Shown here in pieces: positions 1 to 64,000 of a DNA stretch of 64,000 nt. The notes under the pieces were generated by a model. That model was not told the DNA's origin and searched no databases. It saw only the letters and a list, made by a program, of their open reading frames with translations. How positions within the stretch are numbered: position 1 is the first letter of the stretch; the number at the start of each line of letters is the position of its first letter. The position numbers and the translations under genes were made by a program. Source of the stretch: Actinacidiphila bryophytorum. GTDB lineage: Bacteria > Actinomycetota > Actinomycetes > Streptomycetales > Streptomycetaceae. Where the stretch lies: assembly GCF_016916835.1 (NCBI RefSeq), contig NZ_JAFFIX010000005.1:310001-374000 (forward strand). Reading direction: 5' to 3'.

Positions 1-743
1 GCCGCGACGCCTCCGGCGTCCTGTGGCAGTACCAGGGCACCGGCAGCGCCACGACGCCGTTCTTCTCCCGCTTCAGGACGAGCGCCGGATGGCAGATCTA
101 CAACGTGCTCAGCGCGCTCGACACGATGAACGCCAACGGCACGGGCGACCTGGTGGGCCGCGACTCCTCCGGCACGCTCTGGTACTACCGGGGCAGCGGC
201 AAGCCCTCGGCCCCGGTGCTCAGCCGCGTCACCGTCGGCCCCGGCTGGAACATCTACTCCCGGCTGCTGGGCGCGGGCGACGTCACGGGAGACGGGCACC
301 CGGACCTGATAGGCATGGACAGCTCCGGCTACCTCTGGCTCTACAAGGGCACGGGCAACGCCACCAAGCCCTTCGCGGCACGCACCCCCATCGCGGCCGG
401 CTGGAAGATCTACACTTCGCTCGTCGCCGCGGGAGACGTCACCGGTGACGGCAGGCCCGACCTGCTGGGCCGCGACAGCTCCGGCGTCCTGTGGGTCTAC
501 AAAGGCACCGGCAACGCCGCCGCCCCCTACGCCACCCGTACCAGGATCGGCGGCGGTTGGCAAGGCTACACCTCGATCGTCGGCACCGGCGACATCAGCG
601 GCGACGGCAAGGCCGACCTGGTGGCCAGGGACTCCGCAGGGCAGCTCTGGTACTACAAGGGCACCGGCAGCGCGACCGCTCCCTACGCGACGCCCAGGAT
701 CGGCGTCGGCGGCGGATGGAACATCTACAACACATTGCTGTGA
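1..743 (+). CDS. FG-GAP/VCBS repeat protein, C-terminal part (5' truncated by window edge)
   Basis: The frame is open from the first complete codon at base 3 to the TGA at 741-743, so the gene starts left of the window. The visible 246 residues are about five near-identical repeats of roughly 50 residues. Each has a calcium-loop-like core such as GDVTGDGRPDLLGRDSSG, then LW-Y-KGTG and a Gly/Trp-rich end (GGWNIY). These are FG-GAP/VCBS repeats, which build beta-propeller blades in secreted or surface proteins. The N-terminus, where a signal peptide or enzyme domain would lie, is not visible, so the full function is unknown. The stop codon overlaps the -35 region of the following trp leader promoter. 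I am sure of the repeat class and unsure of the role. Confidence 0.85.
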   Translation, partial: RDASGVLWQYQGTGSATTPFFSRFRTSAGWQIYNVLSALDTMNANGTGDLVGRDSSGTLWYYRGSGKPSAPVLSRVTVGPGWNIYSRLLGAGDVTGDGHPDLIGMDSSGYLWLYKGTGNATKPFAARTPIAAGWKIYTSLVAAGDVTGDGRPDLLGRDSSGVLWVYKGTGNAAAPYATRTRIGGGWQGYTSIVGTGDISGDGKADLVARDSAGQLWYYKGTGSATAPYATPRIGVGGGWNIYNTLL

Positions 744-769
744 CGCCCGGCGTCCCGGTGCGCTAAGGT
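740..769 (+). promoter_or_regulatory. Predicted promoter of the trp leader (leaderless trpL transcript)
   Basis: GTGACG at 740-745 resembles a -35 box and TAAGGT at 764-769 a -10 box (actinobacterial TAGRRT type), with an 18-nt spacer. The expected start site falls at or next to A777, the first base of the trpL ATG, so the leader peptide is probably translated from a leaderless RNA. No Shine-Dalgarno sequence precedes that ATG, which agrees. Inference from sequence only. Confidence 0.5.
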
Positions 770-776
770 CGTCGGC

Positions 777-848
777 ATGATCGCGCAAGTGAACCCGACC
801 ACGACACACCAGGACTGGTGGTGGACCGCTCATCCGGCGGCCCACTGA
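777..848 (+). CDS. trpL: trp operon leader peptide (TrpL)
   Basis: A 23-codon ORF that starts with ATG and ends TGA at 846-848. It encodes three consecutive tryptophans (residues 14-16, TGG codons at 816-824) in a peptide reading MIAQVNPTTTHQDWWWTAHP and three more residues. Run-on Trp codons just upstream of a terminator hairpin and an anthranilate synthase gene are the hallmark of ribosome-mediated attenuation. From the literature as I recall it, a similar three-Trp leader precedes trpE(G) of Streptomyces venezuelae. The peptide itself has no other expected function. Ribosome stalling at the Trp codons would let transcription into trpEG continue when charged tRNA-Trp is scarce. Confidence 0.9.
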   Translation: MIAQVNPTTTHQDWWWTAHPAAH

Positions 849-898
849 CTCGCGCATCAGCAGATCCTCGCGAAGGCCGCCCGCAGGGGCGGCCTTCG
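821..898 (+). promoter_or_regulatory. trp attenuator: mutually exclusive pause, antiterminator and terminator helices
   Basis: Three alternative pairings can be read. Segment 821-829 (GTGGACCGC) pairs with 837-845 (GCGGCCCAC) around a loop, with one A-C mismatch. Segment 836-842 (GGCGGCC) pairs with 875-881 (GGCCGCC). Segment 871-882 pairs perfectly with 887-898. The first contains the last Trp codon, the second would disrupt the third, and the third is the terminator. A ribosome stalled on the three Trp codons (816-824) would mask the first segment and favour the antiterminator. Pairings were derived by eye, without an energy calculation. Confidence 0.75.
871..898 (+). terminator. Attenuator terminator hairpin of trpEG
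   Basis: A perfect 12-bp stem (CGAAGGCCGCCC, loop GCAG, then its reverse complement), followed by GGCGTTT. It lies 22 nt after the trpL stop and about 58 nt before the trpEG start. The T-run is weak, as is common in streptomycetes. Confidence 0.85.
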
Positions 899-956
899 GC
901 GTTTCCCGGCCCGGTCGCCGCCCCTTCCCCCCGCCGTCAAGGAAGGACCACCGACC

Positions 957-2879
957 GTGCCCACGAACCCCGCAGCACACCGGCTCGTCGCCCGCCTGCT
1001 CACCCCCGGCCACCCGCCTTTCGCCCTGCTGCACCGCAGGACCCCCGGGCGCCCCGAAGGGGTCGTGGAGGTGCTCGCAGGACCCGTCACGACCGCCGAG
1101 ACGCTGGCCGGCATCGCGCTGCCCGCAGGCCCGACCGGCGGCGGCCCCCGCACCGACGCGCTCGCCCTGATCCCCTTCCGGCAGATCCGCGAACGCGGCT
1201 TCGACGTCCGCGACGACGGCACCCCGCTGACCGTCCTGCACCCGCAGGAGACCGCGGAACTCCCGCTCGCCGACCTGCTGGACGCGATCCCCGACGTTCC
1301 CGTCACCGTCGAGGGCGGCGCCTTCGACGTCTCGGACGAGGCCTACGCCGGCATCGTCGGACGGGTCATCGAGGACGAGATCGGCCGCGGCGAGGGCGCC
1401 AACTTCGTGATCCGCCGCACCTTCCGCGGCACCATCCCCGGCTACGGGCCCGCCGCGGCCCTGGCCCTCTTCGCCCGGCTGCTGCGCGGCGAACGCGGCG
1501 CCTACTGGACGTACGTGGTGCACACCCCCGAGCGCACCCTGGTCGGCGCCAGCCCCGAGGTGCACGTGCGGATGTCGGGCAGCGCGGTGGTGATGAACCC
1601 GATCAGCGGCACCTACCGCTACCCGGCGGAAGGCCCGAGCGCGGCCGGGCTGCTGGACTTCCTCGCCGACCCCAAGGAGGCCGAGGAGCTGACCATGGTG
1701 GTGGACGAGGAACTCAAGATGATGTGCACCGTCTGCGACCTGGGCGGGGTCGTCGTCGGCCCGCGGCTGAAGGAGATGGCGCACCTGGCGCACACCGAGT
1801 ACGAACTGCGCGGGCGCTCCACGCTGGACGTGCGCGAGGTGCTGCGCGAGACGATGTTCGCGGCCACCGTTACCGGCTCACCGGTGCAGAACGCCTGCCG
1901 GGTCATCGAGCGCCACGAGCCGGGCGGGCGCGGCTACTACGCCGGTGCGCTGGCCCTGATCGGCCGGGACGCGGGCGGCGCACAGACGCTGGACTCGCCC
2001 ATCCTGATCCGCACCGCCGACATCTCCCCCGGCGGCGCGCTGCGCGTCCCGGTCGGCGCCACCCTCGTACGGCACTCCAGGGCGCGCGCCGAGGTCGCCG
2101 AGACGCACGCCAAGGCCGCAGGTGTGCTCACCGCGCTCGGGGTGCGCCCGGCGCCTGCCGGGGCCGCGGGGGCGCCGCGGCCCCGGCTGGCCGACGACAT
2201 CCGGGTGCGGGCCGCACTCGACGCCCGCCGGGCGGGGCTCGCGCCCTTCTGGCTGCGGATGCAGGTCGAGCACCCGCGGCCGACCGCGCACGCCCTGGTC
2301 GTGGACGGCGAGGACACCTTCACCGCGATGCTTGCCCACCTGCTGCGCTCCTCGGGCCACGCGGTGACGGTACGCCGCTACGACGACCCGCAGCTGCGGG
2401 CCGCGGCACTGGCCCACGAGGGGCCTGTGGTGCTCGGCCCCGGACCCGGCGACCCGGCCGACACCGCCGACCCCAAGATGCGCCTGCTGCGCGGGCTCGC
2501 CGCCGACCTGGTCCGCGACCACGGGCGCGGGCTGCTCGGGGTCTGCCTGGGCCACGAACTGCTGGCGGCGGAACTGGGCCTGGACCTGGTGCGCAAGGAC
2601 GAGCCCTTCCAGGGCGCGCAGCGCACCATCGACCTCTTCGGCCGCCAGGAGACCGTCGGCTTCTACAACTCCTTCACCGCCCGCTGCGACGACACCGCAG
2701 CCGAGGAGCTGGCGATGCACCGGGTCGAGCTGAGCCGCGACCCGGGCACCGGCGACGTCCACGCGATGCGCGGCCCCGGCTTCGCGGGTGTGCAGTTCCA
2801 TCCGGAGTCGGTGCTGACGCTGAACGGCTCGCAGATCGCGGCGGATCTGCTGGCGCAGGTGCTGGCGCCGGTGCGCTGA
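957..2879 (+). CDS. trpE: Anthranilate synthase, fused large and small subunits (TrpE-TrpG)
   Basis: A 640-residue protein that converts chorismate and glutamine to anthranilate, the first step of tryptophan synthesis. The N-terminal part (about residues 1-420) is a chorismate-binding domain containing NPISGTYRYP and the ELTMVVDEELKMM region. The C-terminal part (about 440-640) is a class I glutamine amidotransferase with the nucleophile Cys in GVCLGHE and the His-Glu dyad in GVQFHPES. The GTG start follows GGAAGG with suitable spacing. This fused form is known in streptomycetes. PhzE-like ADIC synthases share the architecture, but the upstream Trp leader and attenuator, and the absence of any phenazine genes, favour a tryptophan role. 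The gene is probably monocistronic, because the next gene is convergent. Confidence 0.88.
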   Translation: MPTNPAAHRLVARLLTPGHPPFALLHRRTPGRPEGVVEVLAGPVTTAETLAGIALPAGPTGGGPRTDALALIPFRQIRERGFDVRDDGTPLTVLHPQETAELPLADLLDAIPDVPVTVEGGAFDVSDEAYAGIVGRVIEDEIGRGEGANFVIRRTFRGTIPGYGPAAALALFARLLRGERGAYWTYVVHTPERTLVGASPEVHVRMSGSAVVMNPISGTYRYPAEGPSAAGLLDFLADPKEAEELTMVVDEELKMMCTVCDLGGVVVGPRLKEMAHLAHTEYELRGRSTLDVREVLRETMFAATVTGSPVQNACRVIERHEPGGRGYYAGALALIGRDAGGAQTLDSPILIRTADISPGGALRVPVGATLVRHSRARAEVAETHAKAAGVLTALGVRPAPAGAAGAPRPRLADDIRVRAALDARRAGLAPFWLRMQVEHPRPTAHALVVDGEDTFTAMLAHLLRSSGHAVTVRRYDDPQLRAAALAHEGPVVLGPGPGDPADTADPKMRLLRGLAADLVRDHGRGLLGVCLGHELLAAELGLDLVRKDEPFQGAQRTIDLFGRQETVGFYNSFTARCDDTAAEELAMHRVELSRDPGTGDVHAMRGPGFAGVQFHPESVLTLNGSQIAADLLAQVLAPVR

Positions 2880-2891
2880 GCCGCGCGGGCC

Positions 2892-3533
2892 TCAGGCCGT
2901 CTCGCCGTAGTAGCTGGCGTCCAGCGCCGAGTCGGCGAGCACCGGCTCGGCCAGCAGCGGACCGATCAGGGTCAGCACCTCGGCGATCATCGTGTACTCG
3001 TCGGCGGTGCCGTCGACCACGAGGTCGGCCAGCGACCGGGAGGGGGCGACGTGCGCGGCATGGCGCTCCCTCCCGGACAGCAGATAATTCCGCAGCGACA
3101 GGGCCGGGTCCTGGCGCTGGACCTCGATCTTGCGCAGGATCTTCCTGGCCAGCCGGATGTCGTCGGGGGTGTCGACGTACACCCGCCAGGAGGCCCGGGC
3201 GGCGACCGCGGGCAGGGTCAGGGCGAACAGGCCCTCGACCACCACCAGGCGGTGCCGTCCGGACCCGGCGGCGGCGTCGATCGCGGCGGTCACCGCGGTC
3301 CCGTCGATGGACCCCGGGTGGTTCCAGTCCAGGGTCTCCGCGCCGGTAGCGCTGAGCGTCCTGACCCCGCGCTGCGGATCGTGCGCGGGAACGTAGAAGT
3401 CGTCGAGGTGGATCAGTCCGACGGTCTCTGGGTGGTGCAGCGCCAGCGCTTCGGCAAGGGTGGACTTGCCGGAAGCGGTGCCGCCGGCGACCGCCAGTAC
3501 GGGCACGCGAAGCCCGCTCGCCACACCCTTCAT
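2892..3533 (-). CDS. Uridine kinase-like P-loop kinase
   Basis: A 213-residue protein of the uridine kinase/phosphoribulokinase family, which phosphorylates nucleosides using NTP. The Walker A motif GGTASGKST is at residues 17-25, near the N-terminus as usual, followed by LIHLDDFYVP, the acidic substrate-binding segment typical of Udk. Length matches the family (about 200-230). It is convergent with trpEG (12-bp gap) and lies downstream of the phosphofructokinase gene on the same strand. The exact substrate cannot be read; uridine or cytidine is the family default, and AAA-family kinases of unknown substrate also look like this. Confidence 0.75.
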   Translation of the reverse strand: MKGVASGLRVPVLAVAGGTASGKSTLAEALALHHPETVGLIHLDDFYVPAHDPQRGVRTLSATGAETLDWNHPGSIDGTAVTAAIDAAAGSGRHRLVVVEGLFALTLPAVAARASWRVYVDTPDDIRLARKILRKIEVQRQDPALSLRNYLLSGRERHAAHVAPSRSLADLVVDGTADEYTMIAEVLTLIGPLLAEPVLADSALDASYYGETA

Positions 3534-3652
3534 ACCGGGCGCTCCTCATGTGCTCACAGGGGGAAACGAAGCGGCCGGACAAGCCGGGTGGAGGGAGGAT
3601 AGGTCGCCGGGCTCACCTGCGGCAAGCGCTCTCGGGGTGCGTCTTGCGGCGG

Positions 3653-4681
3653 CTACCCGAAGAAGACTCCCGCCTCCTCGTACAGCGACGGGTCGACGGT
3701 CTTGATCCGCGCGGTCGCGTCGCCGATCGGCACCCGGACGATCTCGGTGGAGCGCAGCGCGACCATCTTCCCGAAGTCGCCGTCCCTGACCGCCTCGACG
3801 GCGTGCAGCCCGAAGCGGGTGGCAAGCCAGCGGTCGAAGGCGCTGGGGGTGCCGCCGCGCTGGACGTGGCCGAGCACGGTGGTCCTGGCCTCCTTGCCGG
3901 TGCGCTTCTCGATCTGGTTGGCAAGCCACTCGCCGATGCCGGACAGCCGGACGTGGCCGAAGGAGTCGAGCGTGCCGTCCTTGAGCACCATGTCGCCGTC
4001 CTTCGGCATCGCGCCCTCGGCGACGACCACGATCGGCGCGTAGCGGATCTTGAAGCGGCTCTCGACCCACGCGCACACCTGGTCGAGGTCGAAGCGCTGT
4101 TCCGGTATGAGGATCACGTTGGCGCCGCCGGCCAGGCCCGAGTGCAGCGCGATCCAGCCCGCGTGCCGGCCCATCACCTCGACCACCAGGACCCGCATGT
4201 GCGACTCGGCCGTGGTGTGCAGCCGGTCGATGGCCTCGGTGGCGATGTTGACCGCGGTGTCGAAACCGAAGGTGTAGTCGGTCGCCGACAGGTCGTTGTC
4301 GATGGTCTTGGGGACACCTACCACTTTTACGCCGTGTTCCTGGTGGAGGGCGGCGGCGACGCCGAGGGTGTCCTCGCCGCCGATCGCGATCAGCGCGTCG
4401 ATCCCCTCCGCCGCCAGGTTCTCCTGGACCCTGCGCACCCCGCCCTCGACCTTGAGCGGGTTGGTGCGCGAGGAGCCGAGTATGGTGCCGCCGCGCGGGA
4501 GTATGCCGCGGACGGCCGGGATGTCGAGCCGTACGGTGTCCCCCTCCAGGGGACCCCGCCAGCCGTCCCGGAAGCCGGTGAAGTCGTAGCCGTACTCCTG
4601 GACGCCTTTACGTACGATGCCGCGGATGACCGCGTTGAGGCCGGGGCAGTCTCCGCCGCCGGTCAGAACTCCGACTCGCAT
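3653..4681 (-). CDS. pfkA: 6-phosphofructokinase, with residues predicting pyrophosphate dependence
   Basis: A 342-residue enzyme that phosphorylates fructose 6-phosphate. The start is the ATG giving MRVGVLTGGGDCPGLN, preceded by a GAAGGGAAGAG ribosome-binding region; an upstream in-frame extension of seven codons lacks a better site. The catalytic PKTIDND motif is at 124-130 and MGRHAGW follows. At the position that discriminates donors, the sequence is GGEDT with Asp104, and Lys125 stands where E. coli Pfk has Gly124. Asp104 plus this Lys is the signature of PPi-dependent group III enzymes such as that of Amycolatopsis methanolica, whereas ATP-dependent actinomycete enzymes carry Gly104. 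I infer PPi (reversible) or mixed donor use. It is transcribed towards the uridine-kinase-like gene. Confidence 0.85.
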   Translation of the reverse strand: MRVGVLTGGGDCPGLNAVIRGIVRKGVQEYGYDFTGFRDGWRGPLEGDTVRLDIPAVRGILPRGGTILGSSRTNPLKVEGGVRRVQENLAAEGIDALIAIGGEDTLGVAAALHQEHGVKVVGVPKTIDNDLSATDYTFGFDTAVNIATEAIDRLHTTAESHMRVLVVEVMGRHAGWIALHSGLAGGANVILIPEQRFDLDQVCAWVESRFKIRYAPIVVVAEGAMPKDGDMVLKDGTLDSFGHVRLSGIGEWLANQIEKRTGKEARTTVLGHVQRGGTPSAFDRWLATRFGLHAVEAVRDGDFGKMVALRSTEIVRVPIGDATARIKTVDPSLYEEAGVFFG

Positions 4682-4750
4682 GGACTCTTCCCTTCGTCGC
4701 AAGCCAGCTGTGCCGGATGTGCAACCTCCGCCAAGCTAGCGTGACTTGGG

Positions 4751-5467
4751 TCACATGTCGCCGCCTGTGCTGTTGGTCGGATCCCCGTCCAACCCGGCCT
4801 CAATCGCATATCGGACAAGCTCGACGCGATTGTGCAACTGGAGTTTGCCGAGGGTGTTCTGCACGTGGTTCTGCACCGTCCGGTGCGATATGACCAGGCG
4901 CTGGGCGATCTGCTTGTAGCTCAGCCCCTTCGCGACCAGCCGCAGCACCTCGGTCTCCCGCTCGGTCAGCCGGGGCGCGGCGGCGCCGCCCTCGGCGGCC
5001 GGCGGCGGCACGGTCGCCAGCCGCCGGTACTCGCCGAGCACCAGCCCTGCCAGGCCGGGAGTGAAGACCGGGTCGCCCACCGCGGTCCTGCGGACCGCGT
5101 CCACCAGCTCCTCGCGGGCCGCGAACTTCAGCAGATAGCCGGTCGCCCCGGATTTGACCGCTTCCAGCACGTCGGTGTGCTCGCCGCTGGCCGACAGCAC
5201 CAGCACCCGCACCGCGGGGTCGCCGGCCACCACCTCCTTGCACACCCGCACCCCGGACGCGCCCGGCAGGTTGAGGTCCAGCACCAGCACCTGGGGGCGG
5301 GCGGCCTTGGCCCGGCGGATCGCCTCGGGGCCGTCGCCCGCGGTCGCCACCACCCGGAAACCGGCCTCGGCCAGGTCGCGGGCCACCGCGTCACGCCACA
5401 TCGGGTGGTCGTCGACCACCATCACCGTGACCGCCTGCCGGGCCGCCTGGTCGTCGCCGACCGTCAT
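4751..5467 (-). CDS. macR: NarL-family response regulator (MacR-like)
   Basis: A 238-residue response regulator. The receiver domain (residues 12-130) has the acidic pair D19/D20 and the predicted phospho-acceptor D64 in VLVLDLNLPG. A LuxR-type helix-turn-helix follows at about 170-232 (LTERETEVLRLVAKGLSYKQ). Its ATG overlaps the stop of the upstream kinase gene by four bases (ATGA), so the two are translationally coupled. From memory, the MacRS pair of S. coelicolor occupies the same position next to pfkA and affects morphogenesis and actinorhodin; orthology is inferred from neighbourhood and kinase architecture. Confidence 0.85.
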   Translation of the reverse strand: MTVGDDQAARQAVTVMVVDDHPMWRDAVARDLAEAGFRVVATAGDGPEAIRRAKAARPQVLVLDLNLPGASGVRVCKEVVAGDPAVRVLVLSASGEHTDVLEAVKSGATGYLLKFAAREELVDAVRRTAVGDPVFTPGLAGLVLGEYRRLATVPPPAAEGGAAAPRLTERETEVLRLVAKGLSYKQIAQRLVISHRTVQNHVQNTLGKLQLHNRVELVRYAIEAGLDGDPTNSTGGDM

Positions 5468-6651
5468 GCGGTGCCTCCTTCCGTGCCGGCGGCCCGCGCC
5501 GCCGCGTCCTTGACGAGCGCGGCCCTGGGCAGCCGCAGCTCCACCTCCGTGCCCTGGCCGGGCAGCGACAGCAGCTCGGCCGAACCGCCGAGGTCGCGCA
5601 GCCGGCCGCGGATCGACTGGGCCACCCCGAGCCGCCCCTCGTCCGCCGCCGCGGCCAGCCGGCCCTCGGCGATGCCCGGGCCGTCGTCCCGCACCGTCAC
5701 CAGGACCGCGTCCGGCTCGTCCTCCACCAGGATCCAGGCGTGCGCCCGGTCGCCCGCGTGCCGCCGCACGTTGTCCAGGGCCGCGCCGACCGCGGCCGCC
5801 ACCTCGCCCGCCGCCGCCGGGCCGAGCAGCACCGGGGTGCCCGGCGCGGACAGCGTCACCCGGGCCGAGGCGTACGGCGCCAGCAGCGTACGCAGGTCGT
5901 GCGGCCCCGGCGGACCGTCCTCCTCGGCGGTGCGCGGCGCCGGGATCGGGGCGCCGCTGATCAGGGTGCGCAGCGCGGCCTCCTGCTCACCCGCCATCCG
6001 GCCCAGCTCCGCCGCCTCGCCGCCGGCCTGGTTTCCGCGCCGCTGCACCATCGCCAGCACCTGGAGCACACCGTCGTGGATGTCCCGGGCCAGCCGCTCG
6101 CGCTCCCGCGTCGCCGCCTCGATCTGCAGCGCCCGCGCAAGGGTCCGCTCGCTGATCCTGGCGACCTCGACCACGTAGCCGATGCCGATGCTGGCGACCC
6201 ACACCAGCAGCACGTTGTGCAGGGTGTCGCGCCCTGCGCTGCCCCGCTCGACCAGGTCGGCCGCGGCCACCAGCGAGGAGGCGACGGCGGCCCACCGCCA
6301 GCCGCCCTTGATCGCGAAGGCCAGCACGGAACCGGCCGTCCAGATGGACGGCAGCGTGAAGTTGCCCGAGTCGATACGGGCCTGGGTGTCGACGACCGCG
6401 GTGAGCAGTATGCCGGTGATCGCCAGCGTCAGGTCGGCGGTCAGGAAGCGCTTGGTGCACCGGCGGGCGGACATCACCCGGCCGAGCGTGGCCAGCGTCC
6501 ACACCGCGAGCGTCCCCACGTACACGCCGCCGAGCAGCGGGTGCCGCAGCTCGTCGTACGCGTAGCAGTACAGCGCCACCGCGTAGCCCGCCGTCAGCAC
6601 CCGGTACGCCACCAGTGCCCGCCACAGCGGCTGCTCAACGGACATGCGCAT
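5464..6651 (-). CDS. macS: MacS-family sensor histidine kinase
   Basis: A 395-residue membrane sensor kinase. About five or six hydrophobic segments occupy residues 10-165. A dimerisation/phosphoacceptor helix follows with the HisKA_3-type motif RLARDIHDGV (H192), then a C-terminal HATPase with DDGPGIAEG and a G-rich lid. It has no large extracellular sensor domain, so it probably senses within or at the membrane. The ATG at 6651 is preceded by GGAGGAGGG at about 5-nt spacing. It forms an operon with the response regulator downstream. Confidence 0.85.
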   Translation of the reverse strand: MRMSVEQPLWRALVAYRVLTAGYAVALYCYAYDELRHPLLGGVYVGTLAVWTLATLGRVMSARRCTKRFLTADLTLAITGILLTAVVDTQARIDSGNFTLPSIWTAGSVLAFAIKGGWRWAAVASSLVAAADLVERGSAGRDTLHNVLLVWVASIGIGYVVEVARISERTLARALQIEAATRERERLARDIHDGVLQVLAMVQRRGNQAGGEAAELGRMAGEQEAALRTLISGAPIPAPRTAEEDGPPGPHDLRTLLAPYASARVTLSAPGTPVLLGPAAAGEVAAAVGAALDNVRRHAGDRAHAWILVEDEPDAVLVTVRDDGPGIAEGRLAAAADEGRLGVAQSIRGRLRDLGGSAELLSLPGQGTEVELRLPRAALVKDAAARAAGTEGGTA

Positions 6652-6754
6652 CCGCGCCCCCTCCTCCCGGCCGCCGCCAGCCTAGCCCGCACCCTGCGCC
6701 CGCAGGGCGCCCCCTTATCGGCCGCCGGAGTGCCCCTTCGGCAGGGCCGAGCCC

Positions 6755-6958
6755 ATGGGGGCGGGGGGAACTGCGCGCGCAACCCACCACTCACCGTCAC
6801 GTGGCGACGGACCGCCACCACATCAGGGGCGCGGGGAACTGCGCGACCAGCCCACCACCACGCGCGGGTCGTCACCGTCCGAAAGGGGCTGTTCGGTCCG
6901 GAGCCGGACCACCGGCGGGTGGTGGGTTGCGCGCGCAGTTCCCCGCGCCCCTGGGGTC
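6755..6958. repeat. Intergenic repeat cluster: three copies of the 20-bp core, two flanking a conserved middle
   Basis: This is the gap between macS and the acyltransferase gene. Copies of GGGGCGCGGGGAACTGCGCG occur at about 6757-6785 (variant) and 6825-6855, with an inverted copy at about 6919-6955. Between the last two lies a middle reading CGTCACCGTCCGAAAGGGGC and then CGGACCACCGGCGGGTGG, which recurs at 29.9, 41.5 and 44.9 kb. I see no coding gene here. Such elements are abundant in Streptomyces intergenic DNA; their function is unsettled. Confidence 0.85.
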
Positions 6959-7002
6959 GCCCCCCTGCGCAAGCGGGAACGCCCTACCCGGGCGGTCGGG
7001 GG

Positions 7003-7716
7003 TCAGTGGGGGTCGGCCGCCGCTTTGGCCGCTTCTGCCAGTTGCCGCTTGGCCGCCGTCGCGTAGATGTCTACGTACTCCTGCCCCGACAGCTTCATGA
7101 TCTCGTACATGACCTCGTCCGTGATCGACCGCAGGATGAAGCGGTCGCCCTCCATCCCGTGGTAGCGGGAGAAGTCGAGCGGGCGCCCGATCCGGATGCC
7201 GGGCCGAATCGACAGTTTCGGCACGACCTTCCCCACCGGCTGCACCTTCTCCGTGTCGATCATCGCCACCGGGATCACCGGCGCCCCGCTGGCCAGTGCG
7301 ACCCGGGCGAGGCCGCCGGGCTTGCCGCGGTAGAGGCGGCCGTCGGGCGAGCGGGTGCCCTCGGGGTAGATGCCGAAGAGTTCGCCGCGCTCCAGCACGG
7401 CGACCCCGCTCTTGACGGCGGCCTCACCGGCGCCGCGGGCGCCGGAGCGGTCGACGGGGAGCTGCCCGACGCCCTTGAAGAAGGCGGCGGTCAGCTTGCC
7501 CTTCACCCCGGGCGAGGTGAAGTACTCCTCCTTCGCGATGAAGGTGACCTTGCGGTCGAGGACCGCGGGCAGGAAGAAGGAGTCCGAGAAGGACAGGTGG
7601 TTGCTCGCGAGGATCGCGGGACCTTCGTTCGGGATGTGCTCGATGCCTTCGACCCAGGGTCGGAAGGCCGCCTTGAGGGGCGAGCCGATGGCGATCTTCA
7701 TCGCGCCGTAGAACAA
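7003..7716 (-). CDS. 1-acyl-glycerol-3-phosphate acyltransferase family protein (PlsC-like)
   Basis: A 237-residue acyltransferase expected to transfer an acyl chain to lysophosphatidate or a related lipid at the membrane. The HX4D catalytic motif is NHLSFSD (H40, D45) and the substrate-binding motif is FGIYPEGTRSPDG. A TTG start at 7716 is chosen because GGAGGT lies six bases upstream, while the internal ATG at 7701 would be about 21 bases away. It is divergent from the esterase gene at 7887. M. tuberculosis Rv2182c, a similar acyltransferase, sits in the corresponding neighbourhood (from memory). Acceptor specificity is not visible. Confidence 0.8.
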   Translation of the reverse strand: MFYGAMKIAIGSPLKAAFRPWVEGIEHIPNEGPAILASNHLSFSDSFFLPAVLDRKVTFIAKEEYFTSPGVKGKLTAAFFKGVGQLPVDRSGARGAGEAAVKSGVAVLERGELFGIYPEGTRSPDGRLYRGKPGGLARVALASGAPVIPVAMIDTEKVQPVGKVVPKLSIRPGIRIGRPLDFSRYHGMEGDRFILRSITDEVMYEIMKLSGQEYVDIYATAAKRQLAEAAKAAADPH

Positions 7717-7886
7717 CCTCGGACCTCCTGTAGCCGACGCACCGACCTTAACGCCAGCGGACCGCTCAGGCTGGTTCCGATGGGGCTTACCGCTTGGTAT
7801 CGCAGCCGCGTACGCTGAACGTCCGACCTCCGTGTACTTCGTGTACCCGCGTACGCGGTTCCACGCCCCCGAACAGGAGACCCACG

Positions 7887-8681
7887 GTGCCGCTCATGCC
7901 AGGAGCCGAGCCGTACCGCCATGACGGCGGCGAGATCGGCGTGCTGCTCTGCCACGGATTCACCGGTTCGCCGCAGTCGATGCGCCCCTGGGGCGAGTAT
8001 CTGGCCGAGCGCGGCCTGACCGTGTCGCTGCCGCTGCTGCCGGGGCACGGCACCCGGTGGCAGGACATGCAGGTCACCGGCTGGCAGGACTGGTACGCCG
8101 AGGTGGACCGGGCGCTGCGGGAGCTGACCGACTCCTGTTCGCAGGTCTTCGTGTGCGGCCTGTCGATGGGCGGCACCCTGGCGCTGCGGCTGGCGGCGCG
8201 GCACGGAGCGCAGATCAGCGGCCTGGTCCTGGTCAACCCGTCGGTGAAGGCCGACAGCCCGGCGCTGAAGGCGGTGGGTGTGCTGCGCCATGCGGTGCCG
8301 TCGGTGAAGGGCATCGCCAGCGACATCGCCAAGGAGGGCGGTGCGGAGATCGGCTACGACCGCACGCCGCTGCACGCGGTGCACTCGCTGACGAAGCTGT
8401 GGCAGGTGGCGCGGGCGGGGCTGCCGCAGGTGACGCAGCCGATCCTGCTGCTGCACAGCCGGGTCGACCATGTGGTGCACCCGTCGAACTCGGCGGTGGT
8501 GCTGGGCTCCGTGTCGTCCACCGACGTCACGGAGAAGGTGCTGGAGCGCAGCTTCCACGTGGCCACGCTCGACAACGACGCGGAGCGGATCTTCGAGGAG
8601 TCCTACGCCTTCGTCCGGCGGCTGTCGGCCGGTGCGGGCCTGGCGGGAGACGCGGTGAAGGAGGGCACGGCCGGTGGCTGA
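7887..8681 (+). CDS. Alpha/beta hydrolase, carboxylesterase/monoacylglycerol lipase type
   Basis: A 264-residue hydrolase resembling bacterial Est30-type carboxylesterases. The oxyanion segment is CHGFTGSP (H23-G27), the nucleophile elbow is GLSMGG with Ser93, an acid is likely in HSRVDHVV and the catalytic His in SFHVATLD. GTG at 7887 follows AGGAGA at six-base spacing; the frame is open further upstream but has no better ribosome site. The stop overlaps the start of the next gene. The substrate is probably a short-chain or monoacylglycerol ester, which would fit the adjacent acyltransferase and acyl-CoA ligase genes; this link is inference. Confidence 0.8.
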   Translation: MPLMPGAEPYRHDGGEIGVLLCHGFTGSPQSMRPWGEYLAERGLTVSLPLLPGHGTRWQDMQVTGWQDWYAEVDRALRELTDSCSQVFVCGLSMGGTLALRLAARHGAQISGLVLVNPSVKADSPALKAVGVLRHAVPSVKGIASDIAKEGGAEIGYDRTPLHAVHSLTKLWQVARAGLPQVTQPILLLHSRVDHVVHPSNSAVVLGSVSSTDVTEKVLERSFHVATLDNDAERIFEESYAFVRRLSAGAGLAGDAVKEGTAGG

Positions 8682-9216
8682 CCGCGAGGACGAGGGCACC
8701 GCCCCGCACGAGGAGGAGCCGCCGCGCCCGCCGCTGGACGAGGACGCGGCCTGGGCCGCGCTGGTGGCCGGTTACGACGACGAGGTGGACCCGGGTACGG
8801 CCGCGGCCTGGCCCGAGGCCGAGAACGTACCCGTGCAGCCGCCGGACCCGGACCCGACCGATCCCGCGGCGGTGAACACGGCGCCGCCGCCCGCCGACCG
8901 CACGATCGTGATCCATCCGGTGATCAGCGGTCCGCGGGACTACGAGCTGGTCGAGGACGACGAGGACGCGCACTTCGTGCCGCCCGAGCCGCCGCCGCTG
9001 CCCGAGGCGGACGTGACGACGAAGTTCGCCTGGATCGCGGTGCTGGGCGGGCCGCTGCTGCTGCTCGCGTTCGTGCTGCTGCAGATCGAACTGACCTGGT
9101 GGGCGGTCACGGTGGGCGTGGGCGGCTTCCTCGGCGGCTTCGCCACGCTGGTGGCGCGGATGCGCACCGGTGACGAGGACGACGACGACGATCCGGGGCG
9201 CGGCGCCGTCGTCTGA
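8674..9216 (+). CDS. Conserved actinobacterial membrane protein, function unknown
   Basis: A 180-residue protein. Residues 1-115 are acidic, proline-rich and probably disordered in the cytoplasm. Two adjacent hydrophobic segments follow (about 122-140 and 145-162, rich in Leu/Val/Gly), then a short tail of consecutive Asp residues. The GTG start lies inside the end of the upstream esterase gene (8-bp overlap), indicating co-translation. No enzymatic motif is visible and I do not recognise a named family. Confidence 0.7.
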   Translation: MADREDEGTAPHEEEPPRPPLDEDAAWAALVAGYDDEVDPGTAAAWPEAENVPVQPPDPDPTDPAAVNTAPPPADRTIVIHPVISGPRDYELVEDDEDAHFVPPEPPPLPEADVTTKFAWIAVLGGPLLLLAFVLLQIELTWWAVTVGVGGFLGGFATLVARMRTGDEDDDDDPGRGAVV

Positions 9217-9218
9217 GC

Positions 9219-9250
9219 CCCGCCAGGGGTGGCGGCGCCTCCCTGGCGGG
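9219..9250. terminator. Hairpin between convergent genes
   Basis: CCCGCCAGGG (9219-9228) pairs perfectly with CCCTGGCGGG (9241-9250) around a 12-nt loop. It lies between the stop codons of two convergent genes and could serve both directions. Confidence 0.55.
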
Positions 9251-9268
9251 CGGCCGGGCGCGGGCGGG

Positions 9269-11065
9269 TCAGCGCGTGTAGAGCGCCTCGACGTCGGCGG
9301 CGAAGTCCGCGAGCACGACGTTGCGCTTGAGCTTCATCGAGGGCGTCAGGTGTCCGGACTCCTCGGTGAACTGCGCGGGCAGGATGCGGAACTTGCGGAC
9401 CGACTCGGCCTGCGAGACCGCCGCGTTGCCCTCGTCCACCGCGTGCTGGACGGCGGCCAGCAGGTCGGGGTCGGCGGCGAGTTCCGCGACCGTGCGCCCG
9501 GACTTGCCGTGCTGCTCGGCCCAGCGGGGCAGGAACTCCTCGTCCAGGGTGATCAGCGCGGCGACGAAGGGGCGGCCGTCGCCGACGACCATGCACTCGG
9601 CGACCAGCGCGTCGGCCCTGATCCGGTCCTCCATCACCGCGGGCGCCACGTTCTTGCCGCCCGCGGTGACGATGATCTCCTTCTTGCGGCCGGTGATGGA
9701 CAGGTAGCCGTCCTCGTCGAGGGTGCCGAGGTCGCCGGTGTGGAACCAGCCGTCGGCCATGGCCTCCGCGGTGGCCTGCTCGTTGTTCCAGTAGCCGGTG
9801 AAGAGGTGCTCGCCGTACAGCAGCACCTCGCCGTCGTCGGCGATCCGGATCGTGGAGCCCGGCAGCGGCTGGCCGACGGTGCCGATCTTGGTGCGGTCCC
9901 AGGGGTTGAAGGCGGTGGCCGCACAGGACTCGGTCAGGCCGTAGCCCTCAAGGACGGTGAAGCCGATGCCGCGGTAGAAGTGGCCGAGGCGCTCGCCGAG
10001 GGGGGCGCCGCCGGAGACCGCGTGCGTGGCCCTGCCGCCGAGGACGGCGCGCAGCTTGGCGTAGACGAGCCGGTCGAAGACCTTGTGGGTGAAGCGCAGC
10101 CGCACCGAGGGTCCCGCCGGGGTGTCCAGGGCGCGGCTGTAGTCGATCGCGGTGGCCGCGGCCCGGTCGAAGATCTTCCCCTTGCCGCCGGCCTGCGCGG
10201 TGGCCCTCGCGGTGTTGTAGACCTTCTCGAAGACCCGCGGCACCCCGAGGATCAGGGTGGGCCGGAAGCCCTGGAGGTCGTCGGTGAGGTGCTTGATGTC
10301 GGGGACGTGGCCGAGCCGGACCGGCGCCATGACGCTGGCGACCTCGATGAGCCGGCCGAAGACGTGGGCCAGCGGCAGGAAGAGCAGCACCGAGGAGTCG
10401 CCGGTGCGGAAGAGCGGGGCGAGGCGTTCCAGGACGTTGCCGCACTCGGCGAAGAAGCTGCGGTGGCTGAGCACGCAGCCCTTGGGGCGGCCGGTGGTGC
10501 CGGAGGTGTAGACGATGGTGGCCGGGGAGTCGGCGTTCGCGGCGGCGCCGCGCTCGTCCAGGACCGCGTCCGAGATGTCGCCGCCGACGGAGACCAGCGC
10601 CTCGACGGCGCCGGTGTCGATCCGCCACACGTGCTTGAGCTGCGGCAGCCGTTCGCGTACCGACTCCACCGACGTCTCGTGCGCGCCGGACTCCACGACG
10701 ACCGCGACCGCGCCGGAGTCGGCGAGTATCCATTCGAGCTGGGAGGCGGAGGAGGTCTCGTAGATCGGCACGGTGACCGCGCCCGCGCTCCAGATCGCGA
10801 AGTCCAGCAGCGTCCACTCGTAGCGCGTCCTGGACATCAGGGCGACCCGGTCGCCGGGCTGCACGCCCTCGGCGACCAGTCCGCGGGCGGCGGCGCGCAC
10901 CTCGGCGAGGAACTGCGTCGCGGTGATGTCCTGCCAGTGGCCGGCGGAATCCTTGCGGCCGATGACCGGAGTGTCCGGGTGCTGGGCGGCGTTGCGGCGG
11001 ATCAGATCCGTCAGGTTGCCGTCAGCGGGGACCTCGTACAGGGCCGGAAGGCTGAACTCACGCAA
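9269..11065 (-). CDS. fadD15: Long-chain fatty acid-CoA ligase (FadD15-like)
   Basis: A 598-residue adenylate-forming enzyme that activates fatty acids to acyl-CoA via acyl-AMP. The P-loop-like motif YTSGTTGRPKG is at 186-196, the YGLTESCA motif lies mid-protein, and the hinge/adenylation motif WFHTGDLGTLDEDGYL with ITGRKKEI is near residues 470-500. Length and motif order match long-chain ligases. M. tuberculosis fadD15 (Rv2187) lies next to pimB' (Rv2188c) and an SRPBCC/ArsA-like pair, as here, which supports the name. A palindrome about 65 bp upstream may be its operator. Confidence 0.88.
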   Translation of the reverse strand: MREFSLPALYEVPADGNLTDLIRRNAAQHPDTPVIGRKDSAGHWQDITATQFLAEVRAAARGLVAEGVQPGDRVALMSRTRYEWTLLDFAIWSAGAVTVPIYETSSASQLEWILADSGAVAVVVESGAHETSVESVRERLPQLKHVWRIDTGAVEALVSVGGDISDAVLDERGAAANADSPATIVYTSGTTGRPKGCVLSHRSFFAECGNVLERLAPLFRTGDSSVLLFLPLAHVFGRLIEVASVMAPVRLGHVPDIKHLTDDLQGFRPTLILGVPRVFEKVYNTARATAQAGGKGKIFDRAAATAIDYSRALDTPAGPSVRLRFTHKVFDRLVYAKLRAVLGGRATHAVSGGAPLGERLGHFYRGIGFTVLEGYGLTESCAATAFNPWDRTKIGTVGQPLPGSTIRIADDGEVLLYGEHLFTGYWNNEQATAEAMADGWFHTGDLGTLDEDGYLSITGRKKEIIVTAGGKNVAPAVMEDRIRADALVAECMVVGDGRPFVAALITLDEEFLPRWAEQHGKSGRTVAELAADPDLLAAVQHAVDEGNAAVSQAESVRKFRILPAQFTEESGHLTPSMKLKRNVVLADFAADVEALYTR

Positions 11066-11127
11066 GGCGACTGCTCCTCATCGGTGCCGCGGCGCACCCG
11101 GAGGGAAGGTGATGGACGGGCTGGACG

Positions 11128-11141
11128 TTACCCATCGGTAA
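11128..11141. promoter_or_regulatory. Palindrome upstream of the acyl-CoA ligase gene, candidate operator
   Basis: TTACCCATCGGTAA: arms TTACC and GGTAA around CATC, 62-76 bp upstream of the fadD15 start. A/T-containing palindromes stand out in this GC-rich DNA. The spacing and form suit a TetR-family regulator of fatty acid genes, but none is encoded nearby, so the identity of the regulator is unknown. Confidence 0.4.
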
Positions 11142-11296
11142 AGCTCCGGCGGTAGAGGGGCACGACAAGATGTTTTAAGCATCACACATCGGGCGGAGCC
11201 GGGGCACCGATGCCCGGAAGACTAGACCAGAGCGCGGCCGGTCCGCAGGTGACCCGCGCGCGGGGCGGCCCGCGGACGGCGCTATAAAGTGACCGT

Positions 11297-12058
11297 ATGC
11301 GGGTGCATGTGGTGAGCGACGTCCATGGTGCGGCCGAGGCCCTGGCCAGGGCCGGCGAGGGAGCCGACGCGCTGGTCTGCCTGGGCGACCTGGTGCTCTT
11401 CCTCGACTACGCCGACCACTCCCGCGGCATCTTCCCCGACCTCTTCGGCGTCGAGAACGCCGACCGCATGGTCGAACTGCGCACCGCCCGCCGCTTCGAG
11501 GACGCCCGCATCCTCGACCGGCAGCTGTGGGAGGGCATCGACCGCCGCGGCGCCATCGAGAGCGCGGTGCGCAAGCAGTACGCCGAACTCTTCGCCGCCT
11601 TCCCGACCCCTACGTACGCCACGTACGGCAACGTCGACGTCCCCGGCCTGTGGCAGGAGTACGCGGCTCCCGGGACCACGGTCCTCGACGGGACGACCGC
11701 GGAGATCGGCGGCCGGGTCTTCGGCTTCGTCGGCGGCGGCCTGCGCACCGCGATGCGCACGCCCTACGAGGTCAGCGAGGAGGACTACGCGGCCAAGGTC
11801 GCAGCCCTCGGCCCGGTCGACGTACTGTGCTCGCACATCCCGCCGGCCATCCCCGAGCTGTGCTACGACACCACCGCCCGCCGCTTCGAACGCGGCAGCC
11901 AGGCCCTGCTGGACGCGGTCCGCAGCATCCAGCCGAAGTACGCGCTGTTCGGCCACGTCCACCAGCCGCTGATCGCCCGGACCCGGGTGGGCCGCACCGA
12001 ATGCGTCAACGTCGGCCACTTCAACCACACCCGCACCCCGTGGGTACTGGAGTGGTGA
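11297..12058 (+). CDS. Metallophosphoesterase
   Basis: A 253-residue calcineurin-like phosphoesterase. It has the metal-binding blocks SDVHG at residues 7-11, CLGDLV, YGNVDVPG (GNxD in place of the usual GNHD), CSHIPP and FGHVH near the C-terminus. Family members hydrolyse phosphomono- or diesters with two metal ions; the substrate cannot be inferred. A TATAAA box at 11283-11288 sits eight bases before the ATG, so the mRNA may be leaderless. It is divergent from fadD15 across 231 bp. Confidence 0.8.
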   Translation: MRVHVVSDVHGAAEALARAGEGADALVCLGDLVLFLDYADHSRGIFPDLFGVENADRMVELRTARRFEDARILDRQLWEGIDRRGAIESAVRKQYAELFAAFPTPTYATYGNVDVPGLWQEYAAPGTTVLDGTTAEIGGRVFGFVGGGLRTAMRTPYEVSEEDYAAKVAALGPVDVLCSHIPPAIPELCYDTTARRFERGSQALLDAVRSIQPKYALFGHVHQPLIARTRVGRTECVNVGHFNHTRTPWVLEW

Positions 12059-12181
12059 GGCGCGCAGCGATCCCGACCCGCCGTGGTGACGGCCCCGCCA
12101 CCTGGGCGCGATAGCCTCTCAGCACACTCCTGCGCACACGTCACGCAGCATCCTGCACCAGTAGTCCGGAGGGCCACGGCG

Positions 12182-12655
12182 ATGGCGGAACACACACGGT
12201 CGAGCATCACGATCGAGGCGGCACCGGCCGCCGTCATGGGCGTCATCGCCGACTTCGACCGCTATCCGGAGTGGACCGGCGAGGTCAAGGAGGCCGAGGT
12301 GCTCTCCCGCGACGACGAGGGCCGCGCCCAGCAGGTGCGGCTGCTGCTCGACGCCGGCGCGATCAAGGACGACCACACCCTGGCCTACACCTGGATCAGC
12401 GCCGACGAGGTGCGCTGGTCGCTGGTCAGGTCGCAGATGCTGCGCACCCTCGACGGCTCCTACGCGCTCGCCCCGCTGGAGGGCGGCCGGCGCACCGAGG
12501 TCACCTACCAGCTCACCGTGGACGTCAAGATTCCCATGCTGGGCATGATCAAGCGCAAGGCGGAGAAGGTCATCATCGACCGGGCGCTCGCCGGGCTGAA
12601 GAAGCGGGTCGAGGCCGCGCCCGCCGGCGGGGCCGACGCCGAGACCGCGGGCTGA
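12182..12655 (+). CDS. SRPBCC family protein (polyketide cyclase/START-like fold)
   Basis: A 157-residue protein with the START-like ligand-binding pattern: an N-terminal strand (SITIEAAPAAVMGVIADFDRYPEW), alternating strands and a long C-terminal helix. The ATG is preceded by GGAGGG at eight-base spacing. The next gene starts within its stop codon (TGATG), so the pair is coupled. M. tuberculosis Rv2185c (TB16.3) next to Rv2184c is the same arrangement from memory. It probably binds a hydrophobic ligand; no catalytic residues are evident. Confidence 0.8.
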   Translation: MAEHTRSSITIEAAPAAVMGVIADFDRYPEWTGEVKEAEVLSRDDEGRAQQVRLLLDAGAIKDDHTLAYTWISADEVRWSLVRSQMLRTLDGSYALAPLEGGRRTEVTYQLTVDVKIPMLGMIKRKAEKVIIDRALAGLKKRVEAAPAGGADAETAG

Positions 12656-13815
12656 TGCCCGCGGCACCCGTACGCACGCTGCTGATCACCGGGGCCGGCG
12701 GCGCCGGGCGCACCGCGGTCGCCGCCGCCACCGCGGCCGCCGCCGCCAGGGCCGGCACCCGCACCCTGCTGCTCACCTACGACCGGGGCGCCGCCGCCGC
12801 GCTGGCCGGCGCCGTCCCCGGGCTCGGGGTCGCCTCCGTCGACCCGGGCGCCGCCTTCCAGGACGCGCTGCTGGACCTGCAGAGCCGCGGCGGCACCCTG
12901 CTGGCGCTGCTCGGCGCGGCGCCGCTGGACCCGGAGGAGCTGACGCCGCTGCCCGGCGCGGAGGCGCTCGCGCTGCTGCGGGCGGTGCGCGCGGCCCACG
13001 ACGGCACGTGGGAGCTGGCGGTCGTGGATTTGCCGCCGGTGCGCGAGGCGGTGGCGCTGCTGGCGCTGCCCGAGCAACTGCGGCGCTACCTGGGCAGGTT
13101 GCTGCCCGCCGACCGGCAGGCGGCCCGCGCGCTGCGGCCGGTGCTGGCGCAGCTGGCCGGGGTGCCGATGCCCACCGAGTGGGCGTACGAGGCGGCCGCC
13201 CGCGCGGACCGCGAACTGGCCGCCGTCCAGGCGGTGGTCCACGACCCGGGCACGTCGGTGGCGGTCGTGGTGGAGCCGGGTGCGCACGCGGCGGACGTCG
13301 TCCGTACCGCGCGAACGGGTCTCGCGCTGCACGGGCTGGCCCCCGCTGCGCTGGTCGCCAACCGGCTGCTGCCCACCGGTTCCGCCGACCCCTTCCTCGC
13401 CGCCCTGTCCGGCGCCCAGCAGGACCACCTCAAGGCGCTGGCCGACATCTGCGCCGCCGACGGTGCCGCGCTGCACGAACTCCCGCACCTGGGGCGGGAG
13501 CCGCAACTGCCGGAGGAGGCGCTCGCGGTGCCGCACGAGGCGCTGCCCGCCGCGGCCGGCGGCGACCCCTGGTCGGTGGAGGACCGGCTGCGCGACGAGG
13601 GCCACTTCGTGTGGTCGCTGCCGCTGCCCGGGGCGGCCAAGGACGGTCTTGACCTGGTGCGGCGGGGGGACGAACTCGTGGTGGACGCCGGGGGTTTCCG
13701 GCGCATCCTGCCCTTGCCGTCGGCGCTGCGGCGCTGCACGGTGGAGGGTGCCGCGCTGCGCGACGGAGCGCTGCGGGTGCGGTTCACGCCCGACCCCGGG
13801 CTCTGGCCGCGCTGA
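12655..13815 (+). CDS. ArsA/Get3-like P-loop protein with degenerate Walker A
   Basis: A 386-residue protein with the ArsA/Get3-type layout: an N-terminal nucleotide loop, a central WELAVVDLPPVREAVALLALP region like the ArsA switch and helical part, and a C-terminal beta domain (about residues 310-386) with GDELVVDAGGFRRILPLP resembling the ArsA_HSP20-type domain. The expected deviant Walker A GKGGVGKT reads GAGGAGRT: the signature Lys is Ala and the P-loop Lys is Arg. ATP hydrolysis is therefore doubtful. The ATG overlaps the stop of the SRPBCC gene. It may be a pseudo-ATPase partner of that protein. Confidence 0.7.
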   Translation: MPAAPVRTLLITGAGGAGRTAVAAATAAAAARAGTRTLLLTYDRGAAAALAGAVPGLGVASVDPGAAFQDALLDLQSRGGTLLALLGAAPLDPEELTPLPGAEALALLRAVRAAHDGTWELAVVDLPPVREAVALLALPEQLRRYLGRLLPADRQAARALRPVLAQLAGVPMPTEWAYEAAARADRELAAVQAVVHDPGTSVAVVVEPGAHAADVVRTARTGLALHGLAPAALVANRLLPTGSADPFLAALSGAQQDHLKALADICAADGAALHELPHLGREPQLPEEALAVPHEALPAAAGGDPWSVEDRLRDEGHFVWSLPLPGAAKDGLDLVRRGDELVVDAGGFRRILPLPSALRRCTVEGAALRDGALRVRFTPDPGLWPR

Positions 13816-13884
13816 CCGGACGTTCCCGCGGGCCGTTCGAGTACCGTCGTAAGGACCGACTGCCGCGCCTTCCTGGAGCCGACC

Positions 13885-14283
13885 ATGAGCGAAGCCACCG
13901 ACCGTCCCGACGCCGACGCATGGGCGAAGGCCAGCGCGGAGGACATCGCCGCGGAGCACGCCAGGCGGCGCGAACAGGCGGGCCAGCCCAGCCCCGGCGA
14001 GGAACTGCGGCGGCTGGCCGAGGCCGTGGGCGACGCGGTCGGTGACCGGCTCGCCGCGCTGCGCAACCCCGCGGTGCAGCTCGCCGCGCAGGGCGTCCTG
14101 TCCCAGGTGCGTTCCGTTGTCGAACCCATCAAGGAGCGGAACCCGGACGTCTTCGACCACCTGACGGCTGCCGGGGCCGAACTGCTGGCGGCATACCGGT
14201 CCGCAGTGGCGGGAGCGGAATCGCGCTGGACCTCGCGCGAGGGCTCCGCGCGTTCAACGGCTGAACACATCGACCTCGACTGA
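13885..14283 (+). CDS. DUF5304-type actinobacterial protein, function unknown
   Basis: A 132-residue, highly charged, Ala/Glu-rich helical protein with no membrane segment or signal peptide. The central segment (LAEAVGDAVGDRLAALRNPA) looks amphipathic. It starts with ATG after CCTGGAG at suitable spacing. It lies between the ArsA-like and glucokinase genes in the same direction with short gaps. I assign the DUF by resemblance and position; no activity is suggested by the sequence. Confidence 0.65.
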   Translation: MSEATDRPDADAWAKASAEDIAAEHARRREQAGQPSPGEELRRLAEAVGDAVGDRLAALRNPAVQLAAQGVLSQVRSVVEPIKERNPDVFDHLTAAGAELLAAYRSAVAGAESRWTSREGSARSTAEHIDLD

Positions 14284-14337
14284 CCCCCTCTCCGGTACGG
14301 TTCTCTTAGCGGGGATCGACCGAAAACTGAGGGACAC

Positions 14338-15279
14338 ATGGGACTCACCATCGGCGTCGACATCGGCGGCACCAAGATCGCGGCCGGAGTGGTCGACGAG
14401 GAAGGCTCGATTCTTGAGACCGTCAAGGTGCCGACGCCGCCGACTCCCGAAGGCATCGTGGACGCGATCGTGGAGGCGGTGCGCCAGGTCAGCACCGGTC
14501 ACACGATCGAGGCCGTCGGCATCGGCGCCGCCGGCTACGTCGACGACAAGCGTGCCACCGTGCTGTTCGCGCCCAACATCAACTGGCGGCACGAGGCACT
14601 GAAGGACAAGGTCGAACAGCGCGTCGGACTCCCCGTCGTCGTGGAGAACGACGCCAACGCGGCGGCCTGGGGCGAGTACCGCTTCGGCGCCGGGCAGGGT
14701 CACTCCGATGTGATCTGCATCACGCTCGGCACCGGTCTCGGCGGCGGCATCATCATCGGCAACAAGCTGCGCCGCGGCCGGTTCGGCGTCGCAGCCGAGT
14801 TCGGCCACATCCGGGTGGTGCCCGACGGCCTGCTGTGCGGCTGCGGCAGCCAGGGCTGCTGGGAGCAGTACGCCTCCGGGCGCGCCCTGGTCCGCTACGC
14901 CAAGCAGCGCGCCAACGCCACACCGGAGAACGCACAGGCGCTGCTCGCGCTGGGCGACGGGACCGTGGAGGGCATCGAGGGCCGGCACATCAGCGCCGCC
15001 GCCCGGCAGGGCGACCCGGTCGCCGTCGACTCCTTCCGCGAACTGGCCCGCTGGGCCGGTGCGGGGCTCGCCGACCTGGCGTCGCTCTTCGACCCGTCCG
15101 CCTTCATCGTCGGCGGCGGCGTCGCCGACGAGGGCGAACTGGTCCTCGACCCGATCCGCAAGTCGTTCCGGCGCTGGCTGATCGGCGGCGAGTGGCGGCC
15201 GCACGCCCAGGTCCTCGCCGCGCAGCTCGGCGGCAAGGCGGGACTCGTCGGCGCGGCCGACCTGGCACGACAGGGCTGA
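14338..15279 (+). CDS. glkA: ROK-family glucokinase
   Basis: A 313-residue glucose kinase producing glucose 6-phosphate from ATP and glucose. The N-terminal phosphate-binding motif is GVDIGGTKIAAGVVD, the substrate motif is VVENDANAAAWGEY, and the ROK zinc site is EFGHIRVVPDG plus CGCGSQGCWEQY (three Cys and a His). Length matches S. coelicolor GlkA (about 317), which also mediates glucose repression. A TTG or other start is not needed: the ATG at 14338 follows a GAGGGA box. It is upstream of an endonuclease-like gene with an 7-bp gap. Confidence 0.92.
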   Translation: MGLTIGVDIGGTKIAAGVVDEEGSILETVKVPTPPTPEGIVDAIVEAVRQVSTGHTIEAVGIGAAGYVDDKRATVLFAPNINWRHEALKDKVEQRVGLPVVVENDANAAAWGEYRFGAGQGHSDVICITLGTGLGGGIIIGNKLRRGRFGVAAEFGHIRVVPDGLLCGCGSQGCWEQYASGRALVRYAKQRANATPENAQALLALGDGTVEGIEGRHISAAARQGDPVAVDSFRELARWAGAGLADLASLFDPSAFIVGGGVADEGELVLDPIRKSFRRWLIGGEWRPHAQVLAAQLGGKAGLVGAADLARQG

Positions 15280-15286
15280 GGCGACG

Positions 15287-16033
15287 ATGACCGTGGAGGA
15301 TCTGCCGGGTTCACGCACCGAGCCGGCCTCGGCGGTCGTCCGCGTGCTCAGCTACAACATCCGCTCGATGCGGGACGACACGGCGGCGCTGGCCCGGGTG
15401 ATCCGAGCCTGCGCCCCCGACCTCGTCCTGGTCCAGGAGGCCCCGCGGTTCTTCCGATGGCGCAAGGCCGCGGCCCGCCTCGCACACGCCACAGGACTCG
15501 TCCACGTCACCGGCGGCGCCACCGCGGCGGGGCCGATGGTCCTGTCCTCGCTGCGCGCGCACGTCGAACGCACCGAGGACGTCCTGCTGCCGCACCACCC
15601 GCCGCTGCACCAGCGCGGTTTCGCCACCGCGGTGCTGCGGATCGGCGGCGCCAGGCTCGGCGTGATCAGCACCCACCTCAGCCTCAGCCCGGCCGAACGG
15701 TACGACCAGGCCGGGCTGCTGCTGGACCGGGTGGCCGCGATGGACGAGCAGAACGTGGTGGTCGGCGGCGACTTCAACGAGCCGCCCGACCGCCCCGGCT
15801 TCGCCCGTATCGCCGAGCACCTCCAGGACGGCTTCGCCGTCGCCCCCTGGGGCGGCGAGGTCACCAACGTGCGGGCACCCTTCCAGCGCATCGACGCGGT
15901 CTTCACGACCGAGTCCGTCGAGGTGCTGGGCTGCGGGGTGCCGCACGCACTCCCCGGCGTCACCGACGCCGACCTGCACGCGGCCACCGACCACCTGCCG
16001 GTGCTCGCCGCCCTGCGCGTCCCCACGGCCTGA
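15287..16033 (+). CDS. Endonuclease/exonuclease/phosphatase family protein
   Basis: A 248-residue EEP-fold hydrolase. It has the metal-binding N-terminus RVLSYNIRSM, LVLVQEA (catalytic Glu), ISTHLSLSP, GGDFNEPP, RIDAVF and the terminal TDHLPV with the catalytic His. Substrate could be a phosphodiester in nucleic acid, a phosphoinositide or a lipid; sequence alone does not decide. It immediately follows glkA and is probably co-transcribed. It converges on the mannosyltransferase gene. Confidence 0.8.
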   Translation: MTVEDLPGSRTEPASAVVRVLSYNIRSMRDDTAALARVIRACAPDLVLVQEAPRFFRWRKAAARLAHATGLVHVTGGATAAGPMVLSSLRAHVERTEDVLLPHHPPLHQRGFATAVLRIGGARLGVISTHLSLSPAERYDQAGLLLDRVAAMDEQNVVVGGDFNEPPDRPGFARIAEHLQDGFAVAPWGGEVTNVRAPFQRIDAVFTTESVEVLGCGVPHALPGVTDADLHAATDHLPVLAALRVPTA

Positions 16034-16037
16034 CCCG

Positions 16038-16063
16038 GCCCGCGGACCCGGGCCCCCGCGGGC
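16038..16063. terminator. Hairpin between convergent genes
   Basis: GCCCGCGG (16038-16045) pairs with CCGCGGGC (16056-16063) around a 10-nt GC-rich loop. It fills the 30-bp gap between the EEP and glycosyltransferase stop codons. Confidence 0.5.
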
Positions 16064-17194
16064 TCAGAGCAGGTCGCGCAGCCGCTGGGCCAGCAGGTCC
16101 CAGCGCCAGGTCTCCTCCACCCACGCCCGCCCGCGCTCGCCCATCCGGCGGCGCAGGTCGGCGTCCCGCAGCAGCGTCAGGATGCGCTCCGCCGCCTGCT
16201 CGGGAGAGCCGCCGCGCACCACCCAGCCGGTCTCGCCGTCCAGGACCGCGTCCGGGGCGCCCCCCGAGTCGCCCGCGACGACCGGCAGCCCGGTCGCCGA
16301 CGCCTCCAGGTAGACGATGCCGAGGCCCTCCACGTCCAGACCGCCCCTGCGGGTCCTGCACGGCATCGCGAAGACGTCACCCGCACCGAAGTGCGCCGGC
16401 AGCTCGTCCTCCGGCACCGGACCGGTGAAGCGGACCGCACCCGCGACACCGGTGCGCTCGGCGAGCGCCTCCAGCTCACTGCGGTACGGCCCCCCGCCGA
16501 CGACCAGCAGCGCCGTGTCCGGCTTCTCGCGCAGGATCCGCGGCATCGCCAGGATCAGCGTGTCCTGCCCCTTGCGCGGCACCAGCCGCGACACGCACAC
16601 CACCACCGGCCGGTCGGTGAGCCCGAGCCTCGCCCGTACCACCGCACCGCCCGACCCCGGGTGGAAGGTCTTCTCGTCGACGCCGGGCGGCAGTTGCTCC
16701 ATCCGGTCCGCGGCCCGCTCGGTCAGCGCCGAGGCGATACGCGACCGCGTGTACTCACCCAGATAGGTGAGGGTGTCGGTGCCCTCGCCGATCCTGCGCA
16801 GCAGCTGCCGGCTCGCGGGCAGCTGCGCCCAGGCCGCCTCGTGGCCGTGCGTGGTGCCCACAAGACGCAGCGCGCCCGCCTTGCGCAGCGCCGGCGCCAT
16901 CAGGCCCAGCGGGGCCGCCGCACCGAACCACACCGACGAGCAGCCGTACTGCCGCAGCAGCCGCACGGCCGTCCGCGTCACCCGCGGTGTCGGCAGCAGC
17001 ATCTTCGTCCGGTCCCTGACCACGGTGAAGGGCTGCTCGGCGTCGAAGCGCGCCACCGCGGAGCCGTCCTTCCACGTCGAGGCGTAGACCACGACCCGGT
17101 CCGGGTCCAGCCGCAGCGCCATGTTGTGCACGAAGGACTGGATACCGCCCTGGCGCGGCGGGAAGTCATTGGTGACGATCAAGGTCTTCTCCAT
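16064..17194 (-). CDS. pimB: GT4 glycosyltransferase, PimB'-like phosphatidyl-myo-inositol mannosyltransferase
   Basis: A 376-residue GT-B fold enzyme. The N-terminus LIVTNDFPPRQGGIQSFV is characteristic of PimB', followed by VVCVSRLVPRKGQDTLI and the donor-binding region EGLGIVYLEASATGLPVVAGDSGG with the EX7E motif. PimB' adds the second mannose to phosphatidylinositol monomannoside using GDP-mannose on the cytoplasmic face. Proximity to fadD15 and a GT87 gene mirrors the mycobacterial pimB' locus. Divergent from the GT87 gene. Confidence 0.8.
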   Translation of the reverse strand: MEKTLIVTNDFPPRQGGIQSFVHNMALRLDPDRVVVYASTWKDGSAVARFDAEQPFTVVRDRTKMLLPTPRVTRTAVRLLRQYGCSSVWFGAAAPLGLMAPALRKAGALRLVGTTHGHEAAWAQLPASRQLLRRIGEGTDTLTYLGEYTRSRIASALTERAADRMEQLPPGVDEKTFHPGSGGAVVRARLGLTDRPVVVCVSRLVPRKGQDTLILAMPRILREKPDTALLVVGGGPYRSELEALAERTGVAGAVRFTGPVPEDELPAHFGAGDVFAMPCRTRRGGLDVEGLGIVYLEASATGLPVVAGDSGGAPDAVLDGETGWVVRGGSPEQAAERILTLLRDADLRRRMGERGRAWVEETWRWDLLAQRLRDLL

Positions 17195-17289
17195 CGCCGC
17201 CGAGACTACTCCGCCGCGCGCCCCTCCCCACGTGGCACGTGGCCCTCCCAGCGCGTCCCTCCCGCCCGCGGGCCGCCGCGGGCCGCAAG

Positions 17290-18543
17290 ATGCAAGACGT
17301 GAGATGTCGGCATATCAGCGGTCCGGTGCCGGTGGCCGTCGTGTGGGTGCTCAGCCGCACGATGCTGCTGCTCCTCGTCTTCGGGCTCGTCCCCTTCCCC
17401 GGGCAGGCCGTCGTCTACGACGTGTCCGCGGTCTACCGGCACTGGTACCCGACGCTGCTGCACGGGGCCTTCCCCGCACACGACGTGACCTGGCAGTACC
17501 CGCCGGGCGCCGCGGCCGTCCTCGTCGCGCCCGGCGCACTGCCCTTCCTCGACTACACCGCCGCCTTCTTCTGGCTCGCCTTCCTCGCCGACGCCGCCGT
17601 CTTCGCCGCGCTCCTGCACGACGCGGCACGCCGCTCCTGGCGGCTCGACGGGGCATGGGTGTGGGTCGCAGGCACCGCCCTGCTCGGCCCCATCGTCTAC
17701 GCCCGCTACGACATCATGGCGACGGCCGTCGGCGTCGCCGCACTCCTGCTCCTGCGCCGCAGCCCCACCGCCGGCGGGATCGCCGCCGGGGCCGGCGCCC
17801 TGGTCAAGCTCTGGCCGCTGCTCCTGCTCATCGGTACGCGCCCCGGCCGCGCGACCCGCCGCGCCTGGACCGCGGCCGGTGCCGCCGTCGCGGGCGGCGC
17901 CCTGCTCTTCCTGGCCGCCATGCCCGGCGCCTTCTCCTTCCTCACCTTCCAGCGCGACCGCGGCACCGAGATCGAGTCCCTCGGCGGACTCGCCCTCCAC
18001 CTCGCCCGGCACACCGGCTGGCACGGCGTCACCGCACTCCACTACGGCTCGATCGAATTCCTCGGCCCCGGCGTCGAGGCGGTCAGCGACACTGCGCTGG
18101 CGCTGAGCCTGCTCGCCTTCGGCTGGCTGCTGCTGTGGCGGGTACGGGCGCGGGTCTTCACGGCGGCCACGCCATACGACGCCGGCTTCGCCGGCGTCCT
18201 GCTCTTCACCACCACGAGCCGGGTGATCAGCCCCCAGTACCTGGTGTGGCTCGTCGGCGTCGGGGCGGTGTGCCTGTCCAGGCGGGAGAGCGTGATGCGG
18301 CTCCCGGTCCTCCTTCTGCTGCCTGCGGCGCTCCTGACGACGCTGGAGTTCCCGGTCTACTTCGCCCACGTCGTGAGCAGTGACCTTCTGGGCGTCGCCC
18401 TCATCCTGACCCGCAACGCCCTCCTCCTGACCTCCGCCATCCTCGCCTCCCACCGCTTGTGGACCGCGTCCGCCCCTGTGCCCCTCACGCCCACCTCTCC
18501 CCCGGTGGGGGCTGGTCGCGCAGTTCCCCGCGCCCCTGGGTGA
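17290..18543 (+). CDS. GT87-type polytopic membrane glycosyltransferase
   Basis: A 417-residue integral membrane protein with about 9-11 hydrophobic segments, resembling GT87 (DUF2029) polyprenyl-phosphate-mannose-dependent mannosyltransferases. A lumenal acidic stretch WQYPPGAAAVLVAPG follows the first membrane segment, and the YARYDIMATA and VKLWPLLLLIG motifs follow. I take ATG 17290; GTG 17299 is also possible. No strong ribosome site is visible. The last residues ([11 protein letters not shown]) are encoded by an intergenic repeat copy, so the native 3' end has probably been altered. M. tuberculosis Rv2181 is a GT87 enzyme near pimB'. Confidence 0.72.
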   Translation: MQDVRCRHISGPVPVAVVWVLSRTMLLLLVFGLVPFPGQAVVYDVSAVYRHWYPTLLHGAFPAHDVTWQYPPGAAAVLVAPGALPFLDYTAAFFWLAFLADAAVFAALLHDAARRSWRLDGAWVWVAGTALLGPIVYARYDIMATAVGVAALLLLRRSPTAGGIAAGAGALVKLWPLLLLIGTRPGRATRRAWTAAGAAVAGGALLFLAAMPGAFSFLTFQRDRGTEIESLGGLALHLARHTGWHGVTALHYGSIEFLGPGVEAVSDTALALSLLAFGWLLLWRVRARVFTAATPYDAGFAGVLLFTTTSRVISPQYLVWLVGVGAVCLSRRESVMRLPVLLLLPAALLTTLEFPVYFAHVVSSDLLGVALILTRNALLLTSAILASHRLWTASAPVPLTPTSPPVGAGRAVPRAPG

Positions 18544-18845
18544 TTGCCACCTGCGGTGCGTTGCTTGCTGCGGCTGCATCGTGGCTGGTCGCGCAGTTCC
18601 CCGCGCCCCTGAGAAAAACGCTCACCCCCGCAGGCAGACGGCACCGCCTGAAAGCGCCGACTCTGCGCGCAGAGGGCAACCACCAGGGGCGCGGGGAACT
18701 GCGCGACCAGCCACCCACCCACCGAAAGGTGCAAGCCCACCGCAGGTGGCAATCACCCAGGGGCGCGGGGAACTGCGCGGCCAATCACAACGCACCGGAA
18801 GGTGCGAGCCCACCGCAAGGGGCAATCACCTGGCCCACCCCCCCC
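18507..18845. repeat. Intergenic repeat array: four cores in two opposed pairs
   Basis: Inverted cores lie at about 18507-18540 and 18581-18613; direct cores at about 18684-18716 and 18756-18790. Between and after them the modules CCACCGCAGGTGGCAATCACC and GAGCCCACCGCAAGGGGCAATC-type sequence recur. Together they form two arms facing each other across about 70 bp. There is no credible gene in the gap. The first copy overlaps the 3' end of the GT87 gene. Confidence 0.8.
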
Positions 18846-18883
18846 CGCCGGGGGAAAGGCGACCGCCCACCGCAAGGGGCGGG

Positions 18884-20020
18884 TCAAGGGTGGGGGGTGG
18901 CCCCCCGGGCCATGGTGATGCGCTCGACGGGAGTCGGGTGGGTGCCGAAGAGGGCGTGCAACGCCCGCGGTGGGCTGGGCTCACCGACGTTGGCGACGGT
19001 GAGCCGCCGCTGCATGGCGACGAACTGCCCGGGGTCCTGCGTGAGCAGGAGCGCGTGCCGGTCGGCCCGCACCTCCACGCGCCGGCTGACGGCGCAACCG
19101 AGCGGCCCGGCCACCGCCCCGCCGACGGAGGCGACCGCGGCGAGGAGCCACGCGGACCGCGGGTCCGCGACGTGCCCGACGCCGGCAAGGTCGAGCAGCG
19201 GTCGCCGGCTGACGACCGCGGCGAGCACACACACCCCGAGCGCCGCCCCCAGCGCCCCGAGGGCGGTCCCGCGCGGCACATCGCGGTGCACGACGTGCCC
19301 GAGTTCGTGCGCGACGACCAGCTCGACCTCCCGCGGCTCGGCCGTGTCGAGCAGCGTGTCGTACACGACGATGCGCCGGGTGCGGCCGAAGCCGGAGACG
19401 TACGCGTTGAGCGCCGTGGTGCGCCGCGACGCGTCGGCGACGAGGACGTCCCGTACGGTGACGCCGTCGCGCTCTGCCAGCGCGAGCAGGGCGTCCCGCA
19501 GCGGCCCCGTGGGCATGGGCGTGAAGCGGTTGAAGAGGGGTTCGAAGAGGACGGGCGCGGCCCAGGACAGGACGACCGTGGCGCCCGCGGCGCCGAGCGC
19601 GGCCCACGCCCACCACCAGCGGGTCACGCCGGCCAGGGCGTAGACGGCGAAGAGGGCGCCGCCGACGAGCGGCAGCGAGATCAGCAGGCCGCGCGCGATG
19701 TCCGCGGCCCAGCCTCCCCAGCCCTGGGTGACCAGGCCGAAGCGGGAGCGTACGACCCGGGTGCGGGCGGCGAAGGGCAGGGCGAGCAGCTGCGGGAGCA
19801 GGACGAGGGTGAGGGCGCCGCCTGCGACGCGCCCGGCCCAGGTGTCCCCGAAGCCGGCGACGAGCCCGGCGCCCGCGTGGGTCAGGCCGAGCGCGAGCAG
19901 CAGCGCGAGCCCCGCGGCCCGCCCGCCGAGCGCGACGGGCCACACCCCCTGCCGCAGCGCCCGCGCCCGGGCGACGTACTCGGCGCTGAAGTCCTCCTCG
20001 TCCACCGCGGTCCCGCTCAT
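18884..20020 (-). CDS. M48 family membrane metalloprotease
   Basis: A 378-residue zinc protease of the CAAX-prenyl protease/HtpX class. It has several N-terminal hydrophobic segments (about residues 35-200), the catalytic HExxH in VVAHELGHVVH, a downstream EVRADRHAL motif supplying the third zinc ligand (Glu), and extra C-terminal membrane segments. The ATG is preceded by GGGGGA. It follows a lipoprotein protease gene by 11 bp on the same strand, so the two are probably one operon, possibly for quality control of envelope proteins. Confidence 0.85.
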   Translation of the reverse strand: MSGTAVDEEDFSAEYVARARALRQGVWPVALGGRAAGLALLLALGLTHAGAGLVAGFGDTWAGRVAGGALTLVLLPQLLALPFAARTRVVRSRFGLVTQGWGGWAADIARGLLISLPLVGGALFAVYALAGVTRWWWAWAALGAAGATVVLSWAAPVLFEPLFNRFTPMPTGPLRDALLALAERDGVTVRDVLVADASRRTTALNAYVSGFGRTRRIVVYDTLLDTAEPREVELVVAHELGHVVHRDVPRGTALGALGAALGVCVLAAVVSRRPLLDLAGVGHVADPRSAWLLAAVASVGGAVAGPLGCAVSRRVEVRADRHALLLTQDPGQFVAMQRRLTVANVGEPSPPRALHALFGTHPTPVERITMARGATPHP

Positions 20021-20031
20021 GCCGTCCCCCT

Positions 20032-21297
20032 TCACCCCAGCTCCTGCTGGACATACTGCCGCCACCGGGCGGTGAAGTCGGCGAGGGAGAGGTGCAGCGT
20101 CGTGCGCAGGACGGTGTCGAGCGGTGTGCCGGTGCCGGCGGCCCGGTAGAGGGCGGTGAGGGTGGCGGGCGACCAATGGTCGGCGACCATGCGGCAGGCG
20201 AGCCAGCCGCCCTCGTAGGCCTGGGCCAGGGCGGGGGCGGTGGGGCGGAAGTCGGCGGCGGCGGGGAGGGCCGCGGGGAGGTGGCCCGCGGTGACGTCGT
20301 GGGCGAGTTCCGGGGCGACCTCGGGGGCGGTGCGGCCGGAGTCGCGGTAGGCGACCCAGTCGGCGAAGCCCTCGGACAGCCACAACGGGGTGTGCGAGGT
20401 GGTGGCGAGCCGGGTGGCCACGTGGGTGGTCTCGTGGGTGAGGACGACCTGCCGTCCGAAGGCGGACAGTTCGCCGAAGGCGGCCGGGTTGACGATGACC
20501 CGGTCGGCGGGTGCCCGGGCGCTGCCGCCGAGTTCGCCGGTGGTGACGGCGGCGATGCCCTTGTAGTCGGCGGGGTCGGCGGCGAGCAGCGCGCCGAGCT
20601 GGTCGAGGGTGGCGGGTGCCTCGATGACGACGCTGCCGGGCCAGCCGGCCCGGCCCCAGGCGTGCTGGACCTGCGGCACCGCCGCGTCGGCGTCGGCCGC
20701 GTAGCCGTGCAGCGTCTTGCTGTCGCCGAGGCCGAGCACCAGGCTGTGCGCGCCGCGCACCGCGGTGACCTTGCCCTGGTCCCACAGCTGGACGGCGCTG
20801 CGCCGCCCGGCGGACGCCCCGTCGTCGTCCGCGGCGACGTACCAGCGCCCGGCGCGCTCGGTCAGCGTGAGGTAGGAGGTGGAGACGACGGGCTCGGCGT
20901 CGTAGCCGCGCAGCCGGTAGCTCAGCTGGACCTCGGCGGCGGTCCTGCGGGTGCCGTCGGCGGCGGCCTCGGGCGGCAGCGGGAAGGCGCCGGTACGCAC
21001 CAGGCGGTAGGTCCAGTCGGCGAGCGGCACCTGGGCGAGGTTGCCGATGGTCTTGCGCTGGGCGGCGAGGAAGCGGGTGGAGCGGGGGTCGATCCCGGCG
21101 AGGTAGGCCTGCTGGTCGTGCCCACGCACCGCGGCGGCCTGCCGGTCGAGCAGCTGCTGTACGGCGGTGTCGGCGGCGGGCTTGGCGGCCTTGGGCGCGG
21201 TTGCTCCGCACCCGGTGAGCGCGGCGAGCAGCCCGAGGAGGGCGAGGACGGCGCACAGCGCGCCGCGCGTCGGGCGTCGTGGGTGCACCGCGGTCAT
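20032..21297 (-). CDS. Lipoprotein with gluzincin-type HExxH peptidase motif
   Basis: A 421-residue secreted lipoprotein. A positively charged start is followed by a hydrophobic segment and the lipobox ALTGC near residue 30. The C-terminal half contains VVLTHETTHVATR (HExxH) and WLSEGFADWVAY, whose Glu is the likely third zinc ligand, as in M1-like and peptidase_MA proteins. The reading frame is open further upstream into the next gene, but the ATG at 21297 begins the signal peptide. It is upstream of the M48 gene in the same operon. The substrate is unknown. Confidence 0.78.
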   Translation of the reverse strand: MTAVHPRRPTRGALCAVLALLGLLAALTGCGATAPKAAKPAADTAVQQLLDRQAAAVRGHDQQAYLAGIDPRSTRFLAAQRKTIGNLAQVPLADWTYRLVRTGAFPLPPEAAADGTRRTAAEVQLSYRLRGYDAEPVVSTSYLTLTERAGRWYVAADDDGASAGRRSAVQLWDQGKVTAVRGAHSLVLGLGDSKTLHGYAADADAAVPQVQHAWGRAGWPGSVVIEAPATLDQLGALLAADPADYKGIAAVTTGELGGSARAPADRVIVNPAAFGELSAFGRQVVLTHETTHVATRLATTSHTPLWLSEGFADWVAYRDSGRTAPEVAPELAHDVTAGHLPAALPAAADFRPTAPALAQAYEGGWLACRMVADHWSPATLTALYRAAGTGTPLDTVLRTTLHLSLADFTARWRQYVQQELG

Positions 21298-21332
21298 GCG
21301 CCCGATCGTACGGCCCGGGCGCGCGGGCAGCC

Positions 21333-22385
21333 CTATGGGCGGGTGACCGCCGTGATCGGCATCATGCCGACCGGGTCGTAGCGGACCCGGGCGCCGGGGT
21401 AGGGCGCGTGGATGACCCGGCCGCCCCCGACGTACATGGCGACGTGGCTGGCGTCGCCGCGGTAGATGACCAGGTCGCCGGGGCGGGCCTGGTCGAGGGG
21501 GACGCGGCGGCCTGCGTTCATCTGCTCCTGGGAGGTGCGCGGCAGGGCGACGCCGGCGCGGCCGTAGGCGTACTGCATCAGGCCCGAGCAGTCGAAGGCG
21601 TGCGGGCCTGTGGCGCCCCACACGTAGGGCGCGCCGAGGACCTGGCGGGCGGCGGCGACGGCGAGGGCGGCCCGCCCCGAGGCTGCGGGCAGGTCCGGCA
21701 GGTCGGGCAGCAGGGCGCGGTCGCGGGAGGCGCGGTCGCCCGCGCCGGGGGTGTAGCCGGCCCGCTGGGCGGGCGACAGGGCCGTCAGCGCCCGGTTCGC
21801 GGCGGCCAGCGCCCGCTGGACCGCGGCCTTGCGCCGCCCCAACTCGGCGGTGGTCTGGGTCAGTTCCGCGAGTTTGCCGGCGGCCTGGCTGCGCTGCCCG
21901 TCCAGCGCCCTTTCGGCTGCCTGGAGTTGGTGCAGCTGCTGGGTCTGCCGTGCGCCGAGCCGGTCGAGGGCCGCGGCCTGGTCGAGGGAGCGCTCGGGGT
22001 CGTCGGACAGCAGCAGGGCGAGCGAGGGGTCGAGGGCGCCGCCGCGGTACTGCTCGGCTGCGAGGGCGCCGAGGTCGTCGCGCAGTTCGTTGACGCGCTG
22101 CTGGCCCTGGGCGGCCCGGTCCTGGAGGGTGGCGAGGTCGGCGCGCAGCCGGGTGGCGCGCTCCTGGGCCGCGTCGTAGCGCTCGGTGGCCTGCTCGGCC
22201 TGCTGGTAGAGCGCGTCGAGCCGGGTCGCGGTGTCCTGGCCCGCGGCGGGTGCGGGGTCGGCCGCGGCGATCTGGGCGGTGCCGCCGGACAGTGCCGCGG
22301 TCGCCGCGGCCGCCGCGGACAGCACGGTGACCCTGGTGGTGCGGACGGCGAGGCCCGGCTGCGGTGCACGTCGATGGGATGCCAC
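21333..22385 (-). CDS. NlpC/P60 peptidoglycan endopeptidase (paralogue 1)
   Basis: A 350-residue secreted cell-wall hydrolase. Signal peptide at residues 1-40, a long coiled-coil region (about 50-220) and a C-terminal NlpC/P60 domain with the catalytic Cys in FDCSGLMQYAYG and His in DASHVAMYV. NlpC enzymes cut D-Glu-meso-DAP bonds in stem peptides. The GTG start giving ASHRR is chosen because the neighbouring paralogue begins MASHRR; an upstream ATG at 22412 would add nine residues. No clear ribosome site. It resembles RipA-like separation enzymes. Confidence 0.85.
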   Translation of the reverse strand: MASHRRAPQPGLAVRTTRVTVLSAAAAATAALSGGTAQIAAADPAPAAGQDTATRLDALYQQAEQATERYDAAQERATRLRADLATLQDRAAQGQQRVNELRDDLGALAAEQYRGGALDPSLALLLSDDPERSLDQAAALDRLGARQTQQLHQLQAAERALDGQRSQAAGKLAELTQTTAELGRRKAAVQRALAAANRALTALSPAQRAGYTPGAGDRASRDRALLPDLPDLPAASGRAALAVAAARQVLGAPYVWGATGPHAFDCSGLMQYAYGRAGVALPRTSQEQMNAGRRVPLDQARPGDLVIYRGDASHVAMYVGGGRVIHAPYPGARVRYDPVGMMPITAVTRP

Positions 22386-22568
22386 AGCCGCCGACAGTAG
22401 CCAGCCGGGCACGCTCAGTTCAAAGACGTCTTGATCCGTACGCGTGCGCGCCCATGGTCCCGCCGCAGGTCATCGGTGCCCTGCGGCTGCGGTGCGGCCC
22501 GCGGCACCACCCGAACGCCGTATTCTCCGGTGTCCGGCGGTCCGGCAGTCCCGCGCCCTCCGGGAGGG

Positions 22569-23603
22569 TCAGATGCGGACGCCGAACTGGAAGGGCATGT
22601 TGTCGATCGACTCGTAGCGCACGACGGTGCCGGGCTTCGGGGCGTGCAGCACCATGCCGTCGCCGGCGTAGAAGCCGACGTGGTGGTGGTCGCCGTAGAA
22701 GATGACGAGGTCGCCGACCGCCAGCTCCGACTTGCTGAGGTGGGTGCCCGCGTTGGCCTGCTCGGCCGCGGTCCTGGGGATGCTGACCCCGGCCTGGCGG
22801 TAGGCCCAGGAGGTGAGCCCGGAGCAGTCGAAGGAGCTGGGGCCCGAGCCGCCGTAGACGTACGGCTTGCCGAGCTTGGTCTTGGCGGCGGCGAAGGCCG
22901 CGGCGGCGCGTCCGGTGGCGGAGCTGCCGCCCATCGGGGCGCGGCCGGTGGAGCGGTTGGCGCGGGCCGCGTCGTCGGCTATCTGGGCGCGCTGGGCTGC
23001 GGTCAGCGAGTTCAGGATCGCCTGCGCCTGGGCCAGTTTGTTCTTGGCCTCGGTCTTGCGGTTGCCCAGTTCGGTCTTGGTGGCCTGGAGTTCGGCGAGC
23101 TTGGCGGTGGCCTCGGCCCGCTCCTGGTCCAGGGTCCGCTTGGCGTCCTGGAGTTGCTGCAGGGCACTGGCCTGCAGGGAGCTGATCTGGTCGAGCGCGG
23201 TGGCCTGGTCCAGGTAGCTGTCCGGGTTGGAGGACAGGAACAGTTGCAGCGACGGGTCGATTCCGCCGGTGCGGTACTGCGAGGCCGCGATGGTGCCCAG
23301 GCTGTCCCGCAGCGTGTTGAGGTGCTGCTGCTGGCGTGCCACCTGGTCCTGCAGGGTGCCGGCCTCGGTCTGCAGCGACTTGAGCTTCTCGTTGGCCCCG
23401 TTGTACTTCTCCGTGGCCTGCTCCGCCTGCGTGTAGAGCGCGTCCACCTGGGCCTTGGCGTCCTTGACCGAGGTGGGCTTGCTGGGCTTGGCGGGGGCGG
23501 CGTTGGCCGCCTGGGCGGAGAGCGCGACCGCGGCTGCGGCGGTCGCGGTGAGCACGGTCACGCGCGTGCGGCTTGCCGGCTTGGGACGACGGTGGGACGC
23601 CAC
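22569..23603 (-). CDS. NlpC/P60 peptidoglycan endopeptidase (paralogue 2)
   Basis: A 344-residue secreted hydrolase with the same architecture as its neighbour: MASHRR start, signal peptide ending near AANA, coiled coil (about 45-210) and NlpC/P60 domain with FDCSGLTSWAYR (Cys) and DHHHVGFYAG (His). The two genes are tandem, separated by 183 bp, and share the DPSL-L-LSD/N-PD-SYLDQA-type motif in the coiled coil, indicating duplication. An own promoter is predicted about 110 bp upstream. Mycobacterial Rv2190c holds an equivalent place near trpD. Confidence 0.87.
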   Translation of the reverse strand: MASHRRPKPASRTRVTVLTATAAAAVALSAQAANAAPAKPSKPTSVKDAKAQVDALYTQAEQATEKYNGANEKLKSLQTEAGTLQDQVARQQQHLNTLRDSLGTIAASQYRTGGIDPSLQLFLSSNPDSYLDQATALDQISSLQASALQQLQDAKRTLDQERAEATAKLAELQATKTELGNRKTEAKNKLAQAQAILNSLTAAQRAQIADDAARANRSTGRAPMGGSSATGRAAAAFAAAKTKLGKPYVYGGSGPSSFDCSGLTSWAYRQAGVSIPRTAAEQANAGTHLSKSELAVGDLVIFYGDHHHVGFYAGDGMVLHAPKPGTVVRYESIDNMPFQFGVRI

Positions 23604-23711
23604 GAAGGCGAGCTCCTTCTTCCTTCAGCCGCCTACCGGTTGACCACTGGTGGGCGGCCCCCGACGCGCCATCCGGATTGGATGATCGACTGCGCGGAGG
23701 TTCGAGGCCTG

Positions 23712-23741
23712 ACCCTAGTGACCTTTCCGTGATCGGTTCAA
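23712..23741 (-). promoter_or_regulatory. Predicted housekeeping promoter of NlpC/P60 paralogue 2
   Basis: On the minus strand, TTGAAC (23741-23736) and TAGGGT (23717-23712) are separated by 18 nt, fitting the HrdB-type consensus. The predicted start near 23705 gives a leader of about 100 nt. That leader holds the sequence GGTAGGCGGCTGAAGGAAG close to the start codon. Confidence 0.55.
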
Positions 23742-23891
23742 ATCCTTGAAGGCAAAATCTCGACCGGTTCGGGTTTTCTTTACACGCTTCATACGTGCAG
23801 TGATGAGCACCGCACGCTGCGTGCGCACGTGTGCGCTAGTGAACGCATGCGCGGGTGCCGAACGGCCGAACTGCCCTGCCGCGGCGGGCCG

Positions 23892-25349
23892 TCAGACGCG
23901 CGCGAGGCGGCGCAGCAGCAGCGTCGAGGCGACCGGGCGGGCGCCGGCCTTGGCAACGCCGTCGGCGACCTCGCGGTCGGCGGAGACCACCACGATCTGC
24001 CGGCCGGGCGGTTCCGCCCGCACCAGCCGCCTGATCAACTCGTCAGCGGTCTCACCAGCCTTGCTGAACAGCACCCGCACCCCGCGCGGCGGCGCGAGCA
24101 GCACCGGCATGTCCAGGTCGGCGCCGTCGAAGACACAGGTGACCTCGGCGCCGCTCTGCGCGGCCAGCGCCGCGAGCCCGCCGAGCAGCCGCAGCCGCTG
24201 CTTCTCCAACGGCAGTGCCGGATAACCGGTCTTGGTGACGTTGTAGCCGTCGACCACCAGATGCGCCTGCGGGAGGGCCAGCAGCTGGTCGAGCAGCGCC
24301 GGGTCGGTCTCCGACAGGGCGCGGGTGGCGATGTCGCGGGCGCTGAAGGCGCCGGGCGCCACCGCGTCCACGGTGTCCGCGGGCCGCACCGCCATGGTGT
24401 CCCGCGGCGGCAGGGCCAGTTCGCGGCGCAGGCCGGACGCCGCGTCGAGCACGGTGTCCAGCAGCAGCCGCAGCCGTACGTCCTCGATGCTGCGCCCTTC
24501 GCGGGCCGCCTTGCGCCCGGTCTCGATGACCGCCTCGGCCTCCGCGAGCCGGGTGCGCAGCCGCCGCGCCTCGCTGTCGGCAGCGGCCTTGTCGTGGGCG
24601 GCGGCCGACCGCAACTCCTCGACCTCCGCCTGGAGTCGGCGCTGCGCCGCCTCGGCCCGCTTGACGTCGCTGAGCGCGCTGCGCAGCTTGCGGTGCAGGG
24701 CGTCGCCCTCCTTGCGCACCGCGTCCAGTTCGGCCCTGGCCCTGGCCGCCTCGGCCCTGCCGTGCTCGTGCAGGGCCGCCACCTCGTCGCGCAGCGCGGC
24801 CAGTTCGCGCAGCGCCTCCTCGTCGGCGCGCTCGGCGTCGGCCCGCTGGGCCTCCTCGCCCGCGGTCGCGACGAGCTTGGCCCAGCCCGCGGGGCGCAGC
24901 AGATACGCGGCCGCCGCGACGTCCAGCGGGTCGGCGGCGGGCGGCGGGGTGCCGCCCTCCAGCGCCCCGGCCAGCTCCGCCTGGGTCTCCCGCAGCCGCC
25001 CGGCGACCTTCTGCCGGAAGGCCGGGTCGTGTTCGAGCGCCGCGGCCAGCGCGGTGCCCGCGTACTTCACCCGGCGGGTCGGGGTGAAACGGGCGTAGGG
25101 CCGCAGCGAGACCGGGAGTTCCTGGTAGGTGAAGCCGCCGAAGGCCTCGGCCGCGATGGCGACGACCCGGTGGCGTACGCCCTCGGGCAGCGGCCGGTCC
25201 AGCGCGGGTTCCGCGCCCGCCGCGTCGTCAGCCCCGTCCTGGGCCTCACCCCGGGCCTCGTCCTCCGAGCCGGCCGGGCCTGGGGGTCCGGCGGGCTCCG
25301 CCGCGGCGCCGCTCGCCCCGGCATGCGGAAAACCGCCGATACCGTCCAC
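23892..25349 (-). CDS. NYN-domain (PIN-like) RNA-binding/nuclease candidate with coiled coil
   Basis: A 485-residue protein. After an acidic, low-complexity N-terminus, residues about 55-155 form a helical domain; about 165-300 is a strongly charged coiled coil; and about 345-485 is a YacP/Rae1-like NYN domain with LVVDGYNVTK, CVFDGADLD and VVSADREVADG, which supply the acidic metal site of PIN-like RNases. The GTG start at 25349 is tentative. The combination is common in actinobacteria. A role in RNA cleavage or ribosome-associated turnover is inferred from the NYN family only. Confidence 0.75.
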   Translation of the reverse strand: MDGIGGFPHAGASGAAAEPAGPPGPAGSEDEARGEAQDGADDAAGAEPALDRPLPEGVRHRVVAIAAEAFGGFTYQELPVSLRPYARFTPTRRVKYAGTALAAALEHDPAFRQKVAGRLRETQAELAGALEGGTPPPAADPLDVAAAAYLLRPAGWAKLVATAGEEAQRADAERADEEALRELAALRDEVAALHEHGRAEAARARAELDAVRKEGDALHRKLRSALSDVKRAEAAQRRLQAEVEELRSAAAHDKAAADSEARRLRTRLAEAEAVIETGRKAAREGRSIEDVRLRLLLDTVLDAASGLRRELALPPRDTMAVRPADTVDAVAPGAFSARDIATRALSETDPALLDQLLALPQAHLVVDGYNVTKTGYPALPLEKQRLRLLGGLAALAAQSGAEVTCVFDGADLDMPVLLAPPRGVRVLFSKAGETADELIRRLVRAEPPGRQIVVVSADREVADGVAKAGARPVASTLLLRRLARV

Positions 25350-25443
25350 CAGTCACTCCCGTCCGGTTCCTCGGCGTCCTCCCGGCCCCCTTCGATCCCT
25401 CCGGCCCGCCGCCCTGCTTGCTTCCATTGTCCCCGCCCGGCGG

Positions 25444-25734
25444 TCAGCCCGACGCGGAACCGCTCCCGGTGGCGCTTTCCGCACTGCCGTTCTGGTCGCC
25501 GCCGGCGCCGGGCCGGTCGACCAGCTCGATCCGGTCCACCGCGTTGCACCAGCGGCAGCGCACCGACTCCACGGTCTCGGCCAGCACCTCGGTCTCCTCG
25601 ACCGACGGCTCACCGCCGAGGTCGAGGTGGACGTACTCCACGACCCGCGAGGAGCGGGTCACGTCGAAACGGGTCAGGTTTCCGCACAGGGTGCAGCGCC
25701 ATCGCGTCGTCGCGGTCGGCAGCGGAACCGGCAT
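25444..25734 (-). CDS. Small zinc-ribbon protein, function unknown
   Basis: A 96-residue protein with two CxxC knuckles (C14/C17 in CTLCG and C60/C63 in CRWC), a pattern that binds one zinc ion. The ATG at 25734 is selected because GGAAGAGG lies eight bases upstream; an earlier ATG 17 codons upstream has no such site. The C-terminal 20 residues are Gly/Ser-rich and disordered. It is transcribed divergently from the rhomboid gene. Confidence 0.7.
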   Translation of the reverse strand: MPVPLPTATTRWRCTLCGNLTRFDVTRSSRVVEYVHLDLGGEPSVEETEVLAETVESVRCRWCNAVDRIELVDRPGAGGDQNGSAESATGSGSASG

Positions 25735-25861
25735 CGCGGGTACCTCTTCCTCTGGGGTCCACCGTGGGACGTGCGTCCCGGTCACCCTAAGGCCTCGGAG
25801 GTCCGGCGCGCTGCGGCGAGGCGGCCTATGTCCGTTACGACCGCTGCGTCATGATCAGTGC

Positions 25862-26641
25862 ATGGTCATCCCGGTGTACGACAAGAACCCGGTCCGCCGT
25901 ACGCCGGTCGTCACGTACGGGCTGATCGCCGTGTGCACCGCGGTCTTCCTGCTCGGGCCGCTGTCGGGTTTCACCCCGGTGTACGGCACCGGGCACCGCC
26001 TGGCGTGCGAGCAGGCGCTGTACTTCGACCGCTGGGGCGTCATCCCCGCCGAGCTGGTGCACGGCCGCCTCCCGCCCGCGGGCCTGCCGCTGCCCGCCGG
26101 GTGCCACGCGCCCGCCTCCTACGGCAAGGTGCCCTTCCTGTCCGTCCTCACCTCGATGTTCCTGCACGGCAGCTGGCTGCACCTGATCGGCAACATGCTC
26201 TTCCTCTACGTCTTCGGCGACAACGTCGAGAACCGCATGGGCCGGGTGCGCTTCGCCCTCTTCTACCTGGCCGCAGGGTGCCTCGCCACGTACGGCTTCG
26301 CCTTCGCGCACGCCGACGACACGCAGAGCCTGGTCGGTGCGTCGGGGGCGATCTCCGGGGCGCTCGGCGCCTACCTCTACCTCTATCCCAAGGCCCGGGT
26401 GACCAGCCTCTTCCCCTTCCTCTTCTTCGTCCCGCTGCGCTTCCCCGCGTGGCTCGTACTCGGCTTCTGGTTCGTGCTGCAGTGGTTCGCCGCGCAGACC
26501 GCGGCCGGCGGCCCGGGGGTGGCCTACCTGGCGCACGTGGTCGGCTTCGCCTTCGGCTTCTGCTGGGCGTGGGCCTGCTATCGCCCCAGGTCTAAGCTGG
26601 GCGTCGTTGCCGGGACGACCCAAGGAGACGCTCAGCCGTGA
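25862..26641 (+). CDS. Rhomboid family intramembrane serine protease
   Basis: A 259-residue membrane protein with six or seven hydrophobic segments. Rhomboid features are HGSWLHLIGNMLFLYVFGDNVENRMG (the conserved HxxxN half), GASGAISG with the catalytic Ser, and AHVVGFAFG with the catalytic His. It cleaves membrane-embedded substrates. The ATG at 25862 opens the first hydrophobic segment after a short cytoplasmic tail. Its stop overlaps the start of the next gene by GTGA, so the two are coupled. Confidence 0.88.
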   Translation: MVIPVYDKNPVRRTPVVTYGLIAVCTAVFLLGPLSGFTPVYGTGHRLACEQALYFDRWGVIPAELVHGRLPPAGLPLPAGCHAPASYGKVPFLSVLTSMFLHGSWLHLIGNMLFLYVFGDNVENRMGRVRFALFYLAAGCLATYGFAFAHADDTQSLVGASGAISGALGAYLYLYPKARVTSLFPFLFFVPLRFPAWLVLGFWFVLQWFAAQTAAGGPGVAYLAHVVGFAFGFCWAWACYRPRSKLGVVAGTTQGDAQP

Positions 26642-26919
26642 TCACCGCGATCGTGCTCATCAAGACCACCGTGGACCGGATCCCGGAGATCGCCGAGGCG
26701 ATCGCCGCGCTGGACCACGTCAGCGAGGTGTACTCGGTGACCGGCACCTACGACCTGGTCGCCCTGGTGCGGGTGGCCCGGCACGACGACCTGGCGGACA
26801 TCATCCCGGGCCGGATCAGCAAGATCCCCGGCGTCGAGGTGACCGACACCCACGTCGCCTTCCGCACCTACTCCCAGCACGACCTGGAGGCGGCTTTCGC
26901 GATCGGCCTGGACTCCTAG
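26638..26919 (+). CDS. Stand-alone Lrp/AsnC ligand-binding (RAM) domain protein
   Basis: A 93-residue protein that is only the regulatory RAM domain of Lrp/AsnC regulators (ITAIVLIKTTVDRIPEIAEA..., then VTGTYDLVALVRV and the C-terminal VTDTHVAFRTYS strand). No helix-turn-helix is present. Such stand-alone proteins oligomerise and bind amino acids. The GTG start overlaps the rhomboid stop codon, so the two are translated together. What they share functionally is unknown. Confidence 0.85.
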   Translation: MITAIVLIKTTVDRIPEIAEAIAALDHVSEVYSVTGTYDLVALVRVARHDDLADIIPGRISKIPGVEVTDTHVAFRTYSQHDLEAAFAIGLDS

Positions 26920-26940
26920 ACTCCTGGCCCGCCTGCTCCC

Positions 26941-28308
26941 CTAAGCGGAAGGCGCGGGCACGCAGCGGCCGTTCCGGGTGTGGTAGGTCCACGAGGCGCC
27001 CTCGCGGACCAGCGTGGCCAGGGCCTCGACGAAGCGCGTGACGTGCTCGGGCGGGGTGCCGGCGCCGAAGCTGATGCGGACGGCGTTGAAGGACAGGTCC
27101 TCGGGCGAACCGCAGGCCCCCGGGTCCTCGGGACGGCCGCCCAGCAGGTGCTTGACCAGCGGGTGCGCGCAGAAGAGCCCGTCGCGCACACCGATGCCGT
27201 GCTCCGCGGACAGCGCCGCCGCCAGATGGGAGCTGTTCCAGCCGCTCACGACGAAGCTGAGCACCCCGACCCGGTCGGCGTCGGCGCCGAAGAGGGACAG
27301 CACCCGCACCTGGGGGATCTCGGCGAGCCCGTCCCGCAGCAGGGTGAGCAGCTGCGCCTCGTGCTCGTCCAGCCGGTCGAAGCCCGCCTCGGTCAGCGCC
27401 TTGCAGGCGGAGGCGATGGCGTACGCCCCGATGACGTTCGGCGACCCGGCCTCGTGCCGGGCGGCGGCCGACTCCTGCCACTCGGCCTCGACTTCGCCGT
27501 CGGCCCGGCGCACCACCGTACGGGTGGCGCCGCCGCCGGCCAGGTAGGGCTCGGCGTCGCGCAGCCAGTCGGGGCGGCCCGCGAGGACGCCGGCGCCGAA
27601 GGGCGCGTAGAGCTTGTGGCCGGAGAAGGCAACCCAGTCGACGTCGAGTTCGCCGATGTCCACCGCCCGGTGCGGTACGAGCTGTGCGGCGTCCAGCACG
27701 ATACGGGCGCCGTGCCGGTGCGCCGCCGCGGCCAGTTCACGGACCGGCCACAGCTCCCCGGTCACGTTGGACGCGCCCGTGGCGCACACCAGCTTGGGTC
27801 CCTTGGGCGCCCCGTGCAGCGCCACGTCGAGCGCGGCGACCGCCTGCTCCGGCGTACGGGGCGCCGCAAGACAGGTCACCCGGGCGCCCTTCGCCCGCTG
27901 CCAGGGCAGCAGCGCCGCATGGTGCTCGGTCTCGAAGACGAAGACCTGCGTGCCCTCCGGCAGTGCGGCGGCCAGCAGGTTCAGCGAGTCGGTGGTGGAC
28001 CGGGTGAAGACCACCTCGTCGGTGGGCCGGCAGCCGAGGAAGCCGGCGACGGTGGCCCGGCTCTGCTCGAACAGCTCGGTGGACAGCTGCGACAGGTACC
28101 CGGCACCGCGGTGCACGCTGCCGTAATAGGGGGCGTACGCGGCCACGTCGTCCCACACCCGCTGGAGCGCGGGCGCGCTGGCGGCGTAGTCGAGGGCGGC
28201 GTAGGTGACTTCACCACCGGTGACCAGCGGCACGGTCACGTCCCGGCCGAGCACCGGAAGCGGCGGGAGGTCGCAGGTCACGGGGTTGCCGGCGAGGGAA
28301 ACGGTCAT
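26941..28308 (-). CDS. Class V PLP aminotransferase, SufS-like cysteine desulfurase family
   Basis: A 455-residue PLP enzyme. The PLP lysine is in AFSGHKLYAP, the phosphate-binding TRSTTDSLN and EHHAALLPW blocks are present, and a cysteine occurs in DGLFCAHPLV, corresponding to the catalytic Cys of group II desulfurases. The ATG at 28308 is preceded by GGAG; the frame stays open through the leader without a better start. A SAM-IV-type riboswitch in the leader (28500-28597) ties expression to S-adenosylmethionine. The enzyme may release sulfur from cysteine or act on another sulfur amino acid; the riboswitch favours a role in the methionine/cysteine cycle. Confidence 0.78.
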   Translation of the reverse strand: MTVSLAGNPVTCDLPPLPVLGRDVTVPLVTGGEVTYAALDYAASAPALQRVWDDVAAYAPYYGSVHRGAGYLSQLSTELFEQSRATVAGFLGCRPTDEVVFTRSTTDSLNLLAAALPEGTQVFVFETEHHAALLPWQRAKGARVTCLAAPRTPEQAVAALDVALHGAPKGPKLVCATGASNVTGELWPVRELAAAAHRHGARIVLDAAQLVPHRAVDIGELDVDWVAFSGHKLYAPFGAGVLAGRPDWLRDAEPYLAGGGATRTVVRRADGEVEAEWQESAAARHEAGSPNVIGAYAIASACKALTEAGFDRLDEHEAQLLTLLRDGLAEIPQVRVLSLFGADADRVGVLSFVVSGWNSSHLAAALSAEHGIGVRDGLFCAHPLVKHLLGGRPEDPGACGSPEDLSFNAVRISFGAGTPPEHVTRFVEALATLVREGASWTYHTRNGRCVPAPSA

Positions 28309-28445
28309 GGCGGGCTCCTGGCACGAAGGCAGGCGACAGCGGCGTGCGCCGGCAGCGGCGCTACGGGGCGGTCGGACGGCAGCGGAGTGGGAAAGGACCG
28401 GTGCACTGCGGCACCGCGGTACGGCGGAACCGGGGCCGAAAGGCC

Positions 28446-28466
28446 CTATCGCATTCGCTTGCGCAT
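28446..28466 (-). CDS. Possible short ORF in the riboswitch leader (MRKRMR)
   Basis: Six codons and a TAG on the minus strand, preceded by GGGAG at about eight bases. It lies between the SAM-IV aptamer and a GGGCC/GGCCC hairpin. Two of six codons are ATG. It may be a regulatory uORF or chance; nothing in the sequence proves translation. Confidence 0.2.
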   Translation of the reverse strand: MRKRMR

Positions 28467-28499
28467 GGAAGAACTCCCGAGTCCGGCTTGCTGCGAGCC

Positions 28500-28597
28500 T
28501 TGCTGCCCACAGCCCGGTCATCACCCGGGGCACCCCGCCTCGGACGGAGGGTTGCCGGACAGCGAGCCGGGGCCTTTGCGCTGTCACTCGTGACCTG
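28500..28597 (-). promoter_or_regulatory. SAM-IV-type riboswitch upstream of the SufS-like gene
   Basis: On the minus strand, GGTCACGAGTG (from 28595) starts the P1 helix, which closes with GATGACC (28522-28516). Inside are CAGCG...CGCTG (P2) containing the CCCCGG motif, then CCGGCAACCCTCC and GGGGTGCCCCGGGTGA. These are the conserved blocks of SAM-IV aptamers, found in actinobacteria. Binding of S-adenosylmethionine is expected to repress the downstream gene. The 3' limit is set conservatively. Confidence 0.85.
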
Positions 28598-28603
28598 GGA
28601 AGG

Positions 28604-28631
28604 ATTCTGCCACAGGCCGCCGTATGCGCAA
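28604..28631 (-). promoter_or_regulatory. Predicted promoter of the SAM-IV leader
   Basis: On the minus strand, TTGCGC (28631-28626) and CAGAAT (28609-28604) are spaced by 16 nt. The expected start near 28597 is two bases before the P1 helix of the aptamer, which supports it. The -35 overlaps the arm of the trpD terminator hairpin. Confidence 0.4.
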
Positions 28632-28663
28632 GGCGCCGTCCGCAGTGCGGACGGCGCCTTGCG
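28627..28663. terminator. Strong hairpin downstream of trpD
   Basis: A perfect 17-bp stem (28627-28643 with 28647-28663) and a three-base loop (AGT). It lies 17 bases after the trpD stop on the minus strand. No T-run follows, as is usual in streptomycetes. It separates trpD transcription from the riboswitch-controlled gene. Confidence 0.75.
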
Positions 28664-28680
28664 GTGCGAAGGCCCGCAGG

Positions 28681-29739
28681 TCAGGCGTTGGTGGCGGCCG
28701 CCCACCGCTCCAGCGCGGCCGCGGCGGCGCCGGAGTCCAGGGACTGCGCCGCCCGGGCAACTCCCGCCGCCAGCTGGTCCTCCAGGGTGCCCGTGCCCGG
28801 GTGCAGCGCGACCAGCGCGGCGGCCGAGTTCAGCAGCACCGCATCCCGTACCGGGCCGGTCTCGCCGGCCAGCAGCCGGCGGGCGACGTCGGCGTTGTGG
28901 GCGGGGTCGCCGCCGCGCAGAGCCTCGACCGGCACCAGGTCGATGCCGATGTCCCGCGGGTCGAAGGCGTGCTGGGTGACCTTGCCGTCGCCCACCACCC
29001 ACACCTGCGAGGTCGCGGTCGTGGTCAGCTCGTCCAGGCCGTCGTCACCGCGGAAGACCAGCGCGGACGAGCCGCGCTCGGCCAGCACGCCCGCCATGAT
29101 CGGGGCCATGCGGGGATCGGCGACACCGGTCGCCTGCGCACGCACCCGGGCCGGGTTGGTCAGCGGGCCGAGGAAGTTGAAGGTCGTGGCGACCCCCAGC
29201 TCGGCCCGGGCGGTGGCCACATGGCGCAGCGCCGGGTGGAACCGCACCGCGAAGCAGAAGGTGATGCCGGCCTCCTCCGCGACCTGCGCGACCCGCTCGG
29301 GCGTCAGGTCCAGGTTCACCCCGAGGTGGCCCAGCACGTCGCTCGCCCCGCTGGCCGAGGACGCCGCCCGGTTGCCGTGCTTGACGACCTTCGCGCCGGT
29401 GCCGGCGACGACTATCGCGGACATGGTGGAGATGTTCACGGTCTTGGCCCGGTCGCCGCCGGTGCCGACGATGTCCACGGTCTCGCCGGGCACGTCGATG
29501 GTGTTGGCGTGCGCGTACATCGCCCGCACCATGCCGGTGACTTCCTCGACGGTCTCGCCCTTGGCCCGCAGCGCCACCGCGAATCCGGCGATCTGCACGT
29601 CGGTGGCCGCCCCGCGCATGACGGCGTCCATCGCCCATGCCGTGTCCTCGACCCCCAGGTCCCGCCCCGCAATGAGCATCGACAGCACATCGGGCCACGT
29701 CCGCAGCCCACCGCTGCCCGCGGGGTCCGCACCACTCAT
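28681..29739 (-). CDS. trpD: Anthranilate phosphoribosyltransferase
   Basis: A 352-residue enzyme that joins anthranilate and PRPP in the second committed step of tryptophan synthesis. Key motifs are [18 protein letters not shown] (PRPP-binding KTxNIST type), [19 protein letters not shown] and [12 protein letters not shown]. The ATG at 29739 follows GGAGGG at seven bases. It is separate from trpEG (26 kb away) but adjacent to the respiratory operon, as in M. tuberculosis where trpD (Rv2192c) neighbours ctaE-qcrCAB. Confidence 0.95.
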
Positions 29740-29847
29740 GGTCCACCCTCCTGGTGTGTGTAAGGGTCTCAGCGGCCCCAGCCTAGTCGGCTGCCGCCGT
29801 CGGGGGCGCGATGGTTCCGCGGCTCCCCTTACGCAAGGGGGCAACCA

Positions 29848-29978
29848 CCAGGGGCGCGGGGAACGGCGCGCCCAGCCCCCACCGGGGCGCGGGTCGTCAC
29901 CGACCCGAAGGGGCTGTTTCTGTCGGAGACGGACCACCGGCCGGTGGGGGCTGAGCGCGCAGTTCCCCGCGCCCCTTA
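29848..29978. repeat. Intergenic repeat: inverted core pair with conserved middle
   Basis: A core copy at about 29848-29880 (with AACGGCGCG) and an inverted copy at about 29945-29978 flank the middle CGTCACCGACCCGAAGGGGC...CGGACCACCGGCCGGTGG. The unit is about 130 bp and lies between trpD and qcrB, where there is no gene. Confidence 0.85.
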
Positions 29979-29985
29979 AATGCCG

Positions 29986-30031
29986 CCGGGGCCGGTCGGG
30001 CACCCTGCGAAGGGTGACCGGCCGGCCCCGG
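29986..30031. terminator. Hairpin downstream of the qcrCAB-ctaE operon
   Basis: CCGGGGCCGGT and its partner ACCGGCCGGCCCCGG enclose an inner CACCCT/AGGGTG stem, giving a long, slightly bulged hairpin 30 bp after the qcrB stop. Confidence 0.6.
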
Positions 30032-30060
30032 GGGCGTAGGTGCAACGCCAGGACGGCGAG

Positions 30061-31701
30061 TCAGTGGTGGCCGTGGCCGCTCGTGATCTCGTCGTACTCC
30101 TCGACCGTGGGCTTCGGGATCTGGCTGTGCTCGCCGTAGAAGTTGCGGGACAGCCTCGCCCGCACCTTCGTGACCGGGTTGACCTTGCGCTCCACGCCGT
30201 TCTCGTCGACCTCGGGGCCGATCTCCAGCGGCTGGGGCTGCGGGTGCGCGGTCAGGACGTGCAGCTGCTCCTGGTCCAGCGGCTCGTGGACCTCGATGAA
30301 CTCGCCGTGCGGGAGCCGCTTGATGATGCCGGTCTCGCGACCGTGCAGCACCTTGTCGCGGTCCCGGCGCTGCAGGCCCAGGCAGATCCGCTTGGTGGCG
30401 AAGTACGCCAGCGTCGGCAGCACGAAGAAGCCGACCCGCACCGACCAGGTGATCGTCTCGATCGACAGGTGGAAGTGCGTGGCCCACAGGTCGTTGCCGC
30501 CACCGATGAGCAGCGTGAAGTACAGCGTCAGCCAGGCGACACCGAAGCCGGTGCGCACCGGGCGGTTGCGCGGGCGGTCCAGCAGGTGGTGCTCGCCCTT
30601 GTCACCGGTGACCCAGGACTCGATGAACGGGTAGACGGCGATGGCCGCGAGCACCAGCGGGAAGATCATGAGCGGGATGAACACGCCGAGGACCAGGGTG
30701 TGGCCCCAGGCGTTGATCTCCCAGCCTGGCATCACCCGGATCAGGCCCTCGGAGAAGCCCATGTACCAGTCGGGCTGCGCACCGGTGGACACCTGGTCCG
30801 GCCGGTACGGACCCATGGTCCAGATCGGGTTGATGGTGGCGATCGCCGCGATGGCCGCGATGACACCGAAGACCAGGAAGAAGAAGCCGCCGGCCTTCGC
30901 GGTGTAGATCGGGAAGAACGGCATGCCGACCACGTTCTTCTCGGTCTTGCCCGCACCCGGGAACTGGGTGTGCTTGTGGTAGAAGACCAGGATCAGGTGG
31001 GTGACCAGCAGTGCCGCCATGATGCCCGGCAGCAGCAGGATGTGCGCCGAGTAGAAGATCGGCACGAAGTTGTGGCCGGGGAACTCCCCGCCGAACAGGA
31101 ACATCGACAGGTAGGTGCCGATGATCGGCGTGGAGAGGATCGCGCCCTCGGTGAAGCGGACACCGGTGCCGGACAGCAGGTCGTCGGGGAGCGAGTAGCC
31201 GGTGAAGCCCTCGAACATGCCGATGAAGAGCAGCGTCCAGCCGAAGAGCCAGTTCAGCTCGCGCGGCTTGCGGAAGGCGCCGGTGAAGAACACCCGCATC
31301 ATGTGCACGATCATGCCCGCGATGAAGATCAGCGCGGACCAGTGGTGGATCTGCCGGATCAACAGACCGCCGCGGACCTCGAAGCTGATGTGCATCGTGG
31401 ACGCGTAGGCGTCCGACATCCGCACGCCCTGCAGTGGCGCGTACGGGCCGTTGTAGACGACCTCGTTCATGCTCGGGTGGAAGAACAGCGTCAGATACAC
31501 ACCCGTGAGGATGAGGATCGTGAAGCTGTAGAGGCAGACCTCACCCAGCATGAACGACCAGTGGTCGGGGAAGATCTTGCGCAGGTTGGACTTGCCGAGC
31601 TTGTACAGACCGACTCGGCTGTCAGTCCACTCTGCTACGCGCTGTCCGGGGTGTTTGGGGCCTCGCCGAGTGGTCGTCGAGGTCTCTGTCGAAGTACTCA
31701 T
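30061..31701 (-). CDS. qcrB: Cytochrome bc1 complex cytochrome b subunit (QcrB)
   Basis: A 546-residue membrane subunit of menaquinol:cytochrome c reductase. Heme-binding histidines are in MHISFEVRGGLLIRQIHHW (b-type helix B) and the paired helix (SAHILLLPGIMAALLVTHLIL). The Qo-site region PDDLLSGTG replaces the mitochondrial PEWY zone. The long hydrophilic C-terminus is typical of actinobacteria. It starts by overlapping the qcrA stop (ATGA). Quinol oxidation pumps protons and feeds the aa3 oxidase encoded nearby. It is the last gene of ctaE-qcrC-qcrA-qcrB. Confidence 0.95.
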   Translation of the reverse strand: MSTSTETSTTTRRGPKHPGQRVAEWTDSRVGLYKLGKSNLRKIFPDHWSFMLGEVCLYSFTILILTGVYLTLFFHPSMNEVVYNGPYAPLQGVRMSDAYASTMHISFEVRGGLLIRQIHHWSALIFIAGMIVHMMRVFFTGAFRKPRELNWLFGWTLLFIGMFEGFTGYSLPDDLLSGTGVRFTEGAILSTPIIGTYLSMFLFGGEFPGHNFVPIFYSAHILLLPGIMAALLVTHLILVFYHKHTQFPGAGKTEKNVVGMPFFPIYTAKAGGFFFLVFGVIAAIAAIATINPIWTMGPYRPDQVSTGAQPDWYMGFSEGLIRVMPGWEINAWGHTLVLGVFIPLMIFPLVLAAIAVYPFIESWVTGDKGEHHLLDRPRNRPVRTGFGVAWLTLYFTLLIGGGNDLWATHFHLSIETITWSVRVGFFVLPTLAYFATKRICLGLQRRDRDKVLHGRETGIIKRLPHGEFIEVHEPLDQEQLHVLTAHPQPQPLEIGPEVDENGVERKVNPVTKVRARLSRNFYGEHSQIPKPTVEEYDEITSGHGHH

Positions 31702-32768
31702 CCGCGCTCCCAGAAGGCCGGACCGACGGGAACCTCGAAGTCGCTCATCGCAACGAGGTTGCCCTCACCATTGACGCTGATCCGAAGCTGCGGCAGCCGG
31801 TGTCCGGCGGGGCCGAAGATGACCCTGGCCCCGTCGGACAGGTCGAACGTCGACTGGTGGCAAGGGCAGAGTACGTGGTGTGTCTGCTGCTCGTACAGGC
31901 TGACCGGGCAGCCGACGTGCGTGCAGATCTTGGAGAAGGCCACGATGCCCTGGTGCGACCAGTCGAGTTCCTTCTTGTCCTTGATGTCCTCCGGCTTGAG
32001 CCGGACCACCATCAGGGCAGCCTTGGCGATCTGCTGCTGGAAGTCCTCGTCCTCCTCGTTCAGCCCCTCGGGCTGGGCGAAGGTGAGCGAGCCGACCGGG
32101 ATGTCCTCGGGACGCAACGGCTTGTTGGTGTTGGGATTGATCAGCGCCTTGCCCTTGGCCCAGGCGGTGTGCCTGAGCTTGTCCTGCGGCAGCGGGCCCA
32201 TGTCGCGAAGGATCACGACGGCCGACAGCGGGACCAGGGTGAGCGCGCCGAGCATCGTGGTACGGATCAGCTTGCGCCGCCCGAACGCGCTCTCCTTGGC
32301 TCCCTGTACCCACTGCGCCTCGATGTTGGCGCGCAGTTCGTCGTCGGCGTCCGCCCGGTGCCGGTCGTCCGGCATCTCCTCGTCCGACATCAGCGTGCGC
32401 GCCCAGTGCACGGCGCCGGCACCGATACCGATCAGTGCGACGGCCAGAGACAGGCCGAGCGAGAAGTTCAGCGCGCTGACGTGGCCGAGCGGGAAGACGT
32501 AGATGTACTTGTCAACCGGGAAGATCACAAAGCTGGTGATGAAGGCGAGAGTGCCCAGCATCGACAGGGTGAACAGCCCTGCGACGACCCGCTCGGAGTG
32601 CTTGGCCGCCTTCTCGTCGATGTCCTGGCGGCGGAATTCGTGCTCCGGGTGGCCGGGGTTGGCGAACGGGTCGCCGGGGACCGCCGCTTCGGTGCCGTGG
32701 GCACCGTGGGTGGCCGGGAGGTGTTCCTCTGGCTCTGCCATGTCGTTGTGGGATCCGGTTTCGCTCAT
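31698..32768 (-). CDS. qcrA: Rieske iron-sulfur subunit of the bcc complex (QcrA)
   Basis: A 356-residue Rieske protein. Three hydrophobic segments are visible (about 60-80, 95-115 and 175-195), the actinobacterial form. The 2Fe-2S ligands are CTHVGC and CPCHQS, with the two Cys-His pairs in the C-terminal domain. The N-terminal 45 residues are charged. It overlaps qcrC upstream and qcrB downstream by ATGA, so the operon is tightly coupled. Confidence 0.95.
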   Translation of the reverse strand: MSETGSHNDMAEPEEHLPATHGAHGTEAAVPGDPFANPGHPEHEFRRQDIDEKAAKHSERVVAGLFTLSMLGTLAFITSFVIFPVDKYIYVFPLGHVSALNFSLGLSLAVALIGIGAGAVHWARTLMSDEEMPDDRHRADADDELRANIEAQWVQGAKESAFGRRKLIRTTMLGALTLVPLSAVVILRDMGPLPQDKLRHTAWAKGKALINPNTNKPLRPEDIPVGSLTFAQPEGLNEEDEDFQQQIAKAALMVVRLKPEDIKDKKELDWSHQGIVAFSKICTHVGCPVSLYEQQTHHVLCPCHQSTFDLSDGARVIFGPAGHRLPQLRISVNGEGNLVAMSDFEVPVGPAFWERG

Positions 32769-33574
32769 GACTTCTTGGCCTTGGTCGTACGGGCAGCGAC
32801 CCAGGTGGCGACGGCGATCAGCGCACCGATGCCGAAGATGTAGGCGAACAGCCCCTCGGGCACCGGGCCGAGGCTGCCGAGCGTGAAGCCGCCCGGGTTC
32901 TTGCTGTCAGCGGTGTCGACGGCCTGCAGGTACGCGATGATGTCGGCCTTGGCCTGCGACGGCATCGTGGTGTCGGGGAAGGACGGCATGTTCTGCGGGC
33001 CGGTCTGCATGGCCTCGTAGATGTGCTTGGGGTCGACGCCCTTGAGCGTCGGCGCGTACTTCCCGTCGGTGAGGGCGCCGCCCTTGCCGACGAAGTTGTG
33101 GCACTGCGAGCAGTTGGTGCGGAACAGCTCGCCGCCCTTGGCCGAGTCGCCGCCCGCCGGGTCGTACTGGTCGGCGTTGGGGGTCACGGGGCCGGGGCCG
33201 AGCGAGGCGATGAACGCCGCCAGCTGGTCGATTTCCGCCTGGGTGTACTGCCCGGGCTTCTTCTGGATCTGCGGGCCGGGCTGCTGCGCGGGCATCCGGC
33301 CGGTGCCGACCTGGAAGTCCACCGCCGCGGACCCGACGCCCACGAGGCTGGGGCCGTCCGAGCTCCCCTGGCCGTGCGCGCCGTGGCAGCTGGCACAGCC
33401 GACCGAGAACAGCTTCTTGCCCTCGGTGATCTGGATGGACTGGGACGAGTCGTCGGCCTGCGCCTTGGGCGCCGGCGCGAGTGCGGCGTACAGCCCCCCG
33501 GTGGCCGCCAGCGCGAAGAGTAGGACGACAAGCGCCGCCAGCGGGTGGCGTCGTCGTGCGGAGAGCTTTTTCAC
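32765..33574 (-). CDS. qcrC: Diheme cytochrome c subunit of the bcc complex (QcrC)
   Basis: A 269-residue c-type cytochrome with two CXXCH heme sites (CASCH and CSQCH), an N-terminal signal/anchor and a C-terminal hydrophobic segment. In actinobacteria this diheme cytochrome replaces soluble cytochrome c and transfers electrons directly to the aa3 oxidase (supercomplex). Methionine ligands are likely in GRMPAQQ and NMPSFPD. The stop overlaps qcrA by four bases. Confidence 0.95.
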   Translation of the reverse strand: MKKLSARRRHPLAALVVLLFALAATGGLYAALAPAPKAQADDSSQSIQITEGKKLFSVGCASCHGAHGQGSSDGPSLVGVGSAAVDFQVGTGRMPAQQPGPQIQKKPGQYTQAEIDQLAAFIASLGPGPVTPNADQYDPAGGDSAKGGELFRTNCSQCHNFVGKGGALTDGKYAPTLKGVDPKHIYEAMQTGPQNMPSFPDTTMPSQAKADIIAYLQAVDTADSKNPGGFTLGSLGPVPEGLFAYIFGIGALIAVATWVAARTTKAKKS

Positions 33575-33654
33575 GGATTACCCCGGTGTCAGGATCTCTT
33601 GTGTCGATGCTTCGGGTTGTGCCTGTCCGGCACCGTGCTGCGGTACGCGACCGA

Positions 33655-34275
33655 CTACTTGATCAGGTAGATCGTGGCGAAGAGGCCGATCCAGACGACA
33701 TCGACGAAGTGCCAGTAGTAGGACACGACGATGGCTGCGGTGGCCTGCTGGTGGGTGAAGCGCTTGGCCGCGTACGTACGGCCGAGCACCAGCAGGAACG
33801 CGATCAGACCACCCGTCACATGCAGTCCGTGGAAGCCGGTGGTCAGGTAGAACACCGAACCGTACGGGTCGGAGCTCAGCGAGATCCCGTCCTTCTTGAC
33901 CAGGTTCGTGTACTCGAAGATCTGCCCGCCGATGAAGACCGCGCCCATCACGAACGTCACGATGAACCACGAGCGCAGCTTCTTCACGTCGCCGCGCTCG
34001 GCGGCGAAGACGCCCATCTGGCAGGTGAAGGAGGAGAGCACCAGGATCGTGGTGTTCGTCGCGGAGAACGGCACGTTCAGCGCATCGGCGTGTTCCTTCC
34101 AGAAATCGGCACCCGTGACCGACCGAAGGGTGAAGTACATCGCGAAGAGGGCCGCGAAGAACATCAGCTCGGAACTCAGCCAGATGATGGTTCCGACGCT
34201 GGTGAGGTTCGGCCGGTTGACCGACGGGTGCGCGTGCCCGGTTTCTACTGCTGTTGCTGTCGCCACGTCCGACAT
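33655..34275 (-). CDS. ctaE: Cytochrome c oxidase subunit III (CtaE)
   Basis: A 206-residue membrane subunit of aa3 oxidase with five hydrophobic segments and the family motif [11 protein letters not shown] plus [14 protein letters not shown] at the C-terminus. It is separated from the qcrC gene by 80 bp, so the four genes probably form one transcript. A second cta cluster (ctaCDF) lies 2 kb away. Start ATG at 34275. Confidence 0.94.
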
Positions 34276-34484
34276 TATGTCGGTCGCTTATCCGGCGCTC
34301 ACTCCGGGGGTCCCCTTCGGTGTGTCAAGGTCCCGCGGAGGACCGTGTCGCAGGCCCGTGACGTCCCTCGAACGAGGGATGACGATCCGTCCGCGGGATC
34401 TTGGGGGGCTACGGACCCTGCACGGACGGCGCCCGCGGGAGTAGCATCCGAAGCACTTGAGAAACCGTTCACGAGGAGCCCACG

Positions 34485-34904
34485 ATGCAGGCGACCGCCA
34501 CGGTGCTGGTCTACAGCGACGACGCGAACACCCGGGAGCAGGTCCGGCTGGCCGTCGGCCGCAGGCCCGCCGCCGACCTGCCGCCGGTGGAGTTCGTGGA
34601 GTGCGCGACGCTGCCCGCCGTCCTGACCGAACTGGAGAACGGCGGCATCGACGCCTGCGTCTTGGACGGCGAGTCGGCCCCGGCGGGCGGTATGGGCGTG
34701 TGCCGGCAGATCAAGGACGAGATCTTCCGCTGCCCGCCGGTGCTGGTGCTGATCGGCCGCCCGCAGGACGCCTGGCTGGCCACCTGGAGCCGCGCCGACG
34801 CGGCCGTGGCCCACCCGGTGGACCCGGTGGCGCTCAGCGACACCCTGGCGATCCTGCTGCGGCGCCGCGTCGAACCGGCCTCGAAGGCGGTCGCGGCCCG
34901 CTAG
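34485..34904 (+). CDS. Degenerate response-regulator receiver-like protein
   Basis: A 139-residue protein with a receiver-fold pattern. It has an acidic pair (SDD, residues 11-13) and a candidate phospho-acceptor D61 in CVLDGES. The conserved Thr/Ser switch is missing in VLVLIGRP, and the conserved Lys is replaced by His in AVAHPVDP. No output domain follows. The ATG follows GAGGAG. Phosphorylation is uncertain; it may act as a docking or pseudo-receiver protein. It is divergent from ctaE and convergent with the Ldt gene (7-bp gap). Confidence 0.7.
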   Translation: MQATATVLVYSDDANTREQVRLAVGRRPAADLPPVEFVECATLPAVLTELENGGIDACVLDGESAPAGGMGVCRQIKDEIFRCPPVLVLIGRPQDAWLATWSRADAAVAHPVDPVALSDTLAILLRRRVEPASKAVAAR

Positions 34905-34911
34905 CCGCGGC

Positions 34912-36195
34912 TCAGGCGGTCTCCGGGCGGAGCCGCGCCGGGTTGGACAGCGGGTTCTTCGCGACGGCCGCCGAGCCCTGCTCGGCCAGGCCCGCGGCCT
35001 TGGCGCCCAGTGCGCTGCCCTGCTGCCATTTGGCCGCGTCGAGGTTCCAGTCGCCGAAGCCGTTGTCGAACGGCGTCATCGTGGGGCCGTGGCTGTTCAC
35101 GACCTGGACGATGTCGCCCTGGCGCACGTGGTCGAAGAACCAGTGCGCGTTGTCCGTGCTCATTCCCGTGCAGCCGTGGCTGACGTTGGCGTAGCCCTGC
35201 GAGCCCTCGGACCAGGGCGCGGCGTGCACGTATTCACCGCTCCATGTCACCCGGGTGGCCCAGTAGACCGGCAGGTCGTACGAGTCGGAGCTGCCGGCGG
35301 CTATTCCGACGGTGGAGCTCTTCATCTGGACGAAGCTCTCCTTGGCCAGCACGACCTTGATGCCGTTGCGGGTGTCGAAGCCCGGCTTGCCGGTGGTGAC
35401 CGGCATGGTCTTCACGACCTTGCCGTCGTCCTTGAAGGTCATCTGGTCGGTGGCCGCGTCGGTGATCGCTTCGATGCGGTCCCCGGTGTGCAGGGTCAGC
35501 GGCTTGTCGACGCCGCCGAAGAGCTTGTCCTGCACCTTGACGCCGCTGAGGGTGCTGCGCACGTCGATCTGCGCGTGCGCGGGCCAGTACTCGCCCGGGC
35601 GGTAGTGCAGGGTGCGGTCGTCGACCCAGTACCAGGAGCCGTGTGCGGCCTGCGGGACGCTGCTGACCAGCAGGTTCGCCTCGACCGCCGCGCGGGCCGC
35701 GGGCGACTTCACCGGGACGCTCAGGGCGGCGGTGATCGGCTGGCCGACCCCGTAGGTGCCGGCGTCGGGGCCGAAGGTGACGTGCAGCCCGGCGTCGGCC
35801 GGGGTGGTGTCGAAGGTCAGCACCTTGCGGCCGGGGTGGCCGTCGGAGTCCTCGGTGCTCACCCGGACCGTGTAGTGGGCGCCTGCGGCCAGCGCGGTCG
35901 TGGACTGCCAGCTGAGGCCGTCCTCGCTGAGCTTGCCGCGTACGTAGCGCCCTGCGCCGTCGGTCGCGGTGACATCGGTGATCCGGCTGCCGTCGTCCTT
36001 GACGGTGACCTTGAGCGGCTTGCCCGGGTCGGCCTTGCCGCCGTCGGCGACCGAGTAGGCGACCTTGGCCGCTGATTCGTAGGGCGGGGCGGCGAGCGGG
36101 TTGCCGTCTCCGCCGCAGGCGGTGAGCCCCACCGCGAGGGGCGCCACGAGGAGGGCGCAGCGCAACGCTATCCGGCGTCGAGGAATGTGGCTCAT
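34912..36195 (-). CDS. L,D-transpeptidase lipoprotein
   Basis: A 427-residue lipoprotein that forms 3-3 peptidoglycan crosslinks. A signal peptide with lipobox LTAC (C27) is followed by two Ig-like domains (about 40-130 and 135-230) and a YkuD catalytic domain with HAAPWSEG and SHGCTGMS (H340, C342). The tandem Ig domains before YkuD are typical of actinobacterial Ldt enzymes. Its gene lies between ctaE and ctaF but is not needed for oxidase assembly as far as known. Confidence 0.9.
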   Translation of the reverse strand: MSHIPRRRIALRCALLVAPLAVGLTACGGDGNPLAAPPYESAAKVAYSVADGGKADPGKPLKVTVKDDGSRITDVTATDGAGRYVRGKLSEDGLSWQSTTALAAGAHYTVRVSTEDSDGHPGRKVLTFDTTPADAGLHVTFGPDAGTYGVGQPITAALSVPVKSPAARAAVEANLLVSSVPQAAHGSWYWVDDRTLHYRPGEYWPAHAQIDVRSTLSGVKVQDKLFGGVDKPLTLHTGDRIEAITDAATDQMTFKDDGKVVKTMPVTTGKPGFDTRNGIKVVLAKESFVQMKSSTVGIAAGSSDSYDLPVYWATRVTWSGEYVHAAPWSEGSQGYANVSHGCTGMSTDNAHWFFDHVRQGDIVQVVNSHGPTMTPFDNGFGDWNLDAAKWQQGSALGAKAAGLAEQGSAAVAKNPLSNPARLRPETA

Positions 36196-36243
36196 GGCCT
36201 CACGCTAAGAACCGGTGGCCGGTTCCGCACGGCAGAGGGGTGC

Positions 36244-36289
36244 AAAAGGGGCGGGCCGCGGCACCTGGTGAGGTGCCGCGGCCCGCCCC
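36244..36289 (-). terminator. Terminator of the ctaCDF operon
   Basis: A perfect 19-bp stem (36248-36266 with 36271-36289) with a four-base loop, and on the minus strand TTTT directly after it (36247-36244). It lies 28 bp after the ctaF stop. One of the clearest intrinsic terminators in the window. Confidence 0.9.
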
Positions 36290-36316
36290 GGGCTGCTGTG
36301 CTGCTTCAGCGGGTGG

Positions 36317-36715
36317 TCACTGGGTGCGGTTCTCACCGCGGTAGTACTCGAACACCCAGCCGAAGATCCCGAGCAGGATCACCGGCAGCGAGAAGAAGAG
36401 CAGCCACCAGCCGAAGATGACGCCCATGAAGGCCAGCGCGCCGCCGGCGCCCAGCATCAGCGGCTGCCAGCTGTGCGGGCTGAAGAAGCCCAGCTCGCCC
36501 GCGTCGTCCGCGATGTCCGCGTCCTCGTTGTCCATCGCCCCGGTGTCCGCCCGGTTGGCGGTGAAGCCGAGGTAGAAGGCGATCATGGTGCACAGTGCGA
36601 ACGCCAGGAAAAGCGCGGTCGTACCGGTCGGCTCCTTGGACCACCAGCCGTACACGATGGCGGTGGCGAGGATGAAAGCGGCGAAGCCGCCGAACATCCA
36701 ACCCTGGACCTTCAC
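36317..36715 (-). CDS. ctaF: Cytochrome c oxidase subunit IV (CtaF)
   Basis: A 132-residue actinobacterial oxidase subunit with four hydrophobic segments in two pairs separated by an acidic loop ([15 protein letters not shown]). The N-terminus [15 protein letters not shown] is typical. Its ATG overlaps the ctaD stop (ATGA) and it ends the operon. Confidence 0.93.
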
Positions 36716-38451
36716 TGGCCCGCTCCCTTGTTGTCAGCACCGGAAATGGCCGTGCCCGCACCGTGGCCCGCGAGGGCGTCGATCGCCGAGATCTCCGGGT
36801 GGTGCAGGTCGAACGCCGGGGATTCGGAACGGATGCGCGGCAGCGAGGTGAAGTTGTGCCGCGGCGGCGGGCAGGAGGTCGCCCACTCCAGGGAGCGGCC
36901 GTAGCCCCACGGGTCGTCGACCTCGACCTTCTTGCCGTACTTCGCGGTCTTCCACACGTTGTAGAGGAACGGAAGGATCGACAGGCCCAGCAGGAACGAG
37001 CTGATCGTGGAGACCGTGTTCAGCGTCGTGAAGCCGTCGGCGGCCAGGTAGTCGGCGTACCGGCGCGGCATGCCCTCGGCGCCCAGCCAGTGCTGGACGA
37101 GGAAGGTGCCGTGGAAGCCGAAGAACAGCGTCCAGAAGGTGATCTTCCCGAGCCGCTCGTCGAGCATCTTGCCGGTCATCTTCGGCCACCAGAAGTGGAA
37201 GCCGGCGAACATCGCGAAGACGACGGTGCCGAAGACCACGTAGTGGAAGTGCGCGACGACGAAGTACGAGTCGGACACGTGGAAGTCCAGCGGCGGCGCC
37301 GCCAGGATCACACCGGTCAGACCGCCGAAGGCGAAGGTGATCAGGAAGCCGATCGACCACAGCATCGGGGTCTCGAAACTCAGTGACCCCTTCCACATGG
37401 TGCCGATCCAGTTGAAGAACTTCACACCGGTCGGCACCGCGATCAGGAACGTCATGAACGAGAAGAACGGCAGCAGCACACCGCCGGTCACGTACATGTG
37501 GTGCGCCCACACCGTCACGGACAGGCCCGCGATGGAGATGGTCGCCGCGACCAGGCCGATGTAGCCGAACATCGGCTTCCGGCTGAACACCGGAATGACC
37601 TCGGAGATGATGCCGAAGAACGGCAGCGCGATGATGTACACCTCTGGGTGGCCGAAGAACCAGAAGAGGTGCTGCCACAGAAGTGCGCCGCCGTTTGCGG
37701 AGTCGAAGATGTGCGCGCCGAACTTCCGGTCGGCCTCCAGTGCCAGGAGCGCGGCGGCGAGCACCGGGAAGGCCAGCAGCACCAGGACCGCGGTCAGCAG
37801 CACGTTCCACACGAAGATCGGCATGCGGAACATCGTCATGCCGGGTGCGCGCATGCAGATGATCGTGGTGATGAAGTTGACCGCGCCGAGGATGGTGCCG
37901 AAGCCGGACAGCGCCAGACCCATGATCCACATGTCGGCGCCGACACCGGGCGAGTTGACCGCGCTGGACAGCGGCGAGTACGCGAACCAGCCGAAGTCGG
38001 CCGCACCCTGCGGGGTGACGAAGCCGCCGACCGCGATCAGCGAGCCGAACAGGTAGAGCCAGTAGGCGAACATGTTCAGCCGCGGGAAGGCGACGTCGGG
38101 CGCACCGATCTGCAGCGGCATGATCCAGTTGGTGAAGCCCGCGAACAGCGGTGTCGCGAACATCAGCAGCATCACGGTGCCGTGCATCGTGAAGGCCTGG
38201 TTGAACTGCTCGTTCGACAGGAACTGGTTGCCGGGCCGTGCCAGCTCGGCGCGCATCAGCAGTGCCAGCACACCGCCGATCAGGAAGAACGCGAACGACG
38301 TGACCAGGTACAGGGTGCCGATGGTCTTGTGGTCGGTCGTGGTCAGCCACGTGACCACGACAGAGCCGGGCTTCTTGCGGCGGGCCGGGATCTCGTCCGC
38401 GTAGGAGTCGTCGGCCGTCGCGGCGCCCTGCGGTTCGTTGAGAATGCTCAT
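36712..38451 (-). CDS. ctaD: Cytochrome c oxidase subunit I (CtaD)
   Basis: A 579-residue catalytic subunit with heme a and the heme a3-CuB centre. Motifs: [11 protein letters not shown] (low-spin heme His), [10 protein letters not shown] (CuB His with the covalent Tyr), and [11 protein letters not shown] (two CuB His). The start ATG at 38451 is chosen because it overlaps the ctaC stop by four bases; upstream in-frame extension would run into ctaC. About 12 hydrophobic segments. It reduces O2 and pumps protons. Confidence 0.96.
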
Positions 38452-39452
38452 GTGGTCTTGGGCTCCGAGTTCTTCGCGTTGCCCGTGGTGGCGATACCCG
38501 ACGGGATGTACCCCGTCTGCCCCGCCTTGGCGAGGTCCTTGAGGTGCTGCTGGTATGCCTCGGGCGATACGACCTTCACGTTGAACAGCATCCGGGAGTG
38601 GTCGACACCGCAGAGCTCGGCGCACTTGCCCATGAAGATGCCCTCCTTGTTGGGAGTCACCTCGAAGACGTTGGTGTGGCCCGGGATGACGTCCTGCTTC
38701 ATCAGGAACGGCACGATCCAGAACGAGTGGATGACATCACGCGAGGTGAGCACGAACCGGACCGTCTCGCCCTTCGGCAGCCACAGCGTGGGGCCGGGGT
38801 TGCCGGTCTCCGGGTTCTTGCTGGAGGGGGTGCCGACGTCGTAGACGCCTTCGGCTCCTGCCGGGTACAGCAGCTTGTTCGCCGGGATGTTCGCCAGTTC
38901 GGCCGGCAGCTTGCCCTGCGGCAGCGTCGGCGTCGCGGGGTTTCCGTCCACGTTCTCGACGTAGTTGAAGCCCCAGCTCCACTGGAAGCCCACCACGTTG
39001 ATGACGTGCTGCGGCTTCGCGGAGGTCTCGAGGAGCTTGTTCTCGTCGCGCGCGGTGAAGTAGAAGAGCACCGCGATGACCACGATCGGGACGATCGTGT
39101 ACAGCGCCTCGATGGGCAGGTTGTAGCGGGTCTGCGCAGGGACCTCGACCTTGGTCCTGCTGCGGCGGTGGAAGATCACGCTCCACAGGATCAGGCCCCA
39201 GACAAGCGCACCGGTCGCCAGCGCCGCGGCCCAGGAGCCCTGCCACAGGGCGAGGATGCGAGGTGCCTGTTCGGTGGCAGGACTGGGCATGCCGAGACGG
39301 GGATAGTCCTTGTACGAGCAGCCGGTGGCCATCGCCAGGACCAGGCCCGCAGCCAGCGCCTGCGGGAGCCTCCGCCGCAACCCGCGCCGCGACGTGGGGA
39401 TGCCGCCCACGCCCTTGGGGCGGTGGGGGAGGTCGGAGCCGTTGGGACTCAC
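38448..39452 (-). CDS. ctaC: Cytochrome c oxidase subunit II (CtaC)
   Basis: A 334-residue lipoprotein-like subunit that carries the CuA centre in [12 protein letters not shown] (both Cys, His and Met). Lipobox-type sequence ATGC precedes two hydrophobic segments (about 72-95 and 118-135); the conserved Trp-rich QWSWGFNY follows. The GTG start follows GGAAGG at six bases. It is the first gene of ctaC-ctaD-ctaF, all overlapping by four bases. Confidence 0.95.
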
Positions 39453-39714
39453 GTAGCGCCTTCCCGAGAGTCTCGCCCGCGCGTCCGGGTGTTCCGGCCG
39501 TGTGCTGGTCGGTCGGCCCGAGCTGCAGGCATAGAGGTGTGGATGTTTATGCGGACCAAACCCTACTGGACGCTATTTGGGGTCGCGCGGGGAGGGGGTC
39601 CAACACTCCGGGGCTCTCCCCGAAGGGATGGAATCCCGTCCCCGCGACGTGTTCTGACACAGCGCCCGGGGCTGCCCCGGGGGTTCCCCGGGGACGGGGG
39701 GGTAGCGTGCTGAG

Positions 39715-41070
39715 GTGCCCTACTTCGACATGGCGTCCGCCGCCCCGCTGCACCCGGTGGCCCGCGAGGCGCTGCTGGCCGCACTCGACGAGGGGTGGGC
39801 GGATCCGTCCCGCCTGTACCGCGAGGGGCGGCGGGCCAGACTGCTGCTGGACGCGGCCCGGCAGACCGCCGCGGAGGCCGTCGGCTGCCGGCCCGACGAA
39901 CTCGTTTTCACTCCATCGGGGACACGCGCGCTGCATGACGGGCTGACCGGGGCGATGGCCGGGCGGCGCAGGACCGGCCGCCATGTGGTCGTCTCCGCGG
40001 TCGAGCACTCCGCCGTGCTGCACGCGGCCGGGGCCTACGAGGCCGCGTCCGTCGGCGTGGACCGAGCCGGGCGGGTCGCCCCCGCCGACGTGGCGGCGGC
40101 CCTGCGCCCCGACACCGCACTGGTGTGCCTGCAGTCCGCGAACCACGAGGTCGGTACGGTCCAGCCGGTCGCCGAGGTCGCCGAGCTGTGCCGCACCGCG
40201 GGCGTACCGCTGCTGGTCGACGCGGCCCAGTCGCTGGCCTGGGGACCCGTCGAGGGCGGCTGGTCGCTGCTGGCCGGCAGCGCGCACAAGTGGGGCGGCC
40301 CGCCCGGGGTGGGGCTGCTCGCGGTACGCAAGGGCACCAGGTTCGCGCCCCAGCACCCCGCGGACGAGCGGGAGTCGGGCCGCTCCCCCGGCTTCGAGAA
40401 CCTGCCCGCGATCGTGGCCGCCGCAGCGTCCCTGCGTGCCGTCCGCAGCGAGGCCGCGGCCGAGGCGGCCCGGCTGTCCGCCCTGGTCGACCGGATCAGG
40501 GTGCGGGTGCCCGAGCTGGTGCCCGACGTCGAGGTGGTCGGCCACGGCACCCTGCGGCTGCCGCACCTGGTGACCTTCTCCTGCCTCTACGTCGACGGCG
40601 AGGCGCTGCTGACCGCGTTCGACCGGGCCGGCTTCTCCGTGTCCTCCGGCTCCTCCTGCACCTCAAGCACCCTCACGCCGAGCCATGTGCTCAAGGCGAT
40701 GGGCGTGCTGTCCGAGGGCAACGTCCGGGTGTCCCTCCCCCCGGGGACGTCCGGGGAGGACGTCGACCGCTTCCTCGACGTCCTCCCCGGGCTGGTCTCC
40801 GACGTCCGCTCACACCTCGGCGCGACCCCCGCGCCCGCCCTCGACGCGGACCTGGTCGTCGACTCGCTCGGCAAGCTGTGCCCGATCCCGGTGATCGAGC
40901 TGGCGAAGGTCATCGACCAGGTGCCGGTCGGCGGGGTGGTGACGGTGCTCTCCGATGACGAGGCGGCCGGGTTGGACATCCCGGCCTGGTGCTCCATGCG
41001 CGGCCACACCTACCTGGGCTCCGCCCGGGCCCCCCAGGGCACCGCCTACCACATCCGCCGCACCCCCTGA
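39715..41070 (+). CDS. Cysteine desulfurase fused to a TusA-family sulfur carrier
   Basis: A 451-residue fusion. Residues 1-360 form a class V PLP cysteine desulfurase (SAHKWGGPPG with the PLP Lys; SSGSSCTSS with the catalytic Cys). Residues about 375-451 form a TusA/SirA domain with the acceptor Cys in KLCPIPVIELAK. The protein could mobilise cysteine sulfur and pass it directly to its own carrier domain. A TAGCGT box six bases before the GTG suggests a leaderless transcript. It is divergent from ctaC. Confidence 0.88.
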   Translation: MPYFDMASAAPLHPVAREALLAALDEGWADPSRLYREGRRARLLLDAARQTAAEAVGCRPDELVFTPSGTRALHDGLTGAMAGRRRTGRHVVVSAVEHSAVLHAAGAYEAASVGVDRAGRVAPADVAAALRPDTALVCLQSANHEVGTVQPVAEVAELCRTAGVPLLVDAAQSLAWGPVEGGWSLLAGSAHKWGGPPGVGLLAVRKGTRFAPQHPADERESGRSPGFENLPAIVAAAASLRAVRSEAAAEAARLSALVDRIRVRVPELVPDVEVVGHGTLRLPHLVTFSCLYVDGEALLTAFDRAGFSVSSGSSCTSSTLTPSHVLKAMGVLSEGNVRVSLPPGTSGEDVDRFLDVLPGLVSDVRSHLGATPAPALDADLVVDSLGKLCPIPVIELAKVIDQVPVGGVVTVLSDDEAAGLDIPAWCSMRGHTYLGSARAPQGTAYHIRRTP

Positions 41071-41100
41071 CCCCGCCTCCGCATCGGGCGGCGCCCCCAG

Positions 41101-41322
41101 GGGCGCGGGACTGCGTCTGATCTGCGGCTGACGCCGCGCGGGCGCGCACCTGTGCGGCGGGGCCGAGCCCCCAGGGGCGCGGGACTGCGTCTGATCTGCG
41201 GCTGACGCCGCGCGGGCGCGCACCTGTGCGGCGGGGCCGAGCCCCCAGGGACGCGGGACTGCGTCTGATCTGCAGCTGACGCCGCGCGGGCGCGCACCTG
41301 TGCGGCGGGACCGAGCCCTCAG
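41101..41322. repeat. 74-bp tandem repeat, three copies
   Basis: Three head-to-tail units with a period of exactly 74 bp (anchors at 41100, 41174, 41248 and 41322). The unit reads GGCGCGGGACTGCGTCTGAT, then CTGCGGCTGACGCCGCGCGG and ends near the CCCCCAG anchor. Unit three differs by a few bases. It is followed by a standard 20-bp core, so the array may have arisen by duplication of a variant core. It lies in the 672-bp gap after the TusA fusion; no gene is present. Confidence 0.9.
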
Positions 41323-41557
41323 GGGCGCGGGGAACTGCGCGACCAGCCCAGACGCGCCGTCGTGCGACGACGGACCGCCACCGCCCCAGGGGCGCGGGGA
41401 ACGGCGCGACCAGCCCTCCCCCAGGGCTCTGCCTGGGGGTGCCCCCATCTCGCTTCACTCGCGGCCGGTGGTCCGGCACGGACCGAACAGCCCCCTCGGG
41501 CCGGTGACGATCCGCGCCCCGGTGGGGGCTGAGCGCGCAGTTCCCCGCGCCCCTGGG
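41320..41557. repeat. Intergenic repeat cluster with an inverted middle
   Basis: Core copies at about 41320-41350, 41386-41420 and (inverted) 41520-41557. The middle between the last two is the reverse complement of the middle seen at 6.9, 29.9 and 44.9 kb. A module CCCTCCCCCA...TGGGGGTGCCCCCA sits at about 41412-41448 and recurs near 60.2 kb. Confidence 0.75.
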
Positions 41558-41742
41558 GGGCACCCCCTGCGGAAGAGGCACCCCCCAAGCCGCCGCGGCC
41601 GGCGGAAGCGCACCGCCCGAGACAGGGGCACCGCGCGAGCCAGCGCGGCCGGCGGAAGGCTCGGCCCCGCCGAAGAGGCACCCGGCAGGGGAATGGCGGG
41701 CGTGGGCCGCAGAGTGCAGGCCCACCCCACCATCAGGCGCCG

Positions 41743-42720
41743 TCAGGCGCCAAGGTGCTGGCGCACCTCGGTGGCGGCGTCTTCGCCGTACGCCTTGGTG
41801 AAGCGCTCCATGAAGTGCGTGCGCCGCAGCTCGTACTCCTGGGTGCCCAGGGTCTCGATCACGAGGGTGGCGACCATGCAGCCGACCTGTGCGGCGCGTT
41901 CGAGGCCGACGCCCCAGGCCAGGCCGGACAGGAAGCCGGCGCGGAATCCGTCGCCGACGCCGGTCGGGTCGACCTTGGCCTGCTCCTCGGCGCAGCCGAC
42001 GACGATCGGCTCCTCGTCCTTGCGGTCGATCCGCACACCGTGGGCGCCCAGCGTGGTGATCCTCGTGCCGACCCGGTCGAGGATCTCGTCGCTGTCCCAC
42101 CCGGTCTTGCTCTCGATCAGACCCTTCTCGTACTCGTTGTTGAACAGGTACGCGGCCCCGTCGACCAGGACCCGGATGTCGTCGCCGTCCATGCGCGCGA
42201 TCTGCTGCGAGAAGTCCGCGGCGAAGGGGATGCCGCGGGTCCTGCACTCCTCGGTGTGGCGGATCATCGCCTCGGGGTCGTCCGCGCCGATCGAGACCAG
42301 GTCGAGGCCGCCGACCCGGTCGGCGACGTGCTGCAGCTCGATCAGCCGCGCCTCGCTCATGGCACCGGTGTAGAAGGAGCCGATCTGGTTGTGGTCGGCG
42401 TCGGTGGTGCAGATGAAGCGGGCGGTGTGCAGCACCTCGGAGATGCGCACCGAGGCGGTGTCCACACCGTGCCGCTCCAGCCAGGCGCGGTATTCGCCGA
42501 AGTCGTTGCCCGCGGCTCCGACCAGGACCGGCTTGGTGCCGAGCAGGCCCATGCCGAAGCAGATGTTGGCGCCGACCCCGCCGCGTCGCACGTCGAGCGC
42601 GTCGACGAGGAAGGACAGCGAAACCGTGTGCAGCTGGTCGGCGACCAGTTGGTCGGAGAATCGGCCGGGGAAGGTCATCAGGTGGTCGGTGGCGATGGAT
42701 CCGGTGACGGCGATACGCAC
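41743..42720 (-). CDS. adoK: PfkB-family kinase, adenosine kinase (AdoK-like)
   Basis: A 325-residue PfkB kinase. The N-terminus IAVTGSIATDHLMTFPGRF is almost the M. tuberculosis adenosine kinase (Rv2202c) sequence as I remember it. The catalytic segment is DPTGVGDGFRAGF. It phosphorylates adenosine to AMP for salvage. The GTG start at 42720 is supported by GGAG at eight bases. It is adjacent to a small membrane-protein gene and erpA, as in Mycobacterium (Rv2202c-Rv2204c). Confidence 0.87.
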   Translation of the reverse strand: MRIAVTGSIATDHLMTFPGRFSDQLVADQLHTVSLSFLVDALDVRRGGVGANICFGMGLLGTKPVLVGAAGNDFGEYRAWLERHGVDTASVRISEVLHTARFICTTDADHNQIGSFYTGAMSEARLIELQHVADRVGGLDLVSIGADDPEAMIRHTEECRTRGIPFAADFSQQIARMDGDDIRVLVDGAAYLFNNEYEKGLIESKTGWDSDEILDRVGTRITTLGAHGVRIDRKDEEPIVVGCAEEQAKVDPTGVGDGFRAGFLSGLAWGVGLERAAQVGCMVATLVIETLGTQEYELRRTHFMERFTKAYGEDAATEVRQHLGA

Positions 42721-42924
42721 GGCGGCAGGCTCCTGAGGACGGGGGAATCGTACGCGGGGGGTTGCGTCTGACTGAGCAGTCGTCCACGCTACCGGCAAAC
42801 TGCGGCGGGGCCGGGACATCCGCGGATTGCCCGCTGCTGCCCGGCCTGTGCCGCCACGGGACGCGGCGAAACTACCCGATAGTAGGGCTTTCTCCCCGGA
42901 CCGCCCGTGCCTAGTGTCGGTGGT

Positions 42925-43152
42925 ATGAGGTCTACCCCGCGTGCCACTGGTGTCACGTCCCCGCTCGCCCCCGCTCCGCTCGCGGAGCCGGACTCGATGG
43001 AGCAGCTGATCGGCGACTGCCGGCAGATGGCCGCGCACTGGCACATGCCGTCCGGCGAGCGCACCTCCGCCGCCCCGGCGGGCCTGCACGGCATCACCGT
43101 GCCCCCGGCGTCGGCCCATGTGGTGGCCGGCATGGTGGAGTTCGGCGACTGA
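42925..43152 (+). CDS. Small protein of unknown function, probably leaderless
   Basis: A 75-residue ORF with typical Streptomyces codon use. The body is Ala/Pro-rich with MEQLIGDCRQMAAHWHMPSG in the middle and no membrane segment. TAGTGT at 42912-42917 lies seven bases before the ATG, fitting a leaderless transcript. A CTAC-CCGATA-GTAG palindrome is at 42872-42885. I do not recognise a family. Confidence 0.55.
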   Translation: MRSTPRATGVTSPLAPAPLAEPDSMEQLIGDCRQMAAHWHMPSGERTSAAPAGLHGITVPPASAHVVAGMVEFGD

Positions 43153-43229
43153 CCCTCCCGCGGAACCGGTCGGCGGCCGGCCGCGTCCCATCGGCACCTG
43201 ACGGTTGACGGAGCCGAGGAGTGTGCGCG

Positions 43230-44771
43230 GTGAGCAGCGAGCACGACGATCATGAGGCGGCCCACGGGCACGCCGGCGGTGCGGACGACGACATCCTGGT
43301 CGGCGGGGACGCCGCGGAGCACCCGCACGACATCCCGCAGCGCAGGCGGCTGACGGTCGCCCTGGTGGCCGCCGCGGTGCTGGCGGCAGCGGGCGGCGGG
43401 GCGTACTGGGCGGTGGCCGCGGGCGGCGGGACGTCGCCGAGCGCCCGTCCCGGGTCGGTCGCGGCCACGGCCACGGCCCCTGGCGGGGTGGCTGCGGGTC
43501 CCGGCACGGTGGCCGGCACGGGCGGCGACTACCGGCTGACGGGTACGCTGCCCGCCGACGGCCCGTCCTCGGCCCCCCTCTACCGCCCCGACGGCGGCCC
43601 CGACCGTGCCGCGGTCGCGCGGCTCGCGGCCCTGCTGGGCGTCACCGGCGCCGTGGTCGACGACCACGGCTCCTGGCGGGTCGGCTCCGCCGACGGTACG
43701 GGCGCGGCGCTGCTGGTCGGCAAGGACGCGCCCGGCACGTGGTCGTACGCCGCCAACAGCCAGGTCACCCCGGGTGCCCGGCGCGTGGTGCCGCCCGCGC
43801 TCCCCCAGGTCCCGCCCCCGGCGGCCGACGCGCCCGCGGACTCCGGCGCGTCCACCTCGCACCGGGCCGAGAGCACCCCGCCCGTCCCCGAGCAGCGGGC
43901 GCGAGCGGCGGCGGCGCCGGTCCTCGACGGCCTCGGCCTGTCCGGCGCACAGGTCGACGCGAGCCGGACCGCGGCCGCGACCAGGACGGTGACCGCCGAC
44001 CCGGTGGTGGGCGGCCTGCCCACGCACGGCTGGGACACCTCCCTCGACATCGACCCGAACGGCCGGGTCACCGGCGGACACGGCCGCCTGTCGGCGCTGG
44101 TCAAGGGCGAGAGCCAGCAGGTGATCAGCGCCCAGCAGGCGTACCGGAACCTGTCGTCGCAGCGGATCATGCACCCGGACCACCGGATGTCCTGCCAGGT
44201 GCCGATGCCGGACAAGGGGAACGCGGCAGGGCCTGCCGTCTCGCCCACCCTGCCGGGCCAGGACAGGACGCTCCCGACCAGCCTGCCGTGCGTGGCGCCG
44301 CACATGGCGCCGATCGACATCACCGGCGCCCGGTTCGGCCTGGCCACGCAGTTCGTGTCAGGCGGCGGACAGGCACTGCTGCCTGCGTGGCTCTTCGACG
44401 CGAAGCCCGAGGGGGCGGCGGCCGGCTCGGTCATCGCCCAGCCGGCCGTGGAGCAGCCCCCCTCCCAGGGCGGCGGCTCGGCCCCCGGCACCGGCTCCCC
44501 GGGTACGCCCCGGGTGGCGGTGGCCGCCTACCAGCCGCACGGCAGCTCCCTGACGCTCACCTTCTGGGGCGGGATCTGCGACACGTACTCGGCGTCGGCC
44601 GTCGAGACCCCCACGCAGGTGCGGGTCACCGTGACCGCCACCCCGATGCATCCCGGGGCGCCCTGCCCCGACCTGGCCAAGTCCCAGGCCGCCTCGGTCG
44701 CCCTCAGCGCCCCCCTGGGGACCCGCACGGTCGTCGATGCCTCGACCAATTCCCCGGTCAAGGCTTCCTAG
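43230..44771 (+). CDS. Single-pass membrane protein with large extracytoplasmic domain, function unknown
   Basis: A 513-residue protein. A histidine- and acid-rich cytoplasmic tail (about 1-40) is followed by one hydrophobic segment (about 45-65) and a long Gly/Ala/Pro/Thr-rich extracellular domain with no known catalytic motif; VQVPGHRMSCQVPMPDKG-like Cys residues may form disulfides. GTG 43230 is selected because GAGGAG lies eight bases upstream, better than GTG 43221. The position next to adoK and erpA matches mycobacterial Rv2203, also an uncharacterised membrane protein. Confidence 0.7.
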   Translation: MSSEHDDHEAAHGHAGGADDDILVGGDAAEHPHDIPQRRRLTVALVAAAVLAAAGGGAYWAVAAGGGTSPSARPGSVAATATAPGGVAAGPGTVAGTGGDYRLTGTLPADGPSSAPLYRPDGGPDRAAVARLAALLGVTGAVVDDHGSWRVGSADGTGAALLVGKDAPGTWSYAANSQVTPGARRVVPPALPQVPPPAADAPADSGASTSHRAESTPPVPEQRARAAAAPVLDGLGLSGAQVDASRTAAATRTVTADPVVGGLPTHGWDTSLDIDPNGRVTGGHGRLSALVKGESQQVISAQQAYRNLSSQRIMHPDHRMSCQVPMPDKGNAAGPAVSPTLPGQDRTLPTSLPCVAPHMAPIDITGARFGLATQFVSGGGQALLPAWLFDAKPEGAAAGSVIAQPAVEQPPSQGGGSAPGTGSPGTPRVAVAAYQPHGSSLTLTFWGGICDTYSASAVETPTQVRVTVTATPMHPGAPCPDLAKSQAASVALSAPLGTRTVVDASTNSPVKAS

Positions 44772-44800
44772 GGCCGCACACGCCCTGCAGGGCATGCCAA

Positions 44801-44930
44801 AGGGGCGCGGGGAACTGCGCGCCCAGTCCACCACCGTGGTGCACGTCGTCACCGCCCCAAAGGGGCAGATCGGTACGTGCCGGACCACCGGCCGGTGGTG
44901 GGTTGCGCGCGCAGTTCCCCGCGCCCCTTA
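44801..44930. repeat. Intergenic repeat: inverted core pair with conserved middle
   Basis: Direct core at about 44801-44834 and inverted core at about 44894-44930, flanking the middle CGTCACCGCCCCAAAGGGGC...CGGACCACCGGCCGGTGG. It separates the membrane protein gene from erpA. Confidence 0.85.
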
Positions 44931-44965
44931 TCACGTGTCCGGCAGGGCAGAGCCCTGGCAGAAGC

Positions 44966-45319
44966 TCAGTGGAAAGAGTCGCCGCAGGCGCAGGAACCCG
45001 TGGCGTTCGGGTTGTCGATCGTGAAGCCCTGCTTCTCGATGGTGTCCACGAAGTCGATGGACGCACCGCCGAGGTACGGCGCGCTCATGCGGTCGGTCAC
45101 GACCTTGACGCCGCCGAAGTCCTTGACCACGTCTCCGTCGAGCGAGCGCTCGTCGAAGAAGAGCTGGTAGCGCAGGCCCGAGCAGCCGCCGGGCTGGACG
45201 GCGACCCGCAGCGCGAGGTCTTCGCGGCCCTCCTGCTCCAACAGGCTCTTCACCTTGCCGGCGGCGGCGTCGGACAGGAGGATGCCGTCCGTCGTGGTGG
45301 TCTCGTCCTGAACCGTCAT
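44966..45319 (-). CDS. erpA: HesB/IscA-type iron-sulfur cluster insertion protein (ErpA-like)
   Basis: A 117-residue A-type carrier that transfers Fe-S clusters to apoproteins. The three ligand cysteines are in PGGCSGLRY and GSCACGDSF. ATG 45319 is chosen because GGGAG lies eight bases upstream; a GTG three codons earlier overlaps that site. It is divergent from nadA, whose product needs a 4Fe-4S cluster, so the pairing may be functional. Confidence 0.9.
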   Translation of the reverse strand: MTVQDETTTTDGILLSDAAAGKVKSLLEQEGREDLALRVAVQPGGCSGLRYQLFFDERSLDGDVVKDFGGVKVVTDRMSAPYLGGASIDFVDTIEKQGFTIDNPNATGSCACGDSFH

Positions 45320-45473
45320 CTGCTTCACTCCCGGGTTGTACGGACTACTGGCTTACCGTCTGCTAACCGGCGCCCTTCCGGATTCATTCCGGCCGGGGCG
45401 AGCGAGTCCGCGGCGTCTTCGTCACCCACCATGCTCGCACACGGCGGCCCCCGCACGGCAGTGAGGACGAATG

Positions 45474-45544
45474 CGTCACATCGACGCTACCCGGCATCGT
45501 CAATCTGACGCGAACGGGCTATGATTGATAGCGTCAAGTAGACG
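45474..45544. promoter_or_regulatory. Three CGTC-N5-GACG operator sites and nadA promoter
   Basis: Three 13-bp palindromes: CGTCACATCGACG (45474-45486), CGTCAATCTGACG (45498-45510) and CGTCAAGTAGACG (45532-45544). A -10-like TATGAT at 45520-45525 lies between the second and third, so the third overlaps the predicted start site. The centre distances are 24 and 34 bp. This looks like a repressor array for nadA (and possibly erpA). No regulator is encoded within reach, and I do not recognise the motif with certainty. Confidence 0.6.
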
Positions 45545-45580
45545 AAAAGGTCTGCGCTGTCAAGAAAGGGCGTCCCGCCC

Positions 45581-46753
45581 GTGACCACCACAGAAACCCT
45601 GGACGTACAGCCCACCCCGCTGGCACTGCTGCTGCTCGGCCGCGAGTCCGACCCGCGCAGCGAGCGGGGCGTGGACTGCCCCGGCGACCTTCCCGCACCG
45701 TCGGACCCGAACCTGGTGGAGCGCGCCAGGGCGGCCAAGGCGCGGCTCGGCGAGAAGGTCTTCATCCTCGGCCACCACTACCAGCGCGACGAGGTGATCG
45801 AGTTCGCCGACGTGACCGGCGACTCGTTCAAGCTGGCCAGGGACGCGGCGGCCAGGCCGGAGGCGGAGTACATCGTCTTCTGCGGTGTGCACTTCATGGC
45901 GGAGTCCGCCGACATCCTCACCTCGGAGCGGCAGCAGGTGATCCTGCCCGACCTGGCGGCCGGCTGCTCCATGGCCGACATGGCCAGCGCCGAGCAGGTC
46001 GCCGAGTGCTGGGACGTACTGGCCGACGCGGGCGTCGCCGACGTCACCGTCCCGGTGTCGTACATGAACTCCTCGGCCGACATCAAGGCCTTCACCGGCC
46101 GGCACGGCGGCACGATCTGCACCTCCTCCAACGCGCAGCGCGCGCTGGAGTGGGCGTTCTCGCAGGGCGAGAAGGTGCTCTTCGTGCCCGACCAGCACCT
46201 GGGGCGCAACACCGCGGTACGCGACATGGGCATCGCCCTGGAGGACTGCGTCGTCTACAACCCGCACAAGCCGGGCGGCGGGCTGACCCCCGAGCAGCTG
46301 CAGGACGCCAAGATGATCCTGTGGCGCGGGCACTGCTCGGTGCACGGCCGCTTCTCGCTGGAGTCGGTCGAGGACGTCCGCGCCCGCATCCCCGGGGTCA
46401 ACGTGCTGGTGCACCCCGAGTGCAAGCACGAGGTCGTCACCGCGGCGGACCACGTCGGCTCGACCGAGTACATCATCAAGATGCTCGACGCGGCCCCTGC
46501 CGGCTCCTCGTGGGCCATCGGCACCGAGCTGAACCTGGTGCGCCGGCTGGCCAAGGCGCACCCCGACAAGCAGATCGTCTTCCTCGACAAGACCGTCTGC
46601 TTCTGCTCGACCATGAACCGCATCGACCTCCCCCACCTGGTGTGGGCGCTGGAGTCGCTGGCCGACGGCAAGCCGGTCAACCGCATCGAAGTCGACGCGG
46701 AGACCGAGCACTTCGCCAAGCTCGCCCTGGAGCAGATGCTCGCCCTGCCGTAG
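45581..46753 (+). CDS. nadA: Quinolinate synthase A
   Basis: A 390-residue enzyme that condenses iminoaspartate and dihydroxyacetone phosphate to quinolinate in de novo NAD synthesis. Motifs: ILGHHYQRDEV, CGVHFMAESADIL (Fe-S Cys), HPECKHEV and FCSTMNRI (the other Fe-S Cys). A GTG start follows GAAAGGG at ten bases. nadB and nadC do not follow; instead a GNAT gene is next. A triple operator lies upstream. Confidence 0.95.
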   Translation: MTTTETLDVQPTPLALLLLGRESDPRSERGVDCPGDLPAPSDPNLVERARAAKARLGEKVFILGHHYQRDEVIEFADVTGDSFKLARDAAARPEAEYIVFCGVHFMAESADILTSERQQVILPDLAAGCSMADMASAEQVAECWDVLADAGVADVTVPVSYMNSSADIKAFTGRHGGTICTSSNAQRALEWAFSQGEKVLFVPDQHLGRNTAVRDMGIALEDCVVYNPHKPGGGLTPEQLQDAKMILWRGHCSVHGRFSLESVEDVRARIPGVNVLVHPECKHEVVTAADHVGSTEYIIKMLDAAPAGSSWAIGTELNLVRRLAKAHPDKQIVFLDKTVCFCSTMNRIDLPHLVWALESLADGKPVNRIEVDAETEHFAKLALEQMLALP

Positions 46754-46806
46754 GGCGCCGCTCAAATGCCCTGCCGCCGCGGGCGGCCCGGCGCGATGAT
46801 GGACCG

Positions 46807-47697
46807 GTGATCCTTCGACCGGTTCGTGACGACGAGGAGGACGCCGAGGTCGTGCGGGAGATCACCGCCGCCGCCTTCGGCGCCTCGCGCCAGATCGGCG
46901 GCGACCCGGCGGCCGGGGCGCCGCAGGACGGCGCCAGGCCCGACACCGCCGCCCGGGAGCGCGGCCGCACCCGCCACCTGGCCAGGACCGACCCCGGCGG
47001 CTGCTGGATCGCCCAGGACGAGGCGGCCGGCCCGGTGGGCGCGGTGCTGTCCTCGCGGCGCGAGGGCACCTGGGGCCTGTCGCTGCTCGCGGTGGCGCCC
47101 GGCGCCCAGCGCAAAGGAGTCGGCAAGGCCCTGATGGCCCGCGCCCTGGTGCACGGCAGGGCCTGCCTGCGCGGCATCATCTGCAGCACCCAGCATCCGG
47201 CGGCGCCGCGGACGTACCGCAGGGCCGGCTTCACGCTGCACCCGGCGATGCGGCTGACCGGCGTGGTCGACCCGGCGGGGCTGCCGCCGCTGGACGGTGC
47301 CGTGCACGAGGGCACCGCACGGCACCGCGACCTGATGGACTCCGTCGACCGGCGCACCCGCGGCGGTGCCCACGGCTCCGACCACGAGGAATTGCCGCGG
47401 CACTTCCGGCTGTTCGTCGTGGACGACCTCGCGGGCAGCGGCTACTGCTACGCCGACGACACCGGTGTGGAGCTGCTGGCCGCGACCTCGCGGCGGCTGG
47501 CCACCCGGCTGCTGACCGCGGCCCTGGTGAGCATGCCGCAGGGCCGCCAGGTCCAGGTGCCGGGGCTGACGGCCGAGCAGGAGTGGGCCGTCGACGTGGG
47601 CATCGCGGCGGGCCTGGAGATCTCCAACGCGGGCTATGTGTGCCTGCGCGGGATGCGCCCGCCCAACCCGTACATCCCCTCGCGGCTCTTCCTCTGA
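46807..47697 (+). CDS. GNAT family N-acetyltransferase
   Basis: A 296-residue protein. The acetyl-CoA binding motif is LLAVAPGAQRKGVGKALM. A C-terminal extension (about 180-296) ends NPYIPSRLFL, where similar acetyltransferases place a second domain. The GTG start lies 54 bp after nadA, probably one transcript. Substrate unknown. Confidence 0.8.
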   Translation: MILRPVRDDEEDAEVVREITAAAFGASRQIGGDPAAGAPQDGARPDTAARERGRTRHLARTDPGGCWIAQDEAAGPVGAVLSSRREGTWGLSLLAVAPGAQRKGVGKALMARALVHGRACLRGIICSTQHPAAPRTYRRAGFTLHPAMRLTGVVDPAGLPPLDGAVHEGTARHRDLMDSVDRRTRGGAHGSDHEELPRHFRLFVVDDLAGSGYCYADDTGVELLAATSRRLATRLLTAALVSMPQGRQVQVPGLTAEQEWAVDVGIAAGLEISNAGYVCLRGMRPPNPYIPSRLFL

Positions 47698-47733
47698 GCC
47701 TGCCGGCGCCGGAAACTGCGCCTTTACCGGTGG

Positions 47734-48831
47734 TCAGCCGCAGGCCCCGCAGGTGCCGTCGGCGGGGGCGGGCGCCGGGGCGGCCTGGTGGCGCTGGCCG
47801 CGCGGCGGGGCGGACAGCGGGAGGCGGACCCACACCCGGAAGCCGCCGCCGGGCCGGGCGCCGGCCCGGCAGACCCCGCCGAGCGCGCTGGCCCGCTCGT
47901 ACATGCCCAGCAGCCCGTGGCCGCCGGTGCCGCGCTCGGTGGGCCGCCCGGGGCAGGGGATGCCCGGCGGCACCTGCGAACTGCCGTCGCCCGCCGCGTC
48001 CGGCCGCGGACCGCTCTGCACGGGCAGCAGCGACTCGGCGGTGCCGGGTGCGCCGTCGTCGTCCACCACGACCTCAAGTGCCCCCGGGTCGCGCCTGATC
48101 CGTACCACCGCACCGGCGCCGGGGCCCGCGTGCTTCTGGACGTTGGTCAGCGACTCCTGGATCACCCGGTAGGCGGTCAGGTCGACGCTGGCCGGCAGCG
48201 GACCCTTCGGCGCGGGCGCCGCCTCGCCGCCGCCCCGGCACTCGACGGTGACCTCGAGACCGTCCCGCCGGAAGCTGTCGAGGAGTTGGTCGAGCAGCCC
48301 GAGCCCGGGGGCCGGCTCCATCGGCGCCGCGGGCTCCCCGCGCAGCCGCAACAGCCCTACGGTGGCCCGCAGTTCGTCCAGTGCGGACCGGCTCGCCTCG
48401 CGTGCGTGCGCCAGCGCCTGCCGGGCCTGGTCCGGGCGGCGGTCCAGTACGTGGGCGGCAACACCCGCCTGCACGTTGGCCAGTGCGATCTGGTGGGCGA
48501 CGACGTCGTGCAGCTCGCGGGCGATCCGCAGCCGCTCCTCCGCGACCCGCCGCTTGGCCTCTTCCTCCCGGGTCTCCTCGGCCCGCTGCGCACGCTCGGC
48601 TATCGCGGCCGCATACGCGCGCCGGCTGCGTACCGCGTCCGCCGCGGCCACCGCGGTACCGGCCCAGGCCAGGACGGCGACGACCCAGCCGTCGACCCAG
48701 TGGCGTACGACGAGAAGTGCCGACAGAGCGCAGCCGAGCAGCAGCACGGCCCACAGCACCCGGCGGCGCGGCACCTGCCGCCACCGCGCGGGGCGGCCCG
48801 AAGCTCTCCTGGGATACTGCACGGTAGCCAC
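47734..48831 (-). CDS. Orphan DesK/LiaS-type sensor histidine kinase
   Basis: A 365-residue kinase with two N-terminal hydrophobic segments (about 27-42 and 48-65), the HisKA_3 motif IARELHDVVAHQ and a HATPase domain whose G-box is GTGGHGLLGMYERA. A long loop occurs between the N and G boxes, and the tail ends Cys-rich (TCGACG). No response regulator gene adjoins it. It lies in the same direction downstream of pspA and pspAA (106-bp gap), which suggests it relates to envelope stress sensing. The GTG start at 48831 is tentative. Confidence 0.8.
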   Translation of the reverse strand: MATVQYPRRASGRPARWRQVPRRRVLWAVLLLGCALSALLVVRHWVDGWVVAVLAWAGTAVAAADAVRSRRAYAAAIAERAQRAEETREEEAKRRVAEERLRIARELHDVVAHQIALANVQAGVAAHVLDRRPDQARQALAHAREASRSALDELRATVGLLRLRGEPAAPMEPAPGLGLLDQLLDSFRRDGLEVTVECRGGGEAAPAPKGPLPASVDLTAYRVIQESLTNVQKHAGPGAGAVVRIRRDPGALEVVVDDDGAPGTAESLLPVQSGPRPDAAGDGSSQVPPGIPCPGRPTERGTGGHGLLGMYERASALGGVCRAGARPGGGFRVWVRLPLSAPPRGQRHQAAPAPAPADGTCGACG

Positions 48832-48937
48832 TGTATTCCGGGGCTGCGCCCCCGCCGATCGCCCCGGACGGGCCGCCGGTGCGGCCGTCCCTGTCCCGGC
48901 CGTCGCCGGCGGCCGGTCCCTGGTCCGCGCCCGCGGG

Positions 48938-49216
48938 TCAGCCCGGGATCAGGCCGTCGTCCTTGAGCATCGCCTTGACTTCGTCGAGCGTGGCGTCCGC
49001 CGTGGGGAGGATCAGCTCCGACGGCTCCAGTGCGTCGTCGGGCAGCGGCTCGCCGAGGCTGCGGACCGTGTCGAGCAGGGCGCCCAGCGTGCGCCGGAAG
49101 GCCTCCTCGTCGCCGCTCTCGACTGCGGCGAGCAGCTCGTTGTCCAGCTCGTTGAGCCGGGTGAGGTCGGCGTCCGCCAACCTCACCTGGCCCTCCCCCA
49201 TGATCCGCGCGATCAT
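48938..49216 (-). CDS. pspAA: PspA-associated protein PspAA
   Basis: A 92-residue protein of the PspAA family (IARIMGEGQVRLADADLTRLNELD). It accompanies PspA in actinobacteria. ATG at 49216. It lies 134 bp downstream of pspA on the same strand. The function is not characterised beyond its link to PspA. Confidence 0.85.
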   Translation of the reverse strand: MIARIMGEGQVRLADADLTRLNELDNELLAAVESGDEEAFRRTLGALLDTVRSLGEPLPDDALEPSELILPTADATLDEVKAMLKDDGLIPG

Positions 49217-49350
49217 GACGGCCTCCTCCTGTGCGGCTCAGTTGCTGCCGGGCATCACTGCCGGTGTGTGCGTGGCGACGTGCCGGGTGGATCTGCGTGC
49301 CGGTGGAGCCTGCCGGTGAACCGGCCGGCGCTGCCGCCGGCCGCGGCGCC

Positions 49351-50142
49351 TCACTGCTTGTCGAACTTCGGGGTGTCCTGCGGCCGGCCCTGGGCGTCCC
49401 GGTTGCCCTGGCCGCCCTCGATCGCCTGCGGGGCGCTGCCGCCCGCCAGCTCCGCCTTCATCCGCTGCAGCTCCAGCTCCACGTCGCTGCCGCCGGAGAT
49501 CCGGTCCAGCTCGGCCTGCAGGTCGTCCTTGGCCATGCCGGTCGGGTCGTCCAGGGCACCGGACGCGATCAGCTCGTCCAGCGCACCCGCGCGCGCCCGC
49601 AGCTGCTCGGTCTTGTCCTCGGCACGCTGGATCGCCATGCCGACGTCGCCCATCTCCTCGGAGATACCCGAGAAGGCCTCGCCGATCTGGGTCTGCGCCT
49701 GGGCGGCGGTGTAGGTGGCCTTGATGGTCTCCTTCTTCGTACGGAAGGCGTCCACCTTGGCCTGCAGGCGCTGGGAGGCCAGCGTGAGCTTCTCCTCCTC
49801 CCCCTGCAGCGTGGTGTGCTGCGTCTCCAGGTCGGTGACCTGCTGCTGCAGCGCCGCCCGCCGGGACAGCGCCTCGCGCGCCAGGTCCTCGCGCCCCAGG
49901 GCCAGCGCCTTGCGGCCCTGGTCCTCGTATGTCGCCGACTTCTTCTGCAGCTCGGTCAGCTGCAGCTCCAGCCGCTTGCGCGAGGTGGCGACGTCCGCCA
50001 CACCCCGCCGCACCTTCTGCAGCAGCTCCAGCTGCTTCTGGTACGAGTAGTCAAGCGTCTCGCGCGGGTCCTCGGCCCTGTCCAGGGCCTTGTTGGCCTT
50101 CGCGCGGAAGATCAGTCCCATCCGCTTCATGACACCGCTCAT
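49351..50142 (-). CDS. pspA: PspA/IM30 family membrane-stress protein
   Basis: A 263-residue, almost entirely helical protein. PspA/IM30 coats the inner membrane and limits proton leakage. The N-terminal amphipathic segment MKRMGLIFRAKANKALDRAEDP is followed by long coiled coils and a C-terminal disordered tail. The ATG at 50142 is likely; ATG 50130 is possible. It heads pspA-pspAA-kinase. Confidence 0.9.
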   Translation of the reverse strand: MSGVMKRMGLIFRAKANKALDRAEDPRETLDYSYQKQLELLQKVRRGVADVATSRKRLELQLTELQKKSATYEDQGRKALALGREDLAREALSRRAALQQQVTDLETQHTTLQGEEEKLTLASQRLQAKVDAFRTKKETIKATYTAAQAQTQIGEAFSGISEEMGDVGMAIQRAEDKTEQLRARAGALDELIASGALDDPTGMAKDDLQAELDRISGGSDVELELQRMKAELAGGSAPQAIEGGQGNRDAQGRPQDTPKFDKQ

Positions 50143-50356
50143 GGGCCTCGCGCGCCCCCTTCTCCGGCAACTGCTCCAGCACCTCTACAGACCCCAGCCT
50201 ACGGGCCTTGGTTCCATTACCGCACTGTTCGGACGCGGATGCGCTCATCCGCAAGGACGATCACGGGCCGCCCACCCCCTGCCCAGGGAGTAGGGAGATC
50301 GATACGACAGCCCAGGGGGCTGGGGTCGGGCGGCGGGACCACGTAACCTTGGACAT

Positions 50357-50941
50357 GTGTTCCGACGTCGTTCCGAAGATGAGCAGGCCCTCGCCGTAGC
50401 CGCGGTACTAGAGGACCAGACCCGCGACCCGCAGGCTCCCAAGGGTCGCCCCACGCCCAAGCGCAGCGAGGCCCAGCAGCAGCGCCGCAAGGCGGCCAAC
50501 ACACCGACCGACCGCAAGGCCGCCGCCAAGCAGGCCCGCGAGGCCCGCCGCGTCGACCTGGCCAAGCGCCGCGAAGCGCTGGCCAACGGCGACGAGCGGC
50601 ACCTGCCCGCCGCCCACCAGGGACCGGTGCGCAAATTCACCCGCGACTACGTCGACTCCCGCTACCGGGTCGCCGAGTTCTTCCTGCCGATGGCCGTGCT
50701 GATCCTCATCGGCAGCCTCATGCCGGCCGTGCAGACGCTGTCGCTGTTCCTGTGGGTGCTGGTCATCGTGCTGATCCTCATCGACTCGGTCATCACCGGT
50801 TTCGCCCTGCGCAGGCAGCTCGCCAAGCGCTTCCCCGACCAGAACACGAAGCGCGCCGTCACCTACGGCCTGATGCGTACGCTCCAGATGCGCCGGATGC
50901 GGCTCCCCAAGCCGCAGGTCCAGCGCGGCGCCAAACTCTGA
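50357..50941 (+). CDS. DUF3043 membrane protein
   Basis: A 194-residue protein with a basic, Ala/Arg-rich N-terminus (residues 1-95), two central hydrophobic segments (about 110-150) and a basic C-terminal tail (RMRLPKPQVQRGAKL). This is the DUF3043 pattern of actinobacteria. TAACCT eight bases before the GTG start suggests a leaderless or very short leader. It overlaps the methyltransferase gene. Confidence 0.85.
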   Translation: MFRRRSEDEQALAVAAVLEDQTRDPQAPKGRPTPKRSEAQQQRRKAANTPTDRKAAAKQAREARRVDLAKRREALANGDERHLPAAHQGPVRKFTRDYVDSRYRVAEFFLPMAVLILIGSLMPAVQTLSLFLWVLVIVLILIDSVITGFALRRQLAKRFPDQNTKRAVTYGLMRTLQMRRMRLPKPQVQRGAKL

Positions 50942-51786
50942 ACGGCATCGTCCCCGGCGGGCAGCCGGCCGCCCCCGGCGCGGGCGGATTCCACGGCGGC
51001 GCCGACAGCTGGCTCGCGGGCCTGGGCGGACTGCGGAACACCGTCAGGCAGGAGCTGGTCGCCCGGCAGCTGGACGAGCAGCTCGCCGAGCACTTCCCGC
51101 CCGCCGGCGGCGCCCACGCCGTACGGCGGCTCCGCGTGCTCGACATCGGCCCGGGCCAGGGCACGCAGGCGCTGCGGCTGGCCCGCGCCGGGCACCTCGT
51201 CACCGGCCTCGAAGCCGACCCCGCCATGCTCGCCGCACTGCGCTCCGCCGTCGCCGCCGAGCCCGCGGACGTCCGCGCCCGCTTCGTCGCCCTCCAAGGT
51301 GACGGCCGCGAGACCGGCAGGCACTTCGGGCCCGCCTGCTTCGACGTGGTCCTCTGCCACGGGGTGCTCATGTACGTGCCCGACCCCGAACCGATGCTCG
51401 CGGCGCTCTCCCGGGTGCTCGCGCCCGGGGGCCTGCTCTCGCTCGTCGTCCGCAACGGCGACGCCCTGGCCATGCGGCCAGGGCTGCTGGGGGACTGGGG
51501 CGGCGCGCTCCAGGCCTTCGGCTCCGCCGGGTACGTGAACCGCCTCGGGCTCGCCACCCGGGCGGACCGGCTCGCGCCGCTGACCCAGACGCTCACCGGG
51601 ATCTGCGCGCCGCTGCACGCCTGGTACGGCGTGCGCGTCTTCACCGACGCCGCACCCGACCACGCGGTCGCCCCCGGGGACCCTGCCACTCTGGCCGCGC
51701 TCCTCGACGCCGAGGAAGCGGCCGGCCGCACCGATCCTTATCGCGGCGTGGCCGCGCTCCTCCACGTCTGCGGCCTCCGCACCTAG
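50938..51786 (+). CDS. Class I SAM-dependent methyltransferase with a probable CTG start
   Basis: A 282-residue methyltransferase. Motif I is VLDIGPGQGTQALRL, the acidic post-I Glu is in VTGLEADP, and CFDVVLCHGVLMYVPDPEPM is motif IV. In this frame there is no ATG, GTG or TTG between the distant codon at 50752 and 51138, which lies inside motif I, so translation must begin at another codon. CTG at 50938 overlaps the upstream stop (CTGA) and gives the expected length. The stop TAG is formed by the CTAG flank of a MITE. Confidence 0.78.
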   Translation: MNGIVPGGQPAAPGAGGFHGGADSWLAGLGGLRNTVRQELVARQLDEQLAEHFPPAGGAHAVRRLRVLDIGPGQGTQALRLARAGHLVTGLEADPAMLAALRSAVAAEPADVRARFVALQGDGRETGRHFGPACFDVVLCHGVLMYVPDPEPMLAALSRVLAPGGLLSLVVRNGDALAMRPGLLGDWGGALQAFGSAGYVNRLGLATRADRLAPLTQTLTGICAPLHAWYGVRVFTDAAPDHAVAPGDPATLAALLDAEEAAGRTDPYRGVAALLHVCGLRT

Positions 51787-51959
51787 GCCGTGTTTTGGAA
51801 GTAGCGCCGTCCGCCCACAGGGCGGGCCCCGCGGCGTCCGGTGCGTGCGATCGCAAGGCGGAGGGTCGTCCTCGTAGTGGGCCTACCCGGACGACTCCGA
51901 CAACGCAGCGAGCGTGCGTGCCAGACGCCGCGGGGCAGGCGGGACTTCCAAAACACGGC
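51787..51959 (+). mobile_element. 173-bp MITE (IS5-like ends), copy 1
   Basis: Terminal inverted repeats GCCGTGTTTTGGAAGT and ACTTCCAAAACACGGC, flanked by CTAG at 51783-51786 and 51960-51963, a 4-bp duplication as made by IS5/IS427-group elements. It has no ORF. By eye it matches copy 2 (59994-60166) in reverse complement at all but five positions, with the same length. Confidence 0.85.
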
Positions 51960-51962
51960 CTA

Positions 51963-51981
51963 GCCCCTGCGGGGCGGTTTT
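51963..51981 (+). terminator. Short terminator after MITE copy 1
   Basis: GCCCC (51963-51967), loop TGC, GGGGC (51971-51975), then GGTTTT. It would have followed the methyltransferase stop directly before the MITE arrived. Confidence 0.5.
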
Positions 51982-52079
51982 CCGTCGAGGGTGCCTCTTG
52001 CGCTGGGCGCTCACCTTTCCCCCGGCGGGGGGGGTGCGCAGGTGACTGCCCCTTGCGGTGGGCTCGCACCTTGCGGTGC

Positions 52080-52270
52080 GGTGGGGGCTTGTCGCGCAGT
52101 TCCCCGCGCCCCTTAAAAACGCTCGCCCTCGCAGGCCAGGGAATGCCCGCCCTGCGGGAAGGGGGCACCCACCAGGGCGCGGGAACTGCGCGCCCAGCCC
52201 GAACGGGCGGAAAGCAAGCAACGCCACAGCAAGTGGCAATCACCCAGGGGCGCGCGGAACCCAGCGCCGG
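52080..52270. repeat. Intergenic repeat cluster upstream of htrA-like gene
   Basis: An inverted core at about 52080-52114, a shortened direct core at about 52170-52202 and a degraded one at about 52241-52262. The modules CCACCGCAAGG and GGCAATCACCCAGG also occur. No coding gene is supported between 51964 and 52386. Confidence 0.75.
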
Positions 52271-52386
52271 GGGAAGACGCACGCCCACCGCAAGGCGCAG
52301 CCTCGTAGGCGTAGCCCCAAAGCCCGAGGCACTCGGATGGGTGCGGGGCGCAGGTGGGGGCGCGGAGGCGGGGGGAGGATCGGGGC

Positions 52387-53436
52387 ATGAGGCGATCGCT
52401 CACCGTCCTTCTGCCAGGCGCGGCCCTGCTGGCCGCAACGGCCTGCACCACCGGCGCAGCCGGAAACTCGTCGTCGCCCGAGGCGAACGCCCAGGTCGCC
52501 GCGTCCGGCGGCGACGACCTGCAGACCGCGTACCAGAACACCGTGAAGGCCGTCCTGCCTTCCGTCGTGCAGATCACGACCCAGCAGGAGCTGGGCTCCG
52601 GCGTCGTCTACGACGACAAGGGCGACATCGTCACGAACGCTCACGTGATCGGCGACTCCACGAGCTTCCAGGTCTCGCTGGCCACCGGCGGCAGCCCGCT
52701 CGGCGCGAAGCTGGTCTCCTCCTTCCCCGCCAACGACCTGGCGGTCATCCGGCTGACGTCCCCGCCCAAGGACCTCAAGCCCGCCGACTTCGCGGACTCG
52801 CAGAAGGTCGCGGTGGGCCAGATCGTGCTGGCGATGGGCAACCCGCTGGGCCTGTCCAGCAGCGTCACGCAGGGCATCGTCTCGGCGACCGACCGTACGG
52901 TCAGCGAGGGCTCGTCCGGCGGCGGCACGGGAGCCACGATCCCGGACATGGTGCAGACGTCCGCCGCGATCAACCCCGGCAACAGCGGCGGCGCCCTGGT
53001 CAACCTCGACAACCAGGTGATCGGCATCCCCACGCTGGCCGCCACTGACCCGCAGTTCGGCAGCGGGGCGGCGCCCGGCATCGGCTTCGCGATCCCGTCC
53101 TCGACGGTGAAGCGGATCGCCGACCAGATCATCAAGAACGGCAAGGTCACCGACTCCGGCCGGGCCGCGCTCGACGTGACGGTGCGGGGTGTGGTCGACC
53201 AGGACCAGCAGCCGGCGGGGGTGGCGATCGTGTCCGTGACCAAGGGCGGCGCCGCCGCCAAGGCCGGGCTGCAGTCGGGTGACGTGATCACCAAGCTCGG
53301 CGGTACGCCGATCACCACCGTGCAGAGCCTCACGACCGCGCTGGCCGCGCTCACCCCGGGCACGAAGGTGCCGGTGACCTACGAGCGGGGCGGCGCGACG
53401 AAGACCACGCAGGTCACGCTGGCGTCGCTGGGCTGA
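52387..53436 (+). CDS. HtrA/DegP-like serine protease, lipoprotein form
   Basis: A 349-residue trypsin-like protease. A lipobox-like ATAC places C20 at the start of the mature protein. The catalytic triad is H86 (NAHVIG), D117 (NDLAVIRL) and S200 (GNSGGAL); a PDZ domain spans about 265-345. It acts outside the membrane in protein quality control. ATG at 52387 follows GGGAGGA. Confidence 0.9.
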   Translation: MRRSLTVLLPGAALLAATACTTGAAGNSSSPEANAQVAASGGDDLQTAYQNTVKAVLPSVVQITTQQELGSGVVYDDKGDIVTNAHVIGDSTSFQVSLATGGSPLGAKLVSSFPANDLAVIRLTSPPKDLKPADFADSQKVAVGQIVLAMGNPLGLSSSVTQGIVSATDRTVSEGSSGGGTGATIPDMVQTSAAINPGNSGGALVNLDNQVIGIPTLAATDPQFGSGAAPGIGFAIPSSTVKRIADQIIKNGKVTDSGRAALDVTVRGVVDQDQQPAGVAIVSVTKGGAAAKAGLQSGDVITKLGGTPITTVQSLTTALAALTPGTKVPVTYERGGATKTTQVTLASLG

Positions 53437-53443
53437 GAAAGAC

Positions 53444-53468
53444 CGGTGCCCCCCGCCGGGGGGCACCG
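53444..53468. terminator. Hairpin between convergent genes
   Basis: A perfect 11-bp stem (CGGTGCCCCCC with GGGGGGCACCG) and loop GCC in the gap between the htrA-like gene and a small convergent gene. Confidence 0.75.
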
Positions 53469-53473
53469 CGTCG

Positions 53474-53680
53474 TCACGCGTCGGCGTGCAGGTTCATCGG
53501 GCCGTAGATCTTCGCGTCGCCGTCGAAGAGGACCACCTGGTCGGCGCCGCCTTCGAGCAGGTCCTTCCAGGACTCGCCGAGCCAGGACTCGGCATCGCCC
53601 TGCGTGGTGAACTCCTCGGGCTGCACCGCGGGCTCCACCTCGGTGCCGTCGGCCTTCTCGAACCGCCACGTCCACGCCAT
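53474..53680 (-). CDS. Small conserved protein, function unknown
   Basis: A 68-residue protein with Trp-rich ends (MAWTWRFEKADG and LGESWKDLL). ATG at 53680 is preceded by GGAG at about eight bases. No membrane segment or metal motif. I recognise it as widespread in Streptomyces but without a function. Confidence 0.7.
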   Translation of the reverse strand: MAWTWRFEKADGTEVEPAVQPEEFTTQGDAESWLGESWKDLLEGGADQVVLFDGDAKIYGPMNLHADA

Positions 53681-53823
53681 GTGTGTCTCCTCGATGCGTC
53701 CAGGGTCCGGGGTGCTGCGGGGCCTGCCCTCGCAGCGTAACCGCAGGGTCGGCGCCTGCGGGGGTCGTCGCCACATGGCGGACCCCGCGCGCCCCGCGCG
53801 GCGCGACGCGAGACGATCGTGCC

Positions 53824-55026
53824 GTGGAAGCGACTCTGCTCGGCACCGCGGGACCCGAAGGCCTGCCCGTACCGGACTGCCCGTGCGCGGCCTGCGCCCT
53901 CGCCGTGGGCGACGGCGCCCGCGCGCCCGGCTCCGTCCTGGTCGACGGCGCGGTGCTGCTCGACCTGACCCCGGGCGTCGCCCTGGCCGCGGCCCGCGCC
54001 GGGCACAGCCTCGCCGGTCTGCGCCTGGTCCTGCTCTCGCACCCGCACGACGGCCCGGCCGTGGAGATCCCGCCCGGGCTGCCCGCACCCGCCCGGGTGC
54101 CCGACGGGCAGCGGCTCACCCTGATCACCGGCCACAAGGTGCGGGCCATGGCCATGGACGCGCCCGGCACGGGCTACGCCGTCGAGTCCCCCGACGGCCT
54201 GCGCCTGCTGTACCTGCCGCCCGGCTGCGCACCGGCCGGCGTCAACGGCACCGACGAGCCGCCGTACGACCTGGTACTGCTCGACGCCGTCGGCCGGCCC
54301 GACGCGCTCGCCCGGCTGCGGGCGGCCGGCGCGGTGACCGGCACGACCGACGTGGTCGCCGTCCACCTCGGCCACGACGCCCCGCCCGAACCCGAACTGA
54401 GCCGGCGGCTCGCGGCGTACGGCGCCAGGGCCGTGCCCGACGGTACGACGCTGGTCGCCGGCGACTACCACGCCGTACCCGACGTGCCGCGCCGCACCCT
54501 CGTACTCGGCGGCGCCCGCTCGGGCAAGTCCGCGGAGGCAGAACGGCGCCTCGCCGCCTTCCCCGAGGTCGTCTACGTCGCCACCGGCGGCACCCGGGAA
54601 GGCGACGCCGACTGGGCCGACCGCGTCGCCCGGCACCGCGAACGCCGCCCCGCCGGCTGGCGCACCCTGGAGACCTGCGACCTCGTCCCGCTCCTCGCCG
54701 ACGCCACCGGCCCGCCGCTCCTGGTCGACTGCCTCGGCCTGTGGCTCACCGACGTCCTCGACACGGAGGGCGCGTGGGACGACGAGGCCTGGCACAACGG
54801 GGCCGCGCGGCGCGTGCGGGCACGCGCCGACGAGCTCGTCGCGGCATGGCGTGCGACTCGTCGCACCGCCGTGGCGGTCTCCAACGAGGTCGGTTCCGGC
54901 GTTGTGCCCGCCACTGCCGCGGGGCGGCGCTTCCGCGACGAGCTGGGCCGGCTCAACGCCGGCATCTCCTCCGAGTCCGACCACGTCCTCCTCCTGGTGT
55001 CCGGCCTCCCCCTCCGCCTCCGGTAA
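53824..55026 (+). CDS. cobU: Adenosylcobinamide kinase/guanylyltransferase (CobU) with N-terminal MBL-like domain
   Basis: A 400-residue fusion. The C-terminal CobU part (about 223-400) has the P-loop GGARSGKS (229-236) and phosphorylates and guanylylates adenosylcobinamide in cobalamin assembly. The N-terminal part (1-220) resembles PhnP-type metallo-beta-lactamases: CPCAAC, then SHPHDGP where HxHxDH is expected, so the metal site looks damaged. GTG 53824 begins the fusion. cobT and cobS follow downstream. Confidence 0.83.
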   Translation: MEATLLGTAGPEGLPVPDCPCAACALAVGDGARAPGSVLVDGAVLLDLTPGVALAAARAGHSLAGLRLVLLSHPHDGPAVEIPPGLPAPARVPDGQRLTLITGHKVRAMAMDAPGTGYAVESPDGLRLLYLPPGCAPAGVNGTDEPPYDLVLLDAVGRPDALARLRAAGAVTGTTDVVAVHLGHDAPPEPELSRRLAAYGARAVPDGTTLVAGDYHAVPDVPRRTLVLGGARSGKSAEAERRLAAFPEVVYVATGGTREGDADWADRVARHRERRPAGWRTLETCDLVPLLADATGPPLLVDCLGLWLTDVLDTEGAWDDEAWHNGAARRVRARADELVAAWRATRRTAVAVSNEVGSGVVPATAAGRRFRDELGRLNAGISSESDHVLLLVSGLPLRLR

Positions 55027-55099
55027 CGCCCCCTTACCCCGGCGGGCGGTGCGCAGGTGATTGCCACGTGCGGTGGCAATGCGTCTTTCCCCCGGTGAC

Positions 55100-55520
55100 G
55101 GATTCCGCGCGCAGTTCCCCGCGCCCCTGGGCGATTGCCACGTGCGGTGGGCGATTCGCTTTCCCCCGGCGGGGGGTGCACAGGTGATTGCCACGTGCGG
55201 TGGCGTTGCCTTCTTTCCGCCCGCCCGGACGGGGCGCGCAGTTCCCCGCGCCCCTGAAAAACGCTCACCCTCGCCGGCAGACGGCGCCCTCAGAAAAACG
55301 CTCACCCTCCTGCGCAGAGGGCGCCGCCTGGAAGCGCCAGCTCTGCGGGCAGAGGGCAACCATCAGGGGCGCGGGGAACTGCGCGCCCCATCACCCACCC
55401 ACAGAAAGGCGCGAGCCCACAGCAAGTGGCAATCACCTGCGCCCCCCGCCGAGGGAAAGGCGACCGCCCACCGCAAGGGGCAGGGACTGAAGGGGCGCGG
55501 GGGGCTGCGCGGCCGGCCCG
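55100..55520. repeat. Intergenic repeat array between cobU and cobT
   Basis: Inverted cores near 55103-55135 and 55229-55254, direct cores near 55361-55393 and 55488-55520, with recurring GATTGCCACGTGCGGTGG-type and CAAGTGGCAATCACCTG-type modules. It fills most of the 646-bp gap between the genes; no ORF with support is present. Confidence 0.8.
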
Positions 55521-55630
55521 GGCGGAGGGGGGGAACGCGACGCCGCAGCAAGGGGCACCCACCTGCGTGCCCCCGGCCAGGGAAGGGTGGCCGACCGGCG
55601 CAAGGGGCGGGTAGGGCGGGGGCGACCTCC

Positions 55631-55653
55631 CGGGCAGGACTGCGTCCTGCCCG
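55631..55653 (+). terminator. Hairpin just upstream of cobT
   Basis: A perfect 10-bp stem (CGGGCAGGAC, loop TGC, GTCCTGCCCG) ending 19 bases before the cobT start. It may be a terminator for upstream transcription or part of a cobT leader. No cobalamin riboswitch features are visible around it. Confidence 0.45.
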
Positions 55654-55672
55654 GGGCGGTACTGTTCGGCGG

Positions 55673-56755
55673 GTGAGTGGGATTGAGTTGGATGACTTCG
55701 GCTCCCTGGTGGAGCGCCCCGACGCACGCCTGCGCCGGGACTCGGCAGAGCGCTGGCCGGCCCTGGTGCGCCCGGCGAACGGACTCGGCAAGGCCGCGGA
55801 GTTGGCCGACTGGCTGGCGGCCGTGCAGGGCGCGGTCCCACTGCGCCCCCTCACCTCCCCCCGCGTCATCCTGTTCGCCGCCGACCACGGCGTCGCGCAG
55901 CTGGACGTGTCGGCCCGCAAGGCGGGCACGGCCGGTGTCCTGGCGAAGGCGGCGGTCGACGGCACCGCCCCGGTGAACGTGATCGCCCGCCGCCTGGGCG
56001 TACCGGTCGACGTCGTCGACATGGCCCTGGACTGCGACCCGGCGGAGCTGCCTGACGAGGTGACGGCGTACCGGGTGCGCCGCGGCTCGGGCCGTATCGA
56101 CGTCGAGGACGCACTGACCCGGGAGGAGGCCGAGCAGGCCTTCCGTACGGGCATGGAACTCGCCGACCGGCACGCGGACTCGGGCACGGACATCGTGGTG
56201 CTGGGCGACCTGAGCGTCGGCGGCACGACCCCGGCGGCGGTGCTGATCGCGGCGCTGTGCGGCACGGACGCGTCCGTGGTGACCGGCCGCGGCTCGGGTA
56301 TCGACGACCTGGCCTGGATGCGCAAGTGCGCGGCGATCAGGGACGCGCTGCGCCGCGCCCGCCCGGTGCTGGGCGACCAGCTGGCGCTGCTGGGTGCCGT
56401 GGGCGGCGCCGACTTCGCGGCGATGACGGGCTTCCTGCTGCAGGCCGCGGTGCGCAAACTGCCCGTGGTGCTGGACGGTGTGGTGAGCGCGGCCTGCGCG
56501 CTGGTGGGGCAGCGGATCGCCTTCCGCGCGCCGGACTGGTGGCTGGCGGGGCATGCGACGGGTGAGCCGGGCCAGGCCAAGGCGCTGGACCGGGTCTCGC
56601 TCGACCCGCTGTTCGACCACGGCATCACGGTGGGCGGCGGTGTCGGCGCCCTGCTCGCGCTGCCGCTGGTCCAGTCGGCCGCGGCCCTGTCGGCGGAACT
56701 GCCCGAGGAGAAGCCGGCCGACCACGCGGAGTCCGTGCAGGAGCCGGAGGCGTAG
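55673..56755 (+). CDS. cobT: Nicotinate-nucleotide-dimethylbenzimidazole phosphoribosyltransferase
   Basis: A 360-residue CobT that activates the lower ligand base of cobalamin as alpha-ribazole phosphate. Motifs: LFAADHGVA, GDLSVGGTTPAAVL, and the C-terminal Gly-rich FDHGITVGGGVGALLALPL. GTG at 55673. Usual length (about 350-360). It stands with cobU and cobS in one region but is separated from each by other elements. Confidence 0.92.
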   Translation: MSGIELDDFGSLVERPDARLRRDSAERWPALVRPANGLGKAAELADWLAAVQGAVPLRPLTSPRVILFAADHGVAQLDVSARKAGTAGVLAKAAVDGTAPVNVIARRLGVPVDVVDMALDCDPAELPDEVTAYRVRRGSGRIDVEDALTREEAEQAFRTGMELADRHADSGTDIVVLGDLSVGGTTPAAVLIAALCGTDASVVTGRGSGIDDLAWMRKCAAIRDALRRARPVLGDQLALLGAVGGADFAAMTGFLLQAAVRKLPVVLDGVVSAACALVGQRIAFRAPDWWLAGHATGEPGQAKALDRVSLDPLFDHGITVGGGVGALLALPLVQSAAALSAELPEEKPADHAESVQEPEA

Positions 56756-56783
56756 CCGCCGCGCCCTCCCGACGCGCCGGGAA

Positions 56784-56818
56784 CGTAATGCTGTAAATCA
56801 GACATTACGCTCTATGCT
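56784..56818 (+). promoter_or_regulatory. Inverted repeat and promoter of the MprF-like gene
   Basis: CGTAATG (56784-56790) and CATTACG (56803-56809) form a 7-bp inverted repeat with a 12-nt spacer, followed by TATGCT (56813-56818), a -10 candidate nine bases before the ATG. The repeat covers the expected -35. It looks like an operator overlapping a promoter of a leaderless or short-leader mRNA. Confidence 0.55.
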
Positions 56819-56826
56819 TCCCACCC

Positions 56827-58611
56827 ATGGGAAGTCCGCGGCCACCACGCCGCCTGGCAGCGCGCAGCGCGGTCTTCACGGTCTGGTACCTGCGTGCGGT
56901 GGCCGCGCTGAACTTCCTCGGCGCCGTCTGGGTCTCCTTCGGCGCCGACATCCGCCGGCACAATGCGCAGGACTACTTCACCCCGTACCTGCTGACGGCC
57001 GGCTTCACCTCGGGCGCCATCGCCCTCTTCCTCGCCGTCACCATGCGCCGCCGCAAACGCGCCGCCTGGATCCTCAACCTCGTGCTGTGCGGGCTGTTCT
57101 TCGCCGCGCTCGCCCTGAGCATGGTGTGGCCCGACATCCACCGGCACGCCCAGAACTGGGTCTCGCTCGCCCTGACCACCGCCTTCCTGGCCGCGCTGCT
57201 CGCCGGCCGGCGGGAATTCCGTGCCAAGGGCGACCCCGCCAACCCCTGGCAGGCCGCGGTGGTCGCCGCCGCGGGCCTGGTCCTGGCCGCACTGGTCGGC
57301 ACCGGCCTGGTCGCGGCGACCAACTCCCAGCACCGCGGCACCTTCGGCGACAGCTTCGGCTACGCATTGCTCCGGCTGGTCTCCCTGGTCCCCGGCGACA
57401 GCGCCTTCCTGACCATCTCCACCCCCGGCTGGGTGGACGTGGTGATCAACGTCATGAGCACCCTGCTCTTCGTCCTGGTCCTCTTCGTCGCCTTCCGCTC
57501 CCCCCGCGGCAGGGAACTCCTCGGCGCCGACGACGAACAGCGGCTGCGCGCCCTGCTCGACAAGTACGGCGAGCGCGACTCGCTCGGCTACTTCGCGCTG
57601 CGCCGCGACAAGAGCGTCATCTGGTCGCCGAGCGGCAAGTCCGCGATCGCCTACCGCGTGCTGGGCGGGGTCTCGCTCGCCTCGGGCGACCCCATCGGCG
57701 ACCCCGAGGCCTGGCCCGGCGCCATCGACGCGTGGCTGGCCGAGGCCAGGGAGCACGCCTGGGTGCCGGCCGTGATGGGCGCGAGCGAGGAGGCCGGCAC
57801 GGTCTACGCCCGGCATGGCCTGGACGCCCTCGAACTCGGCGACGAGGCGATCGTGGAGACCGCCGACTTCACCCTCGAAGGCCGCGCGATGCGCACCGTC
57901 CGGCAGGCCCACAACCGGGTACGGCGCTCCGGCTGCACCGTCCGCGTCCGACGGCACGCCGACATCCCGCCGGGCGAACTCGCCGTCCTGCTGGAGCACG
58001 CCGACGCCTGGCGTGACGGGCAGACGGAACGCGGCTTCTCCATGGCACTCGGCCGGCTCGGCGACCCCGCCGACGGGCAGTGCGTGATGGTCGAGTGCGC
58101 CGACGGCGACGGCAGGCCGCGGGCGCTGCTGAGCTTCGTGCCCTGGGGGCCGCACGGCCTGTCCCTGGACCTGATGCGGCGCGACCGCGGCTCCGACAAC
58201 GGCCTCATCGAGTTCATGGTCATCGAGCTGATCCGGCAGGCCGAGGAAGTGGGGGTCGAGCAGGTCTCGCTGAACTTCGCGATGTTCAGGTCCGTCTTCG
58301 AACGCGGCTCGCGCCTCGGCGCCGGACCGGTGCTGCGGCTGTGGCACTCGCTGCTGACCTTCTTCTCGCGGTGGTGGCAGATCGAGTCCCTCTACCGCGC
58401 CAACGCCAAATTCCGGCCGATCTGGGAGCCGCGGTATGTCCTCTTCGGCAAGTCGAGCGAACTCCCCAGGATCGGTCTCGCGGGCGCCCGTGCCGAGGGC
58501 TTCCTCGGCGTCCCCCGCCTCCCCTCCCCCCTCCGCCGCCGCCCCGCCGCCCCCGGCCGCCCGGTGGAGCCGGTGGCCCCTGGCCGCCGAGTGGCGGACC
58601 GTCCTCACTGA
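56827..58611 (+). CDS. MprF-like phosphatidylglycerol lysyltransferase-type protein
   Basis: A 594-residue membrane protein. About six hydrophobic segments in residues 15-225 are followed by a C-terminal DUF2156 (GNAT-like) synthase domain (about 240-560) with RVLGGVSLASGDPIG, VEQVSLNFAMFRS and EPRYVLFG. Such enzymes use aminoacyl-tRNA to modify phosphatidylglycerol, altering surface charge and resistance to cationic peptides. Lysine is not proven as the amino acid. Confidence 0.82.
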   Translation: MGSPRPPRRLAARSAVFTVWYLRAVAALNFLGAVWVSFGADIRRHNAQDYFTPYLLTAGFTSGAIALFLAVTMRRRKRAAWILNLVLCGLFFAALALSMVWPDIHRHAQNWVSLALTTAFLAALLAGRREFRAKGDPANPWQAAVVAAAGLVLAALVGTGLVAATNSQHRGTFGDSFGYALLRLVSLVPGDSAFLTISTPGWVDVVINVMSTLLFVLVLFVAFRSPRGRELLGADDEQRLRALLDKYGERDSLGYFALRRDKSVIWSPSGKSAIAYRVLGGVSLASGDPIGDPEAWPGAIDAWLAEAREHAWVPAVMGASEEAGTVYARHGLDALELGDEAIVETADFTLEGRAMRTVRQAHNRVRRSGCTVRVRRHADIPPGELAVLLEHADAWRDGQTERGFSMALGRLGDPADGQCVMVECADGDGRPRALLSFVPWGPHGLSLDLMRRDRGSDNGLIEFMVIELIRQAEEVGVEQVSLNFAMFRSVFERGSRLGAGPVLRLWHSLLTFFSRWWQIESLYRANAKFRPIWEPRYVLFGKSSELPRIGLAGARAEGFLGVPRLPSPLRRRPAAPGRPVEPVAPGRRVADRPH

Positions 58612-59233
58612 CGTCGCCACCCGGATCCGCAGCCGCGGACCGCGGGCGGTCCCCGTCACCCTCGGCGCCTGCGCCGGCATCCTCCTGCTGCAGCTCCTCC
58701 AGCACCTCCACGGCACGCACACCTGGGTCGAACGCCTCGGCGGCGTCTACGCCGGCCTCCCCTGGTGGCAGGCGCTGCTGCGCACCCCCGTCTCGGTCTT
58801 CCTGCCCGACCCCTCGCTGCCCGTATGGGGCCTGCTCCTGCAGGTCCTCGTCGTCTTCGGCATCGCCGAGACCACGGTGGGGCCGCGCCGCACCCTCGCC
58901 GTGGCCCTGCTGGCGACCCTCGCCGGGACCGGCTTCGCCCGCTACTCCCTGTGGGCAGGACCGCACTGGCCGCCCGGCCTGCCCGCGCACGACCTCCTGG
59001 TACGCGACACCGGGCCGTCCGCGGCCGTCGTCGCCCTCGGCGTCCACGTCGCCCTGCGCTACCGGGCGTGGTGGACGGTCGGCACGATCGTGCTGGCCAT
59101 GGTGGTCGAGGTCGTCTCCCTCCCCAACCTCGCCGGCTACGAACACCTCGCAGGCGTCGCCCTCGTCCTCGCCCTCTTCACCCGGCAGGTAGCCTCGCGC
59201 GGTGACCACCCCGCCGCCCGCCACCCTCGCTGA
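58490..59233 (+). CDS. Rhomboid-like multi-pass membrane protein
   Basis: A 247-residue protein with a proline-rich cytoplasmic start and about five or six hydrophobic segments (about 50-245). No GASG-type catalytic motif is visible, so it may be a rhomboid-fold pseudoprotease. The frame opens inside the upstream gene; GTG 58490 and ATG 58436 are both possible. It overlaps the upstream gene and cobS, in different frames. Confidence 0.62.
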   Translation: MPRASSASPASPPPSAAAPPPPAARWSRWPLAAEWRTVLTDVATRIRSRGPRAVPVTLGACAGILLLQLLQHLHGTHTWVERLGGVYAGLPWWQALLRTPVSVFLPDPSLPVWGLLLQVLVVFGIAETTVGPRRTLAVALLATLAGTGFARYSLWAGPHWPPGLPAHDLLVRDTGPSAAVVALGVHVALRYRAWWTVGTIVLAMVVEVVSLPNLAGYEHLAGVALVLALFTRQVASRGDHPAARHPR

Positions 59234-59993
59234 CGCCCTGCGGTTCGCCTTCGGCACGCTCACCGTGCTGCCCGCCCGGCTCACCCGCTGGGACCGCGCC
59301 GCTGCCCGCGGCGGCATGCTCGCCGCGCCCCTCGTCGGCGCCGTCGTCGGCCTGGCCGCCGCGGCCGCGGGCGGTGTCCTCGTCGCCCTCGGTGCCACAC
59401 CGCTGCTCGCCGCGGTCGGCACCGTCGCGGTGCCCGCGGTCCTCACCCGCGGGCTGCACCTCGACGGGCTCGCCGACACCGCGGACGCGCTCGGCTCCGG
59501 CAAGGAGGCGGAAGAGGCGCTGCGGATCATGAAGCAGTCCGACATCGGGCCGTTCGGGGTCCTCACCCTCGTCCTCGTCCTGCTCGCGCAGGTCGCCTCC
59601 GCTGCCGCGTGCTACGGGCACGGGTGGGTGTACGGCGGCGGCGCCGCGCTCGTCTCCGCCGTCGCCGGGCGCACCGCACTCCTCGCCGCGTGCCGCCGCG
59701 GGATCCCGGCCGCCAGGCCGGGCGGTCTCGGCGCCGCCGTCGCCGGGTCCGTACCGCCCTGGGCCGCGCTCGGCCCCACCGCGCTGTGTGCCGCCGTCGC
59801 CGCGGCCGCGGCCACGCCCTTCGGCGGGCTCACCCCCCTCCGGTTCGCCGCCGCCGTCCTCTGCGGCACCGCGGCCGGCGAGCTCCTCGTGCGGCGCTGC
59901 ACGCGCCGCTTCGGCGGCGTCACCGGCGACGTCTTCGGCGCCGCCACGGAGGCCGCGGCCACGGTGGCCTTCCTGGCCCTAGCCCTGCGCTAG
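59202..59993 (+). CDS. cobS: Adenosylcobinamide-GDP ribazoletransferase (cobalamin synthase)
   Basis: A 263-residue membrane enzyme that joins adenosylcobinamide-GDP and alpha-ribazole. Motifs: LHLDGLADTADALGSG near 85-100 and GGVTGDVFGA near 240. Several hydrophobic segments fit the integral-membrane CobS. GTG start at 59202 overlaps the preceding gene by 32 bp. Its TAG stop lies inside the CTAG flank of a MITE. Confidence 0.92.
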   Translation: MTTPPPATLADALRFAFGTLTVLPARLTRWDRAAARGGMLAAPLVGAVVGLAAAAAGGVLVALGATPLLAAVGTVAVPAVLTRGLHLDGLADTADALGSGKEAEEALRIMKQSDIGPFGVLTLVLVLLAQVASAAACYGHGWVYGGGAALVSAVAGRTALLAACRRGIPAARPGGLGAAVAGSVPPWAALGPTALCAAVAAAAATPFGGLTPLRFAAAVLCGTAAGELLVRRCTRRFGGVTGDVFGAATEAAATVAFLALALR

Positions 59994-60166
59994 GCCGTGT
60001 TTTGGAAGTCCCGCCTGCCCCGCGACGCCTGGCACGCACGCTCGCTGCGTTGTCGGAGTCGTCCGAGCAGGCCCACTACGAGGACGACCCTCCGCCTTGC
60101 GATCGCACGCACCGGACGCCGCGGGGCCCGCCCTGTGGGCGGACGGCCCTACTTCCAAAACACGGC
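59994..60166 (-). mobile_element. 173-bp MITE (IS5-like ends), copy 2, inverted
   Basis: Same terminal inverted repeats as copy 1, flanked by CTAG at 59990-59993 and 60167-60170. Placed in the opposite orientation. No ORF. The pair spans about 8 kb of ordinary conserved genes. Confidence 0.85.
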
Positions 60167-60173
60167 CTAGCCC

Positions 60174-60193
60174 CCCGCGCCTACCGGCGCGGG
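60174..60193 (+). terminator. Hairpin after MITE copy 2
   Basis: CCCGCGCC, loop TACC, GGCGCGGG: an 8-bp perfect stem. It probably served as the cobS terminator before the insertion. Confidence 0.5.
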
Positions 60194-60644
60194 TCCGTTT
60201 CCCACCCTCCCCCACAGCTCCGCGTGGGGGTGCCCCCAGACCCGTGCAGGTGAGATGTCGAGTGCGGGCCTCCTCGTGGCCGCACCCCGCCATCGGCGAC
60301 TGCATGCTCGTGCACACCAGCGAACCGCCAGCAGCCGACGCGGCCGAGACGTACCAAAGCCCACCCCGCACACGACAACCGCAAGCCGCCAGCCGGGCCG
60401 AGGGGACGGTTCGGGGGTGTCCCCGCAGGCATGCGCGAGACTCCCGCCGCCTCGTTCGGGAAGAGCCAAGGCGCGCAGGCCGAGGAGATACCCCCGAAGC
60501 GGCACCGACCCACCGCACCCCGGGCACGCGCACCCCCGAGGGAATCGCGCAGCGCGTAGGCTCGGCTGGGCCGACCGCGGGGCGCCCCGATGATGTGGCG
60601 GAATACGATGCGGGGACCGGCCCGGCCGGGCCATCCACCGGCCT
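60194..60644. other. Intergenic region, no gene recognised
   Basis: About 450 bp between cobS and pepA. The module CCACCCTCCCCCA...TGGGGGTGCCCCCAG lies at about 60202-60239, resembling one near 41.43 kb. Open frames in both strands have no supporting start site or recognisable product. The pepA promoter is at its right end: TTGACA at 60645-60650 and TAGGAC at 60666-60671 (15-nt spacer, shorter than usual). Confidence 0.6.
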
Positions 60645-60681
60645 TTGACAAGGACCTCGACCGAATAGGACCTGAGCCACC

Positions 60682-62190
60682 GTGACAGCTCTGACACTCA
60701 GTACCTCCGCCGCCGCAGCGCTGCGCGCGGACGCCGTCGTCGTGGGGGTGAGCAAGGCCGCCAAGGGCGGCCCCCGCCTCGCCCCGGGGGCGGAAGCGGT
60801 GGACGCCGCCTTCGGCGGGAAGCTCGCCTCGACGCTGGAGACGCTCGGCGCGGCCGGCGCGGAGGGTGAGCTGACCAAGCTCCCCGCCCCGGACGGCGTG
60901 AAGGCCGCGGTCGTGGTGGCGGTGGGTCTCGGGGACGCCCCCGAGGAGGGCGCGGGGTTCGACCCCGAGGCGCTGCGCAAGGCTGCGGGCACCGCGGCCA
61001 GGGCGCTGGCGGGAGCCAGGAAGGCGGCGTTCGCGCTGCCTGCCGCGGCACCCGAGGAGGTGGAGGCCGTCGCGATCGGAGCCCTGCTCGGCGCGTACGC
61101 CTTCACCGCCTACCAGGCCGACTCCGGCAAGTGCCCGCTCGCCGAGGCGGCGATCGTCGGCGCGAAGCCGCGGGACAAGGCGCACAAGGCGGCGGTGGAG
61201 CGGGCGACCGCGGTGGCCGCGGAGGTGAACCGGGCGCGTGACCTGGTGAACACCCCGCCGAACGACCTGACCCCGAAGGCGTTCGCCGCCGCGGTGCAGG
61301 CCGCGGGCAAGGAGTTCGGCCTGAAGGTCGAGGTGCTGGACGAGAAGGCGCTGCTCAAGGGCGGCTACGGCGGCATCATGGGCGTGGGCCAGGGTTCGGC
61401 GACGCCCCCGCGCCTGGTGCGGGTGGCGTACTCGCACGCGAAGGCGACGCGCTCGCTGGCCTTCGTCGGCAAGGGCATCACGTACGACTCGGGCGGCATC
61501 TCGCTGAAGCCGCCGGGGCACAACGAGACGATGAAGTGCGACATGAGCGGCGCCGCCGCGGTGTTCGCCTCGGTCGTGGCCGCCGCGAAGCTGGGCCTTG
61601 AGGTCAACGTGACCGGCTGGCTGGCGCTGGCCGAGAACATGCCGGGCGGCGGCGCGACCCGCCCCGGCGACGTGCTGAAGATGTACAGCGGCAAGACCGT
61701 CGAGGTGCTGAACACCGACGCGGAGGGCCGGCTGGTGCTGGCCGACGCCCTGGCCAGGGCGTCGGAGGAGGCACCGGACGCGATCGTGGACGTGGCGACG
61801 CTGACGGGCGCGATGGTGCTGGCGCTGGGTGACGGCCGGTTCGGGATCATGGCGAACGACGACGACTTCCGTACCGCGGTGCACACCGCGGCGCTCGCGG
61901 AGGGCGAGGACTCGTGGCCGATGCCGCTGCCTCAGCAGCTGCGCAAGACCTTCGACTCCCCGACCGCGGACATCGCGAACATGGGCGTACGCCCTGGTGG
62001 CGGCCTGGTCGCGGGACTTTTCCTGCGGGAGTTCGTGGGCGAGGGCATCACGTGGGCGCACCTGGACATCGCAGGTCCTGCGTTCAACGAGGGCGGACCG
62101 TCGGGTTACACCCCGAAGGGCGGTACGGGCTCGGCGGTGCGCACCCTGGTGGCGCTGGCCCGGCTGACCGCGGAGGGCGACCTGCTCTGA
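60682..62190 (+). CDS. pepA: Leucyl aminopeptidase (M17)
   Basis: A 502-residue M17 aminopeptidase. The N-terminal domain (about 1-165) differs among species; the C-terminal domain has the metal ligands and the signature NTDAEGRL, with VGKGITYDSGGISLKPP upstream. It removes N-terminal residues of peptides with two metal ions and may also bind DNA in some bacteria. GTG start. Confidence 0.93.
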   Translation: MTALTLSTSAAAALRADAVVVGVSKAAKGGPRLAPGAEAVDAAFGGKLASTLETLGAAGAEGELTKLPAPDGVKAAVVVAVGLGDAPEEGAGFDPEALRKAAGTAARALAGARKAAFALPAAAPEEVEAVAIGALLGAYAFTAYQADSGKCPLAEAAIVGAKPRDKAHKAAVERATAVAAEVNRARDLVNTPPNDLTPKAFAAAVQAAGKEFGLKVEVLDEKALLKGGYGGIMGVGQGSATPPRLVRVAYSHAKATRSLAFVGKGITYDSGGISLKPPGHNETMKCDMSGAAAVFASVVAAAKLGLEVNVTGWLALAENMPGGGATRPGDVLKMYSGKTVEVLNTDAEGRLVLADALARASEEAPDAIVDVATLTGAMVLALGDGRFGIMANDDDFRTAVHTAALAEGEDSWPMPLPQQLRKTFDSPTADIANMGVRPGGGLVAGLFLREFVGEGITWAHLDIAGPAFNEGGPSGYTPKGGTGSAVRTLVALARLTAEGDLL

Positions 62191-62251
62191 TCCGGGACGT
62201 CCCGGCGCAGGCCGGGACGACCTGGTGCAGTCCGGGTGAGATGTGTCACGT

Positions 62252-62280
62252 GCGGCCCCCGGCGACATGCCGGGGGCCGC
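62252..62280. terminator. Hairpin downstream of pepA
   Basis: A perfect 12-bp stem (GCGGCCCCCGGC with GCCGGGGGCCGC), 5-base loop, 62 bp after the pepA stop. Confidence 0.75.
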
Positions 62281-62339
62281 TCGCCGTGTTGTGACCGGCA
62301 GGGCCGGTGGCCCGCGAGCCCCCGAGAAGTGCGAAGATG

Positions 62340-62373
62340 TTGTCTCGGCACGACAGGGCCCCCTTTGAGACAA
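62340..62373. promoter_or_regulatory. Inverted repeat upstream of lpd
   Basis: TTGTCTC (62340-62346) and GAGACAA (62367-62373) flank 20 bases, 73 bp upstream of the lpd start. It could be an operator or an RNA stem in the leader; nothing else supports either. Confidence 0.35.
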
Positions 62374-62445
62374 AGCGGCCGAACCAAAGCCGCCGCCCGG
62401 TCATGGTGGACCGGCTCCGGCGAACCCATGCATGGAGGACGTGAC

Positions 62446-63834
62446 GTGGCGAACGACGCCAGCACTGTTTTCGACCTAGTGATCCTCGGCGGCGGCAGTG
62501 GCGGCTACGCAGCGGCGCTGCGTGCCGCGCAGCTGGGACTGGACGTCGCCCTGATCGAGAAGAACAAGCTCGGGGGCACCTGTCTGCACAACGGCTGCAT
62601 TCCCACCAAGGCGCTGCTGCACGCCGGTGAGATCGCGGACCAGGCTCGCGAGAGCGAGCAGTTCGGTGTGAAGGCCACCTTCGAGGGCATCGACATCGCG
62701 GCCGTCCACAAGTACAAGGACGACGTGATCTCGGGCCTCTACAAGGGCCTGCAGGGCCTGGTGGCGTCACGCAAGGTGACGTACATCGAGGGTGAGGGGC
62801 GGCTGTCGTCGCCGACCTCGGTCGATGTGAACGGCCAGCGGATCGAGGGCCGGCACGTGGTGCTGGCGACCGGTTCCGTACCGCGCTCGCTGCCGGGGCT
62901 GACCATCGACGGCAACCGGATCATCTCCTCGGACCACGCTCTGACGCTGGACCGGGTCCCGAAGACCGCGATCGTGCTCGGCGGCGGTGTCATCGGCGTC
63001 GAGTTCGCCTCGGCGTGGAAGTCCTTCGGGACCGACGTGACGATCGTCGAGGGCCTGCCGCACCTGGTGCCGGTCGAGGACGAGAACAGCTCGAAGCTGC
63101 TGGAGCGGGCCTTCCGCAAGCGCGGCATCAAGTTCAACCTGGGCACCTTCTTCCAGAGCGCCGAGTACACCGCGGACGGTGTGAAGGTGACGCTGGCCGA
63201 CGGCAAGACCTTCGAGGCGGAGGTGCTGCTGGTCGCGATCGGCCGCGGCCCGGTCTCGCAGAACCTGGGCTACGAGGAGCAGGGCGTCGCGATGGACCGC
63301 GGCTACGTCCTGGTCGACGAGTACATGCGGACGAACGTGCCGACCATCTCGGCCGTCGGCGACCTGGTCCCGACCCTGCAGCTGGCGCACGTCGGCTTCG
63401 CCGAGGGCATCCTGGTGGCGGAGCGGCTGGCGGGCCTGAAGGCCGTGCCGGTCGACTACGACGGTGTGCCGCGGGTGACGTACTGCCACCCCGAGGTCGC
63501 GTCCGTGGGCATCACCGAGGCGAAGGCCAAGGAGGTGTACGGGGCAGACAAGGTCGTGACGCTCAAGTACAACCTGGCGGGCAACGGCAAGAGCAAGATC
63601 CTCAAGACCGCGGGCGAGATCAAGCTCGTCCAGGTCCGCGACGGTGCGGTCGTGGGCGTCCACATGGTCGGCGACCGGATGGGCGAGCAGGTCGGCGAAG
63701 CGCAGCTGATCTACAACTGGGAGGCGCTGCCCGCCGAGGTCGCGCAGCTCATCCACGCGCACCCGACGCAGAACGAGGCCATGGGCGAGGCCCATCTGGC
63801 CCTCGCGGGCAAGCCGCTGCACTCGCACGACTGA
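62446..63834 (+). CDS. lpdA: Dihydrolipoyl dehydrogenase (E3)
   Basis: A 462-residue flavoprotein that reoxidises lipoyl groups of 2-oxoacid dehydrogenases. The FAD fingerprint VILGGGSGGYAAAL is at 12-25, the redox disulfide is C46/C51 in GGTCLHNGCIPTK, and the active-site His-Glu is in IHAHPTQNEAMGEA. The GTG start follows GGAGG at seven bases. It precedes the E2 gene, forming a 2-oxoglutarate/pyruvate dehydrogenase unit. Confidence 0.95.
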   Translation: MANDASTVFDLVILGGGSGGYAAALRAAQLGLDVALIEKNKLGGTCLHNGCIPTKALLHAGEIADQARESEQFGVKATFEGIDIAAVHKYKDDVISGLYKGLQGLVASRKVTYIEGEGRLSSPTSVDVNGQRIEGRHVVLATGSVPRSLPGLTIDGNRIISSDHALTLDRVPKTAIVLGGGVIGVEFASAWKSFGTDVTIVEGLPHLVPVEDENSSKLLERAFRKRGIKFNLGTFFQSAEYTADGVKVTLADGKTFEAEVLLVAIGRGPVSQNLGYEEQGVAMDRGYVLVDEYMRTNVPTISAVGDLVPTLQLAHVGFAEGILVAERLAGLKAVPVDYDGVPRVTYCHPEVASVGITEAKAKEVYGADKVVTLKYNLAGNGKSKILKTAGEIKLVQVRDGAVVGVHMVGDRMGEQVGEAQLIYNWEALPAEVAQLIHAHPTQNEAMGEAHLALAGKPLHSHD

Positions 63835-63884
63835 CCCTCATTCACGCCACCCATTCGCACAGATCGTGAGGAGTAACCGCAACC

Positions 63885-64000
63885 ATGGCGGTTTCCGTAA
63901 CCCTGCCGGCGCTCGGCGAGAGCGTGACCGAGGGCACCGTCACCCGCTGGCTCAAGGCCGAGGGTGAGCGCGTCGAGGCCGACGAGCCGCTGCTCGAGGT
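63885..64000 (+). CDS. sucB: 2-oxoacid dehydrogenase E2 (dihydrolipoyl succinyltransferase), 5' part
   Basis: Only the first 38 codons are inside the window: [19 protein letters not shown] and onward, the start of a lipoyl domain. The lipoylated Lys lies beyond the edge. ATG follows GTGAGGAG. sucB is the usual name next to lpd; acetyltransferase specificity (DlaT, as in M. tuberculosis) cannot be excluded from this fragment. Confidence 0.85.

Follow-up and report, generated by a model that had tools for sequence, protein, structure and literature searches.

A MITE of Actinacidiphila bryophytorum located mostly at TAG stop codons, probably through CTAG targeting and loss of harmful insertions

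The window, meaning the whole 64,000-nucleotide stretch that was analysed, contains a methyltransferase gene whose stop codon shares a base with a MITE (Table 1). The class I methyltransferase domain (PF08241) is matched in the upstream ORF at 3.7e-18. The 3′ part of the gene is certain; its true start is uncertain, and the ORF list begins it at 50752. The element lies within inverted repeats (51783–51808 and 51938–51963) that are 92% complementary. Its 17-nt end has four matches in the window at up to three mismatches, as against 0.07 expected, and these are the ends of two complete copies, both of which sit exactly on a TAG stop. The element has the size of a MITE, being below about 500 bp and without a transposase gene; the ORFs that cross it are outside frames running on. 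It also has terminal inverted repeats (TIRs), a TA duplication on both sides in most copies, and 82 dispersed complete copies in the genome. An Rfam search of positions 50000–53500 returned no known RNA family at the element up to an E value of 1.

Table 1. Coordinates of the features at the two MITE copies of the window.
Feature	Positions	Strand	Remark	Basis
Class I methyltransferase gene	51136..51786	+		Codon-score gene call, ORF list, Pfam PF08241
TAG stop of methyltransferase	51784..51786	+	TA from target, G is element's first base	Sequence, flank comparison
MITE copy 1	51786..51960	+	175 bp, GGCC...GGCC	Inverted repeats, end matches, flank comparison, fold
Left terminal inverted repeat	51786..51802	+	GGCCGTGTTTTGGAAGT	17-nt end search
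Right terminal inverted repeat	51944..51960	-		17-nt end search
Conserved hairpin core	51838..51930	+	Element positions 53-145; apex 86-112 variable	Copy alignment
Far-side second TA of duplication	51961..51962	.		Flank comparison (L158)
Terminator-like hairpin	51963..51975	+	Then GGTTTT	Sequence
Gene with stop completed by MITE copy 2	59202..59993	+	TAG stop at 59991-59993	Codon-score call, copy census (L159)
MITE copy 2	59993..60167	-	Inverted	17-nt end search, genome copy search

The sequence-only reading of this DNA had placed copy 1 in a CTAG that contains the methyltransferase stop as its TAG, and the ORF does end there. It had also taken the CTAG to be the flanking duplication, and in this it was mistaken. 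When the flanks of 74 copies are aligned, most read CTA, then GGCC...GGCC, then TAG, which is compatible with a duplication of either 2 or 4 bp. At five copies in targets other than CTAG (L109, L114, L115, L155 and L169), TA alone is repeated; the outer base varies on one side only, and GGCC...GGCC is constant. Therefore, the duplication is TA, a 4-bp CTAG duplication is rejected, and CTAG is the preferred target. The targets of the copies fit YTAR, with CTA/CTA at 66 of the 82. Since TA is duplicated and the element starts with GGCC, it is the element that supplies, with its first base, the G of the TAG.

Orthologues of the methyltransferase were found at 29 loci (L216–L244) in other genomes of the genus. 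Of the 28 that are readable, 27 end at the equivalent residue; L243 is a longer protein. A truncated gene is thereby rejected at this locus, and the earlier view that the insertion leaves the stop intact holds up. The equivalent stop is TGA in the nearest relatives (90–91% DNA identity) and lies in CTAG in several others. No complete element occurs at this stop in the orthologous sequences shown, so the insertion of copy 1 looks specific to its own lineage. In one orthologue (L234, genome G006), CTAG at the same stop is followed by GGCGTGTTTCG, which resembles the end of an element; similarity to the next gene starts well within this stretch. An old insertion combined with a deletion may lie behind this.

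The element had further been described as lying between the coding end and a terminator. Copy 1 has this arrangement, as does copy 2 when judged by eye. As a general rule it is not supported: terminator-like hairpins lie on the far side of 5 of 66 copies as compared with 9 of 260 ordinary stops (p 0.17).

We searched the organism's own genome (8.05 Mb, 96 contigs) for further copies. There are 75 with the internal core, five short ones (62–67 bp), two more that are shortened (L178 and L179), and L180, which runs into the end of a contig and is excluded from the 82 complete copies. The mean pairwise identity of 74 long copies is 97.3%. With gene ends taken from a codon-score caller rather than an annotation, the same scores being applied to other genomes, 68 of the 82 complete copies lie exactly at a TAG stop (38 by the left end, 27 by the right, and 3 on both sides). 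Thirteen of the remainder are intergenic and one is called within a gene; L138, with a right flank of three bases only, is counted as non-stop. L125 is a 69th copy at a stop, its end being 1 bp longer, and it is included in the harmless-site comparison below. CTAGs without an element in the same sequence (n = 70) divide into 19 at stops, 42 intergenic, 7 coding and 2 at an edge. The association of 68/82 against 19/70 has a Fisher odds ratio (OR) of 13 (p 3.5e-12). Thus, a survey of the kind that the sequence-only reading had proposed finds the preference to be general, where copies without any preference for stops would have spoken against it. One could still ask whether a stop position is mere coincidence. 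Stops lying in CTAG are in themselves no rarity (19 of 341 sampled stops without an element), so isolated cases are expected, but the census refutes coincidence as the explanation, and we give it practically no credence.

Several unusual copies were seen in the census. L114, L123 and L179, together with L188 in genome G021, lie between convergent genes and complete the TAG stops of both; a single CTAG may earlier have served both genes. Seven copies (L181–L185, L178 and L179; 58–105 bp) have lost most of the inner hairpin and kept both ends, and five of them are at stops. L141 (G000:C23:63447-68647) has the same core with other ends (GGGCGCGTCCGCAAAGTC...) and is likewise at a TAG stop.

Element matches occur in 34 of 35 genomes of the genus and in 154 of 200 genomes of the family, covering 14 of 17 genera. 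We surveyed 75 copies in other genomes, chosen for good matches. Outside G020, 37 of 55 are at stops (G032 15/20, G006 7/8, G026 4/5, G003 1/3, G007 0/2, G019 2/2 and single loci 8/15). Most copies in G020 have ends like AAGGGTGTTGCGAAAG and flanks of the form CTN...NAG. By raw count, 13 of 20 copies there are at a stop: four at TAG, and nine at a TGA or TAA to which the element contributes its initial A as the last base. The flanking triplets in this genome (L264–L282) are often TNA with middle bases that differ between the two sides (for example TCA and TTA), making the duplication inexact. A second set, from named Streptomycetaceae, used 80 of 103 stretches as loci. Of its 81 copies, 40 sit exactly at a stop and 1 nearly so; 31 are intergenic, 4 lie in coding sequence and 5 have no ends. 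It shares copies with the 75-copy survey (for example L367, L381, L418 and L426), so the two sets are not independent. Its statistics use the 65 copies whose TIR matches at 14 or more of 17 bases, 16 being dropped. Among these, 38 of 65 are at stops as compared with 18 of 69 CTAGs (OR 4.0, p 0.0002).

We think it likely that the association with stops comes from CTAG targeting and the loss of harmful insertions, the MITE having been moved in trans by an IS427-like enzyme. The element is a non-autonomous MITE, probably served by an IS5-family, IS427-like transposase. That enzyme would join the GGNCNTGT... ends to the TA of YTAR targets, among which CTAG is favoured, and duplicate the TA; here the enzymatic step is inferred, and its product is read from the copies. 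CTAG is scarce in this GC-rich genome and is found chiefly upstream of genes or in TAG stops. Since TA is duplicated and the element begins with G, insertion at a TAG restores the stop, and such copies would survive. Insertions within or upstream of genes would mostly be lost. Plain CTAG specificity combined with loss of the harmful copies would thus produce a strong stop-codon association.

Intergenic CTAGs that are not part of a stop are found mainly upstream of genes. Of 43, a number that includes two that are ends of a neighbouring copy, 17 lie between divergent genes, and many of the upstream ones look like promoter -10 regions. We defined harmless sites as the CTAGs or copies left after removing those up to 150 bp upstream of a gene and also ran cut-offs of 100–300 bp. 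At 150 bp, the ratio of stop to other sites is 69:8 for copies against 18:9 for background (OR 4.3, p 0.012), and over the range of cut-offs in the own genome the OR is 2.6–4.6 with p 0.003–0.23. The second set against harmless sites gives an OR of 1.6–2.4 (p 0.07–0.43), and the two combined at 150 bp give 2.7 (p 0.008), a comparison that, with harmless non-stop CTAGs being few, rests on 9 and 13 background sites. Most of the association therefore follows the location of harmless CTAGs, and a modest residual at stops remains.

The residual could mean that the transposition machinery itself favours stop codons beyond CTAG, whether because of the way DNA or transcripts are structured where genes end or because of a coupling to termination. 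The OR of 2.7 after matching harmless sites is what such a preference would leave, and the G020 copies, mostly with other ends and flanks, are still often at stops by raw count. Copy age, judged by private changes, likewise makes no difference to the stop share (31 of 37 copies without such changes and 32 of 37 of the others), so the counts do not show bad copies in the course of being lost. As against this, the residual varies with the cut-off and depends on the few background sites just given, and by eye the insertion sites have no common sequence beyond CTAG. We regard an active preference for stops as unlikely. Nine of the 65 copies with one exact stop have an altered TA, and every time it is the TA opposite the stop; this fits selection on the stop, in a class partly defined by an intact stop. 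Returning to CTAG targeting with loss, the original observation was right apart from the size of the duplication, and the family-wide rule can mostly be put down to target supply and the loss of harmful insertions.

The sequence-only reading had also proposed looking for a parent IS with the same ends. No IS with exactly the GGCCGTGTTTTGGAAGT TIR (up to two mismatches) was found in the own genome among the matches listed, 100 of 168, and none was found in 34 other genomes of the genus. Among seven DUF4096 loci that the organism's genome offers as possible parents, L096 alone has clear TA-flanked ends, and those differ. G032 has MITE ends GGCCGTGTCTGACAAAT and a DUF4096 IS (L329) that is flanked by TA at each end and whose ends, GGCCCTGTCTGACAAAT / GGCCGTGTCTGATAAAT, match those of that genome's own MITE. 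G029 has a complete IS (L315/L349) with ends GGGCGTGTTTTAGAAGT, two mismatches of 17 from the TIR of the present element, and its protein (L315) matches DUF4096 and DDE_Tnp_1. An IS-like end in G018 (L304, GGCCGTGTTTTAGAAGT) is one mismatch of 17 away. From the ends, duplication and target, the best-supported route is that an IS5/IS427-like enzyme moves the element in trans. Other DUF4096 ISs (L328 and L338 in G019, L332 and L339 in G029) have TNA triplets, TGA or TCA, on both sides, so the target varies within this IS group. L339 also adjoins a TGA stop.

The whole element forms one hairpin, which as RNA has -128.8 kcal/mol against a mean of -83.1 for 200 shuffles (z -10.4). Its core is conserved, and its end segments vary from genome to genome. 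Among 55 copies there are 40 different 17-nt left ends. Averaged over pairs of copies, identity is 0.84 for the outer 8 bases and 0.55–0.58 for the inner TIR; the right core arm has 0.87 and the apex 0.64. Some loci were picked by an exact 26-nt match to the left core arm, so the right arm alone is a fair measure of core identity. In 42 distinct rows of the 55, long forms being dropped, 36 of 66 pairs have changed on both sides and 97.9% of cells are paired, whereas 300 shuffles, which do not control for relatedness, reach no more than 26 pairs and 88.3%. The strand carrying the core forward folds better in 44 of 44 copies tested. Orientation to the gene is 37 same and 29 opposite (p 0.39), and 17 and 23 in the second set (p 0.43).

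Such a structure might be useful behind a stop, as a transcription terminator or as protection of the mRNA 3′ end, with copies being kept by positive selection. Its great stability, the stem kept through changes on both sides, the core conserved across many genera and the consistently better fold of one strand would all be expected of a working hairpin. But orientation to the gene is random even though the strands fold unequally, giving no support to an orientation-specific 3′ RNA; there is no T-run; and a foldback transposon keeps complementary arms with no benefit to the host. We consider a useful hairpin quite improbable.

We read the conserved core and differing ends as one core lineage whose ends may have been replaced to suit different transposases, by IS recombination or by gradual change. 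The inner TIR is presumably the transposase binding site. A bolder version, which we hold only as a tentative and rather doubtful idea, is that an ancient core spread through the family while its inner TIR was repeatedly swapped to fit the resident IS427-like transposase, with the core, the outer GGNCNTGT and the stop habitat being kept. On that account, the end base that completes the stop (G for TAG; in the lineage whose ends are AAGGGTG, A for TGA or TAA) would make the element adapted to stop codons, and it may even be directed there.

Further repeats lie within the core. A 25–30-bp hairpin of type GGGGGCACCTCCCAGCGGTAGCTGGGGGA is inserted at differing points of the core in L261–L263 (G032), L281 (G020), L197 and L440, as though the core had taken up a smaller repeat. 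In the core of copy 1 and related copies, GTGCGTGC is present in both arms in the same direction, G-U paired, in 39 of 55 copies, and the perfect palindrome TGCGATCGCA in 47 of 55.

The element offers a countable case of a transposon with a rare 4-base target settling a harmless niche, the TAG stop, and supplying one base of the stop itself. Its conserved core and exchanged ends make it testable whether a MITE can outlive its transposase by switching, and for what the core is conserved. In annotation, this repeat, which is frequent at the 3′ ends of genes across the family, should not be called a terminator by default.

REP/BIME sequences are palindromic repeats near gene 3′ ends, REPs being about 20–40 nt and linked to RAYT transposases. 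The element is like them in being palindromic and close to gene 3′ ends and unlike them in its 175-bp unit, TIRs and TA duplication; on size and TA duplication, we reject membership.

In the parts of the literature consulted, which was mostly openly accessible, we found no description of this element nor of a MITE preferring stop codons. Correia/NEMIS, ERIC and RUP are comparable MITEs, being short, high in copy number and folded as a whole-element hairpin, with TIRs and terminal TA, as far as seen in PMC2229807. The present element differs in being GC-rich, in its strong association with stop codons, unmentioned for them in the portion of PMC2229807 consulted, and in combining a conserved core with a variable inner TIR where conserved ends are expected. 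From the ISs of the IS427 group, it differs in lacking a transposase and having only ends in common with them, none with exactly its ends having been found. The sections seen of two papers give 2-bp repeats for most members of the group (PMC3281130) and CTAG direct repeats for a related mycobacterial IS (PMC9241763). It is nonetheless to the IS427 group of the IS5 family that the element is alike in TA duplication, YTAR/CTAG target and GGNCNTGT-type ends, the matching ISs carrying a DUF4096 and DDE transposase.
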